A stretch of DNA of 64,000 nucleotides from Tilletiaria anomala UBC 951 (taxonomy: Eukaryota > Basidiomycota > Exobasidiomycetes > Georgefischeriales > Tilletiariaceae). The stretch lies in assembly GCF_000711695.1 (NCBI RefSeq), contig NW_013546969.1, forward strand, positions 53,192 through 117,191, in the 5' to 3' direction. Within the stretch, counting starts at the first letter, position 1, and each line of letters begins with the position of its first letter. Shown here piece after piece: positions 1-64,000 of this stretch. The notes beneath the pieces were generated by a model. The model did not search any database, was not told the DNA's origin, and saw only the letters and a list, made by a program, of their open reading frames with translations. A program made the translations under genes and the position numbers.

Positions 1-2792
1 GAGAACGTTGCCATACATTTGCACGTCGCGAAGGATGTGCGCTCGCTTGCAAGTGCCGAGGTCGTGGGCGCAGAAACCTCGTACCCATTCGAAGTCGTCT
101 TTGCCGATGGAGTGGAAATGCTCGCAGCTTCAGGACCTCTGGATCGTATTCGCTGGGTCACTGCGATTGAGTGAGTAGGCTTCTCTTGACAGGATCACTG
201 TGTCGGCATCTGATCATGTTGGGTTCCTAGTGGTGTTCTGCGACAGAGGAAAGCGAGCATGCGGACTGCATCACATGTGCTCCAGCCTGCCGCGGATCTA
301 CCTGGTTCGCAGTTCCCGACATCCATCTCAGAACCTCTTCTACGCCCCGTCACAACTGCGCCGGTATCCGTCCAAGAGGATCACTCCATCCAGTCCATAC
401 CTCCGAATCTGAAGCGCTCGGCATCTCCAGCGCTGAAACGGATTGCATCGTCCCTCTTCCACCACGACGATTTCGTATCGGCCCCATCACAGGCTGGAAG
501 CGTTCGCAGCGCAAGGAGCAGGCTCTGGGCTCACGGGCGATCCTTCTCCGAGCTGGCGCCGTCAGAGTCGGCGAGTCAGATTGAAGCTAAGGAATGGCAT
601 TCGGCTGTTACGCTCAATCCTCAAATGTCTCCTCAGAAAAGACCACTTCCCGAGCCTGAGACAGGCACAACTCTCATGAACGTCCCAATATGTCCCCAGC
701 CACAGACGGCCCAAGCCCCGCGTCCTGCGTTCGTAGCGCTCACCGAAAGTATCGCGAGCGTCAACATGGAGGCGGAGGTGCGCGCGCGCCGCCGGCAGCT
801 GAATTCTTCGCTTAACCCTCAGTTTCCTGAGAGCGCTGCGACAGGCTTTTACACAGCAGAAAAGGAGCTTCCTTCCCTTCCGAAGGCGAAACGCGCCCAC
901 TTTGGCGGTCAACTACCCGATGCGGAACATGTGCGCACGCAAGCGGAGCACGAGGCTTTTCCAGGCGCTTGGGCGCCAAGTGCAATGCACGCCATGCCTC
1001 AAAAGGCCAATCTGAATGAGGTTTCTCAGCGTCAAGAGCAGCGCCATCCGGATGTCAGTCGATACCTGGCAGATCTGAACGCCTGGCTTGATAAGGACCT
1101 TGCCAAGCGTGAGGAAAACTGGCAGGATGTCAGCGCCAGCATCGAACGCCTGAACCGTGACATCGCTGCGCTGAAAGAAGGTACCTCTGCACCACTGGTG
1201 TCCAAGGATCGCAAGATGGACAGGTCGAATAAGCTGCTACAGACGAAAGACCTCACAGAAGGCAAAGAAGAGGCCGATCAGGACGATCAGCTGCAGAAGA
1301 AGAATCCTCCAGGGCGTACAGAGTCTGCCAAGCTCATGTTCGGCCATGGCGGACAGTGGACGAATGCGCCCTGGCAAGAGCACTCATCCGCTGCGGTGAC
1401 AGAGAATGAGGGTGCTGCCAAGCCAGATAGCAAGGATCGAGCGTTGCAGCCGACGCAAGCTCGGGTTATTGGCCAAAAACTTTCCATTTCGAAAGAAGTT
1501 GCGACCAGCACAGGCGATTCCAAAGCGCCTCTTGAGGATAGCGAAGCAGGCACCAGTCCTGAAAAGGGGTGCGAAACAGCGAAGGGTCCGGCCACGAAGC
1601 ATGTGAAAAGCAGTGAATCCCACACTGACCCGAAAATGCCCGCTGTGGCAAAGCGAGAGACAGAGGCTAAAGACACAGCTGCTAATAGCGGCGTGAACGC
1701 GAAGTCGGCGGCTTCACTAGCCGCCATGGCCACGGCTTTGGAAGCCATTATGAGCGACATGGTCAAGAAGAAGGAGGAGAAAGCGAGGCGACGAGAGGAG
1801 AAAGCGAGTGCATATGCTGCGGTCCAGCGCCAGGCGCAGGAGACACGAGAACAGGAGAAACGTGCTTTGCTCAATGCTGTTGTGAGCCAGGTGAGTGGAT
1901 CAATGCAAATGTTCATGATACCCAACTTCTAGACTGAACGCGCTGTACGCCCTACCAGCTGGCCGACTTCCAAGACCGAAATCTGACGGAGCAGGCTCAC
2001 AAAGCACGGCAGATGGATCCCAAGAGCGGTGAGCGCGGAGTCCGATGCATTTGGGCCTGACCTTCGTCTGATACGCTTCGTGCATCTGCTATCCTTCGTC
2101 GCTTCGCAGCCATCGAGGCGCTAGTCGCGTCGCTGAACGCGGCCAAGCAGAGCGAGGCGGACGCGCTGGCGACGGCCGACAAGGCAATCAAAGACATGAC
2201 GGCCGAGTTGCTGCGCAAGTCAGGCGAGCAGCATGTCAAGCTTGTCGCTGCCGTCAACTCGGCTGCGAGCGAGATGCTGCACCATCACGTGAGTTGCTAC
2301 ATGCGGGTTGTCTTGTTTCCTGGTGGATGGCTGACGGCGCCCGGTTCGTCCCCCTGCACAATTGGATCTGCGCAGGTCGCATCGCATGCTGAAGAGCTAA
2401 AGAAGGTGCTAGGACGAGATGTGCAGCGGATGTTTGAAGAGGTGGGCAGGATCCGCGAGACCAAGAGGGCGCTGGAGCATGAGATCGGCGAGCTGTTTGC
2501 GCTCAAGGCCAAGTACTTTGGCAGTTCAGTTTTCAAAGCTGCTCCCGCTGGTGCGAAATCGTTGCCTGCGCCCACACTTGGGTTTGGAAAGCATCTCGCG
2601 GCGCCAGCTTCAGGCCATGCCACTCCTGCTGCTCCAAAGCCGGCGGCAGTAGCAGCTGCATGGGCGAGTCGGAACACGCCGTCGCCGAGCAAAGCAACTG
2701 CGCCGCCAGCAGGTAGCCCGAATGCAAAAGCAAAGGCGCCAGCGACGGCATCTAGAAATATGGGGCCCCGTCCTTACTCCTATCATTGGTGA
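1..2792 (+). CDS. PH-domain and coiled-coil protein, 5' end outside window
   Basis: The window opens inside this gene. Proposed exons are 1-170, 231-1890, 1959-2028, 2110-2288 and 2376-2792, giving 831 visible residues in one frame. The first visible residues end in DRIRWVTAID, the typical last helix of a pleckstrin-homology domain (arginine, then WV..I), so the PH domain lies mostly upstream. A long Ser/Pro/Ala-rich, probably disordered middle follows. A strongly charged helix (KKKEEKARRREEK region, about residues 568-610) runs into a further predicted coiled coil and an Ala/Pro/Lys-rich tail ending YSYHW. The 171-230 intron was chosen because TTCCTAG at 230 is the only nearby acceptor that restores the frame. 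The family is known for membrane or phosphoinositide association; the exact role is not recognisable. Confidence 0.7.
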
Positions 2793-3486
2793 CATGCCGG
2801 GCCCGATTGACTATCTATTCCTCCTGTGCACTGAACCGCCAGTCAGCGACGCGTTTTGTGTAAAAAAAACGCTTTCAGCTAATTTATTCAGACCCGTTGA
2901 CTCGACGCGGCATTACGTAGCTGCGGCTAGTGATATTTTGGTGTGAGCATTGACTCGGTGCTTGTTGATGTGAGTGTTTTGTCGAGGCACCTGGGCCGCA
3001 GGAGTTCACATATCGGTGGATAGCGTGAGTCGCCGCGGATGCCGACATGTGCCCTTGTTATTGACCATCGCGATGTCCACTTCCAGCCTTTGGCTATGGA
3101 GTCCCGAGCCAACAATGCCTTATAGCTGACAATGTGACGGGACCCATCCCTAATTCCCGACACGTAACTCCTCTGTGCACCACAAGTACCTGCGCTGCTT
3201 CTTTTCTCTGGGATGTCGATAGGGGATGGAAATTGGAAGTCACCCGGGTTGGGTGGCAGGTGCCAGACTTTTCTATCGGCGACCTTTTGCTGGAGAAAAG
3301 ACGCCGATGGCTGTCACGTCGCTCCTCTCCGCGACATCCGATGCGTCGCTCTCGTACGATAGCTGCAGCCTTTTCCCCTTGATCATTGAATAACACCGCC
3401 CATAAAACCCTTGCGGTGACATCGTCGTCCCAATCTTTGCCCCCTGCAAAAACTGAAGTCAAGCTCGTGCATCTCGCCTACACAAG
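2793..3486. other. intergenic, no gene seen
   Basis: About 690 bp between two plus-strand genes. Only short frames are present and none looks conserved. It should hold the 3' UTR of the PH-domain gene and the promoter of the membrane-protein gene; no clear motif was recognised. Confidence 0.5.
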
Positions 3487-4543
3487 ATGATAGCGCACAT
3501 CCTCGCCCCGATTGCCTCGCTCAACACCTACCTTCTCACCACGCAGCTGCACCCGACCCTTATCCCTTTCCCGCTGTTGCCATGCTTGCACGCTGCTCGC
3601 GTCAGCCTGGCCTTCCGCGGCATCGTCGCAGGGGCGCGTAAGCGGTACTCGCTTGCGAATGGAGGCAAAGAGGCGCCAAAAATGGGGCTGCTGCAGGACC
3701 TTGGCGGGTTCCTCATCATGGTACGTCGAATGGCCATCCCAAATAGCCCTTCAGAAGAATCAGAAACTGATGCCTCATTTGCTACGGCAGGCCTGGGGAG
3801 GAAGCTTTATCGTCTACTACCTTGTCCACGCCACGCCACCCCAACTGCTTTCCATCTACCCGCTGCTCAATTATCTTGGTGTCCATCTCTTGATCGGCTG
3901 TCTGCTTACAATGATCAAAGCGCCCTCAGCCGCCATGCTCGACACCGCACTACCGCTTCTAGACGGTGCGACACGCGCACATTCCATCGTAGTCGGGCTC
4001 TCCCTACCCTCTCTCGTCACGAAGTCCAGCGCTGTCTCCAACCCGGCCGCTGCGTTTGCATTGACGGAGTCGTGGACCTTCGCCCTCCTGCTGGGAACAA
4101 TCTCCGCGAGCGGCGGCGGCCAACTAGCGGGCATGCTTGGCGTATTCAATCCGGATGGCTGGGCGCTAAGCGTGCCTCCGTTCTTGCGGGCACGCACGCT
4201 GATCGACTGCGTCGACATCTGGGCACCGCTTCTTGGCGCGATCGCCCACCAGACCTTCACGCTCGCCCATCCAGTCTACGTACCCGTTATGCAGTTCCTC
4301 AACGCTGGAAAGGCGCAACCGATGCTCTCGCCCACGGGCGCGAAAGCGCTAACCACCCTTGTCGTCGCTATTGCCTTCGCGTGGCGTGCGACCATGCTCC
4401 ATTGGACGGGCGACAGCACCAGCAGTGTCTCAAAGGCTCCAGCAGCAGCCTTCAAGAGCAAGGTGCGAGTACCCGGGCAAACAGGAAAAGGCGCCAATGA
4501 GCGGACAGATGCCTGCCATCATGTAAGATCTGCCCTTACATAA
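3487..4543 (+). CDS. predicted multi-pass membrane protein, possibly TRIC-channel-like
   Basis: Two exons, 3487-3720 and 3791-4543, encode 328 residues. The intron (GTACGT...GGCAG) joins LGGFLIM to AWGGSFIVYYLV in frame. The protein has about six or seven hydrophobic stretches separated by short loops: an N-terminal pair, GGFLIMAWGGSFIVYYLV, the YPLLNYLGVHLLIGCLL region, SIVVGLSLPSLV, WTFALLLGTISASGGG, and two near the C terminus. The glycine-rich GGFL.MAWGGS.V segment followed by a PP dipeptide resembles the fungal relatives of trimeric intracellular cation (TRIC) channels, but this is from memory of the family pattern. It could instead be an uncharacterised fungal membrane family. The stop lies only 33 bp from the stop of the converging TRS130 gene. 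Confidence 0.65.
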
Positions 4544-4576
4544 GTACATGAATAGGAAATACAACACTCTCCCGTG

Positions 4577-7500
4577 CTAAGCAGGTATGACCCTTGCACC
4601 GCCCTGAGCGTTCCAATGCGCACCGGTAGGCATGTCGACCCAATATGTTGCGCGACTCCTGCGCGGGACAACGTCGACGCGGTCCGCCGCATTGTCCTGG
4701 AACGTTTCGCACGAAGGCACCGTCGCCGCTGGCCCTTGACCCTGGGCTTCCCAACGCGTGTGTCCATTCTCTTCTTTTGCTCCTAGAGCAGCAGCGGCAG
4801 GCAGAAGGCTGAGCTTCATCGCTTGCGCCTTGACGGTAACAGCCGGCAGCACCAGTGAGCCGTGGCGCAGCGGGATGAGCTGAATCTTGAACTCCTGCGC
4901 GGGAAGATCTTCGCGCGTTTGATCAAGCGACGACAGGTCAGCGGAGAGCTTGCCATGGTGCTCTCCACTGATGAGCCACGTGTCGTAGCTGCCGAGCACG
5001 TTGTACACCAGCTCGTACGACACCTGTTCCGCTTCCACCACCGATGGAGTGGGCAGCAATGGGGAACAACCTGCCTTCTCGTGCCGTGGCGATCGAGCGG
5101 GCACGTCGGTGATCTCAGATTGCGCGTCTTCAAAGTCGAGCTCTACCTCGCTCTCGGCGTACTCCGAGGAGCACGGGTTTACCGGAAGTTGCAGGCTATC
5201 ACTGCCGGCAGCAAGCGAAGGTGCAGGAGGCTCCAGCGCAGTAGGCGGTGCTGGCGGTGCGCCCCATTTGAATGTTGTCTTGATGATGAGGGTCGCGTCG
5301 CGCGGCTGGCCCACTATGAACGGCATGGGCCCGTCGGATAGCTGGAGGCGGACCGAATTGACGATGCTCATCTGCGGCACATCGACTGGAATTGAAAGTG
5401 TCCGCCACGGAAGGTCTGCTGGCTCTGCTCCAGAGTTCAACGGAACATTCTCCAGAGCACGTGCAAGCGTTTGCCTGACAACATCGATAATCGACTGTCG
5501 CTCCTCGCTCTCCTCTGCCAGGCCCCAGCGCCCGCACGTGACGTTCCAGGCGTACTCGTTGAAGTCGTCGGCAAAAATCTCACCAGTGACGGCGAAGCGC
5601 ACAACATCAAGACGCTCTTCGATGAGCCTGCCAAGCGCGCGTGTGAGACAATTTCGACGAGTTGACACCATTTTGTCTGACTGCGCATTAAGGATAGAGT
5701 CGAGAATCGAGAGGACGATGCCTCGGGCCTCCTCCACGAGCGTGCGATACCGCAGAATGAGACGCAAACCCTGACCGGGCTCGGGAGAAGCGGCTGCAGA
5801 GCGCGAAATCTTGAAGATGAACACAGCCGGCTGCTGCGGGGTCACAACTGAGTGATCAGAGGCGGTGGGTGCTTCGGCATCGAAGCCATCTGTCGAGCCC
5901 ACCAGCTCGGCACTCTGAATGCGCAGTGTGCTGATGCCTCCAGAGCTGATAGAGAATTTTGAGAAAAGACTGCTGCCACGGAAGAAATCCTGCACATTGA
6001 CGCCGAGCGGTAGAGCGATGCGAAGGTCGACACGCCGGCGAAAGTGCCGTGTGATCTCGGGTCGCTGCTGGGTGATGTAGTCGATAGTGATCGTCATTCG
6101 TAGAACTCCATCAGGCGAAGCCTCATGTAGGGGAACGAGGATGCGACCCGCAGATCCTTTCGCAATGCCGTGCACCTGAACCTTGTTCTGTCCTTCCACG
6201 ACCGAAAGCGGAAGCGGCGCCGTTTGACCCTCAGAAAGCTCCGCTTCAAGCAGCCCAGCGAGCGGCGTCCCATCAAGGAGGCTCAAGCCGATGTCGGCCG
6301 TTTCCACGTGGTTGCGCCCGCTCTCTATGGTCAGCTCTGCGCAACGCCGTCGATCGAGGTCTACTTCGCGCGGTAATGCGATCGTCGCATACAATGCGTC
6401 CCCATCTTCTGGTATGTTCACGAGGTACGCAGCGCCGTGGTTGCTGGCTCCTGAGATGCCTGGCACGGGTGTGGACATTGCCGCCTTACCAAAGACTTCT
6501 TGGAAGATCAGCTTGGCAACGCGCACCTGGCTCACGTCGATCACGTAGCGGCCTGGCGGCGGACTGGGGCAAAAGAGCTCAATTCGGCTTCGACCTGGGT
6601 TGAGCATGATGGAGCCAGAGGAAAACCAGAGCTGGTCGCGTTTGGCACTGGTCAGGCACAATCGGACATCGTCCACGAGGACAGGCACAGTGACAAGAGA
6701 CTCTATGGACACTTGCAGCGTGCTGCCGTCCTCATCTGGCATCTGCTCCGCCTGGCTGCTGACGGGACGGATGACAAATCCCGGGTATCCAGTGACAGGT
6801 TGCTCTTCTGCAAAGTGCTCTGCAGCCTGACGGATGCTCTGCCAAAGGTGCTCCTCTGATGCCCAGCGGAACGCCTGGCGCGAAATCGGCGTAAAAAGCA
6901 AGGGGGTGTGTTGGTCTTGCTGTTGCGACGTTGCGAGCGCCTTGGCCCGAAGCAGCATGACGGCAGACTTGGCCCACTGCTCGTCCTGAAGTTTTCCAAG
7001 CCTCTCGTGGCTCTCGAGCAGCATGACCAGCTGGTCCTCTTCGACCGAGTTCCAATTCTCCTCGCCATACGCGTCCGGCAAGGCGGTGAATGTCTCGTAT
7101 GCGTTCGCGTAGCGCCCTCGCGCAAAGTTGAGGTGGCCGAGGATACTTTGGAGAAGGATCACGTTCTTCGACTTGCCCGCGGTCATCCACGCGGTCATCT
7201 CGCGCTCAGCGAGCGCAGTGTACTGCATGTCAAAGATGCCCTCGCTCTCCAGCGCCTTGCGCAGCTCGACGTTGGACACGCCGACTCCGCAGCCCTCATC
7301 GTCCTTCAGGCCAGGTGGCAGTGCGGGCAAGGGTTGGCGGCGCACCTCGTTCTCGGGCAGCGAGTCGCGGAACGGTGGCTGTCGCGGCAGCATCGACGCC
7401 CCGATTCCAAGCTTGTCGAGCTGCCGCCGCGCAATACCGATCAGCTCGGCTTTGGCAAGGTGGAAAGCGATGCTCAGCTGCGCGTCCGTAGGGACGGATG

Positions 7501-9681
7501 ATGTGGCGCGCGCAGTGGCAGCGGCCAAATCAGCTTCGACGGACCCGGTGCTGATGGAGCCAAGGGGCGAGGGCGCGGCTCCTCCCACTGCGCCTGATGC
7601 TGCGCCTGCTACTCCCAAGCGCATCGTTGCGTCGCCCCGCTCGACAAGCCATTGGGAACACTGCTCGACGACCAGCAGGGCATTCGTGTAGACCCATGCG
7701 TCAATGTAGTTGAACGGCATACTCTGCCTGTACGCCAGCATGCGCCCGAGGCCAAGCAAGAAGGCTGCCGCCTGGCGCATGACGCCCGTCAAGCCGTGCG
7801 GCACACTTGCATCACTGAGCGCTACATGTGCGACCGGCGCAGCGGTCGACATGCGCGACAGGAGGGATGCCTGACGCGCAAAGATGTAGCAGCGGCAGTC
7901 GAACAGAGATATCTCGCCGCGCTGTAGCAGCTCGCGGTACGGCTTGCGGCTGGCGTCAAGGACAGAGGAAGAGTCGTCTCCTGCGGACAAACCGCCGAGA
8001 TGCTGGAAATACGGGTGCGATCTCTCTGTCGAGGGAATAATGCAGCAGTCAACAAGTCAGCAAGGCTGCTCTCACTGACATCACTCTGAAGGCACTCACC
8101 TTGGACACTGCTGACAATCTCTTTGTCGACATAAGCATACTGGCTCCAAGCATCTTCCAGCAGTTGCAGACCTTCAAAGCTACGCGCGAGGAACTCCCTG
8201 GCGCTCGCCCACGCACAGAAATCCCACATGCCCAACGCAGCTGACACGCCAACGCCACCACCGGCTGCTTCGCCGCCAATCTGGCCTTTGCTCTTTTCAT
8301 TCCCATTCTCGCCTGCTCCGCCCGCGTTGGCGCCGTTGCTAGCGAGAACGGTGCTGGCGAGTAAACGGGCTTTGGTGCTCTCAGCACGCGCGATCTCGGC
8401 CGTCTGTCTGCGCACGAATGTGTCGAGCGTGGCGCCGACGGAGCCCTTGATGCGGTTGAGCAGGTCGGCGAACATTGTCGGATCGACCGAGTGCCGCGGC
8501 CGCGCACCAGCCATTTGCTGTGGCTCTGCCTGCTGCTGCTGCTGCTGCTGCTGAGCGTACGAGGCGATGCTTGGTGGCAGCAGGGGTGGCAATCGCGTGA
8601 GGTGCACGATGCGGTCGCGCCGCCCTGCGCTGACGTTCGATGCGGACACCGTGCCGGGTGTTGGGGGCATGTTGAAGTCCTGTCGGAGCTTGTCGACAAC
8701 ACTGGCCATGCTCTTGGACAAGGAGGAGTAGAAGCGTCCGACTTTAGACGAAGAGGATGTGCCGCCCGGTGAGATCGAGCCGGAAGAGGGCGCCTCGCCA
8801 AGCGAGAGTGAGTGAGTGGACATAACCGTCTCGGTCGCGGCGCTAGCGCCGCTCCCTGCTGCATCCTGTGGAGAAATGAGGAGAATGAGGAATTCTGGCT
8901 CAATGTCATCTAAAGATGCTACATCGTCCACATCATCCTTGGTAGGCACCGGTGGACGCGCTTCCCCCGATGCGCCGGAGGATTTGGAGAGCAAGTCGAT
9001 CTTCAATCCACCATTGCGGATCTGTTGAGGTGCCATCTCTAAGCCTTTGGAGGATCGGAGCGTCTGCAGCCATCGTTTGATGTCTTCCTTGACGATTGTG
9101 CGGTAGTGGTCCACGTCCTGACATTGCATGGCCCATTACGGCATGCAGTCAGCAAAGCGTGTTCATGACGCTATTGAAGGAATGCAGCACTGCGTGACAC
9201 TCACATCACATACTAACAGGTAGAGGTGAAGGAACGGCCGATCGAGCATGGAGCTGGGCGGGATGAAAGCGTTGGCCTGAGCCTGTGCCGACATCAACTG
9301 CTTGTTAAGCTCGACCAGCTGAATGTCCAGGCTGGGAATCGTCCGCGGCGGCGATGGTAGTGCTGCGGCGGAGCTTGTCGACGTCGCATCTTGCAATGCT
9401 TGTGTCGTGGAAAGGACGGCGGGTCGGCGCCAGTGGAGGTTCCTCAGCGGGAACTGCGACCGAATCGAGTCGAGGACGTGAGCGCAAAAGGGACTGTGGA
9501 GCAGCTTTTCGCTAGCCGAGTAGGTGATCAGCAGTGGCTGCTGCTGGGGCTGCAGCTGCGGCCGCTGATGACCAGCTGAGCCGGCGCCACCTGTGCCTGC
9601 AGCTGCCAGTGCGCTGGACATGACCGCTGAGAGCGTCGTCAAAGCTGTGGCCGTATCTATCCGAAGCTGAGCGAGAGCCAA
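4577..9681 (-). CDS. TRS130: TRAPP II complex subunit Trs130/TRAPPC10
   Basis: Exons on the minus strand are 9681-9205, 9117-8100 and 8025-4577, giving 1647 residues. Trs130 is a TRAPP II-specific subunit that supports nucleotide exchange on Ypt31/32 (Rab11) at the late Golgi. The N terminus has the family pattern: an ITYSASE strand, ...SQFPLRNLHW, LHLYLLVCDDVDHYRTIVKEDI split by the first intron, and a further block EFLARSFEGLQLLEDAWSQY. After the second intron come LSAGDDSS and SLFDCRCYIFARQ, as in TRAPPC10. The C-terminal part is beta-rich with a conserved end (ATYWVDMPTG). Low-complexity inserts include an eight-glutamine run near residue 350 encoded by a CAG tract. The long frame before 8025 begins at a non-ATG codon, so it is an internal exon and not a start. 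Confidence 0.88.
8531..8552. repeat. CAG/CTG trinucleotide tract (polyQ in TRS130)
   Basis: The plus strand reads a run of CTG triplets; on the coding (minus) strand this is CAG and encodes eight consecutive glutamines, followed by AEPQQ, in the disordered linker of Trs130. Length polymorphism between strains would be expected. Confidence 0.8.
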
Positions 9682-10463
9682 TGGCGAGATCTCTAGTTGA
9701 ACGGTCTTAAAGCCTCAGTCCGTCGAATCGCCTATTAACATATCCTTTCTCAGCCTTCCACAGCTTTGCTCTTCACTGCACGCGTAGGCTTGAGTGTCAA
9801 AGCGAAGATAGCTGGGAATCCTGCCACTGAGGGCGATGTCGGCAGGGGGGTTGGCTTGCTATGCCGGCTCGCGGATAGTGGAGACTCGAACAACGCGCAC
9901 CAAGTGCGTTACACCGCCCGTCTACAACTGCGTCTCCGTCGCTCTCAGACTTTCAGTGTGCTTCGGCCTTTGGGTCGTTCAACAATGAGAGCGTGACATG
10001 AACAGCGCGGTGTAGTGGTATGTACAGGATGCAGTATGCGGATACCCGGTAGTCTCATAGGGCATCTGTTCTTGATATGGAGGAGAGTGGGCTCCTATGT
10101 GTGTGTGAATGCATATCAGCCACGAAAGTCAGAAACGTGACACTTCTGGTGTTAGGGTTGTTTACAGGGGCATTGCACCGAAAACAAGGACAGGACAATG
10201 CTTAGGTAAACATCCAACAATTTTTTTGATATTGCCCTCTCCACTTTTAGAACAGGCAGCAAAAAGGACATGTTGCATTTGTGCTCGCCAAATGCGTGGT
10301 GGTTCAGCGAAAGGTTCTTGGGGTACTTGGAGACCATCAGCCGCAGCAGCAAGCAGAGCATTGAATTGCATTGCATTTCATTTCATTTCATTGCAAAGGC
10401 TTGGAAACAGGCACGTATTTGTTTCGGCTTCGCATCGAAAGGGGCCTTCTTTGCCTAGCCGAC
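9682..10463. promoter_or_regulatory. divergent promoter region TRS130/NOP4
   Basis: About 780 bp lies between the start codons of two divergently oriented genes, so it must hold both promoters. No long conserved frame is present. A CATTT pentanucleotide run sits at about 10368-10392, 70-95 bp before the NOP4 ATG, and a run of seven T lies near 10221. No proven factor site is claimed. Confidence 0.5.
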
Positions 10464-13400
10464 ATGGCGGCCACCGCAAAGTCACCACGCTACTTTGAGC
10501 AGCAGCCGTCGGAGGTCGAGGCGGTTGCATCTTCTCCAGCCAGCAAGAATGCGGGCACGTTCGGCTCGAACAATACGACCCTCTTCATCTCTGGCTTGCC
10601 CTTCACAGCAACTTCGACAGATCTGAGTACCTTGTTCAGCGACATTGGCCCGTTGCGAAAATGCTTTATTGTTACCGAGCCGCAGTCCAAGCGGTCCAAG
10701 GGTGTCGGATACGTGCAGTATGCCGTCAAGGAGGATGCAGAGCGCGCCTTGTCAGAAATGGACGGCCGAAAGGAAGGAGTCATGGACGGCTCTAGGGCCA
10801 TTAGGGTCGAGTGGGCTAGGAACAGAGCGACGCTCAAGGAGAGGAGCGAGAAGAGGAAGAGAGACGGCGCGGCTGCACCGCAATCAGAGCAGCAGCTTGC
10901 AGCTGAAGAGACCGCCAGCGTCGAACCGCAAGATTCCAAAGTGCCAGCACATACACAATCCAAGCAGCAACAGCGACCAGCCAAGCGACCCCGTCCGAGC
11001 GCCGTACCCTCTGCGACGGCGGCAGACCCAAGCGCTGGCGGTGAAAAGAAAGCAGACGGCCGCGACCCGAACGCAAACCGCACACTTGTCCTGCGAGGCC
11101 TTAGCGCCTGCAAGCCAGCAGCCGATCAAAAGTCGCTCTACAAGCGCGTGCGCAAGATTGGACAGGTCGAGTCGGTCGTCTACCCCGTACCCTCCGAGGC
11201 AGGCGGCGCGTCAGGGGACAGCAACGACAACGGAAAGGGCAAGGGCAAGAAGGGCAGTGGTACAACTGCGTCTGATATGGATACGGACACGGCCTACGTC
11301 ATTTTCCGTACACCCAATCACGCAGCAAGCGCTCTGCCGAACCTGCATAACCGCACGTTCAAAGCAGCCGTGCTGAAAGCGGACCTCAAGCGCACGTGGG
11401 ACGGGCTGAGGCGGTTGGAGTCATCGCTGACGAACCCCGCGACGTTACAGCGCAGGCAAGAGACGATCGCCGCGATCGAGCGCGAGAGCCGCGCGCCGGC
11501 CATCGTGCGCGGCGTTCTGAGCAAGGTCGGTACCAAAGGTGCAAAGGTCGTCGTCAGCAGCGCCGGAAACCATGCGGTAAGGAACGCCGCGCATGTGACA
11601 GTGGCGCCACCGCCATGGAAGCTGAGCGCCGAGGTCGATGGCCGGCTCGCACTGGCTAGAGCCGGAGGCGGCGCAGTTGCTACTGGCAAGATCGAGAAGA
11701 AGAGCAGACTGATCGTACGCAATTTGCCGTTCGACGTGAGTGCCAGAAGCAATAGGAAGTGGAGGTTCACCTAAAAGTGTTCAATGGCTGAAACTCCTCT
11801 TACCTGTGACGAATACAGGTGACACCTGATGACCTGCGTGCCATCTTCCTGCCCTTCGGTCCGCTGTACAAGGTAGATATCCCCCAGACGGCAGCACCAG
11901 CGATCGATAGACGCCGAAAGAGCAAGGCAAAGCGTCAGGAGGATGCGGAGGAGGAAGAGCAAGAAGATGATGAAGCAAGCGATGATGACGAGGTCGAGAT
12001 CGCGGTCAAGGACAACGAAGATGAAGGTAATACCGGAGATGCGAAAGCCCATGCAGAATCAGGTGACGAGGATACGGCAGGCAATGATCAGGGTAGTGAT
12101 GACGAAGGCGACGACGAGAATGATGATGAGGAGTCAGAGGAGGGTCAAGATGACAACAGTGATGCTTCGCCAGAGGCACAAGGCGAGAAGGAGGAAATCA
12201 AAGACTGCGCAACAGCCAGTGACACTCCCACGCGCGGTCGTGGCTTCGCCTTCGTCTGGTTCGTGTCGTACTCGGATGCGTCGACCGCGCTCACGAGTGT
12301 GAATGGCATGTCCATCCAACACGGCGCGGCGGAGCGCCTGGCGTATAAGAGCGCGGTGCACTCGCGCGACAGGCGCCAGATCAAGGTCGTCTGGGACCGT
12401 GTCAAGCGTCTGGCGCAGCCCGCCAGAGTCGTCGCTGTCGACTGGGCGCTTGCGAAGGACGAGTGGCAGAAGAAGCAAGAAGAGGGAGAGGACAGCGCAA
12501 ATGAGGCCGAGCCCGAGGCCGAGGCTGGCACAAAGGAGGAAGCGGGAGAGGAGGACAGTGATCTCGAACCCATGGCCGTAAATGACGGAGATGATGGCGA
12601 CAAAGTGGAAGAAGGCCAACTAACTACGCTTCCTCAACCTGAAGAAGGCACAACCCTCTTCATCCGCAACCTCCCGTTCACCGCCTCTGAAGTGGAGCTC
12701 CGCGATCTTTTCCGTGCGTTCGGTAGCCTGCGCTATGCGCGCATCACAATGGACAAGGCAACAGGCAAGTCCAAGGGTAACGGTTTCGTGTGCTTTTGGA
12801 GCAAGGACAGTGCCGACAAGGTGCTGGATCAAGCTGAGCTCGTGCAGCGCGAGAGCGGCGCCTCAAGCATGACCGGCGCCAATGCCGTCGGCATGAAGAC
12901 GGCAGTGACGGCCAACCCTTTTAGCATGACAGCAGCCTCGTCCGGCGCCACGCCCGCGACGAATCATTACTCGTCGCTGTTGACAGCAGACGTGTCGGCG
13001 CCGCTGGCTGCGAGCCTGTCGCTTCATGGCCGTCTGTTGTCGATTGCGCCTGCACTGAAGCGCGAAGACGCACAGGCGCGCGAGGCGAGTGCGATCGCAG
13101 CGCGCCAGAAGGGGGACAAGCGCAACACATGGCTGCTGCGCGAGGGTGTGCCGTTCCCTAACTCGCCGCTTGCCGGCCGGCTTGGGGGCTCGAGTGAAGG
13201 CGCGGGTGCAACCAAAGGCACGGCGGAGATCGACAAGCGCCTGCAAAGCTTCACAGTGCGGCGCAAGCAGCTCGAGACGAACGCAGCGCTGTTCGTGAGC
13301 AAGACCCGGCTGAGCGTGCGCAACCTGCCGTTGTTCGTGACAGACAAGGTTCTGAAGAAGCTGGCGCTGCACAGCGTCAAGGAATTCGGGCGTGAAGCCA

Positions 13401-14387
13401 AGGCGGGCGAGCGCGAGGACTTGAGTCGGGAGGAGCAAGTGGACTTGACACTTAGCGCCGCGCTGGAACACGGCAGCGAGAGCAAGCGCAACAAGTTCAT
13501 CAAGGAGCGCCCAACGGCGGTGGTGCAGAGCAAAATTGTTAGACAGACGGACCGCCTGGACCCCATCCTCGGCAGCGTCGGCAGAAGCAGGGGATATGGC
13601 TTCTTGGAGATGCGCTCGTTCAAGGACGCACTCAAGGTCGTGAGGTGGGCCAATGCCAATAAAGACGTCACGAAGCTCTTCGTCGAGTGGCACCTGCAAG
13701 AACTGGAAGGTGCCGTCAAGGTCCTCCGCAAAGACATTGCTAGCGGCGCAGAGAAGAAGGAAAGTGGCAAAGGTGCTGCTGCTCCCGCAGGCCTCAGTGC
13801 CAAGGAAGACAATGAGTCACGGCTCAAGCGGTTACTAAAGCGCATCGCCGACATCAAAGAGACAGGCAACAAAGGCTTGGACAAGGGTGAACGTGGTGGG
13901 CTCATCATGATCGAATTCTCCATCGAGAACGTCACCATCACGCGCAAACGTCAGGAACGCGCGGACCACCAGAAGAGTGCAGCCTCCAAGCGCAAGGAGA
14001 GGGTAGGTGTTCAGGTATGCGGAGGGACATTTGCATCGACTGTGATGTGCTGACTTCAACTTGTCCCCTTCTTCCCTTCCCCTCATTCCCTGCGCTACCC
14101 AGGACGGTGATGCTGACCAGGAGGAAGACGAAGCAGCAACCCACCGGGGCCCCTCGACGAGCAAGAGCGACGGCAAGCGACGCGAGAACTGGAACAAGAA
14201 GACGACGTCATCCTCCGGCTCATTCGCTGACGTGAAGCACCTAAGGAAGAAGGCTGACGGAAGGATCAAGGAGGAGAAGGGTAAAACGAGCACCCAAAAG
14301 CATGCTGCCGCCGCCGGCTCTTCCTCCTCGCTCGGACGGATCCTTGGCAAAAAGCGCAAGGAGAGGAAGTTCAAAGGCGCCAAGTGA
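10464..14387 (+). CDS. NOP4: Nop4/RBM28-like nucleolar RNA-binding protein
   Basis: Exons 10464-11735, 11819-14002 and 14103-14387 encode 1246 residues. Nop4 (human RBM28) is a multi-RRM nucleolar protein needed for 60S subunit assembly and pre-rRNA processing. Visible RRM cores: TTLFISGLPF with GVGYVQY (about residues 38-125); NRTLVLRGL (about 203); SRLIVRNLPF (about 413) with its second half GFAFVWF (about 565); TTLFIRNLPF with GNGFVCF (about 702-780); and TRLSVRNLPL (about 920) with GYGFLEM (about 1014). The tail is very basic (KKRKERKFKG). A roughly 95-residue Asp/Glu-rich insert splits the third RRM, and the fifth has a similar-sized spacer. The ATG at 10464 is preferred over upstream in-frame codons because it has a good context (GACATGGCG) and starts the globular part. 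Yeast Nop4 is much shorter (about 685 residues). Confidence 0.9.
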
Positions 14388-16227
14388 GCATGGCAAGGCC
14401 GCATGTCGTGTCCTGGCCACGCTTTCGATCCGCTTGAAAGGGCAAGAAGTGAGGTTCGCGATTCGCACGCCGTCCGCCCCCACTCGATGCCTAAGGAACT
14501 CGATCCAATGTCGCAAGATCGAGCACTTGTGAGGCACACAGCAGGGTTGAGCACCTCGCAAACGCTGTAGTATATCACGCACATCAACATGCAATTGGCA
14601 GGAAGCATTGTACATTACATTGTCGTCCAGATAGACAACGCAGTAACAATCCAGCAAGCGCATCTGCCGGCACACTGTTCATCAGACCCTGAAAACGATC
14701 AGGCGCAGTGCAACGCCCGAAGTGCATTGCGAGGTACGGTAGCTTTTTGAGTATGGGATGATGTCAAGACTGGGGCAGGAAAGAAAGGCTCGCCTCATCG
14801 AGTCAGGCTTTGAATGACGCTTGTGGGACGGAGAATATACAAGGCGATGGATGGATGGATAGATGGGTGCATTAAGCGATCAAGCTTAGCAACCGTCAGG
14901 GCAGTCTGCTCGCTCGTTTGAGCCTTCCATCTTGCAATGCTTTCCTCCTGTTTCACTAGAGGGGCTGAGCCTCTCCGCATTCGCATTCGCAGACGAGCGC
15001 CAAGCCACCAAGGCTAGCGAGGCTTGAGGGCATTTCGCAGCTGCCTATCGCATCAAGGTCCCTCGTAGAGTGAATGATTCTGCAAAACGGTGCTGAGTCG
15101 TTCAGAGCGGTGGTGGGGTCATGGCTGTAGAGTGCGCGGTGAGCCTGCTTTCGGAGAGGCGAGTGTTTAGGGTTGTGCACGACAATGGGCTAGTCGGAAG
15201 TTGGGTCCTGGAATGCGGAATACGGAATGCGGGACTTGACTGCAGACCTCAGCATTTCGTGGACGAAGCGATCATATGGATTTGGGTCATATGCATAGAT
15301 AGATGCAGTAATCCGGAGCAATCATTGTAATGGATAGCAGCCAGTACACATTCGACGCATAGCACTGAGTAATGGACGGACCTACTCGCATACCCCGCAT
15401 TGCAGCTACAGTGTCACCTGTTGACCGCAAGCATAGCCGCCTTGCCATTGCCCCGCCAACGCACCATGTCGGGCAGCAGCGTCGGGCGAGATCCTGAAAA
15501 CCCGGACCGGCCACCGATTTGCCGAGCAGCAGCAGCATCATGACCAACTGCACCAACATCATTACTTCCCAGGCTCACTATTAGGGGCTGCAGCCGGAGC
15601 CGGGCGCAGCACAGCTCCCTGTGAGGCTTTACGGCTCGCGCGCCTCGTCGTTAGTCTCATTTTCGATGCCTTGGGCGGCGCTGGTAGACCCGCGGAGAAA
15701 GCGCGTGCAGCTCCCCCCCCCCCTCCTCGATCCGTGCGGGAAGGCGTCGATGCTCACCATTCGCACCCAACTCACAGGGCTGCATCATGTGTACCTGACA
15801 CGTTCGCAGAGCGGGCAGGAGCTGGCTGGAGGGAGCACGCTTATTGGTTTGCCAACTGGTTCGCTGGCTGGCATCTTATGTTCATACTTGTCTCGCATGC
15901 AACGAAAACGACCCTACCAGATCCAGAAATGACTCAGGACGAGGAATATGAGATCGGCGGAAGACCTTTCTGTCTGGTTGGTGGCCTATCACCTTGAGAA
16001 CTCGTAGTGAAAGGTGGGTTTTCGCCAGGACGTCAATCCTCTCCTTCCCTTATCGCAGGCGGTCTAGCTTTAGATTTAACGGGCTCCCGCGCGTAAATGA
16101 AAGTCGAAAGCGTGAGATCGCCTGTCATAGCTTAGATTGCCTCCCCTCGGTTGGATTTTCATAACAGACGGGGGATCATGATTATGACTCGCATTACACT
16201 GTGACCAAGAGGCGTGAGTCCCTCCTG
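14388..16227. other. intergenic gap with unexplained open frame
   Basis: About 1.8 kb between convergent NOP4 and GCD1. It contains a GGAT-type microsatellite near 14847-14868, a run of about ten or more C near 15710-15722, and a 186-codon open frame (listed separately). No RNA gene was recognised. Confidence 0.4.
15437..15997 (+). other. open reading frame without recognised homology, no ATG near start
   Basis: After a TAG at 15434-15436 the frame stays open for 186 codons to the TGA at 15995-15997. The translation starts Arg/Ala/Gln/His-rich, has a PPPPP stretch made by the C homopolymer, and ends with a Trp/Phe-rich segment (YWFANWFAGWH) and an acidic DPEMTQDEEYE patch. There is no ATG before the C-terminal part, so if real it would be an internal or terminal exon. 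A short ATG frame with good context begins near 15466 in another frame and might supply a first exon. Chance openness in GC-rich DNA is the main alternative. Confidence 0.22.
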
Positions 16228-18733
16228 TCATTGCCCCTCATCGTCATCATCTTCACTCCCCTGGCCATCCTCTTCATCCTCGCCGTTCTCATCGTCAGAT
16301 TCGCACACAAACTTCTCATTCTTGCTGCTCGTATCAGCGGGGACACGGCAGCCTGGTCCGACATCGCAGTCCTTAAGTGTGACGCGCTCACCGACTTTAC
16401 TCCCCGGCGCCAGGAGCGTGTTTTCCAGCTTGGCGCCCTCGCCGACGAAGCAGCCGTCCATGATGACACAGCCCTGCAGCCGGCACGCGCGCCCAATCCA
16501 GCACGAGCGCCCGATCACGCTCTTTTTTACCGTGGTTCGTTCGCCTAGGCGCGTTTGAGCGCCGATCAGGCTGTCCGCGGAGATTTGCGCACTGGCAGCT
16601 GTGCTCGACGCTGTTGCTGTCATTGAGGTTATTGCTGCTGTGGCTGGGAGTGACATTGTTGATGACGGCACGGCCGCGGGTGGGGCTCCAGTGGATGACG
16701 TGTTGTTATTTCCGCCTGCCTCGTATGAGCCAGCCTTGGCAGACACAGGCGCAGACGCAGAGACAGCAGGCAAAGGCGGCACACCTGCACTCCCGCTTGC
16801 ACTTGAATTTCCCGCGGCAGAGGCAGCGGCGAGAAGTTTGAGCACGTATCGATTGCTTTCAATGTACGTCGGAAGCGTGTTCGCGCGCGCAATGAAGCGG
16901 CCGCCTGCTGCCTCGTCATGCTGCTCTGCTCTTGCCGCCGCTGCTGCATCCGCGCCCTTCTGCTTGTCAGCGGAGTTGGTGGCGCCGGACCCAGCAGGGG
17001 CATCGGCAGTGCCGGCGTGAGATGCGCCACGGGGCCGCAAGCGTGCGATTAGCGCTACGCAGCGGACCGGGTTCACCTTCCCTGCTCCCTCGACAGGCTG
17101 ATTCTTGTCGCCATCCTGCGTCTGCGGCGTGAGGTAGGGGGGAGGCACTGGTAGATTGCGCGTGTTGGTGCTTTTGAGGAACGCGGCGAGCATACTGCTT
17201 CCGGCTTGGTCCTCTGCGTCTGCGTCTGCATCGGCGTCGGGGCGTGTATGCTGCCGCGCCCCATCAGTACCCCCTTGTCTGCCGCTTACGTTGGCTGAGG
17301 CGTATGCCACGCTTCCTTCAGCGCTGGCCGCCCCCGCCGCCTCGGCACCGGGGGCCGTCCAGCCGATCTTCTCGAGCAGGCCATTCTGCCAGCTACATTT
17401 GGCCGCGGTGGGCAGGACATGCTCGCGGAGACTCGTGAGGCGGAGCGACCAGCGCTGCAAGAGCGGCGCGAGCAGCGGCATGCTGAGGACGTACGCGTGA
17501 GCGTCGAGCAGGTGCGTCGCAAGCGTCGTGCGTGGGTGCGACCAGAGCAGTGACATGCGCACGTCCATATCGTCATCGTCGGATGAGAACGTCTCCTCAT
17601 CGCGATGCAGGAGCAGCGAGTGTAAAGAGTGCGGGAGGGGCGTCGCCGCACTGCCGCCAGTGCTGCTACTACCTGACGGCCATTGCACCTGCGTGGCAGC
17701 GCCTCCAACCCCACCTGATGGTATCAATTCGGTGCTGGCGTACGCAAAGAGCGCGCGAGGCGGCGCCTCTTTCTCGCGCTCGCGGCCGGTCCCTTCGCCT
17801 GCACCGCGCTCGTACAGCAGAGCGGTGATCGCCGGTGGGGAGGCGTGCGGGAAGCTGGCCTGCAGGTGCGCGGTGAGTAGCGCAGCGAGCGGGAAGGCTG
17901 GGCTGACCAAGTCACACGGCAGGATCAGCGGGTTAGACTGTTGGCAGCGGGGACGTGCTCAATGGTCAGCACATTTGGCAGAAGGCGACCGAGAAAGATT
18001 TTTCCGTCAGGTGACGCACCTGTACTCTCCCAAGCTGCCAGAGCCATAGCAAGAGCTGTGCGGTACCCATGCGCGAGCCCGGACCGCTCCCAAAAGCGGA
18101 CGCTTCGTTTTCAGCCCCTCGCCCTCCCGCGCTTTTCATTCCTCTAGCTGCTCCTCCAGCTGCTGCTGCCGCCGCTGTCGATGTGCCGTCGCCTTCAGAG
18201 GCGGAAGGCCCAGCAGCACCGCCGCCGTGGTCGTGTGGCCCGAGCGGGAAGAGTTCCACGCGAAAGGCAGATGCGTCTGCGTTTGCTGTTGACAAGCCTG
18301 TGCTAGACGATGTAGATTGCAAAGCACTCCACTCGCGCACGACGATATTGACTCTTCCGCTCGCATTACCATGTTGGTGATGCGATTGCTGCGGGTGCGA
18401 AGGCAGCTGCAGCGAACACGTCCTCAGTGTCGCAACGATAGCCGCTTGTGACTCGCGCGCGGCAACGACGATCGCATGGTCTATGCCAGCCGTGCACAGC
18501 AGCTGTAGCGGGTACGCCAGCAGCGGCCGGTTCGCGATCGGTAGCAACGCCTTGATCCCTGCTGCTTCCGCTGCTGAGGGCGAAGAAGAGGAGGACGCAT
18601 GTACTTGCGTGAGCGCCTGCTGCGGGTCGCAGAGCGGGTACAGATTTGCACCGGGCCCGCAGAAAATGATGGGCGTGAACGGCAAGGGAGCAGCTGACGC
18701 AGCGGCTGCTGAAGGAGCGCTGGCAGGCGGCAT
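16228..18733 (-). CDS. GCD1: translation initiation factor eIF2B gamma subunit
   Basis: Exons 18733-18020 and 17937-16228 encode 807 residues. eIF2B is the guanine nucleotide exchange factor for eIF2; gamma pairs with epsilon in the catalytic subcomplex. The N terminus is the nucleotidyltransferase-like fold: PIIFCGPGANLYPLCD, KALLPIANRPLLAYPLQ, then IDHAIVVA. The second exon starts SNPLILPCDLVSPAF, matching the conserved LPCDL element directly at the splice junction. The C terminus carries left-handed beta-helix hexapeptides (SLIGAQTRLGERT, VIGRSCWIG, VIMDGCFVGEGA, about residues 690-770) and a Glu/Asp tail. The protein is much longer than human (about 450) or yeast (578) gamma because of Ser/Ala/Gly-rich insertions. 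I chose the ATG at 18733 (MPPASAP) over an upstream in-frame codon that lacks conserved sequence. Confidence 0.88.
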
Positions 18734-19882
18734 GGTGATCACTTGATTGGCTCGACTCTGCAACCGGATCAGGCTCGGAAGCAAGGGGATGGGTCTATGC
18801 ACCACGTCAAGACGTACAAACGCACGCCGTGGGAAGGTAGCTACAAGCACAACGCGGGAATACGCTGCTGCTGCTACCTGCCTGCAGGCTCTATCCTGGC
18901 CATATGCATATACTCGTATGTACAGCGAACGAGGCGAACTGGGCACGTTGGAAGCACAGCAAAGCGTCCTTTAAAGTTTGGAGATCGTGACTTTTGGCAA
19001 AATACACATTCCGAGTTCCGGACTACCGGAAAAGCGGCTTTAAATGCCAAATTCGAGCTGTCCTCACCGTGACTTTTGGCGTGTCTTTGGGGAAATCACG
19101 GTATTCTTCCTTAGTAACTTGGGTGAGTTGAATCCACCGTACGACTGCGCCAAGGCACAAGTAGGGTTATTCCATCGCTGGCATCCATTCGCTTCCTACC
19201 GTTGGCGCAACCTCAAAGATCTCTTGAGGTTCAACGAAGTTCACGTTGAAGAGGTTGCATGGTTAGGTGATCCCCAGTGAGAATTAGCCGCATTTATCGT
19301 GGACGCTGATCTGCTCTCAGTGCCAATTAACTTGGACATATAAAAGCACTCAGACCTGTGCAGTCGGGACGACCGAGTTTTGCAATTTTAACCCTTGAGA
19401 CGAGGGTTCCGACGACGCAGTAAGATACCCCATCAACATGTAAGATCTCGTCTTTGTTTCTAAACCCATCAACAGCCTCAACAAGTAATGCTTCATATTC
19501 GAACGTCGGCAGAGGCCCAGCCTCGGCAAGAGTTCTATATGGGACAAGCTTACTCTTGAAGGTACCTGCACATGACGCAGTAGCGTCGGCAGCGCGGACG
19601 CGATGGGGCGAAGCGCAGCGAAGCGGCACAGCCCATGGCACACTATCGAACTTCATGAAAGGCTCCAAAGCAGAGTGAAGCTGCAGTGGCTGCGCATGAA
19701 ATCTAGCACCCCGACGATATATAAGGAGCTGCGCACAGCGCCCCCTGAGTCCGTGTAACGTAGAGAAAGTAAAAATGGGTGGTCATCTTACCTTGATCCA
19801 CCGGCGCCCCTTTACATGAGGTTATGTGTCCAACCCATTAGCCTGAAGAAAACACTCAGGAGACTTGACGCAAAGGACCAAG
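18734..19882. other. intergenic, possible decayed transposon DNA
   Basis: No conserved gene. Two near-repeats, GTGACTTTTGGC-, occur at about 18989 and 19069. A minus-strand 113-codon frame at 19327-19668 has no recognised family. A TATATAAGG box near 19717 lies upstream of the copia gag fragment and could belong to an LTR promoter. LTR ends were not found by eye. Confidence 0.35.
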
Positions 19883-20329
19883 ATGTCAGCAAATGCGACT
19901 TCGCCATGGGCCACGGCCAGCATCGAGAAACTGTACGGCGGTAATCGCGACTTGTGGGCTTTCAAAGTCCGAATTCTGATTACGACCGGCCAGTGGGGCT
20001 ACGTGACCGGGATGGTCAGTAAGCCCCTGATCGAAGACGGCGCCGTCACTGAATATGGGTGCAGACAGGAGGAGGCCTTGGCGACACTGACGCTTGGCAT
20101 TGATGACAAGATCGCCGGCTCAATCCGCATGGTGAAGGCAGCTAAAGAGCTATGGACCACGTTAGAAGCAGAGTACCAGCCGAAGAAGGGAGTCGCCCTC
20201 TTTCTCCCCAAGAGAGACTTTTGGACCGTCAAGAAGTTTATCTTGACTGTTGAAGCCAATTCCCAGTATAAAAAATGCTTCCTAACAGAACACCCAGAAT
20301 CTCTCCGTGGGTCCGCCGTGCGCTGCTAA
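19883..20329 (+). mobile_element. Ty1/copia-type gag fragment, truncated
   Basis: Starting from ATG at 19883 (an upstream in-frame codon exists at 19865), the frame shows the N-terminal copia gag pattern: IEKLYGGNRDLWAFKVRIL, then TLTLGIDDKIAGSIRM and AAKELWTTLEAEYQPKKG. In the family this is the start of the gag polyprotein. Similarity fades after about 20250 and the frame stops at 20329. No protease, integrase, reverse transcriptase or RNase H follows, so this is a relic with only the 5' end of the element. The surrounding non-coding stretch may be its decayed LTR and leader. Confidence 0.65.
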
Positions 20330-20779
20330 CAAGTGATTTGGTGGATCTCCAGACTGAAGGCGAGAAACAAAGCGCTGTCTGGTGGACATCATGGCCAATA
20401 GCGCCAAAAGGCTTTGAAATGTGCAAGGTGCATGCCAGAGGAAAAAGACAGCCAATCATCGAGGATGCCATATGCAAGGTGAGGGTGACAGTACATACGA
20501 GCGCATGACAATACAGAAAGGGGGGCAATGGCAAGAAAAGGGGGTAACGGTGACAGCGCGCGAACTGGGCGTCCATCGCAGGGTAGCAAAACAAGAGCAG
20601 GGTGATTGATGCACGGTATGCATGAGAAAGCAAAGATGACAAGAAGTGGATGCAATACCTCCTTCCCACTTGAACCCTTCCCAAGAAGCGATTTGGTCTA
20701 TAAAAGAAGCTTGCTCGACAGAAGGAAAAAGAAAGGGCGAGCGGGCCCTACTTCGCATGTTCCCTATTTTTTCAAGTAA

Positions 20780-23047
20780 TTAACCATACTTCTCGTCGAA
20801 CGAGTTGGTCGCGGCTGTAGCATTGCCGACAGCGTCCTGCTTGCCGTACACTCCTTCGTCAAGGTTGTTCAGAGCGTCTTCCTCCTTATCGAGATTGTGG
20901 AAGAAGAACCAGAAAAGGCAGCCCCCGACGAAAGCCAGGCCGGCAAAGACGCCGTAGTTGATCACCAGGTTCGGGTCACCGGCGAGCTCGACGAACGCAA
21001 AACCGAGCGCGTTGGCGAGTGCCGTCTGAAACAGGTACAGCGACATGACGAGCGACTTCATGTTGCCGGGTGCCTTGGTGAACGCGTACTCGAGACCGGT
21101 AATCGATGTAAAGATCTCCGACAACGCGATAAGCGCGTAGCAGCCCGACTGGATCCACATGCTCATCGGCGCCGGGGGGCACTGGATGCTCGTGCCAGGG
21201 AGGTTTCCTGACGTGTCCGTGCCGCAGGGGCTCTTGACGTAGATGTAGTGCTGCAAGCGTGCAACAGGCCGATCAGCACGCATCCTGTACGACCAGACAC
21301 GATCGGGACTACTCACCTGCACGACGGCAGCCCAGACCATCGCGAATGAGGCGCAGAAGAAACCGGCGCAGATCTATGAGAGTGCGGCAAGCAAAAGGAG
21401 GCGGGATGAGCACACATGCGCTACAATCAAAAGACACGCCGCGCACGCTACTTACGCGCTTGAGCGGGCTGAAGTTAAAGCCGAAGCGGCGCAGGAGCGG
21501 GTAGACGATCCAGTCAAGGAAGGGAACGAGAACAATGATGAAGAGCGGATCGAGTTGCGCGGTGATCTCATTGGGCACGCCATTCTTGACCATCACGCCA
21601 GCTTGACTGGTAAGGTTGTCTGCACGGAAGAACATGATACAGAATAAAGGGAGAAGAATCAGCGACAGTACACTCGACCGTAGAGCATTCCGCATCATGC
21701 TTTGCGACGCACTGTTGATCTGGTTGTAGCAGAGCCAGTAGAGCGGGTAAAGGCCAAAGACGGCGCACGCCTTGAAGCCACGGCGGACCTCCATGACCCA
21801 CTGGTCGTCGAAGGTCATCCACTTAGGTCTGTCCTCGGCGGCAAAGCTGCTTGGTAAGACGTTGGTCCAGAAGTCGTCGGCGCGGGGGTTGAAACTCCAG
21901 CCGCGACGGCGTATCGCGAAGCGCAGTAGGCGCAGCGCGTTCGCCAGCACTGAACCCGAGGGTGGCGAGCGCACATAGCGGTTCCGCCCAAAGTATAGCA
22001 CGGGGATGCACAGCAAGAAGACAACCGTCGGCAGCGTGAAGGCAAGCCAGTAGCCAACGTATTTGGCACTGAACGACATGCCGACCTGGCCCAGGACGGC
22101 GCCAATCTGCAAGACGAAAAGCAAAGGGCGGAAATAGGGGTTAGTGCGTGTTCTGGCCTGTCGGGTCTCCTGTCCACTCACGTTGATGGCAAGGTAAAAG
22201 TACATAAATAGCCGCGAAATGGTGAGCGTGGGGTCGACGATGACGCGCTCGCCGGAATTGGTGACGCGCACGATCTGCTTCTGCCCGGCGACCTGCTCGG
22301 CGATGAGAGGGGCGACGTTGGACTTGAAGAAGCCGGTGCCGAAGCCCATGACGATGACGCTGATGACAAAGCAGGCCAGTGCGCCGTCCGGGTTATCCAT
22401 GACATGGGGAATGCCGTTGATGATGAGCATGATGTGTCCGATTGACGCGATGGCGACGGCGATGCAGATTGTCTTGAATCGGCCCCAGTGCGCGTCGGCG
22501 AGGTAGGCGCCGAGGAGCGGCGTGCAGTACACCCAGAACGAGTTGAACGTTGTCAGCCCCGTCGCGACCTTCTGGCCCATGCCGAGCGCGCCAGCGTTGC
22601 CCTCATGGCTGCGGTTGGCGCCAGTGAGGCCGCCATAGTCGTATGATGGGCGCGGACGCTGAATGTAATTTTGGAAAACCTGCGTGCAGCCGTAGTATGA
22701 GAAGCGCTCTGCTAGCTCGCAGAATGCGACCCAGAACGCCATCCAGGGCAGAGCGGCGGGTACGCGGCGGAGCGTGCGGCGCTCATCCTCGGTTGGGTAG
22801 ACCAGCCCGTTGTCTGACAGATGCAACCCCTCGATCTTGCTTGGCACAGTGAGCGGGCGGCCGATGGCCGCCTCAGGGTGCTTGGCGCCGTCTGCCTGAG
22901 CATTGTGGATGACGGCCTCACCGGCGGCGGCGTACTCGACCGTGTCTGCGTTTGCGTCTGTTGCGGATGGAAAAGGAGAAAGCGATGGTACTCGGTCAGG
23001 GCAGCTGGACGATCCGGTCATTGAACCTCGCCGCACTCACCCGACAT
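20780..23047 (-). CDS. PTR2: proton-coupled oligopeptide transporter, POT/PTR2 family
   Basis: Proposed exons: 23047-23041, 22957-22182, 22106-21456, 21373-21317 and 21250-20780, 653 residues. PTR2 transporters import di- and tripeptides with protons at the plasma membrane. Family marks: ELAERFSYYG (TM1, ExxER-type), FNSFWVYCTPLLGAYLADAHWGRFKTI, GFGTGFFKSNVAPLIAEQ, a loop around LLRFAIRR, GLYPLYWLCYNQ, and a C-terminal block SEIFTSITGLEYAFTKAPGNMKS, which is the second PTR2 signature. About twelve hydrophobic segments are visible. The first coding exon would be only 7 nt (ATGTCGG) and gives MSDANADTVEY. The alternative, translating through, gives a Ser/Arg-rich N terminus without a good ATG. 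Confidence 0.88.
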
Positions 23048-25548
23048 GATGGTTTTAGTTGTCCTTTGCTACTCGGCGCTGCTCCTTCTTTTGTTCCTTC
23101 TGATGTGGCTAGGAGAAGGAAGGCCGGGGATCTGCACAGCAAAGCAGGATGGACGAGGGTGGGGGCTGGAAGCAGGGACGGGTAGTGATGGAGGTAAATA
23201 TAAATGCGACGTAGAAGATTGCGCACTCCACTATCAGTTGATCCTCATCCTCATTGTTCGCTAGCCCTGCCTTGACATGCTCTCTCGTCTCCTCTGCTCT
23301 CGTGCCCCCGTTACTCTGCCGCCCCTGCTGAGTGTCCACGAGACTCGACCACAGCACATGGCTGCTCGCGCGCGGGCAGGTCCCCAGATTGTAGTCGCTG
23401 CCACCTACCCAGCAATCAGGGACAGAGCATAATAGAGCGGCCTGCTGCCAGTCGAAGTGGGTGGTGCCACATGCACGGGTCCTCCTCTGCCCCTCTGGCT
23501 TCTGGAGAAGACGGTCTGAAACGAATTTAAACCGATAGCGTGATCGGGCGCAGCCGGTATTGCATCTCGTCAGTCATCTGAGCGAGGCTGGAGCAGGGCG
23601 TGGGTACCTTGCCTGACGCCCACCATGTGCCAGCGCCTTCCCACCGATACGGGTTGCAAGTTTGAAAAGGGGCGGAACGCCACAGCCAGAAATCTCAGTT
23701 TAGCACGTAATTTTAGGCCCTGTCTGCATTTGGAGCGGCGGACTGCGGCGGCGATACTCTGATGGCTGCACCCTTGTCCATCGCTCCTGCCTCGGATCAT
23801 CCATCGGGCAGTCGAGCAAGGGTTGCCCGAGTGCTCGGTGCTGGTGACAATGCAGAAGGCGGGCACTGGAGCGCGGTATGATGCTCTCATGTCGCGTGAA
23901 CGCGCGTGCTAGACCCCGGTGGGTGGGGGGAGGCTCTGGAGCAGTGAGGAGCCACCCTTCAAACTACTATTTTACGAACGACCGAGATTCGGCACCTTGC
24001 CAGCAGCGACGGGACTAAGGTACTGTTCCTCCGGCCTGGACAGCCAAAGTGGGCCTTTCCACTGCCTCCTTTGACACTGTCCTTTCTGGGGGTTTCTAGC
24101 CCATCCTTGCGAGTCGAATGGCAACCCTCAAAATGACCACGAACTATGCACCTCCGTCGAGATTTCGTTGAAGATTCGCACATCGAAGCGACCTGCATTT
24201 CTCTCCTGGATGTCGACATCAAGCATCGAAATGTCGAGATCTGCGGTCGGCCTGGCGTCGGGGCTGTTCAGCCGATTGTCGAGGTGACACTTTCTCATCA
24301 CATTCTGTAATTTGTTGGACAACGACAGAGCGCCGTTCAAGTGGGTTCGCTTCTCCAGATTTGAGACGTCAGCCCTGAAAAAAAGATAAGGGGCTACGTG
24401 CAGAGCGCTGCCACTGCGCGTGTCTGATTCAGCAACCCGCAGCCCCCGCACGTAGCACAGTGTATCGAACAACCTCATTTACAACCACGAGGCCCTTTGT
24501 TGCCAAGCACCCGCCCCGACCGCGTGTACCGCCGAATATGTATGTACGCACACAAACAAAATCGACCTATGGCCAGGCAAGAGGAAGATAAGAAAAGCAG
24601 CAATCTCATTAGGACTCTCTCCAATGACAATTTTAGCCCCAACTAGTGGTTTTGGTTGAGGCTAGCCCATAGTCCAACGATATCCCAGACGTGTGTGTAG
24701 GGGACGATGACTGCCAGAGTCCACATGGCAGTGCCCAGTATACAGTTACCGAACCGCCCACGTCTCCCGCGGCTCCGACCGAATGAATGAGCCGCGCCGC
24801 CCTCCTATCTGTGACACGCCTCCTGCAACACTTGATACTGTTGCCATTAATTGCTGCTTCTGATTTTTGATGGCAGGGAACCGGAGCTCAACAAGTTTAG
24901 TTTTCATGATTTGGTTTTAGGCCTGTGGGTACGGCAGTGCCGAATCGTCTTGTATTTGTGGCGCGATGCTATGTCTATCTATACATGTGCATTTCGCATC
25001 GTGTACAGCGGTTGCACGCTGCAGGTATGTACTACCCATGGCTCGCGCAGCCATCAGCTCGCACGTATAGAGTGTTGTTTGCACACGCGGGTTGCGCGGC
25101 TGTGGCTCCTGTATGCGGATATGCATGCATGTACGACTTGACCAAGCCAGTAGTCAGTCGAAGAGTACAAAACGAGCTGTCTGGAGAGCAGTCGACATGG
25201 TATGCACATTTCGAGGGCGGGAAAAGAACGAGGGCAAGTACAAGGGGCTGACGACGACGATGGCAGGAACGAGGCTGCTGCGAAAGTACAACACTGGGAT
25301 ATATACACGACAGCTCCCAGGGCGATGCAAGGAAAATAGCGAGAGAGCGGGGCGATCCCAGAAAAAAGAGAGATCCGAAAAGCGACGGCTGCTCATTAGC
25401 GATGCCGGGAGCGGGTGCGGAGGCGGAAGCGGCACAAATGCCTGTAGCCGGGCTTGCTGCATGTACAATGGGAAACTTGGACTAGACTGTTTGCGGTGAC
25501 TTGGGGACGGCGTGCATAGAGGCAAAGGCGGACAAGCACGTCCGCGGA
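23048..25548. other. intergenic, no gene seen
   Basis: About 2.5 kb between the PTR2 start and the chitin-synthase stop, both on the minus strand. The longest frames (for example 24128-24478 minus, 116 codons) show no recognisable pattern. It must include the PTR2 promoter and the chitin-synthase 3' UTR. The length suggests a large regulatory region or decayed sequence. Confidence 0.4.
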
Positions 25549-28500
25549 TCACCCGCTGATGAGGCGGATGAGCATGTAGAGCGTCGAGCCGATGAAGCGC
25601 ACGCACGCCATGCCGCCGACAAAGACGAGGACGAGGACCATGTAGACCTTTGTGCGTGTCGTCCCGCTGCGCGCCTCGAACGTGCTGCTGTCCGAGCCGG
25701 TGAGAATCGCCGACGCGAGCACGGCGTTCGACAGCGCCCATGCAAGGACGACGTTGGTGCGGATGTTTTTGTAGTAGTCCATCCGCCGCACTTCCTTCTC
25801 CTCGCGCGACGCGTCGCCGCGGATGATCATCGGCCGCGTGCGCAACTTGTGCAGGGCCTCGTCGTACGCAGCGTCAATGTCCGCCTGTGCCGTCGGCAGC
25901 GTGATCTCCACAGTCCCTTTTCCCGACGCGGTGACCGCGCCGAGGTCGGTCGAGACCGTGCTTTCGCCCTTGGTGCCCCAACTAAAGTCATGCAGGTTGC
26001 AGAACGCGTAGATGTTCAGCACGTTCACGTACGTTGGCGCCAGCAGCAAGTACTGGATAAAAGACGTGACCAGGTGCAACGGGTCGCACGCTATCACCGA
26101 GCTCATCAGGTATACACCGTACGTCGCCAGCACTGAGACGACCATTTGTGCGCTGCAGGAACGAAGCATACATTTGGTCAGCGAACGGGGAGATATAGGA
26201 GTCACACAACCGGTTCGCAAACTCACTAAATGGCGTTGTGCACATTGTGCACGGCCTGGATAAAGCACAGCACAGCTGCGAGCATCATGTACGCCGTGCA
26301 CACTGCAAATATGATCACCGCCGCGAGGTACTTCCACTTGGACCCTTGGGGCCTGTTTCCGAGAGCAAAGATGAAGCATGCGATGACCGTGCCAAGGTAA
26401 GTGTACTCTACGATCGTGTTCAGGATCGAGATTTTGGGTAGGTGGAACGACGGCGCCTCGAGCGAGCGCGACAGCAAGATGAAGAAAATGGCGTAGTTCG
26501 CCAGCGAGAACCACGCAAAGCACAAGTTGATCAGCGAGTACACTGACTCGGCGACCAGCGCCGTCTTGCGCCAGACGCTGTGGCTGCTCTGCAGGAATTG
26601 ACGAAAGTGCCATAACGCATATACCGCCGCGAAGAACGAGCCGTTGAGCCAGCGGCGGCGCTGAGAGATGAACTCTGCGAGCGTGTCCGGCACATCCGTG
26701 ACGCCGCGGGCGCTCTTGACGTACTTGAGCACCCAGCTCGAGTCGCGCTTCGCCGCCAGCTCAAAGCACAGGATACGGTCCTCGGCGAGGTACATGTTCG
26801 ACGTGAACACGTCCGCCTCGGCGCCGAGGTGCGTCTCTCCCTTGAAGTATGACGCGAGCGGGCCGTGCCCGAGCGAGTCGTTCTGCAGCGCAATGTAGCG
26901 GTACGCCGAGAAGGCGCCCGGAAGGACACTGATGTATCCAAAGACTGACTCGGTCGTCTTGTCGAGGATATTGCTGATTTTGTACTCGAAGTTCTGCGCT
27001 GCAACGAGCGGATTGAGCAGCGCAGGGCCCAGCCCAAATCGGCCCTTGGTGTCGGCGCAGATCTCGCCACACGCGCCGGCGACGTTCGAGTTCAAGTCGA
27101 ATGCCTTCCAGAGGTAGTAGATCGACTTGTTCTCTGGGCGCGTGCCGACGTCGAGGAGGATGCACACGTTGGGCTGTAGAACGGGCGCGAACGCATTGAA
27201 GAACCAGCGGTGCGAGTTGATCTTCTTCTTGTTGTGCTCCTTGAGGCAGAAGATGATCTGCATGGGCACCAGCCCGCGCTCTGCGCCTTTGAACTGCAGG
27301 TTCGTGTCGATCGAAAGCTGCGTCGTATACTCGTACACGTGGGCCTGTACCACCTTGTTGTTCACCACGTTTTTCGCCACGCCGTCCTGGTACACACCCA
27401 TCGCGGCCAGACAGTCCAGCACGCGAGGATGCACCTTCTTGCGCCCGTCCGCGACGATCGCCACGACGACCTTTTTCCAGCCATCCACGCCCCACGTTCG
27501 CGACTTGTTCCGCGAGCACAGGTGCGCGATGTTTTTCATGACTCCGTGCATGGTGCGCGTGAAGACTAGTCGCGCGTAATAAGGTGAAATGTGGGTGGTC
27601 AGGGTGCCGTTCCTTTCTTTCCCCACGCAGTTGCCAAGCAGCCCCGACACTCACGAATTTCATCCTCGTTGTACATTGTCACGCAGATAAAGATCTCCGT
27701 GTGGCGATGGAACAGCGCAGGACGCAGCGTGTAGCTGTTTTCGGAGAACTCGTCCGGGTCGCACGTGACGGCCGTGTATCGCATGTTCATGTATTCGTCT
27801 TCGCCCCTGCGTGTCAGGAAGCTCTGCAGCTTGGTCGGCACAGGGCAGTCGAGGACGAGGTTACCCTGCGTGAGCTTGACATTTTTCTTGGTCTTGTGCC
27901 GCCGCAGCTGCGCGCCGCGCGCGGGAGCAGGGCCAAAGTGCTGCGTGTCGAGCGCAGGAATACCTACACCGTCGAGGCGCGATCCGTCGCCGGTCAGAAA
28001 GCCGGGCCCATTGCCCTCTTCATCCAAGTGGGTTTCCTTGTGCCCAAGCGTCGTCCCATCCTCGTCACCGTAGTATGGACTCGGAATATAGGCGGCCGCA
28101 TTGCTGAAAGGGTCGGGTGTGGAGAACTCCTTGTCGTCGTCATATGCGCTTGCAGGGCTGAAGATATCCTCGGGCCCGCGCTGAGCACCGTACGAGTCTC
28201 CACTGCGGTTGTCGTACGACGCCAATGCAGGCCCGGTGCCGTAGTACGTGTAGCCGGCGTCATTGTCTACCTTTTCGTCCTCAACGACCATGCCAGGAGA
28301 GTAACTGCGCATGATGTTGTCGTCGTCATATGACGCTGCTGACTGGCTGTGCGAGGAAGCAACGGGGCCGTATTGCGCATCGGCGAGCAGTGTAGGCAGA
28401 TGCGCCGAGAGCCCCTCGTTCCCGCCAGCTGCATACGGTGGAGCAGACGACGGCGGCGGTCGACCTCCTGCTGCGTAGCCATAGGATGATGGCCCGTTTT

Positions 28501-28831
28501 CGCTAATCGGGCTCATGATCGCAGCGGCGCGATATGGGCTTGCAGAATCGGCACCGCTGCCATTAGCACCACTCGCGAGAGCGTTCGCAGCTTCGGCATA
28601 GAAGCTTTCGCTAAGCTGCGGCGCGTGGCCACCTCTGCCGCCGCCTCGCATGTTGATGGCCCGATGGGCAGGCACGGCATGGACGTCCCCGAATGGTGAA
28701 TGTCCTGTCGAGCTGGCTGCTGCCACTGCTGCTGCGGCTGCGTTTGCTTCGTATGCGTCAGCTGGGTAGAGTGCCGCGTGGTCATCGTCGTCGGCCTGGC
28801 CAAGATGGCCGTACTCATATCGACCTGCCAT
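25549..28831 (-). CDS. chitin synthase, class I/II type (division 1)
   Basis: Exons 28831-27655, 27565-26227 and 26152-25549 encode 1039 residues. The enzyme polymerises GlcNAc from UDP-GlcNAc into chitin and extrudes it through the plasma membrane. The first 290 residues are Ala/Gly/Ser/Tyr-rich and disordered. Then come the class I/II hallmark region ([28 protein letters not shown]), [49 protein letters not shown], the catalytic [11 protein letters not shown] and QRRRWLNGS (about residues 650-700). Multiple C-terminal membrane spans follow. The two introns interrupt NEDEI/LFTRTMHG and NAI/YAQMVVS and both restore the frame. The ATG at 28831 (MAGRYEYGH) is the first in this frame. A class III enzyme is less likely, given the [10 protein letters not shown] block. 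Confidence 0.92.
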
Positions 28832-29916
28832 TTTGAGTGATCGACGCCCTTTACTGCCTGGTGACAGAAAGGCGGGCACTAGGAAGGAGTGAGGGAAAAG
28901 GCTTGCTTTTCAGGTTCAACGCACACGGACAGTGCTTGAATGCAATTAGAGAGATGAGTTGGGCTGCGGTGCGGTGCGTGGCCTCACTTTGCAATGCGAG
29001 TGCACTTGAGATTGAGGTCGTCGCATCCGCTCTCCCGAGTCCGAGGGAACTGAAAAAAGTCGCGTGAGGAGGCGAAGAGAGAGCACGTTGCAACAATGCT
29101 CGGCCGGTCGCGAAGGTCGTACGAAAAGAGAAGGTGTCCGTCACCTCTCGACGATTCGAGCAAGACGCAGGTAGCAGGTTGACGACACTTTCCTGCCATG
29201 GCAAGAGCCAAGGGATGGAAGAGGTGGACCGCTGGACGAGGATGATCCAACGTCCAGATGGAGGAACGCGGGCCCGCCGCGACGGCGTGCATGCATCTCA
29301 TCGAGTGGTGTCTGTGCACTGCGACTGCATCACGTGCCTGCTCATATTTGCAGCACAGCGCGCGGCTGGGCTACCGCCAGGGGGGCAGTCAAAACAAGCA
29401 TCCACACGCGCACACGCGTGGCATAGACCATCACTCAACAGGGGTAACGCGTCGGGCTCAACTGGCCATCTCCCGAATCCCGAGTCCCATGCGAGACAGG
29501 CAACTCGAAGGTAGACCGTCGAAATAACCATTGACCGACTCCTACTGCCATGCCGATGATGGTCGTTTCGTTGTGAGAATACAGAGAACAGATCCAGGAA
29601 AACCAGGATATGTGAAGCGGGGAGGCATGGAAGCATAGAAGCATGGAAACGTCACATCAAAACAGGGTGGCACGAATCGAGCAGTGAGCCTGTTTGAAGG
29701 GTCATCACTCGTCCATGCCTTCCTTTGAAGAGTGATTGTGATTGTTTGACGTGCTGACAGCGCTCAAGGAGCCCTTCGATCAGGGAAGACGAGCCATAGG
29801 AATCTGTATTCGCCGCAGACGCTGCGTGAGGAAAGCGCTCGCGCGAAACTTCATGAGCTATATATTGAGAGCGTGCTTTTTGTGGTATTCTTACACAGTG
29901 ATCCCTGATGTCTTGC
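28832..29916. promoter_or_regulatory. upstream region of chitin synthase
   Basis: About 1.1 kb between the chitin-synthase start and the stop of the TENA gene (both minus). No conserved frame. It should hold the chitin-synthase promoter and the 3' UTR of the TENA gene; no specific motif is claimed. Confidence 0.4.
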
Positions 29917-30898
29917 CTATGACAATCCCCCGCCAGCATCCCAGAATCTTTCCTCGTACCACAGCGTCTGGCGCCACACCTCCTCATATGACGCCAGTCT
30001 GGCCCCTTGTGCATCAGTGCAGAATTCGTCCGTGAGCTCACGGATTTCCTGGACAAAAGCGACGAACTCCCTCGATGTCCAGTTCTCGATAAAGTGTCGC
30101 AGAGCCGTGTTGGGACGCGCGGACGGATCTACAATCGAAGACCATGGCGCCTGAGACAAGGCGCAGGTCCAGGCCGTGAGGTAGAGCTAAGAAGAATGCA
30201 AGAGGGTGTGTGTGTATATGTCAAATTCAGCCGCTATACAGAGGAAAGGATTGATGAGCAACTCACCTCCTCCATGGCCCATAGCAGGATCAGCTGCTCT
30301 TCAAAGCTGCCCGTTGTGGCTATATGGACTATCCAGTCGATGTATGCCTGCGAGATCAGCCGGGGAGTCAATGCGGCCCGCTGTGATGCATGCTTGATCT
30401 AGACGTACCTTTGTCACTGGGGCATACGGACCCAGCAGCTCATCTGTATTTTCAGCTTTCAGGCTCAAGCCAAAGTCTGCTGCCGTCTGCTCGAAAAAGT
30501 TGATCTCTCTGGAATGCACAAAGCATGTCTGGGAATCAATGCGTATCACATGCTCAGTGCGCCTGTTAGCACTCATCAGAGCAGGTTGCTGCTACACAAG
30601 CTCACCTATCTATATTGCTCAGCGCCGCCGCAAGCAGCTTCCTGACTCTTGCCGCGCGCTGACTTTTTGCCGTGCCAGGGGCCTCGTCGCTAACAGGCAT
30701 GCGGGCGAGCATGAGCCCAAGCAGGCGGACATAGCCGATGCTCGCATACAGCCGGTCTTGACGCAGCCACGCCTCTAACGCGAGCGCCGGCAGCTCCCCA
30801 CTTCCGGCTGCGCGGAGGAATGCATGCTGCGTTGCGCGCTTGAACGAGGCGGTGTGCTGCAAGAGCAAGTGCTCTGTGATTGAACTGATCTGTGACAT
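29917..30898 (-). CDS. TENA/THI-4 family protein
   Basis: Four exons, 30898-30606, 30508-30409, 30347-30267 and 30186-29917, give 247 residues. The fold is haem-oxygenase-like; bacterial TenA is an aminopyrimidine aminohydrolase in thiamine salvage, while the substrate of stand-alone fungal members is uncertain. Visible landmarks: LRQDRLYASIGYVRLLG in exon 1, REINFFEQTAADFGL across the first intron, AYIDWIVHIA and LILLWAMEELYLTAW (the helix where TenA proteins carry E..Y), NWTSREFVAFV, and a C-terminal WYEERFWD with the Glu expected of TenA active sites. No ThiD kinase domain is attached. The start at MSQISS is preferred to an in-frame CTG/ATG-poor extension upstream. It lies head-to-head with the NmrA-like gene. 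Confidence 0.82.
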
Positions 30899-31556
30899 CT
30901 TTCTGGCGTGATTCCAGCACGGCATCGGCCAACATACAGCCTAAAGCAGGTCGATGGCGATCTCGCCTTGCGATTGATATTGTGTTTTGGTTGGTTGTAG
31001 CGGCTTCGGTGTGCTTGCCGCATAGTCACTCGCAGCAGAAGCGCCTTCGAGGTCTGTGACGTGACCTAGTGCGTTTTCAAAGATCCATTATCTCCGTGAC
31101 TTGCGGCAGAGCGATTGGCATCTTGCCAGAACCCCCACCTGTCCAAGACCGCCAGCAACACTTCAGCAATCACATCGCACATGAGCACTTTTAGGCTCGC
31201 GGCAATTCATCCATTTCATTGGCTTGATCTCGGCCGTAAGAGCAACTAGGACGATAAAGCGGATCCCGATTCCGTGCTCGAGTGAGAGCGGAACGATGAT
31301 TGGGCTCCGCCCACATCCTTCCGGAAGGCAGGTCCGGAGATAGGATGAGGGTTAGACCAAGGTACTGTAGATAGCCACGTAATGGACCGATGTGGTCCTT
31401 GTTCATCTACCTGAGATCAAAGGGTATTAAAGGCGACACTTCGTTGATGTTACCTTGCATCCCTTACCTCACAGCAGATTATCAGCAATCATCATCATCA
31501 ACAGCAGCATTCAAGACTAGCATTCCATCTGCCTCGTTGACCACCAGCTTTGCAAG
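30899..31556. promoter_or_regulatory. bidirectional promoter region TENA / NmrA-like
   Basis: About 660 bp separate the two divergent start codons. A TATTAAAG sequence near 31424 lies about 130 bp before the NmrA-like ATG and is a weak TATA candidate. Nothing else was recognised. Confidence 0.4.
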
Positions 31557-32525
31557 ATGTCACCTTCCAACGGAATCCAGACGGTCGCCCTGGCCGGTGT
31601 CGGAAATATCGGCTCGCCTCTCGCATTCGAGTTTCTGGAGAATGGTCTAACGCTATCTATCCTCACACGCGACACTTCCAAAGCCGATCTGAAGCAATAC
31701 GCTGAAAAGGGCGCCAACCTGGTCCAAGTCGACTATTCGTCGGAAGCGCAGCTGACACAGGCGCTCAGAGGCATTGATGTAGTCGTGTCAACCTTGCCTT
31801 CAGGCTCAGATGATCAGGAGAAGAATCTTGCCAAGGCGGCCAAGCAGGCTGGCGTCAAGCTTTTTGTCAAGAGTGAATGGGGTCTCGATTACGATGCACC
31901 GAACATGGAGCCGGTCAATCCGATGATCGCATCCAAGATGCAACTTCGAGTAGAGCTGAAAGAGGTGCGTGCCATGTCCTTCGTTCGTCCAATCCGTGAG
32001 CGCTCTTTGATCTCCTCCCGTTCTCACCATCATCCGCAGGTTGGTCCTCCTATCTTCGTTGTTAGCAACGGCCTCTTTGCAACCTTGGCATTTAGTTCGT
32101 TCTTGGGCAGCCTCGACGCTGCAACACGGAAAGCCGTCATCAATGGCAATAGCGCGCAGAAGTTCAGCCTGACAGCGTTTGAGGACGTTGCTCGCTTCAC
32201 ACGTTTGGCGATCACCAGGCTGCCAATACCCCCAGCAGGCTCAAGTCGCGTCCTGCGCGTGCAGGGTTTCGCCGCTTCGTTCGACGACTTGATCGCAACT
32301 GCCGAACAGGTGGGCGGGAACAAGTTCGAGGTCGCGCACAAATCGTATGAATCAGTTGCGGACAAGCAGCTTGAGCCGAGCTTGGAGGGACTCATCGCTT
32401 GGCTGCTTGCGAGCCTTTCGGATGGACGCGGCTTGCTTCCGCAAGACAAGCTCACTCATGATGAGGTGGGGTTCAAGCCTTCCGTCGATATCAGGAAGAC
32501 CGTTGAGACCGTGCTAAAGGCGTGA
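31557..32525 (+). CDS. NmrA-like NAD(P)-binding protein
   Basis: Exons 31557-31964 and 32040-32525 give 297 residues. The N terminus is a Rossmann fold of the NmrA/isoflavone-reductase kind: VALAGVGNIGSPLA (glycine motif), LTILTR-type second strand SILTRD, then GIDVVVSTLP and AGVKLFVKSEWG. Such proteins act either as redox sensors or as small-molecule reductases; the substrate is not predictable here. The intron (GTGCGT...CCGCAG, 75 bp) is a multiple of three and has no stop, so the unspliced frame reads straight through with 25 extra residues (VRAMSFVRPIRE...). The spliced form is preferred because it joins RVELKE directly to VGPPIFVVSNGLF. Confidence 0.85.
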   Translation: MSPSNGIQTVALAGVGNIGSPLAFEFLENGLTLSILTRDTSKADLKQYAEKGANLVQVDYSSEAQLTQALRGIDVVVSTLPSGSDDQEKNLAKAAKQAGVKLFVKSEWGLDYDAPNMEPVNPMIASKMQLRVELKEVRAMSFVRPIRERSLISSRSHHHPQVGPPIFVVSNGLFATLAFSSFLGSLDAATRKAVINGNSAQKFSLTAFEDVARFTRLAITRLPIPPAGSSRVLRVQGFAASFDDLIATAEQVGGNKFEVAHKSYESVADKQLEPSLEGLIAWLLASLSDGRGLLPQDKLTHDEVGFKPSVDIRKTVETVLKA

Positions 32526-33068
32526 GCTCGTGTATGTTGGCAGCGTATCGCCGCGACCTCAATTACAGTATTCAAATATCTTCAGGAGTGCCTTCAGTTC
32601 CATCCCTTCGTAAAAATTGTTTCCAGTGGTAACATGCTTACATGAAATAAGAAAGCAGGCCGTACTACAGCTGAATAATGCGGAGAAAACAAAGTCCCAA
32701 TGAATTGTGTAGGCTAGCTAGCCAGCAGTTGCACCATATCGACCTTTCCCGAGCGACCCAAAACGCCCAGCGCCAGGTCGTGCATGGGAAAAGGTATGCG
32801 CGAGGCGAAAGCCTGAACCATCGGTATACAAAAAAGCTGGGCGTGTCACTCCGGGCGACAAGAAACCCCCAGCAGACCTTCGGAATGAGTAATGAGAAGT
32901 CGAAAAGGGAAAGTCGGCCTTGTCGAAAGGCAGTTCAGGCATGCATCAAAGGGCATCGAGCCATATATCGGGCCAAAGTAGTCGGATCGGAATGAAAAGC
33001 AGCGGAGCGCACCACCGGGATGCGTGCGTGCTGGCCTCAGCGCTATATATGAAGCGCCTCGTGATGAC
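32526..33068. other. convergent intergenic region, no gene seen
   Basis: About 540 bp between the stops of the NmrA-like gene and the expansin-like gene. It presumably holds both 3' UTRs. No conserved frame or RNA was recognised. Confidence 0.45.
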
Positions 33069-34052
33069 TTAGACAAATTTCCAATCTACCGTGAAGCTGT
33101 TCATCACCTGTTCTTCGGGGTTGGCCAGCTTGTTGAACAGTCCAGGTGAAAGGTCGACTGAGTAGGGACCGCTGCAACCAGGGCACGTGTCTTCGATCGT
33201 AGCTTGGACCGTCTTTCCGTTGTGCATCAACTCGATTTTGCGACCGCAAAGCGGGTTGTTGTTCGGGTTGGCAGACCACTTGGCTGTCATCATGCCCGCA
33301 TTCAGCGCGAGGATGTTGTCATCGTCGCTGTACTGCCCGCCGCAGGAGGTGAGACCGACGGATGGGTTATAGAATGTCGCCTTGCCGCTGTACGAACTAC
33401 CGCCGGCGCTTCCACTGCCGCTGCTGATATGTGAAGAACTAGGCGACTGGGGCTGCTTGATGTTGGTCTTTGGCTGGGGGGAAGGCGTGCTAGTGGGGGC
33501 AGCAGCACGGCTGGTCGTGCTCGAGCTTCCATCCTCGCTGCCAACCGTGTTGTCGCTCCCGCTGCTTTGGTCCTCGTTGCTGCTGGAAACACTGACGCTG
33601 CTGGCAACACTGCCGCTGTTGGCAACACTGCCGCTGTTGGCAACACTGCCGCTGTTGGCAACACTGCCGCTGTTAGTGCTGCCAACCTGCGGCATGCCAC
33701 CATGAGCTGCGGCGAATTGGTCAAACGTGGGCGGTGTCTGACCTTGCTTTTGCGCCTCGAGGACGGCCTGCTGCCACTCGGAGTTCATCTCGTGGAACTT
33801 GTCGTTCCAGGCATTGAGCGCAGCCTGCTGCGCGAGCTGGTCCTGCGTCGCTCGGCTGACGAGGGAGACGTGGGGGATGCGGTGCATGCGCCGGCCCTGG
33901 TGGTGCGACATGGCGCGTGCGTGCGCGTGTGCGGCGCCCACAAAGGAGCCTGGCCATGCGGCCAGGCCACCTTCAGCTGCCACTGGGGCCGCGTTGAAGC
34001 TGAGATGAAGCAGCGCTGCTGCCAGGAAAAAGGGTTTGAAGATTGCGAGCAT
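33069..34052 (-). CDS. secreted expansin-like/DPBB-domain protein
   Basis: Single-exon frame of 327 residues. An N-terminal signal peptide is clear (AIFKPFFLAAALLHLSF, cleavage after about AAPVAA). A His/Arg-rich stretch, a Gln-rich helix and a long Ser-rich linker with four SGSVAN repeats follow. The C-terminal about 100 residues are a double-psi beta-barrel of the RlpA/expansin/loosenin type: GKATFYNP, SCGGQY, ILALNAGMM, NPLCGRKI, TCPGC and the catalytic-type Asp in YSVDLSPGLF. Cysteines fit two disulphides. No cellulose-binding domain is attached. Such proteins loosen cell-wall polysaccharides non-hydrolytically or bind chitin/peptidoglycan-like polymers; the target here is unknown. The Ser-rich linker should be O-glycosylated. 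Confidence 0.85.
   Translation of the reverse strand: MLAIFKPFFLAAALLHLSFNAAPVAAEGGLAAWPGSFVGAAHAHARAMSHHQGRRMHRIPHVSLVSRATQDQLAQQAALNAWNDKFHEMNSEWQQAVLEAQKQGQTPPTFDQFAAAHGGMPQVGSTNSGSVANSGSVANSGSVANSGSVASSVSVSSSNEDQSSGSDNTVGSEDGSSSTTSRAAAPTSTPSPQPKTNIKQPQSPSSSHISSGSGSAGGSSYSGKATFYNPSVGLTSCGGQYSDDDNILALNAGMMTAKWSANPNNNPLCGRKIELMHNGKTVQATIEDTCPGCSGPYSVDLSPGLFNKLANPEEQVMNSFTVDWKFV
33598..33678. repeat. 18-bp minisatellite in expansin-like gene
   Basis: Four nearly perfect tandem copies of an 18-bp unit (plus strand TTGGCAACACTGCCGCTG). On the minus strand each unit encodes the hexapeptide SGSVAN in the Ser-rich linker. A degenerate fifth unit flanks it. This is a typical length-variable coding minisatellite. 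Confidence 0.85.
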
Positions 34053-34751
34053 GGTGGGCAGTGGTCGGATGAAACAAATTGGGGCAGAGAGGAAAGTAGA
34101 GCTGTGTTCGAGCAGGATCTGTTGCGGAGAGGCGAAGCGGGGAGTTCGGAGCAGGCTGTGTGCGCGCTGCGCAAGGATAGGAAGGGTTCTGGTGTGCCAA
34201 CAGAGAGATCCTGTCTCGTAGCGAATGTCGAATAGGTTCCCGGGAGCGGAGGAGGTTGTGGTGATGAGTGAGGTGCCAATGGAGAGGAAGCAAGGAAGAG
34301 GGATATAAAATCAATCATCTCCAGCATCAGCAAATATTTCCTCCTTGTTTGGCTGTCTCAGCGGTGGTGCATGCGGAGTTGGAAAGTGCAGGCATGAGAG
34401 CAGTGTCAAGCAGTAAAGTGGCTGACTCTGTATCAGGTCCCACGATGCCAAGCGTCCATCGTAATTCGTGCACCCTAGAGACCATAACCCGTGAGCCTTC
34501 CATCCTAATTGTAATATCATCACCGCAACGGTAGCCTCGTTGATTCCTGGCGACGGGAATCGTATCAGAAGAGGATCCTCCGAGTCGAGAAAGGGAGACA
34601 AGATCATGGCTGTAGGTGGCGCGCGCCCAATTGGGTGAAATTCATTGATCGATCTGCACACACCAGGCATCGAGCCGAGTTGACTCCTCCCTCACACGAT
34701 CCCTCCTGTCACGGATCTGCCTTGCAGTCAGCACTCGACAAGGGCAAGGGA
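34053..34751. promoter_or_regulatory. divergent promoter region expansin-like / elongin C
   Basis: About 700 bp between divergent start codons. A GATATAAAATC sequence near 34301 is on the plus strand. In-frame codons run upstream of the elongin C ATG from 34635, but no conserved residues precede MASDAS. Confidence 0.4.
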
Positions 34752-35485
34752 ATGGCCTCAGACGCAAGTGACAAACCCTTGGACACGAGCGGGAATCCAG
34801 AATGGGTCACGTTGGAGAGCAGCGTGCGTAACGAGCGGTTCGCACCTTGTGTGCCACAGTCAGCAGTCCACGTGGTAAGGTCCCTTACGGTAGAACTGAC
34901 GCTCAGCATCTTCCTCAAATCTGTCAAATCGCATAAATGCCCTCGTTTCACATCATGTCGTGCAGGATGGTTACCAATTCATTGTCGACTACAATTGCGT
35001 AACCCGCATCGGTTCTACGATCCCCAATATGCTCGACATGAGCAGCGGGTTTGCGGAAGCGCAGGCGGGCAAAGCCAAGTTCCTCGATGTCAGGTGAGCA
35101 GCGAGAACAGCAGGACCGCAAAGCTACGTTCAGAAGGTCCGAGTCCGCATTCGACCGCGAATGCGGAAACGCTGGTACGCAAGGAACATTAGGAATGCAT
35201 GCTGACGGCAACTTTGTGACGACAGGGGTGTGATTCTTGAAAAGGTGATCGAATACCTATGCTGGAACATGCAGAACTCGAATCTCGGCGAGAATGAACG
35301 AATGTCTGACTTTGAGCGGCGGATCCCACCTGAGATGGTGTTAGAACTGTGAGTGAATCCATCACAACCGCATGGCATTCGTTAGGTGGTGGCTTTGCAG
35401 GCGTGGCGACGAAAAAAGACGATGACTTTTCCCATTTCTTTTCCATCTAAACAGGTTCATGGGCGCCGACTTCTTTGAAGTGTGA
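34752..35485 (+). CDS. ELC1: elongin C
   Basis: Four exons, 34752-34823, 34966-35093, 35226-35348 and 35455-35485, give 117 residues, the usual size (about 100-112). Elongin C is a SKP1/BTB-fold adaptor that links substrate receptors to Cullin-type ubiquitin ligases and binds Elongin A. Visible conservation runs the whole length: EWVTLESSDGYQFIV, TRIGSTIPNMLDMSSGFAE, KAKFLDVRGVILEKVIEYL, IPPEMVLELFMGADFFEV. The last exon is only 31 nt and encodes the conserved C-terminal helix. All intron phases are consistent and introns are longer than elsewhere in the window (106-142 bp). I am confident in this assignment because the C-terminal LELFM.A.F is diagnostic. Confidence 0.93.
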
Positions 35486-35959
35486 TCGATTTGGGCCAAA
35501 ACATTGTAGCATACAGTCAAGTTTCCTTCCAGGTCGAAAGCCAATGACGACAATGTGTGGACAGTCTCGCGATGCCAAAAACGAGCGCGCGAGGCATCAT
35601 GGCGCTCGGCTGATATGTGCGCAGCGCATTGCTCGAATTGGGATGGACCCGCCCATGGAGTTAAAACACGAATCCGCACGCATGGAGCAACCAAGTGCGA
35701 TCCCTGGAACGTCCTCGATGTGTTCTTTCTGCTTGGTGTACGCAGTGTGCTGGTAGCTGTATGGTAGCGACTTAGTGTGCAGCACCGGGCGGAACACGGA
35801 ATCTCGCTTTTGAATGCCTTTCGTCTTGGGCCATTCTGTTCGTTCCTTCGCTTCGTGATTCTTCGAGACCTTTCGTGCATGTATGCTCCGATCAACGAAC
35901 ACTGTTGAGCTCTCAACATCGGGACTGTCCAGAGCAGCAGAACTCCTCCTTCCAGTGTC
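35486..35959. promoter_or_regulatory. intergenic, elongin C to uL6m
   Basis: About 470 bp between tandem plus-strand genes. It should hold the elongin C 3' UTR and the uL6m promoter. Nothing specific was recognised. Confidence 0.4.
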
Positions 35960-36897
35960 ATGGCATCTCCAGTCGCATCGACCAGTACGGGGCGAGGGTT
36001 GTGGAGCGCCGCCCTGTCTACCCCAGCGCAGCTGCGCACTCCCCGGGCCCTTTTCGCCCCTGCAGCCGCGCAAGTTCGGCACTCGCACGTCGGGTCAGCA
36101 CCCCTTTACGTACCCCCAGGCACCTCTCTCACAATCCTCCCCACACCGCCACGCCCGAATCCAACCAGGCCAGTCCCTGATGCTCTCAAGAAGGCGCAGA
36201 CGATCGTTGTCGAGGGCCCGCTGGGCAAGTGCATCGTCCCGTTGCACGAGTGCGTCCGTCTGCGCTGGGAGTCAGGCGCGCAAGAGCAGACCAAAGGAAA
36301 AGGAAAAGCAGCTTCTGCCGCTCAGACAGAGCAACCTTCTGCTGCCAGTCCAGTGAAGAGTGGAAAGGAGAACGCGAGCGGCGAACCGCAGAAGCTCACC
36401 GTCTCGGTGCTCGATCCTCAGCAAAAAACACAGCGTTCCAAATGGGGCCTGACACGCGCTCTACTCAACAATGCGCTTGAAGGTGTACAGGAAGGACATT
36501 CACTCATTCTGCGCTTCGTCGGTGTTGGATATAGAGGCGCGGTAGAGGACGAGCCTTTCGCTGCAGAGGTCGATCTGGGGGATGGCAACATGGGCAAACC
36601 GAAGAGACTCAACCTGAGGCTCGGCTACTCGCATCCTGTCGTCATCCCCATCCCACAAGGCATCACCGCCACCATGCCGCAGCCGACTCGCATCGTGCTC
36701 AAGGGGACAGACAAGGAGAAGATCGGCTTGTTTGCAAGTCAAATCCGCGCATGGAGAAAACCAGAGCCGTACAAGGTGTGTCTGCCAGGAGATCGCCCGA
36801 CTCATCACCTTGCTCACACCCTTCCTTCTCTTGATAGGGCAAAGGCATTTTTGTTGGCGAGGAGACCATCAAGCTTCGCACAGCGAAGAAGAAGTAA
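35960..36897 (+). CDS. MRPL6: mitochondrial ribosomal protein uL6 (MRPL6)
   Basis: Exons 35960-36775 and 36838-36897 give 291 residues. The first about 45 residues are Ser/Ala/Arg-rich with few acids, a mitochondrial presequence. The L6 fold follows: LTILPTPP, VVEGPLGKCIVPLHE, then after a Lys/Gln/Ser-rich insert [82 protein letters not shown]. The final exon encodes GKGIFVGEETIKLRTAKKK, the conserved L6 tail, and the stop is TAA. Longer than bacterial L6 (about 177) because of the presequence and the insert. Converges with the SET-domain gene with a gap of 122 bp. Confidence 0.92.
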
Positions 36898-37019
36898 AGA
36901 GTTTGAGCTGTATTCGCCATGCATGGCAGTCATGCATTCCACAGATCGCACCTTCTACCATTCGTGCGTCTCGTTTCAAGTGCTGCCGAATGCTGCATGC
37001 AGAATTGTGTATTCTACTG

Positions 37020-39139
37020 TCACCAGGGCGGTCCCTCCTTTCGGAGATTATCCCCGCTACATCGCGCCACGACTTCACGCAGCATCTGAAGCTCTTCTTG
37101 CGCCAAAGCCCTGATCGAACCAATGGACGCTGAGATGGCTCCCTGCTGGTGTCCCTCTGCCTCCATTTCATCGGCAGCCAAGATGCATCGCTGCAGATCC
37201 ACTTGCGCTTCAGCAGCCAGCTGGCCCAGCAACGTAGCTGCGCGCAGCTCTAGGGAACCAGTCAAATGTGGCAGGAGACCCACTACGACCTTCTTCCATC
37301 TCGCGATGTCCTGTACAAGCGATGTTGCTTGCGGTAATGCAGTGGATCGAGCTTCATTTGGAAAGTTCGCGTCATAGACTGCTAGCAGCCGCAGAGCCGT
37401 CACCGTCCGCCATGATGGATGTGCCGGCTCGGACTCCGCGCGCTGGATCGTCCACGACCTGCAGTGTGCAAGGACCATGGGCGCGTCAGTCTTGGCGTGC
37501 CTCTCCGAGCGTTTCAATTGGTAGGAAGGGAGAGATCAGCATCTCACCCCCAATACCCTGCCTCTTCCAGCAGCGCGTGAACTTCTGAAGGTGTCCTCAG
37601 TTGCTCTATGTGTCGCTTGATCTGCGCATCTAACACAACGTCTGTGAATGGGTTATCGCCCGTCTTTCCAGCTGAGTCCAAAAGCACGAAGCCGTATTCG
37701 GACAGAAGCGTCTGCGACAAACAAATTGTGATTTCAGCAACCGGCCGGGTGTTTGGATTTAACCGTTTGATTCTTCAGAGCAATCCTCACAGCATTTCCG
37801 TGCGCTCCATATGTGATGAACACTTCATCGCCTGAACAAAGACCGTGCCAGCGTTCCTGTTCGTACCCGACTTCTGGTGCTCCACCCTGGACCTTGCGCG
37901 CCACTGAGCGCTCTGGAGCGTGCATTTCGAGTCCATTTTTCAGAGTCCATTTTACCTTGAACTCTCGCGTGGGGTCTGTTGTATGGTTTGCCATGTCTAG
38001 CATCGCTGATTGAGAGATGTGCGGGTCATTGTTGATATGCGGCTGTCAGTACGAGATTACAGAAGGAGGAGCCATCTACTGTACTTACGTGCTAGAGTGA
38101 AGTTATCTGCATGTGGCTCGAGTCCAAGCGGTAGGAACACGCACCGGCTGCGTCCGCAATACACGGTGAACATCCAGTTACCGTTCACGAGAACATCTGT
38201 AGGCTTGTCGGATTTTCACTCACGAATTTACACACAGCCATCCCCATAAAAAATCCTCTTCAGTCCAATCGTGCAGACTTGATTGCATGGATTCGCTGAG
38301 TTCTGACCGGTATCGCTTGAATGCAGTTCGAGCTTGCTCATAGTCGCCCATGTATTTCTCATGCACCTCTTCAAGCTGCACAGCGTTGCGTTGAGGCAGG
38401 ATTTGACAGAGTCGGCGGTGTATGTCACTATACTGCTCTCTCAAGTGGACACGGCGGCGCCAAGCCAGAGGCACCGTGCCAAACTCTTCCGGCATCGTGT
38501 CCAGGAACGGTGAAAGTTGGTTCAGAGCCGTAGGCATTGCGTGTGGCATTAATCTCCGAGTAGATCGAAATATGGCGAGTAGCATGGGAATTAAGGAAGT
38601 GTTGCGCATGGCGCTTGTTGAACCATTGTTGAGGCTCCGAAATGAACTATGCTTTGGTAGCAGCCGGGTTGGAAGAATGTGCTTAATGGTCCCAGAATGA
38701 AGCAAGCTCGACGGTGAAAGGTACATCACTCGTTGACCTGGCACTACGTTCTCACTGAGCACCAAGCCTCTACCAGCTAGGCGCAGGAATGCGGTTCGCG
38801 GTGTAAGGCCTGCTCTGATTTAGTGTGTAGACGGCGAGACTCACACCCAGTTATGTTTTGCACTCGCACCTTGGAAACCAACTGATATTCGGCCGAATTT
38901 TTCGACCCATCTTTCTCCCAGCATGATGATAAGTACGCATACAGCTTCTCTTGAAGGCTTTGAGCACCGGCGTCTGGTCTCGGTTCGGTATCGTGCCCAC
39001 CTTCGGAACTTCCAGGCTCAATGCGGCGTTTCTTCGTCGGGTGAGCGCCGTCCCTCGAGGCGCTCATCCTGCTTCTGTTTGCAAGTATTCTGACGAAGGT
39101 CCTTATGTGCCGATAGTATGGCGAAGGGGACACAGACAT
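37020..39139 (-). CDS. SET-domain protein-lysine methyltransferase
   Basis: Six exons, 39139-38845, 38776-38224, 38147-38089, 38005-37791, 37711-37548 and 37458-37020, give 574 residues. The layout is a split SET domain as in SETD6/RKM4/Rubisco-LSMT proteins, which methylate non-histone lysines with S-adenosylmethionine. Visible elements: GSGRGLVLSENVVPGQ (N-SET), a long helical I-SET with WTEEDFLWGWLCVNSR, CVFLPLGLEPHADNFTLAPMLDMANH (the NH motif region), GDEVFITYGAHGNATLLSEYGF (the catalytic Tyr), then NPF. A C-terminal helical substrate-binding domain follows. Exons 3 (59 nt) and 5 (164 nt) are short but required for the SET core. The target lysine cannot be predicted. The first ATG at 39139 is followed by two other in-frame ATGs that could be used. 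Confidence 0.85.
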
Positions 39140-39640
39140 TCAAGTTAGGCGCACATGACACGCCCTCTTTGGCAACTGCCGCCTTCGCACCAGCAAGTGC
39201 GAAGCATGTATCTTCATTTCGCCACTTTAGTTGATGAACGAGTCAAAGGTGAGAGCTCGGCGTCTTGCCTCGAAAAAGTGGCCGACAGCCAACGAAAGGC
39301 TCTCGCTCCGTCACACTGCTCATGATCATGGTCAGCAGGCAACGCGTTTTGACCCATAGAATAGTATATAGCCTTACTCCGCATACTCGTAGTGCTCGAG
39401 CTGGACAGCGTAGGCGGATCAATCCGCAAGAAAACCGGCTCTTTCCTGATCATTGAGCGGTTCAAGGTTGCCTGGGAGCCTGTGTGCATGAGCTTCTCCT
39501 TGAGGGACAAGGCAAAGCGCGGTTGGCTTGGTCAACGCGTGACCACGTCCATTCAAGTGTCCCATGTCCCAAACATCGGCGCGTTGAGCGTTGGCCATAC
39601 GGGTTGAGGCTGTCGAGCGGACGTGCAACAATCTTTGACC
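39140..39640. promoter_or_regulatory. divergent promoter region SET gene / DOP1
   Basis: Five hundred bp between divergent start codons. The frames found here overlap one another on both strands and none resembles a known family. No specific motif is claimed. Confidence 0.4.
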
Positions 39641-42600
39641 ATGAGTGCACCGAAGTCACAAACCAAGTCGTCTGCTTCGAGCGGTCCAGCAGCAGAAGAG
39701 CCATCGGCAGCAGCGAACCGCTTGTCAACCTTGATGGCAAAGGCCTCCAAGGCAACCGGGAGTGATACTCACGTTGCAGTCGTATCTGCAGGGACTGGCA
39801 GTGGTGCACGGCCGCATACTGGAAGTCTCGTGGTGGCGGCTCCAACAGCCGCAGCGCTGTCGCTCGCGCCGCCGCAAACGAGCGATGCCAAGGCGACTCT
39901 GATGGCTGGCAATGATGCGGTTTGGCGCAGTTCGGCTGCAAAGCGCGCGGAGAGGGCTTGGGCGGTGCAGAGTGAAAGATGTGAGTTTTCCTGGTATAAA
40001 ACAAGATGGAATGAGCAATACAAATGACTGACTTTGTCATTTTCAGCTCTCGCAAACGATCCCAAGTTCAAGAAATATCAGAGCACAATCGAACGGACTC
40101 TGGCCACATTCGACAGCGTGAGCGAATGGGCAGACTTTATATCATTTCTTACACGCCTGCAGAAGGTGTGTTTGGTGTGGCACTCAGCCATGCGGACCAC
40201 TGCTCATGCTCTGATCCTTGCAATCCCTCAGGCTCTGCACGCGCAATCCTCATTCAATGTGATTCCTCGGAGGCTCATCGTCGCGAAGCGCCTCTCGCAA
40301 TGCCTCAACCCTGCTCTCCCTTCTGGGGTACATCAAAAGGCCTTGGAAGTCTACGAGCAGATTCTGACATCGATTGGCCGAGATGGCCTGCGCCGTGATC
40401 TTCACATCTGGTCGCCAGGAATATTTCCTTTTTTCCAATTTGCGTCCACCAGCGTGCGTCCGAACCTGCTCAGCATCTTTGATCGCTTCTACCTACCGCT
40501 AGGTGAAGACTTGCGACCTGTCGCCAAAGCAATGCTGTTAGCTCTCCTTCCCGGGCTCGAGGAGGAGTCCGGTGAATTCTTTGATCGCGTCCTGCGCTTG
40601 CTCGACCATGTCTCAACCTCCATCACGGAGAGCTTCTTCCTGCAGAATATCTGGCTCATCATCATCACTGCACTCCCGGTTCGACTGGCGGCTCTCAACT
40701 ACCTCCTCAGGCGTCTGCCCAAGCTTGACAAGCTGACGGGAGCAGATGCAACTAAGGTCGTCGGACAGGATCTTGGCTTGATGGTTCGCGCTTTCACTGC
40801 TGCGCTCAGAGACGATGCGCTGCTTGTGCGGCGCCTAACACTCGACTTGCTTGTGACACACTTGCCCGTCAGGTGCCACACTTTCTCGCACGTCATCAAG
40901 CCGGATGATGCGATAATGCTGATTGGCGCCGCAACCGCTGTCGTCTTGCGAAGAGACCTCAGTCTCAATCGACGCCTCTATAGCTGGCTGCTTGGGCCTG
41001 AGGACGAGGACCAAAACAAGTACCTCATGAAGTACTCGCTTGACTTTGTCAGACTGTCCTTGATTCAAGGCCTCAACCGCTCTTCGAACATGGACGTAGA
41101 TGCGACCATGGAGGCGCAAGAACCATATCGTGTCTTCATCTCCCTTCTCGACAAATGGGAGATCGGCCAGCCGCTGAGCAACGTGATCATTCTTGATATT
41201 TTCAGCTCCCTTCAAAAGTTAAGAGAAGCAGGTACAACGGCAATGCCAGAGCAAGATGGTATGGGGACGACAGCCAAGATGCTTTTCGAAGTCGTCGATC
41301 CGTTTGCAATGTACAGACAGTTCTACTTTGCACTCAAGCATGAGCTCGATCCGGCCGTCAATGCAACGAATCAGACGACGGCCTCCACTCGCACTGTTGA
41401 AGAAGAGAAGGACTCTGCTGTCAAGCTGCTTGCATTCGTTCTCAAGTCATTTCCAGTGCACGACGACGAGACCCGGCAGATTCATCTGCCTGCTCTTTTT
41501 AGCGGCCTCCTTCACCTTATCCTGCAGCTCTTCCGACGCGAGACGATACCCGCTTCCACCGATGTGGCCGAAGCTCTCTTTCTCGCTCAGCAGATTCTGG
41601 CTCTGATCCCGCCCAAGGTGTTTGTCAGGGTCAGTCAGGAGGCACAGGTGGCAGAAAGCTCCAATCTTGCTGCCGAAGGTGATTTTGGCCAGCAAGTCGA
41701 GTTATTCTATGCGCCGCGTGATCCATTAGCCGGAGAAGCCAAAAGGCTTGTTCTCAGCTTCCAACGCGCTGAAGTCGTACTGGCCCTCCTACAGCTGGCT
41801 GCCAAGCTATCAGATGAGACCATGCTGCAAGACCGGTTGAAGGCACTCCGGCCGCTTGCGATTTCTGTGCTTCGCAATATCCTCCAAGCCGTTCAAGCTA
41901 GCGAAACAGCGCATGTCGCCTTGCCGATGGGAGTGGACGGAATGCAGCCTAGAGTGCAATGGGATGTGGACACGTGGTCGGTCAAAGCACTGCGAGCGCT
42001 GGGCACAGCTACCGAACCGGAGGACATCGACGCACTCGCAAGCTGTCTAATCGCATGCGCGACTTGCGACGCACTACAAAAGCCGCTGTCTCTACACGGG
42101 CGCGCCGCAGTCGAGCTCATCATCGACAAATTGTTCGCGCTCCTCACCCGGGACATGATCTCGCTTCATCAACAAGCCTCCGAGCTCATCACTGCCGTCC
42201 ATGTACTTGCACCAGAGCGTCTCGTTGAGGCTTCTATCTGTCGCCGTCTGTCACAGCCTTCTCTGCAACCGCGTCTTGCGGCTTTCGAGGCGCTGGGCAT
42301 TCTTTGGAAGGTTCTCGATGATCGGGATGAGAGCGCCCAATTTCTTGACTTGCCTCTTCGGCTTGTGCTGGACGGTCTTCGCTCCTCCCACGTAGCCGAA
42401 CGCCAAGCGGCTGAAGCATGGCTCCGCAATTACGTCAAGTCCTTCGCGCGCATTGTGACTCCGTGCCTTCGACAAATGCTCGAGGTGCCGCTTACACTCC
42501 GGCCTTGTTCGCAGCAAATTTCTGGTATCCAGGTCACGGGGTTCGCCTACGAGCAACCCTTCGATTGCAAAATTCTGAGCTACTCGGTCATTTCGCTTTC

Positions 42601-45600
42601 CAGTATCGTCAAGGAGGGAGGACTTGCATGCCTTCGTACGCTGCGTAGCACATTAGTCCGCAGCTGTCGAGACCCAGCTTTGGTCCAGCTCTCAGTACAA
42701 GCTGGCTTTAGCGTGGAGCAAACCTTGCTGGAACTCATTCTTGATCTCGCAGCTCGCTTCCTTCGAACCAGTTGCCCCGAGGCATATCGCGCGTCCATTG
42801 GCCTTGCGGTGACGACACTACAAGCTGAAGCAGCGGACCTGATCCAATTCATCGCTTCTCGTCAGCATCTCGAATCCCCAAAGTCTGAGGAGCTAAAGCA
42901 GGTCGTCATCCAATGTACAGCAAAAGCGATAGCTGATGGCGACTTACTGGGCCAAAACAAGCTTCTTCATGCGCTGCACGCCCTGCTGCACGGCCGAAGC
43001 AATATCGAAGAGAGCGGTGGTGACACAGTGCGAAGTGCTAAAGCAGCGGCGTTGCCTGGAAAAGTAGGGAACGAACTGCTAAAGCTGCTTCGGGCTGGAC
43101 TAGCAGTGCAGTGCAATAGGCCCGCTCTCCACCACTGGGCCGACTTTGCGTTCTCGATTCTGCCTATAGTCCGCCATGAGATTGCAGACTTCTTGGTCCC
43201 ATTAGCGGATTGCGTTTGCCAGCTGCTCCGGGAGGAACTCGCCGAACTTGAGGTTGTCTGCCTCCATGGCACTCGCACAGACATTACGGACGCGGAGCTC
43301 ACTACACTCATTAATCTTGCTGAGCGTATCATCAACCTCTGCATCGAGGAGACCGCCGGCGTGTCCAACAATGGCGATACCACCGAGCCTCTAACACCAA
43401 ATCCTGTGGCTCAAAAGGATGTGTCAGCAGGACTACTGGGCTTTGTCACTGGCTCTCGCACTGTGACTTCCGGTAAAGACGCTGATGAGGGGGCTATTGC
43501 GAGCTTCTCTGCTGATGCTATTTTGCAGCGATTCGTCGGAGACCTTCTGGTGGCTTGGCGTATGTGCTCTCGCAAGTTCCCTGGTGACGCGCGGCGTGAT
43601 CTCGGGGTCATAACAGCCATCTTCATCAAGACCAAAGCCCGATGCCGAAGAGCGCTAGAACGTCTTTACCGCATGCGCTCCGCCGATGTAGTGATGGCAC
43701 TGATCTCAAGCGTGCAAGAGCCTGGCCCAGGAAAACTGCGAGATTTGGACACGCTCTTTGAGGTCCTGGACGCCCTCGTTCCGAGCGAGCAAATTGCTGT
43801 CACCTACATCTGCGACGCGCTCGTGAATCGCCTTGAATCCCCTTCAGACAAAGGAAAGCGAAAGCCGTCGTACCCACACGTGCTAGACGACAGTCTTTTC
43901 GCGCTTCTGGAGGCGTACAACAGCAGACTGGACGGTACAAGAGCAGCCCAAGTCTGGCCAGTCCTGCACGTCATGGCCAAAGATGTGACCGTCCAAAGTT
44001 CTGCTCTGGGAGCAGCGATATACGGCGTGTTGAGGATCTTGGGCGCCGTCGGTGCAAAGCTCAGCGAGGCCAAAGTTTTTGAGGACAAGAGGTTCCGCAA
44101 AGACGTGCAAGACATCTTTTTGAAAGTGCTGGACAGTTCTATCCTGATTGCAGGCCGTGCACCAGAAGCTTCGCTTTTTGGGCGACGTGCTGCTCGAGAC
44201 GCAGACGAGGACGATCAAACTTCCAAGGGTGATGGTGCTGAAGAAGAAAAGATGGCAGCGTCACTTGCAGACTTATCTGAGCACGCGTTGGCAGACCAGA
44301 TGATCATGCAAATGGCGGATCGATCATTTCCCACGCTTCGGCAAATGACTCTGGATGCTGACCGGCTCCAAGCAGTATATACAAATGCGATGTACTACGT
44401 CGTCGGCCCCGCTTTGAAGACAAAGTCGAGGTGAGTTTCTTTCTTCCTTGCAAGACCGAAGAGGCTCGTTGGCTGACCTTTGCACTTCTCAGAAACTTTG
44501 ACGTCGACGTAGCGACATTGGAGCTCTTGCGGCAACTCTGCTCAATGCCGCACAGTGTCAAGACTTGGCGCTCGCAGGTTTACGAGGCCTTCCATGATGC
44601 ACGTTTCTTTAGAGTTTCAAGCGTAGCTGTCGACAGATGGAAGCCAATCATCCTGCATCTTTACACTCTTGACAAAGAGCGCCTTAGCGAGGCAATTTGT
44701 GAGTTTCCTCTTCCCTTGGCAAATCCGAATATCGAATTGACGTGACGGATTTGCGCAGCGCGCATCGGAGCTGCGCAATCTGCGAATATCTTCACCAATA
44801 GAGAGGCCGAGGCTCGTCTCCGAGCTTCAAATATCAGACGGCTTTCTTTCATATTGTTCACCGCCAATGTGGACTTTTGGTTGCCGCACTTTCCAGCGAT
44901 CCAGGAGCGCATTGTGGACATTCTCAAAGCATCCGTGTCCGAGGTTGTAGAGGCAGAGATCTGGCTATGCCTCCGCGTTGTGCTATGTCGATTCTCGCCG
45001 CAGCATCTCAGCTCAATGTGGCCGGTGATAATTTCTGAAATGGTGCGTCGCTTGGAAGCTGCGTTGGTTGCTGATCGTTGACGTCTGGCTGTGTCACAGA
45101 TGGAGGCTTTCGAGGCCCTCATCGATGGCCTTGCGACCCTTGGCTCAGACCGCGTGCGTGTTCTGGGCGAGCTCTCCAAATTTTTGGATCTTCTGCTCAC
45201 AATGCAGACGCCAGACTTCCAAGTGTGAGTTCCAGCCGTTGCGCAATGAAGATGGCACTTAGCTTATACGTGATACATCTGTCACAGTCATCAATGGCTT
45301 TTCGTCCCTGACACGACCGATGTGGTGTACCCACCGGACGATTGGGTTTCAGAAGCATTGGTGGACCGAGTGACGCAAGCGCTTATGGAGCAGCGCCCAG
45401 CAATCAAGTCTAACAAAGTGAAGGACGGTCAAACTACGGCGAGTTCAACTGAGGTGGCGACAGGTACATTGCCGCTTCGTCGCCCGATGCTGCGATCTGG
45501 ACCGATCGAATCGGTGGACGAGCTTGCTACCTTCTTTCGGTATGTCAGCATCAGCGCTTACGAAGCCGTGTATGCCACGCAAGGGATCGATCAACGGTAC

Positions 45601-45648
45601 ATCGAACATTGTCTGCTTGAAGACATGTTCAACGAGCGCGAGACGTGA
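39641..45648 (+). CDS. DOP1: Dopey family protein Dop1
   Basis: Seven exons: 39641-39980, 40047-40165, 40232-44430, 44493-44698, 44759-45042, 45100-45224 and 45288-45648; 1877 residues. Dop1 works with Mon2 and the flippase Neo1 in Golgi-endosome traffic and endoplasmic-reticulum organisation. The Dopey N domain begins after a variable Ser/Ala-rich leader: DPKFKKYQSTIERTL, FNVIPRRLIVAKRLSQCL, NPALPSGVHQKALEVYE, LPVRLAALNYLLRRLPKL. The rest is alpha-solenoid, and the C-terminal exons (VDRWKPIILHLYTLD, WPVIISEM, WLFVPDTTDVVYPP) match the family's conserved end. The second intron (66 bp) is in frame and stop-free, so it reads through if unspliced; family conservation (KALHAQSSFNVIP) supports splicing. 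Confidence 0.9.
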
Positions 45649-45655
45649 CTGTAGA

Positions 45656-46720
45656 CTACTGCGCCAACGCCGCGAGCAATGCCACAGATGCTCCGATGGC
45701 ACCGGCGACCATCAATTCCCGCCTGTGTGCTTTGGTGTCCGATGATGTGACTGGCGGTGTCGCATCTTGGGTTAGGCGAAGTTGCTCTACTGCATTCTGC
45801 ATGCCTTTCATCTGCTTCTCGATCGAGGCTATCGCTCCCGCTAGCCTCTCTGCATTCTGTGCCTCTCCTTCTACGAGCCGATGTTCCAACATGAGAGCAA
45901 GCTTTTTACGCTTGAATGGCTCTACAAGGAAAATCGCCATTGTGAATACGACAACTGTTGGGCGTGGTCTATCAGCAATGTCCTCAGCAAGGGGGATCAG
46001 CGTTTCTCACCGTTGAGGATGGCGATTCCGACGCTACCCCAAGTAGAAACATTTCGAATTCGATCACTCCAAATGTGTTCTTCGTGATAACGCTGAGCGA
46101 TGGCGCTCATGAGCATGTCAAACGATTTCTGGACGATCTCTTCGGCTAGCTCATATTCGCGTTCTGCCTCCTTCTCCGCACGCGCTTGTGAATGCTCAGA
46201 GTGCAGCAACCGCGTGTAGGTTGCCAGCTCCTCTTCTGACCAGGTTGATTTTCGCGACAGCAGGTCCGATAGTTGACGCTGAGAGGACGATCGTTCTGAT
46301 ACTGCTGCAAGATATGCTTGCCGTTTCTGTTGCAATTCTTCGCGCAAGCCCTCCAGTCTTCGTTCTGTTAAGCAATCCAAAGTCATGTCTAAGCTCAAAC
46401 ACATATGTGTTCATCGTGAACGACGCACCTAGCTTAGACACCGTGTCCTTCAGTTTTTCAATTTCCTCATAACCAGAAAGAGTGTTCCAACGTGCGCCGA
46501 GCCGACTAAAATGCTGCTGGATATCGATTTGCGCGGTGCTGCTGTATCGATGAGACAACGTCCCCTGAAAGGCAGATAGTCTTGAAGACGAAAAGTGCCG
46601 TACAAAGAGTTCGAGGCGCACACGGGAGGTTGATGCCAGGGACGAGGGTGGAGGAGCGAACGGCCACAAAGGGTGCGCCATATTAAGCAGGACTTTGCTG
46701 AGGCTGCCTCGTATTGCCAT
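45656..46720 (-). CDS. SHE9: mitochondrial inner-membrane protein She9/Mdm33
   Basis: Exons 46720-46429, 46364-46011 and 45954-45656 give 314 residues. She9/Mdm33 is an inner-membrane coiled-coil protein involved in inner-membrane fission and mitochondrial shape in fungi. The N terminus is a presequence (basic, Ser/Arg-rich, including RHFSSSR). The first coiled coil begins around LNTLSGYEEIEKLKD and continues ERRLEGLREELQQKRQAYLAAV. LLSRKSTWSEEELATYTRLLHSEH is the diagnostic block. The membrane segment STWGSVGIAILNVVVFTMAIFLVEPFKRKK crosses the second intron and is the conserved She9 signature, then a short coiled coil and a last hydrophobic helix. Its stop is 7 bp from the DOP1 stop on the other strand. 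Confidence 0.9.
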
Positions 46721-46973
46721 GGTTTATGATGGCCGGACAACGAACACAGAACGAAACCGGATCCAACCCATAAACCTGGCTTCAATACACTTACAACCCG
46801 GCGCTATGCCTGCAACGATCTAGCATCAACAGCACGGTTTCCAAAAATGTTATGCGCTTCTCCGCTTGACCTAACAGCAGCAGTATTGTCAAAAGTGGCG
46901 AAGAACAGTATCCTAGGAGGAAGGTTGCGAACATCAACCTGTGCTTGCAAAAAAGGCGGTTGCAATTGCAACT

Positions 46974-46980
46974 AAAAAAA
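46974..46980 (-). terminator. RNA polymerase III T-run for tRNA-Gly
   Basis: On the tRNA strand seven T residues begin two bases after the discriminator base of the tRNA. This is a canonical pol III terminator. Confidence 0.85.
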
Positions 46981-46982
46981 GA

Positions 46983-47085
46983 TGCTGTAACTGGGAATCG
47001 AACCCAGGTCGTTTCGAGATCTTCGCATTGCTCAGTGAACAAGCTTGGATGGCAACGAAACAGTATGCCACTAACCCATTACAGC
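46983..47085 (-). tRNA. tRNA-Gly(GCC) with 32-nt intron, solitary copy
   Basis: Reading the minus strand, the mature 71-nt tRNA is 47085-47050 joined to 47017-46983 with discriminator A. The acceptor stem (GCTGTAA/TTACAGC) and anticodon stem (TTTCG/CGAAA) are fully paired, the T arm is CTGGG-TTCGATT-CCCAG, and the anticodon loop TTGCCAT matches glycine GCC. The intron (47049-47018) sits after position 37, the canonical place, and contains a short hairpin. A box and B box (GGTTCGATTCC) are intact. A T7 terminator follows. Near-identical copies form the array at the right end of the window. Confidence 0.92.
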
Positions 47086-49753
47086 TGCTTGATGTTAGGT
47101 GCTCATGTATTATCATTATATAGCCTTTGAAATCAAGTTTTCTTCAACTTTGTCTTCACAATTTCAATAATTTGTCTTCTGCCGTCGTTCGCGCAATTGC
47201 CTCTGTAACGAGGACATGACCATCTTAGAGTACAGAGGATGCTCTTGGCACGGCATCGGTAGAGGCGAAAGCGATCAGGAGCCACTAGTCACGGTTCCTT
47301 AGGTCAAATAGAAGCTCCATGCAAGCGCTGATGCAGTTGAGGGGGGTACTGCTGTCGGCTGAGGCCAGGATCTGGAAGAGTCGCTAAGCCCCGTGGCTGT
47401 AAGGGGGCTCTATAATGGGGTGGGTCGCACGCACAAACGGAATTGATTAAATCCACCATCGCTCGCGCCTCGATTGCTTTCCTTTATCCACGGTCAAAGC
47501 ACGATGACATCAAACCATTCGGCCGATTCAGCTTCGGTGACGGTGTGGACGATGTGACCAATGGCAATGGACCCGGGTGTGAGACCCAAAGACTACTCGC
47601 TCTCAAGTACCGTATGTATAGCGGAAGGATATCTGGATGTATTCGTTATTTCACTAAAGAGGCGGCGGTTCAAGACGCACCTATTGGCGTGTCAGTCGAT
47701 AAATGCAAATCCTGGGCGGCCCTTCCAGGTGGCGTCGACGCTGGCGAGGTTGTCTGCACAGTGGTGGGGACGGCGACTAAGAGTTGATGAAGTAGGTAAC
47801 GATGAGGGTGCGGGGCCGCTTGCCAGGATCTCTGTACTATTAGAGCATGCACGCTGACCGTGAGAATGGCAGTGCGGGTCGACCAGATCTTGACGACGCA
47901 GCGACCGCGCCAGACTGTGTAATCGTTGTCCTGTGTGAGGGTCGAGATATTCCTCCTGCCGAGATCGCCCTGCAACCCGACCATAGTACTTTGCTACCGA
48001 TAGATCGCTGGAGAACCGCGAAGCCATTCGCAGGGGCAATGCAAGCAATGTAATCGACGATTCTCATCCAGGATAACGATGTTCTCGCTCTGGTGAAGGC
48101 GCTCAACGTCATCGTCCAGCAGTCGAGCGCTCGCGACCCATACGCTGAATGGTCAGATAGCTCTGCGCTCGTCGCAACCTCCGCTGCGAGACATGGGAAA
48201 GCATGGACGCCGATGGCGAAGAATGAATAGATGCAGGTCAGTGGGAGGACACTGCGCGGATACCGATTCAAGGCACACTCATTACAAATTGATTGGATCC
48301 AGAACAAATCATCAAGGCACGTTCACAGCGACTCACTATGTGAATTCAGCAGTACCTGGAAGACACACCAAGGGGATCCTGCATACCATGTTGCTCGTTC
48401 ACTACGGGATCTTTCTGTTCCGTTGTCGGGTTGATAGCTAGTGAAATCACACTCAATTCCGACAGTCGCCAGAAGCTTGCATTTATGGAATCCGCCATAA
48501 GATTCTTGGAGGGGCTAGATGTGTGAAGCATGGGGCTTTATTACTTGCAGTGTGCTTCACGCGCAGTCACAGCATTCAACGAATGCGTGTATCCATCGAA
48601 GTTGGGGCAAAATGCGTCTTTGAAATGATCACATTGCAGCAGCTCTTTCATTGCGTGGGCTTTGGCGTTCTTCGTTGTGCCTGGGTTGTTCGGCAAAGCT
48701 TGACAATGTCAATGCCACCGTGGCTCGCTTTGGGCCAGGCAGGTCGGGACCCTCCCGAAAACAAAGTATCGGAAGCAAAGGGATCAGGTGCGAGTGACTT
48801 TCTGGACACTGCAGTGGATTCGTTGGGGACTAAATACATTGAGAGAATGCGATGAGATGCGGGTGACTACTACTTATGCGGTGCGAGAATGGTGTTGCAC
48901 AATTAAAAGATGTGCTGCACATGTCAAATACGGATGCTGGTCGATGGAAGCTGAACCAGATCTGTGTTTGCTACACTTGCTACTGTAACCGACCGCTTCA
49001 ACAGCCGCTTCCGGTGACGGCCGACCATCGGCCGGTGACAGAACAAAGGTGATGGATGGAAAGAAATGAGTGGGGCTCTAGGCTTGTGGATCTTTCGTTG
49101 GGTCTTGCAGCTCACCCACAAGTCGCCTCCCTATGTCCTTGATGTGCTCATGAGGCCTTTACCTACCCATGGCGTTAAATTGACTACAGTGTCCGGAAGA
49201 TACGCGATTTGATGGCGACGGACTCACCTGAGCTCTAAGGACCGCGATTGGCTGGAAACTACGGAAATATCATTCGGGCAGGCGATGGTAAAAGCGCGGG
49301 GGATAGAATAGTCGGGCGATATCTCGAAAGTTGTATATCCTGTCCCTCCTTCAAGCCAGCCAGCAACACGCAGCACGGAATGAAGCTACAGCCACTGACG
49401 CGCCACAGCGAGCTGGGCTTTGGTCACGGTTTAACCATCCCAGCGCTCATGCGATAATGGGGTGTCGCCGTCATCTTCTCGCACCTCGATTCCGTGGCGA
49501 AAATGCTTCAATACCAGTCGCACGTGACTAGACACTCTCAACAGCAAGCGCGTTCGTTAGTTCCGACTTCCGCTCGGATTCTGGCTGGGGACAAGGGCGC
49601 CTCGTCGTTTTCCTGCACTTGCATCGCTGTTGCTCTTGTTTTTCTAAATAACGGGTTCCTCCTGCTGTGTACATGGAGATTGCAATTGCTCCACCTCCAC
49701 TCACGTTCCCATGCTCAAGCGCCAGCCTTCGTAAAGGTCCACCAGCGCTCGCG
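47086..49753. other. gene-poor region with fragmentary open frames
   Basis: About 2.7 kb without a recognised gene. Plus-strand frames at 47561-47857 (98 codons), 47847-48053 (68 codons, from ATG) and about 48060-48230 follow each other closely but in different frames. Their translations look moderately protein-like (for example QDNDVLALVKALNVIVQQS) yet match no family I know. They may be exons of a fast-evolving gene or a decayed one. The last part includes the RCC1 promoter. Confidence 0.3.
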
Positions 49754-51646
49754 ATGCCTCCCAAAACCCCCAAGAGCCGGGCCACGAGCAGGACTCCCGG
49801 CGCTGCTCCTTCCAAGACGGTCGCGCAGGTCGCAGCTACCCTCTCGAGTGTCGATGAAGACACTACAAAAAAGGCAGTATTGAAGCGTGGCCGAGCAAGG
49901 TCAGCTTCAATTGCTTCTTCCTCCGGATCCAAGCGAGCAAAAGCGACAGTTCGCCTTTCTCTTCCTGCGCCCCTTCCGCCGGCGACGCTACCTGGGAATC
50001 CCTCTGGTGCTGCGCTGAAGCGGCAGCTCTTTGTCTGGGGTAATGGGGATATGGGCCAATTCGGCCTCGGTACCGAAACGCTAGATGAGATCAAGCGTCC
50101 TAGGCTGCACTCGTGGGTGGAAGAGAAGAACAAAGCGGGCCAGCTAGGAGAATATGGGTTTGAGATGGTCGCAGCGGGGGGCATGCACACCATCGCAGTC
50201 GATTCGAAAGGCTACGTGAGTTATGGGTGCGGCGCAACGCTGGAGGCTGTATACACCGCTCCTCGATGACTCAATCAATTCATTGGGGTTTTTTGCAGAT
50301 CTACACTTGGGGGATCAACGACAATGCTGCACTCGGTCGCAGGACAACACGAGATCCGGAGGTTGACGCCGAGATCTTGGAGACGCAGCCGTTGCCTGTT
50401 GAAGGGCTGTCTCCGACAGGCCGAGGAGTAGTCGGTGGTGCGGGGCCCGAAGGTGGCAAGGAAGGGGACGTGGAGAATTTCCGTGCTACCAGAGTTGCTG
50501 CGTCGAGCAACTGCAGTGTTGCACTCAGCGACCAAGGAGAGCTTCGGATCTGGGGTAGCTTTCGAGTGAGCCGGCGGGGTGGGCTGCGAAAATTGCGGTT
50601 CTTTCCACCACTGATGCAACTCCACTCTTTTTCAGAGCAATGAAGGACTGCTGGGCTTCGATCCGACACCGAACAGCGAAAAGTTGCAATATCTGCCGCG
50701 CGCATTGAGGGGTCTTGAGAAGGTCCGATTTTCGGCCATTGCATGCGGAGAAGACCACGTTCTCGCGCTAAGCACCGACGGCATTGTCTACACTTGGGGT
50801 AATGGCCAGCAAGCGCAGCTTGGACGAAGAGTGATCGAGCGAAGGAAGATAAATGCGCTTTTCCCCTCAAAACTTGCGCTTCGCGAAATCGAAGTCATCG
50901 GATGCGGCTCGTACCACAGCTTCGCCGTCGATTCGGCCGGCACAGTTTATGCGTGGGGACTGAACACGTTTGGGCAATTGGGGCTGGAGCCCAAGGATGA
51001 CCTGATCGTTGAGCCGGTCGTCGTCGACGCGCTCAGTCCAGAAAATCATGGAGGTGCAAAAGTCAAGCAGATTGCCGCTGGCGCACACTACAGCCTCTTC
51101 CTGTACGACAATGGCGAGGTCTGGGGTACCGGGCGCTGTGACGGGCACGAACTTGGCATCGACGAGTCGCATCCGGCCATGCAAGCTATCCTCAAAGCGC
51201 GCGATCTCTGGTCCAAGCAACGCGACATTGACCTTGCACGCGAGCTCGAGGCGTACAATAAGCACATGTCGGCAAAGAGGGAAGAGGCCCAGAAGAATGG
51301 CACCGCTGGCGGAATGATGGGCAACGTTCTGAGCTCAGAAGATATGCCCCCGGTCAAAGGCCCGCCGCCAGACGAGTACGTCCCGGAACCTGTGCACATC
51401 CCAATGCCCAACAATGTCAAGGTCGTCCACATCAGCTGCGGTACGCGTCACAGTCTTGCAGTCGCCGTTGACGGGACTGCGTATAGCTGGGGGCTGGGTC
51501 TCAACTCCGAGCTCGGTCAAGGAGATGAAGAAACGCTTCAAGTACCGACACCGCTCAAGAGCAAGACGCTTGTAACTCATGCGGCGCTCACCGCTTCTGC
51601 TGGAGGACAACACTCGGTCCTACTAGGTGTGCCCAAGCAAGCCTGA
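49754..51646 (+). CDS. RCC1: RCC1-type guanine nucleotide exchange factor for Ran
   Basis: Exons 49754-50215, 50299-50565 and 50636-51646 give 579 residues. RCC1 (Srm1/Prp20/Pim1 in yeasts) loads GTP on Ran at chromatin and so drives nuclear transport direction. The N terminus is Lys/Arg/Pro/Ser-rich with a likely nuclear localisation signal (GSKRAKA). The seven-bladed propeller is visible as repeated GN.D/GQFGLG-like and W.WG... blocks: LFVWGNGDMGQFGLG, IYTWGINDNAALGR, LRIWGSFRSNEGLLGF, VYTWGNGQQAQLGRR, VYAWGLNTFGQLGL, VWGTGRCDGHELG and AYSWGLGLNSELGQG, with AAGGMHT, CGEDHVLA and CGTRHSLA elements. A charged loop with PPPDEYVPEP precedes the last blade, as in Prp20-type proteins. The ATG at 49754 (MPPKTPK) gives the usual start. 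Confidence 0.93.
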
Positions 51647-51824
51647 GGGATGTTCGGGCTCAAGCCTTGATCCTTAACGAGTTCCGCCCATCTCACATTG
51701 ATGCATGGCGTGACTTTAAAGTGGCTAAATGATACACTGCTTCTGTATTCTGTAATATCTTTGCTCTCTGAACAAAATCGCTTGACGGGCAGTGTCACAG
51801 CGTTTCGGATATGACCCGCTCGCA

Positions 51825-52785
51825 ATGCCAGATAGTCTAGTCGACATTCTCTGTCTGGGCTTCGGCTGGACGGGCCAATTCTTGCTTCAACGCTTCGACA
51901 ACGCTCACGTCTCCTACGCGTTTACAGCGACCTCGCATGAGTCGTTGCTGGCCAAAAACCTGGCTCGAGACATCGTAGCTAGGCACGGGCTGTTCAACCT
52001 TGGGGCTGCAGGGTGGCAGGACAGTGTCCACGACCTTCCAATGGCGCGGATGGTGGTGGTCATCTTTCCGATCAAAGATATTTGCCTGCTTGAAGAACTT
52101 GTGCAGACGTATGAGACAGCGCATGGCGAAACAAACTGGCTGCTTCTAGGCAGCACAGGCATCTGGAAGGGTGAGTGAGGGTGCTAGACAAGACCCTGCC
52201 ACGATCGTCTGCCATAACAATCATGATCAACTTGCAGATGGTTACCACACCTCTAGCTCACAGTTCGACCCAAGCAACGTCCGAGGACAGGTGGAGTCCA
52301 GATTGCTCCAGATCAGAGGCCTAAGAGCTGCAGTGCTCAATTTATCTGGACTTTACGGCATACAACGCCAACCGAAGAACTTCATTCTCAAAGGAGCACC
52401 AACACGTGACGCCCTAGAGCAGAAGAGCAGTCTGCACCTCGTCCATGGGGATGACGTGGCAAGTGCGATCCTGAGCATGTTCATCGCGCTCTCAGATGAT
52501 CAAGCACGAGCACGGCTCTGGGCTAAGCGATGGATTGTTTCAGATTCGCACGTCTACGACTGGTGGCATCTGGCCGGAGTAGTGCCGGATTTGCCTGAAC
52601 AATACAGCCAGTGGTCGCGGGAGCTCGCGACAAAGTACAATGTCAACTTACCCCGGTCGTACGACGCCCAAGGGGCAAGCGATATTCAACGCAGTTTGAA
52701 GCGGGTTTTGAATGGACGCGAATTCTGGGACGCTGCCCAAGTAGGCATCAGTTCCTTACATGGACGCTTTTACGAAGGAAGCTAA
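51825..52785 (+). CDS. atypical short-chain dehydrogenase, YeeZ-like
   Basis: Exons 51825-52170 and 52238-52785 give 297 residues. The N terminus is a Rossmann fold with ILCLGFGWTGQFL as nucleotide-binding glycine motif. The central part has VVVIFPIKD and NWLLLGSTGIWKDG, followed by a basic LRAAVLNLSGLYG strand and the HLVHGDDVASAIL motif. This pattern fits the atypical SDR family typified by bacterial YeeZ, which lacks the usual Tyr/Lys active site; catalysis is unproven. The start was placed at MPDSLVDILCLG because upstream in-frame codons (from 51792) lack an ATG. A hydrolase or epimerase annotation would be an over-call. Confidence 0.75.
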
Positions 52786-53656
52786 TCGTAGGCTCTTCAG
52801 CTATGAATGCATGGAAGGGCTCCTTAGACGGCAGCTGGATTGCCCCTCCTCTTGTTCTTCAAAGGATCTGCGATATACCATGCCGTTGCCTCTCAGATTC
52901 GCCTTTTATGGGTTCCACTTGCAACGGCAGTGGCATTACTTATATGCTCTGCGCTGCGTCAATGTATCAGGTGCCTTGCGGCTCCTGTTTCAATCGTCAT
53001 CGAGGTGCAGGTATGATTTTCCTTCGCCCTTGGGGTTGCACGCGACCGAAGAAGACGGCCGGGGTACGCTGTGGCAGTCGATGAAATTGCGATGCATGAG
53101 CTCAGAGTACATGCTGCAGCTCGGAAGAAGTAAGAGGAGGATGCGTCAAAGTTCGATAAGCGATGTTGGGACTGTAGGTCATCTTCGATCGTGGGCTGGC
53201 CGTGGCCGCCTCCCGACGATGGTTTTAGAGGCCCCAAATTCTATAGAAGAATTGCTCTTCCCGGCCAATGAGCACTGTTACGTCGTGTTCCACACGTGAG
53301 CAGCACCTGTCCGAAGACGAAGTGGCATCAAGCAGATACGATCTTGAGAAGGTGCATTTGGAGCCGGGTGATTGGTAAAAGAATATTTCCAGGAATGTGC
53401 GAGCTTCGAAGAAAGTTGAAGAAAAGAAGGAATTGAATGGCCAACACACTGACCGCGGATGGATGGGCGGAAAGATATTTTTGGCGCCATCCTTCTTGTC
53501 CATGCATTTATTCGTTCGACGTCTGTCTTGTGAACTTCGGCGTCCATGGTGGCGGCAGCAATATCGCCCAGCCTCTCTGTTTCCAAGTACAGCTTTGCTT
53601 TTCCGGCCAGCCGCCTTGGTGCCAAGGCGTCAAGGCAGTGCGAGGTGCGGTCCGAG
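52786..53656. other. intergenic, no gene seen
   Basis: About 870 bp between two plus-strand genes. Overlapping frames exist on both strands, the longest overlapping the SDR gene end (52760-53299), but none shows family features. It holds the SDR 3' UTR and the MRP51 promoter. Confidence 0.4.
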
Positions 53657-55285
53657 ATGGAGGGGGTTTCATCCAACCTGGGCCGTCTGCTCAAGCAGAC
53701 CCGCCTGAGCGCGCATCATCCTTCGCAAGTATATGCTGCTGCTCCAGCCTTTGCATCTCGAGGCGACTTTGGTTGGAAGAAACCACTGCCAGTCGGGAAT
53801 GATCCGTCTTCCAGCCGTCCGTCGGCTGCGCTTGGCCGCTTGCGCTACTTGCAAGTTTCTCAGCAAGAAACACATGATGGCCAAATGGAATGGCGGGAAA
53901 ACGAGAGAGATCCCCTGTTCCGACAGCGATGGTCTGAGAAAGGCGCTCGGTTAGCTGGCTTTCTCGAAACCCAGGCGAAGGAGAGCAGCACAACAGGAAA
54001 CCAAGCGAGCTATGCGGGGCGCCCTCGAGAATCGCTTGGCCCGCGCATCAGGACTGTGTTTGATTCAGCCACCTACAGACTCCTGCCTTCCGATATTCCC
54101 AAGACCGTTGGGCCTCCTGAAGAAGCGGCGCCAGAGGACAAAGCTCGGTATAATGCACAGGAAAGGCAGTACGATAATCTCAGGTCAAAGTCACGCATCG
54201 GCGCTTTCACTCCTCCGGGTCTCGATGATCCCTTTGGCTCAGCTTCAACTTCCTACAGTCGTCACCTTGATCTCTTCCCCAACTACCGACAAATGTCTGA
54301 CAAGGAATTCAAGCGCTTCCTTGGTGATATCAGGCAGGCCAGGCATGGGCTCAAGCAAAAGCTTCAGAAACGAATGGAAGACGGTGTCCGCAATGCGATT
54401 CTGCTCGACGCAAAGAGGGTTCGCGAGAGGACAATTCAGCTTGCTGACGACGCTGCCTCAAGAGGTGCCACACCCCCTGAGATTCCAGATGTACTACGTC
54501 CAGAAGATGTCAAGCTTCCATCCGTCCGAGCAGATATGTGGGACGAAGCACGAACTCTCACAGGCATGGACATGACCAGGCATCTGAAAGAGCGGCATGT
54601 GCGCTTGGCCAGCACACCGTCAAATAGGACTTTACCTCAGCCCACGCAAGTTACCCGCGTCCATCCCTCTGGAGGCCTCCAATACTCCCAGCCGGATGAG
54701 CTATACACCCAGAGACTCTCAGAAGCCCTACCCGGTCGCGTCATTGTCCAGCCTCTACCGAGTGGGCACAATCAGCAATTCTCCAGCTTGATGAGGAAGA
54801 ACACACACTTGGGTGTCGCCTCCGGTGGTCACGTGGAACAATTGCCCGCGGCTGTCAGGGACAATCTCGTGCTGTACGATCCAGCCCAGCCTAGCAAGAT
54901 CCGTGCCGAATCAAAGTTCCGCGTCATCTCTGCTACGATGGAGTCGCGTCTGTGGAACAGGGGTCAATTGCCTGCCGAGTCACTGCAGAGCTCCTACCTT
55001 GGCTACATTCAAGCGAAAGTTCGTCCCTCAAACGAGACGGAGGAAGAGAGGCCACTACCGGGCTCTACCGCATTCATTGGGGCCAAGGAGCGTCCCAAAG
55101 AAATCGAGGTGAATCCATCGCTCTTTTCGTCTCACCGGACGAATTTTGGTCGGTCAGGCGCTCGAACATCGAAGCCATCCCCTTCCATGCCGGCCGATGG
55201 TATCGCCGAGAATCTCGGGCGTGTTGGTGTTGAGAGCATGCTGCGCGGAGTGAGCCGGACTCTGGCTCAGCACCGCTCCCAATAA
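53657..55285 (+). CDS. MRP51: mitochondrial small-subunit protein Mrp51 (bS1m)
   Basis: A single-exon frame of 542 residues from ATG 53657 (MEGVSSNLG). Mrp51 is a fungal mitoribosomal small-subunit protein occupying the bS1 position and needed for translation of some mitochondrial mRNAs. The diagnostic N-terminal block is clear: LGRLLKQTRL, PSQVYAAAP, SRGDFGWKKPLP. A further conserved piece is the DNLRSKSRIGAF region with FPNYRQMSDKEFKRFL. The C-terminal half has GGLQYSQPDELYTQ, GRVIVQPLP and FRVISATMESRL, typical of long basidiomycete members. Upstream in-frame codons to 53546 lack an ATG and are less likely part of the protein. Confidence 0.85.
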   Translation: MEGVSSNLGRLLKQTRLSAHHPSQVYAAAPAFASRGDFGWKKPLPVGNDPSSSRPSAALGRLRYLQVSQQETHDGQMEWRENERDPLFRQRWSEKGARLAGFLETQAKESSTTGNQASYAGRPRESLGPRIRTVFDSATYRLLPSDIPKTVGPPEEAAPEDKARYNAQERQYDNLRSKSRIGAFTPPGLDDPFGSASTSYSRHLDLFPNYRQMSDKEFKRFLGDIRQARHGLKQKLQKRMEDGVRNAILLDAKRVRERTIQLADDAASRGATPPEIPDVLRPEDVKLPSVRADMWDEARTLTGMDMTRHLKERHVRLASTPSNRTLPQPTQVTRVHPSGGLQYSQPDELYTQRLSEALPGRVIVQPLPSGHNQQFSSLMRKNTHLGVASGGHVEQLPAAVRDNLVLYDPAQPSKIRAESKFRVISATMESRLWNRGQLPAESLQSSYLGYIQAKVRPSNETEEERPLPGSTAFIGAKERPKEIEVNPSLFSSHRTNFGRSGARTSKPSPSMPADGIAENLGRVGVESMLRGVSRTLAQHRSQ

Positions 55286-57354
55286 ATGTCAATGTAGGGT
55301 ACATGCGTGCATCATCTCTAGCAGTCTATGTGTTCGTTGATTTCTATTAGTCGCCCAGTCTATCTCGGTTGTCATGGTCTCTTCGCTCCACAAGAACAGT
55401 ATGTAAGGCCCGTTTTGGCACCCGCCTTTATCAGCTTCGCAGCCTTCAAGTCATGCTTGGCTTGGCCGAATTTGTAGTGGTGCCTGCCATCAGGTAGGGT
55501 GCCCTGCTCGTCATGCTCCATGTGCATCTGAATATCTTTGGCAAGCACAAACTTGGACCATTCTCAAATTTCAGATTTGCTCGCGAAGAACAAAAGAGAT
55601 GGAGCCAAGGCGAGAGACACGAGGCCCAGCAGCGACGTCGCCCAGTGTGTGCCCAAGTCAGTTCACGTCTGTCGCGTGAAAAGCTGGCAAGTCCATGAGC
55701 CGCTTGGGGTCGAGATGTCCAGCAGAAGGGACCATGTAATTCAGCGCTGTTTCTGACGCAGCATCCGGAGCCTTGGGACTCTCTCTAATTGATATCGCAT
55801 ACTGTTAAAGCCCAACGTGATTAGGCGGCACTGCCAGAGCCCTCTTAATTGAATGCCGATGTTTACACTGTCGACGACCTGGGCAATGACGACAGCTCCG
55901 TCAAGTCTGCATCGATATCTCAGGGAGCACTGCACTCCCGCGTGCGCGTCGATGCGGTGGAAGAGGCCGATGACGACGGGTGTCTGGCCTTGTTTGCGGC
56001 ACTTGCGCTCCACGGCAAAGGCCTGTTAGAAGTCCGAAACTCCTGTGTTAAGGACATATGTTCATGAGTGAATGCTTCTGGCATGGTGATATAGAGATTT
56101 AATAAAGTCAAGACTCTGCAGAAGCTGATGGGAGGGAATGTGGTTGTCCTAGAAGAGACGGATCTAGTAAATAGATGAAGGCATGTATGGTATAGAGGGA
56201 AGTATAATACCTTTTTTGAACGGAACGTTCAGGGTATGGGCTGTGCCCTCTGAAGGCACTAGCACAGTGTCCCAAGCTCACCTATCTGTGTGGGACCTTT
56301 TTATATCCTGAAGCTATATCTTTTAGTTCATATTTTAGTTTGCGTGGAACATTTTTAATGTGTCACCTTTTTGTTTTTCAACATAGTGAGTGGGGCGAGG
56401 ACACGGGTGAGAGTCACAGCCGTTTGGCCAAGTGCTGATCCTCGATCGTATTTCAACGAGTTCTGGAAATCTTTCGCCAGCCGAGTCTGAGGGGGGTTGT
56501 GCGGCGGTGAGGCGTGGGTGGCGCGTGTTCGTGTGTGTTCGCGTGGAATGGCCTCACGCCATTCCGGGGATTCAAATTGGCTGGATTGTGCGGTGTCCCT
56601 TCCAGGCTGTGGTCTACCGCCGGGGAGCGGCTAATTGCTTGGCCAATCTTGCATCGTTGCCTACCTTACATCCAGTCAGGAGATGTATGTATCAAGGGAG
56701 TAGTGCATCCAAGCGCACGAACACAAACTGGCTTAAGCACAAGAAGGCTGTGTGGCACCTGGTTAATACAGTGGAAAGGCGTGATCGGAAGCTAGAGCTT
56801 TGAAGGCGTGAATTTGTATTGTGCACTTTGATCGTGCTAGCGCCAGCTGCAGCTACGTGCTCGATCAATGTGCACAGCAAGGCTGGAGAGGCGAGAGCAA
56901 AGCGAACTGCTATTCATAGACTGCCATGTATGCCTGTCGTCCGTCGGTGTCTGCTCTCTCAGCGACGCCTTGGCGGGGCCGATCTGGAGCCGGACAATGC
57001 GGTGTGGGCCGATGCTTACGTAGCGTTGAATGCTGCGCTTATCGTATTACTCTCACACGTCGCGTAATCGTTTCATCAGCCTGTGGTCATACATTGAAAT
57101 AGAGGAGGATGGGATCTTTGGATCCAAAGCGCTTGTCGTATAGCTTGCCCCTTCACACCATCTCAACAGGCCCTGCCATCGACATGAACAGAAGCATTGC
57201 ATTCCAGCTCATCTATTCGTGCATACTTTTGGCCTTGCAATGAGCTTCCAAAAAGAACAGACAGCCTTCCTCGCCAGGTCAAACAGCATTTTTAGCATCC
57301 AAGCATCAGCCCATTCCCATTCAAGTTTCCTTCCTACAAAGAACAGCATTCGAC
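55286..57354. other. intergenic with one weak candidate exon
   Basis: About 2.1 kb between tandem plus-strand genes. The only notable item is a minus-strand open frame, 56022-55741 (see separate entry). An A/T-richer stretch lies at about 56080-56400. No RNA gene was recognised. Confidence 0.35.
55741..56022 (-). other. possible orphan exon, minus strand
   Basis: After a good acceptor (TTCTAACAG) the frame is open for 93 codons and ends TGA-like at 55741-55743. The translation begins AFAVERKCRKQGQTPVVIGL and contains DGAVVIAQVVDSVNIGI, which looks more protein-like than a random frame. No start exon or donor was found, and no family is recognised. It could be a chance frame in this otherwise empty stretch. 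Confidence 0.2.
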
Positions 57355-58437
57355 ATGCAGGATGCATCTAAGCAGAGTGCTGAGCCCCAGAGGTGTAGCT
57401 TCTCGCGTCACTCAAGCGTCAGCAGCATGAGCAAGTCCAGCTCATCAGCCGCATCTTCTGGATTCGCGCGTCTGGCCCTGCTCGACGACCGAGATTCGCT
57501 TTATGGCGGTGCCTCTTCCAGCTGCGTCGCGTCCACGTCCTCCCTCGAGACTACTCCGCAAGACTCGCCTTTGCATTCACCTTCTTGCGCTTCGCCCGAC
57601 GCTCTGCATCCAAGAAGCGCGACACTCTCGTTCGCGGCTGAAGTTCTCGCAGCCGAGGCAAGAGCTCTGCAAGCTGCTACCATGCGCCTCAAGACCGACC
57701 CGGATACCGCTGCTGGCTTTGACGCAGCGATCAATGTTGCCATCCAGACCATCTCTGATGAAGGCAAGCTCATCTGGTGTGGTGTGGGCAAGTCCGGTGG
57801 GTTCCCTTGTGATGATCGAACATCGACAACAAAAACCCGACTCACTGACTTCTGATATGCATATGCTACATTCGCTTGTGATGCTTTCATAGGCCTCATT
57901 GCACGTAAGCTCTGTGCATCTGCCTTGTCGCTCGGTCTCTCCTCTGTTTTTTTGCACCCGACCGAAGCGCTGCATGGCGACCTGGGCATCGTGCATTCTA
58001 AGGACGTCGTCATCTTGCTGTCCTACTCTGGCTGCTCGTCTGAAATCACCGCATTGCTCCCTCACATTTTTGCGCGCGGGACGCCGGTTGTCGCGTTTTG
58101 CGGCAAGCCGTCGAGCCAGCTCGTGCAGCAGTCTCGGGCATGGGTCGACTGCCGCATGCCGCTTTTGCATCACAACCCAACAGCGGCAGCAATAGCGACC
58201 GGTGGCATCATTGCGAATTCGACGCACACGGATAAAATGGAAGGAGAAGCATGGGCAGAAGTCCCTGCGCCGAGCAGCACGACGACGCTCACACTGGCGC
58301 TAGGCGATGCCTTGATCTTCACGATAGCAAGGGAGCTGGGCAAGGGCAAGAGAGACTTTGCTCTGAATCATCCCAATGGTGCGCTCGGTCAGGCGATGCG
58401 GGATCAAGGATTGCTCACATGTGCTGCAGCTGGATGA
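57355..58437 (+). CDS. SIS-domain sugar-phosphate isomerase (KpsF/GutQ-like)
   Basis: Exons 57355-57796 and 57893-58437 give 328 residues. The first 95 residues are Ser-rich and disordered. The SIS fold follows: IQTISDEGKLIWCGVGKSGLIARKL (the intron splits Ser-Gly), HPTEALHGDLGIVHSKDVVILLSYSGCSSE, TPVVAFCGKPSS, LALGDALIFTIARELGKGKRDFALNHPNGALG. These match KdsD/KpsF/GutQ arabinose-5-phosphate isomerases, including HPTEA.HGDLG and the FA..HP.G.LG end. The two C-terminal CBS domains of the bacterial enzymes are absent. Fungi do not make Kdo, so the substrate is unclear. Stop-to-next-gene distance is large, so it is not an operon. Confidence 0.85.
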
Positions 58438-59182
58438 ACGCGTCGATCTTTCAGTCGAGCTGCAGGGGGGCAAGTCCTTTTCCTCAAGACGCACACCAAC
58501 CATAGAGTAATGACACGAGTCGGTCAGTCACCTCACGTCCCGCCAAACAATCACCACTACAGCAGGACACCTCATCTCGTTTTGTTTTGCTCGCACGATT
58601 GATCGAACAGTTTGGAATAGAATTCTTTGCTCTATAACCGGTCGCCGATTCGGTCATGGTCGCACTGGAGCCGAAACGAGCACAGAGCAGGACAGATCTG
58701 GGGGTTCTTGTCGGGACAATCTCCCATTGTGTATTCATTTTTCCTTCGAGCCTGTATGCACCCATAGAAGTGTGCATCGTGAAAAGAGCACGTTGAAGAT
58801 GATAGCGGCCCCGAATGCTGTGCGACTTCGAGACTGTAACTATCTTGCCTGTCTATGTGAACGTGCGATGTCAAGGGCAGTCACGACCGAACTCAGGATT
58901 GTGTCTGTGTGTTGGCTCGTGCACAATTCTTACTCGTTCGGCCGAGAGATGAGGGCTCTGCCTGCGGCACCCGTGTCTGCCGTGTCTGGCTGGGGGGGGT
59001 GAGGAGCATGAATTCGTTGCGCTGAGTCAACCTGGCAGATGTCCTCCGTTAGTTGCAGGCAGGAGTGTTGGCACGCGTACAGACTGCCCATCTTCTTACG
59101 GCATTCGCATCGGTACGCAAGCATGTCTGCGCATACATCTTCCAGCCTGTGTGCTATGAAGAGCTCGGGTTGCCCGAGATCA
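58438..59182. promoter_or_regulatory. intergenic, SIS gene to AMS1
   Basis: About 745 bp. Contains the SIS-gene 3' UTR and the alpha-mannosidase promoter. In-frame codons continue upstream of the mannosidase ATG to 59039 but show no conserved residues. No motif is claimed. Confidence 0.4.
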
Positions 59183-62100
59183 ATGAAAATGGCACCTTAT
59201 CCGGTGCTCGGCACAGACGACCCTCGTCCCGTGCGTGCTGTCCATATCCGCTCCATTCGCGAAAGGCGGCTAGGCGAGTTCATCGGCGGTCAATATGGTC
59301 AGTTCAATTTGGCCAGCTTGCTGTTCGAGGCCAGGACCGACAAGTTGGACGTCATCAAGCTCGCTCGATGGGACCCGCCGAGCGGGTCCAAACCGAGCTT
59401 CGACCAGGCCGTCCAGCAGGATTACAAGCCATGTAAGAAAGGCGAGCTTTTTGGCCCTAGCTGGTAAGAATCACCACTCTGGCTAGGTGTTTCGCTTATT
59501 TTCGCTCATGGCCCCTTCCTTCCGATCTCAGGACTAATCACTGGGTCAAGGTAGATATCAAGGTCCCTGAGGAGTGGCGCGAAAAGGAGTGGCTACAGCT
59601 CGAATTTGATCCAGGATGCGAGGTTCGTGGATACTGTGCGAGTCTGACGAGAACGCAGGTTCTGAATTATTCTTATTCCAGGCTATGATTTTCGATGTCG
59701 ACGGACTGCCGTTACAAGGCATCACCGGCGGCTACGAGGACAATCGTCGAGTCGACTTTCCTTTGTCGCCAGCCATGCGCCACGGTGTGCGATTCTACAT
59801 TGAAGTATCGGCGAACGCAATGTTTGGCTTGCCGTCAGTCTCCGAGGGTGGCGACCCAGATCCGAACAGGTACTTCCAACTGGCTTCGGCAGACGTCGTC
59901 GTCAAGCGTCCCGGGGCGTGGAAGCTGATGTGGGATTTCAATACGCTTCGCGGCTGCGTCGACGAGATGCCCCGCGACGGCATTTTGCAAAACAAGGCGC
60001 TGTGGGTGGCCAATGAGATCCAGAACACGTTCAGAAAGGCAGATCTCAGCAGCATAGACAGATGCAGGAAAATTGCGGAGGAGGTACTTGGCCAGCACTG
60101 GGAGCGCTCGGGACACCAGATCTTCAAAAAGGAGAATGCCGCAGAGCCGACGGTGATCGCGATAGGCCACTGCCACATTGACAGCTGCTGGCTTTGGCCG
60201 AGAAGCGTGACGCAGCAAAAGGTGGCGAGATCTTGGTCGACGCAGCTTGCCCTGATGGAACGCTACCCTGAGCATCGCTTCATCGCCAGCCAGGCAGCTC
60301 AGTTCAAGTGGATGGAAGAACTCTACCCTAAGCTTTTTGCCAAGATTCAGGATGCAGTCAAAGCGGGCACTTTCCAGCCGATTGGAGGTTCGTGGGTAGA
60401 GTGTGACGCTAATGTGAGCAAGTTTGCCATCCCGCAAGCGGTTTTCACGCTGACCGACCAAACTATTGATCCGCAACACAGCTCCCCAGCGGAGAGGCAT
60501 TTGTCCGCCAATTCTTGTACGGCCAACGCTATCTACTGACGCGATTCGGTCAGCGGTCAAACGTCTTTTGGCTGCCTGACTCTTTCGGCTACAATGCGCA
60601 AATTCCGCAGCTCGCAAGAAGCGCTGGTCTCGACTACTTCATGACACAAAAGCTCTCATGGTCCAACGTCAACACCTTCCCCCACAGCACCGTCATGTGG
60701 CAAGGCCTCGATGGCTCGCAGGTGATCACGCACTTCAGTCCCGTGGACAACTACGATTCGCAATGCGGCGTCAACGACATCACAAAGTGCATTCGGAACA
60801 ACAAAAACTTGGACGTCCAGCCGACAGGACTGTTGCTATACGGGTTTGGCGATGGAGGTGGAGGCGCAACAGAAGTTATGGTTCAGAATCTGAGACGTGC
60901 CCGGGCGGTCCATGAAAATGGCCATTTTGAAATGCCGAAAGTCACCATCGCCAAGTCCATGCCAGACTTCTTTGACAATGTTACGAAGATCACAGAGGGG
61001 GGCCGACGCTTGCCCGTCTGGTCTGGAGACCTCTATCTTGAGTTCCACCGCGGTGTCTTTACAAGCCACGGGTCTATCAAGCGCTGGAACCGGAAGTTGG
61101 AGATCCTCTTGCACAACGTCGAATGGACATGCACCTTGGCCAGTGTGCAGGATGCGTCCTTCAAGTATCAAAAGGACGAGCTCGACGCATTGTGGGAGAT
61201 GCTCCTCTTCAACCAGTTCCACGACATTCTTCCAGGCTCGAGCATTCACATGGTGTACGATGACGCCGAACACGACTATGCTGAGATCGAGCGCAGGGCT
61301 TACAGCTTGCTCAAGGCGGCACACGCCACGCTCTTCGCCCCGGCGCCTCTCGGCACGTTCGCGGCCTCCAATACTCTTGCGCTTCCCAGACGCGAGCTGG
61401 TAGTGGTACCCATTGGACACCCTTCGCAAGCTCCATTTGGCTTTGTCAACATGACTCCGGACCAATCCAAGGCAGTCTGCATTCTCGAAGATCCAACGGG
61501 CTGTGGACTTGCCGTTCATCGACCCTGCGCTCTTTCTGCACTACACGCTGCCGAAGCCTTCGAGAGTGAGTGCTTGTTTTGGTGGAGGAAGAGTGAGCAT
61601 GCGCTGACCCGTGCCGATACCCTTCTTTAGCCCGTGAACAGGGTCGATCCCATAGTATTTACGTCCTTTGCAATGCCTTCCTCGCCGTCCGCGTAGAGCA
61701 CGGTCGTATCACGTCCATCCATGACAACCTGTCTAAGCGCGAGCTTCTTGCCCGTGGTCGCACTGCAGGCTTGACGATCTACGAGGACTACCCTCCAAGC
61801 TTCGATGCCTGGGAAACAGAGATGTACTCGCTCGACACGGAGGAGGAGATCGCCTTCGACAGCATCCGCGTCGTCCAGAAGGGTCTACGGGATGCGGGTC
61901 TTGTGTTGGAAGCATCATTCGGCAAGAGCAAAGTGAAAATGGTGCTGAGTCTGGGTATGCTGCCCGCAACGGCCATCGCATCTGATGAGGACGCGCGTGC
62001 ACCTCTTGTGATTCAAACGGAGATTGACTGGCAGGTAAGTTCCCGGAGACATGATGTGTTGCATTTCCGAATCATCGCTCACGTCCATGCTGTGCAGGAG

Positions 62101-63046
62101 AAACATCGGTTCCTGCGTTTCAGTGTCCCAACCGCATTGCAAGCTGCTGAAGCGTCGTATGAGACGCAATTTGGACTTACAAAGAGGCCGACGCATCGCA
62201 ATACGTGGGCACCTAGTGCGGCGGGCTCTTTCGTTCGCTTGCAATGCTGACCATCTCTCTTCTTCACAATCAAGATCTTGGGACGCCGCGAAATTCGAGG
62301 CGTGCGGCCATCGTTTCGTCGACCTATCGGAGCCTGCCTATGGGTGCACTCTGGTGACCGACTGCAAGTACGGCTACTCCGTCGAGGGCGGGACGATGCG
62401 TGTATCTCTGCTCAAAGCGGGCACTTACCCTGATGCCCACCAAGACGAGGGCAAACATGTCGTAAACCTCGCCGTTTACCCGCACGTCCATGCCCTCGAG
62501 CAGAGCGACGCGATCTCGTACGCTCGCATCTTCAACAATCCCATGGATGCGATTATGCAGGCCGCGCCGTGCCCGCACGTGCCTTCCGTCAGCATGGTCT
62601 CCGCTTCAACCAACATCGTAATCGATACGTTGAAGCGAGGGGAGGCAGACTTTTCATACTCCTCCTTGAAAGCGAGTGGTCAAAAGTCGATCATTCTCAG
62701 GCTCTATCAGGTGATTCGAGCAGATTGCCTCCGCGTTCAAAAGGAATGCCTCACTTACATCCTTCGATTTCTCATGCTCCAGTCCGTGGGCACGCACGAG
62801 AAAGCGACCTTGCAAATGTAGGAGCTTCATCTTCTTGAAGTAGGTAGCAGGAGCTGACACTGGTGTTTTGCCCTTGACAGTGCCAACATTCCAATCAAAA
62901 GCATTACGACGACAAACATTCTGGAAGACGATGTCGAAGCTGCATGCTCCTTTGACACAGTTGAACCATTCGACAACCTTACCCACCGGATCCCGCTCGT
63001 CTTCCGACCCTTCGAGGTCAAGACGCTGCGAATGGTCTTGCACTGA
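59183..63046 (+). CDS. AMS1: GH38 alpha-mannosidase, Ams1-like
   Basis: Nine exons: 59183-59463, 59532-59622, 59682-60413, 60482-61565, 61631-62034, 62098-62204, 62275-62710, 62783-62817 and 62881-63046; 1111 residues. Ams1 is the vacuolar/cytosolic alpha-mannosidase that trims free oligosaccharides; yeast Ams1 reaches the vacuole by selective autophagy. Visible marks: YPVLGTDDPRPV start, FGPSWTNHWVKV, CEAMIFDVDG with GITGGY, the metal site IGHCHIDSCWLWP (about residue 285), the catalytic FWLPDSFGYNAQIPQ (about 402), NQFHDILPGSSI (about 613), IYEDYPPSFDAWETE, and PTHRNTSWDAAKFEACGHRFVDLSE. There is no signal peptide, as in Ams1. Two introns (62035-62097 and 62711-62782) are multiples of three. 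One donor is GTTCGT (59623). The alternative start is ATG 59189. Confidence 0.92.
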
Positions 63047-63666
63047 CCAACTACTTGGAGAAAGAGCTGCTGCTGCGTCTGCAACCGTGCCGCCATTCTT
63101 CCCTTAAGCCCGTAATGTACTTCCGGCTTTCTGATGTAAAATGATAAGAACAGCGAGTAATTAGAGCTCTGCTTGCGCATCTGTGATTCATGAGGAAAGG
63201 GTTGGATGCAAGCAGCGAGGAAGGATATGCGCGCTCCTTCGGCGGTCTCCCTTATTCTACCTCTTCATAACGTCCGCGTCAGACCCGCTTCTTCTTCTTT
63301 CCATAGCTACGCCAACTTCTTGCACTGCTCAACGCATCTCCGAGGGTCGCCATTATTCCCCATTCGTCAAGACTTGTCTTTATCGGGGGTCCTCTTGGAC
63401 CTTGTTTGGACGGCCTCGAGCGCTGCTGTGTGGCAACTTGTTAGTCGCCATTGGCTCATCGGCCATCCCATTAGGATGAGGAAGACGCTTAATAAGAAAG
63501 AACAGAAGGGCACATGCAGGTGGCGCAAGGGGCAAGCTGCTTGCACAGACGACTCCCAAAGCAAATTACCCGGGTAATTTATCAGACAAATACATTCCTT
63601 GAGGCTCTTAAATTGAATCTATTGGGCGGGTATTATACTAAAGGTATCTAGTTGCAACATCAAGGA
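63047..63666. other. intergenic before tRNA array
   Basis: About 620 bp after the alpha-mannosidase stop, holding its 3' UTR and the 5' flank of the tRNA array. The last 12 bp before the first tRNA (AACATCAAGGA) resemble the flank of the solitary tRNA copy. No gene was recognised. Confidence 0.4.
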
Positions 63667-63769
63667 GCTGTAATGGGTTAGTGGCATACTGTTTCGTTGC
63701 CATCTAAGCTTGTTCACTGAGCAATGTGAAGATCTCGAAACGACCTGGGTTCGATTCCCAGTTACAGCA
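63667..63769 (+). tRNA. tRNA-Gly(GCC) array copy 1, 32-nt intron
   Basis: Exons 63667-63702 and 63735-63769, intron 63703-63734 after position 37. Perfect 7-bp acceptor and 5-bp anticodon stems, loop TTGCCA|T, B box GGTTCGATTCC, discriminator A. The intron differs from the solitary copy at two positions. A 10-bp spacer without T-run follows. Confidence 0.92.
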
Positions 63770-63779
63770 TTCCTCCCCA

Positions 63780-63856
63780 GCTGTAATGGGTTAGTGGTAT
63801 ACTGTTTCGTTGCCATGGATTTCGAAACGACCTGGGTTCGATTCCCAGTTACAGCA
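63780..63856 (+). tRNA. tRNA-Gly(GCC) array copy 2, 6-nt intron
   Basis: The same mature tRNA body (63780-63815 plus 63822-63856), with one D-loop change relative to copy 1. The insert after position 37 is only 6 nt (63816-63821, TGGATT). All stems stay paired. Whether such a short intron can be spliced is uncertain, so this may be a pseudogene or a donor in gene conversion. Confidence 0.85.
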
Positions 63857-63866
63857 CACTCTTATC

Positions 63867-63969
63867 GCTGTAATGGGTTAGTGGCATACTGTTTCGTTGC
63901 CATCTAAGCTTGTTCATTGAACAATGTGAAGATCTCGAAACGACCTGGGTTCGATTCCCAGTTACAGCA
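63867..63969 (+). tRNA. tRNA-Gly(GCC) array copy 3, 32-nt intron
   Basis: Exons 63867-63902 and 63935-63969, intron 63903-63934. The body is identical to copy 1. The intron has C-to-T and G-to-A changes; the latter converts a T-G pair of the small intron stem (TTGTT/AACAA) to T-A, and the former is in the loop. Another 10-bp spacer follows. Confidence 0.92.
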
Positions 63970-63979
63970 TTCGTTGCCC

Positions 63980-64000
63980 GCTGTAATGGGTTAGTGGCAT
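63980..64000 (+). tRNA. tRNA-Gly(GCC) array copy 4, cut by window end
   Basis: The first 21 nt (GCTGTAATGGGTTAGTGGCA and one more base) match the 5' end of copies 1 and 3. The array therefore continues beyond the window. Confidence 0.8.

Follow-up and report, generated by a model that had tools for sequence, protein, structure and literature searches.

In Saccharomyces cerevisiae, a tRNA-Arg gene and a tRNA-Asp gene, separated by about 10 bp, are transcribed together as a pair. Dimeric genes transcribed by RNA polymerase III (pol III) are abundant in Yarrowia lipolytica, where the coding sequences lie 5-26 nt apart (PMC5014426), while in S. pombe a dimeric tRNA-Ser/tRNA-Met precursor, which features a 16-nt intron in its upstream tRNA, is cut to monomers and can be cleaved by purified RNase MRP (PMC4234475). 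In the yeast Trichomonascus vanleenenianus, 16 of the 110 nuclear tRNA genes occur in tandem and 22 are fused with 5S genes (PMC13130702). In addition, head-to-tail clusters of tRNA genes have been described in plants (PMC12652284) and head-to-tail arrays in Entamoeba (PMC2888827), while the available portions of three further reports (PMC10085805, PMC8450103, PMC5499181) contain no closer parallel to the locus considered here. A literature search across titles and abstract openings, in which older papers are thinly covered, named no fungal array of at least four tRNA genes with the same anticodon. The view of a preliminary description of this DNA, according to which dispersed single tRNA genes are the norm in fungi, overlooks the abundant dimeric pol III genes of Yarrowia (PMC5014426).

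The locus in question is an array of tRNA-Gly(GCC) genes at the right edge of a 64,000-nt stretch of Tilletiaria anomala UBC 951 DNA, hereafter the window (C53:53192-117191). It is a longer, same-anticodon member of the known kind of dimeric pol III genes, and what is unusual about it is the length of the Gly series as well as the fact that each of the five tight arrays found in this genome is built of one tRNA. The S. cerevisiae Arg/Asp unit is a pair only and joins two different tRNAs, unlike the Gly array; likewise, the S. pombe dimer consists of two different tRNAs, whereas the Gly array is a longer series of near-identical, intron-containing ones. Compared with the Yarrowia dimers, five same-anticodon arrays are present here, their internal spacers are devoid of runs of four or more T (T4+), and the Gly series comprises four genes or more. 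As for Trichomonascus, the available text of the report describes no four-gene array with a single anticodon such as the one found here (PMC13130702). An Rfam search of the assembly for 5S yielded no match among the 47 of 912 candidates scored; the 5S genes of this fungus would be divergent, missed because only part of the candidates was scored, or absent from the assembly. Probably, as judged from the sequence, the Gly array constitutes a polycistronic pol III unit that gives rise to one precursor.

The array occupies the last 334 bp of the window (63667-64000) with every copy on the plus strand. Searching the window with the Rfam model RF00005 recovered three whole tRNA genes in the array and one solo copy; copies 1, 2 and 3 score 51.3, 56.1 and 51.3 bits against a gathering score of 29, and all three match the model over its full length, including the A- and B-box regions. 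Copy 1 (63667-63769) and copy 3 (63867-63969) are 103 nt long and carry a 32-nt intron after position 37, while copy 2 (63780-63856) comprises 77 nt with an intron of 6 nt. According to the intron parse, the GCC anticodon resides in a loop that is opened by an intron at the canonical position and closed by a 5-bp anticodon stem, the identity as glycine tRNA being taken from the anticodon alone. The three spacers (63770-63779, 63857-63866 and 63970-63979) measure exactly 10 bp each, and a sequence scan found a T4+ run in none of them. Hence, the head-to-tail arrangement of intron-containing tRNA-Gly(GCC) genes on one strand, the exact 10-bp gaps and the lack of T4+ runs between the copies, all claimed in the preliminary description, are borne out. 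A fourth copy is represented by its first 21 nt (63980-64000), identical throughout to nt 1-21 of copy 1; it is a fragment because the window ends where contig C53 ends, at 117,191. The 5' flank of copy 1 (63607-63666, plus strand) features a TTATA motif from 34 nt upstream and AACATCAAG immediately 5' of the gene. The latter sequence also directly precedes the solo tRNA-Gly(GCC) gene (46983-47085, minus strand; 51.3 bits), which lies 16.6 kb from the array, has its own TATA-like box and a T7 run, and provides a single-gene comparison for the array copies. ARAGORN without introns detected only one tRNA gene in the window, with unclear anticodon, and Rfam was used instead; minimum-energy folding of four single genes returned no cloverleaf and was left out as evidence.

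How far the array continues has to be judged from the remainder of the assembly (18.4 Mb in 202 contigs). Outside the window, a whole-genome DNA search listed one place for the Gly gene, the start of C124, which begins inside such a gene (95 of 103 nt) and proceeds with AACAACCAAATAC and then a T6 run. The intron of this copy deviates from that of copy 3 by 1 nt. The end of C53 and the start of C124 overlap by 13 nt, which lie wholly within the common 5' exon and are the sole link between the two contigs, and the Gly array probably finishes at the start of C124. The Gly copy number is a minimum of four if C53 and C124 belong together, and more copies are possible. The claim of at least four copies in the window thus stands for three complete genes, the fourth being present there only in part. 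To the right, C53 stops, the start of C124 would supply the last copy with its T6 run, and the count stays at four or more.

Four further contigs, C89, C134, C147 and C151, have their first letters within tandemly arranged tRNA genes, namely Ala(CGC), Ala(AGC), Ala(TGC) and Glu(CTC). The spacers between the same-anticodon copies measure 16 bp in Ala(CGC), 21 bp in Ala(AGC), 20 bp in Ala(TGC) and 13 bp in Glu(CTC), the last read from match coordinates; hence, the exact 10-bp spacing is not a genome-wide feature, the other arrays having 13-21 bp. Partner contig ends were found at the right of C113 for Ala(CGC), of C134 for Glu(CTC) and of C81 for Ala(AGC), with overlaps of 34, 30 and 28 nt, of which those of Ala(CGC) and Glu(CTC) contain copy-specific intron letters. 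These two arrays would fit simple pairs, in which identical extra copies could be hidden. For Ala(TGC), a partner contig end was looked for in the assembly and not found. Within C81:85540-86183, the first copy of the Ala(AGC) array is preceded at a distance of 377 bp by a solo gene of the same anticodon that has a T6 run, which parallels the solo Gly gene near the Gly array.

Every tight tandem found sits at a contig end and the Gly array lies exactly at the end of C53, which raises the question of whether it is an assembly artefact of contig ends. Collapse or false duplication would not produce copies that differ as these do, with introns of 6 and 32 nt, changes in the introns and in the D loop, and unrelated spacers. 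The Ala(CGC) and Glu(CTC) overlaps with their copy-specific letters also speak against an artefact, which we regard as extremely improbable. The placement would be explained by an overlap-based assembler failing on such repeats. If the arrays are real, they may well break draft assemblies, so that tRNA copy numbers taken from drafts may be undercounted.

The association with contig ends was approached from several sides. In a survey of both ends of 80 of the 202 contigs, drawn at random, tight arrays were present at 2 of 160 ends (C89 left and C151 left); the remaining surveyed ends were checked with crude T-arm plus A-box patterns and BLAST of 30 known tRNA genes, while the 122 undrawn contigs were covered by the whole-genome searches only. 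Near the right end of C57 lies one lone tRNA gene that is followed by a T run. The genome-wide Rfam search for tRNAs gave at least 44 matches among the 62 of 390 candidates scored. Closely spaced B-box patterns, which miss tRNAs with unusual T loops, detected tight tRNA pairs at contig ends only, and a tight pair in a contig interior is possible. In a relaxed form, the B-box pair pattern had 23 matches compared with 37 in the control, with tandem tRNA pairs, as judged by eye, only at the ends of C53, C89, C134 and C147; consensus pair patterns hit the same four ends plus one place in C145, which by eye was judged a chance match. The bare B-box pattern (152 matches, 147 in the control) was uninformative. 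The Gln(CTG) genes at the ends of C143 and C82 do not count as a tight array, since the one on C143 has its own T5 run.

The distribution of T runs sets the internal copies apart from other tRNA genes. Forty-nine genes, part of the genome's set, were fetched, 45 of them single or last in their array and four internal; three further internal spacers, of Ala arrays, were read from contig starts, and only 4 of the resulting seven spacers come from non-Gly arrays. As in the Yarrowia type of gene, neighbours on the same strand lie 5-26 nt apart (10, 10 and 10 nt in Gly; 16, 20 and 21 nt in Ala; 13 nt in Glu) and the upstream member is devoid of a full terminator: T4+ runs occur in 0 of the 7 internal spacers of the five tight arrays, compared with 45 of 45 single or last genes, in which the run starts 0-14 nt downstream. 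Inclusion of a 46th gene, Glu(CTC) copy 2 with its T5 run, gives a Fisher p of about 6e-9 (46 vs 7). A spacer of 10-21 bp without T4 is mostly expected by chance, and a single spacer says little. Four loose pairs (Thr, Leu, Met and one on C30), whose genes are 70-85 bp apart, have a T run after each gene; therefore, the absence of the run goes with tight spacing. At the far ends, T5 runs follow the last Ala and Glu copies and a T6 run follows the C124 Gly copy, which is joined to C53 by the short exon overlap only.

T runs are also found within genes. In the tRNA-Arg(TCT) gene at C16:9532-9634, the intron holds a T5 run that might be a hindrance to pol III, and T4 runs lie inside one Gln(TTG) and one Ser(TGA) gene. 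Because such T4 or T5 runs are located within three other tRNA genes, a T4 run alone may not always be a pol III stop in this genome.

A second distinction concerns the upstream region. TATA-like motifs between -48 and -18 precede 29 of 44 other genes, that is, genes that are single, first in an array or second in a loose pair, as opposed to none of the six later copies in tight arrays (p 0.003), with a background of 18 in 437 60-mers; the motif list was drawn up after viewing the flanks and later widened by one word, and the count leaves out one gene with a short upstream stretch as well as the C82 and C124 genes, which are cut at their 5' ends. Since the -30 region of the later copies is the preceding tRNA, the missing motif is partly a structural necessity. 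Moreover, 15 of the 44 genes have no TATA-like motif by the same test, from which it appears that TATA may not be required for initiation here.

These observations bear on where transcription begins. The A and B boxes are retained in each complete copy, which could therefore initiate alone, and this speaks against a single start. If each copy did so and read through to the common terminator, a set of nested transcripts with one 3' end would ensue in place of one full-length precursor, an arrangement that is compatible with a polycistron. The match of the three complete copies to the tRNA model throughout both box regions agrees with such internal starts, and the genes without a TATA-like motif indicate that TATA-free initiation is possible. 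On the contrary, the place of TFIIIB for the later copies would be the 3' half of the preceding gene, where all six are devoid of a TATA-like motif; in any case, readthrough would still yield multi-tRNA precursors, the difference lying in the starts only. Independent starts are thus unlikely, although they deserve some weight.

For the polycistronic unit, the following course of events can be proposed. The TATA-like box and leader before copy 1 would direct the start of transcription in concert with the internal A and B boxes. Pol III would then read through four or more intron-containing tRNA-Gly(GCC) genes, the 10-bp spacers being free of T runs, and stop at the T6 run that follows the final copy, which lies on C124 if that contig holds the same array. 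Subsequently, each 5' end would be generated by RNase P, the 10-nt linkers would be trimmed off by tRNase Z or exonucleases, and splicing would involve the tRNA endonuclease. Because the inner copies have no U-tail, their 3' maturation should be independent of La. The single pol III transcript that the preliminary description suggested has the gene anatomy in its favour, namely the spacers without T4+ and the later copies without a TATA-like motif; the single transcript itself, its processing and the release of several tRNAs per initiation are what we infer from this anatomy. The four further arrays, three of Ala and one of Glu(CTC), follow the same layout. It is conceivable, though rather doubtful, that this fungus supplies high-demand tRNAs (Gly-GCC, three Ala and Glu-CTC) from homomeric polycistronic operons, some possibly far longer than assembled. 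In that case, tRNA supply would be determined by the number of copies that each transcript carries, and the inner tRNAs, the one with the 6-nt intron among them, would need no La-bound U-tail for their maturation. If the polycistronic reading is true, fungal pol III polycistrons would extend from pairs to at least four near-identical intron-containing tRNAs, and the array copies and the solo gene would constitute a natural system for comparing 3' processing with and without a U-tail on the same tRNA.

With respect to the origin of the array, copies 1 and 3 have the same exon sequence as the solo gene and, as far as it is present, the C124 copy, whereas copy 2 is one base off copy 1, in the D loop. 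The 32-nt introns of these four genes (copies 1 and 3, solo, C124) deviate pairwise at 1 to 4 positions. The tRNA arrays of Entamoeba repeat whole units, spacers included; in contrast, the Gly spacers differ from copy to copy, pairwise comparison revealing 1, 6 and 3 identical positions out of 10. Recent copying of a whole gene-plus-spacer unit is disfavoured because the spacers are unrelated while the gene bodies are near-identical, and a recent copy would leave spacers that are alike; gene conversion within the array would fit better, as would a duplication of old date under strong selection. Of what the preliminary description suggested as an alternative, a recent amplification is hence not favoured, while concerted evolution agrees with the near-identical gene bodies, introns included except that of copy 2. 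By contrast, the two Thr(AGT) introns of one loose pair are strongly divergent.

All 30 tRNA genes that were parsed contain an intron, of 26-35 nt in 29 of them and of 6 nt in copy 2; two further genes of the T-run table (84 and 92 nt) must have shorter introns, if any. That a 6-nt intron resides beside 32-nt introns of the same gene within one array is an observation in its own right. For splicing, the eukaryotic tRNA endonuclease appears to require a base pair between the intron and position 32. The 6-nt intron keeps a candidate partner, an A located three bases 5' of the 3' splice site. Given an intron so far below the usual length, copy 2 might remain unspliced, and the array might be a duplicated one with silent or failing inner copies, which would be compatible with a polycistron for the other copies. 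This appears improbable: the exons are identical or, in copy 2, deviate by a single base, and copy 2 has the top tRNA-model score of the three.

In the vicinity of the array, Pfam identified parts of a gene for an alpha-mannosidase of glycosyl hydrolase family 38, which lie just upstream on the same strand (window 59616-62821), and a PDB search with one neighbouring protein returned no match. Pfam also matched Mrp51, a fungal family; like the 18.4-Mb genome and the introns in the tRNA genes, this is in keeping with a fungal source. Farther upstream, an 18-bp tandem repeat of 5.3 copies, GCTGTTGGCAACACTGCC, is located at window 33579-33674.
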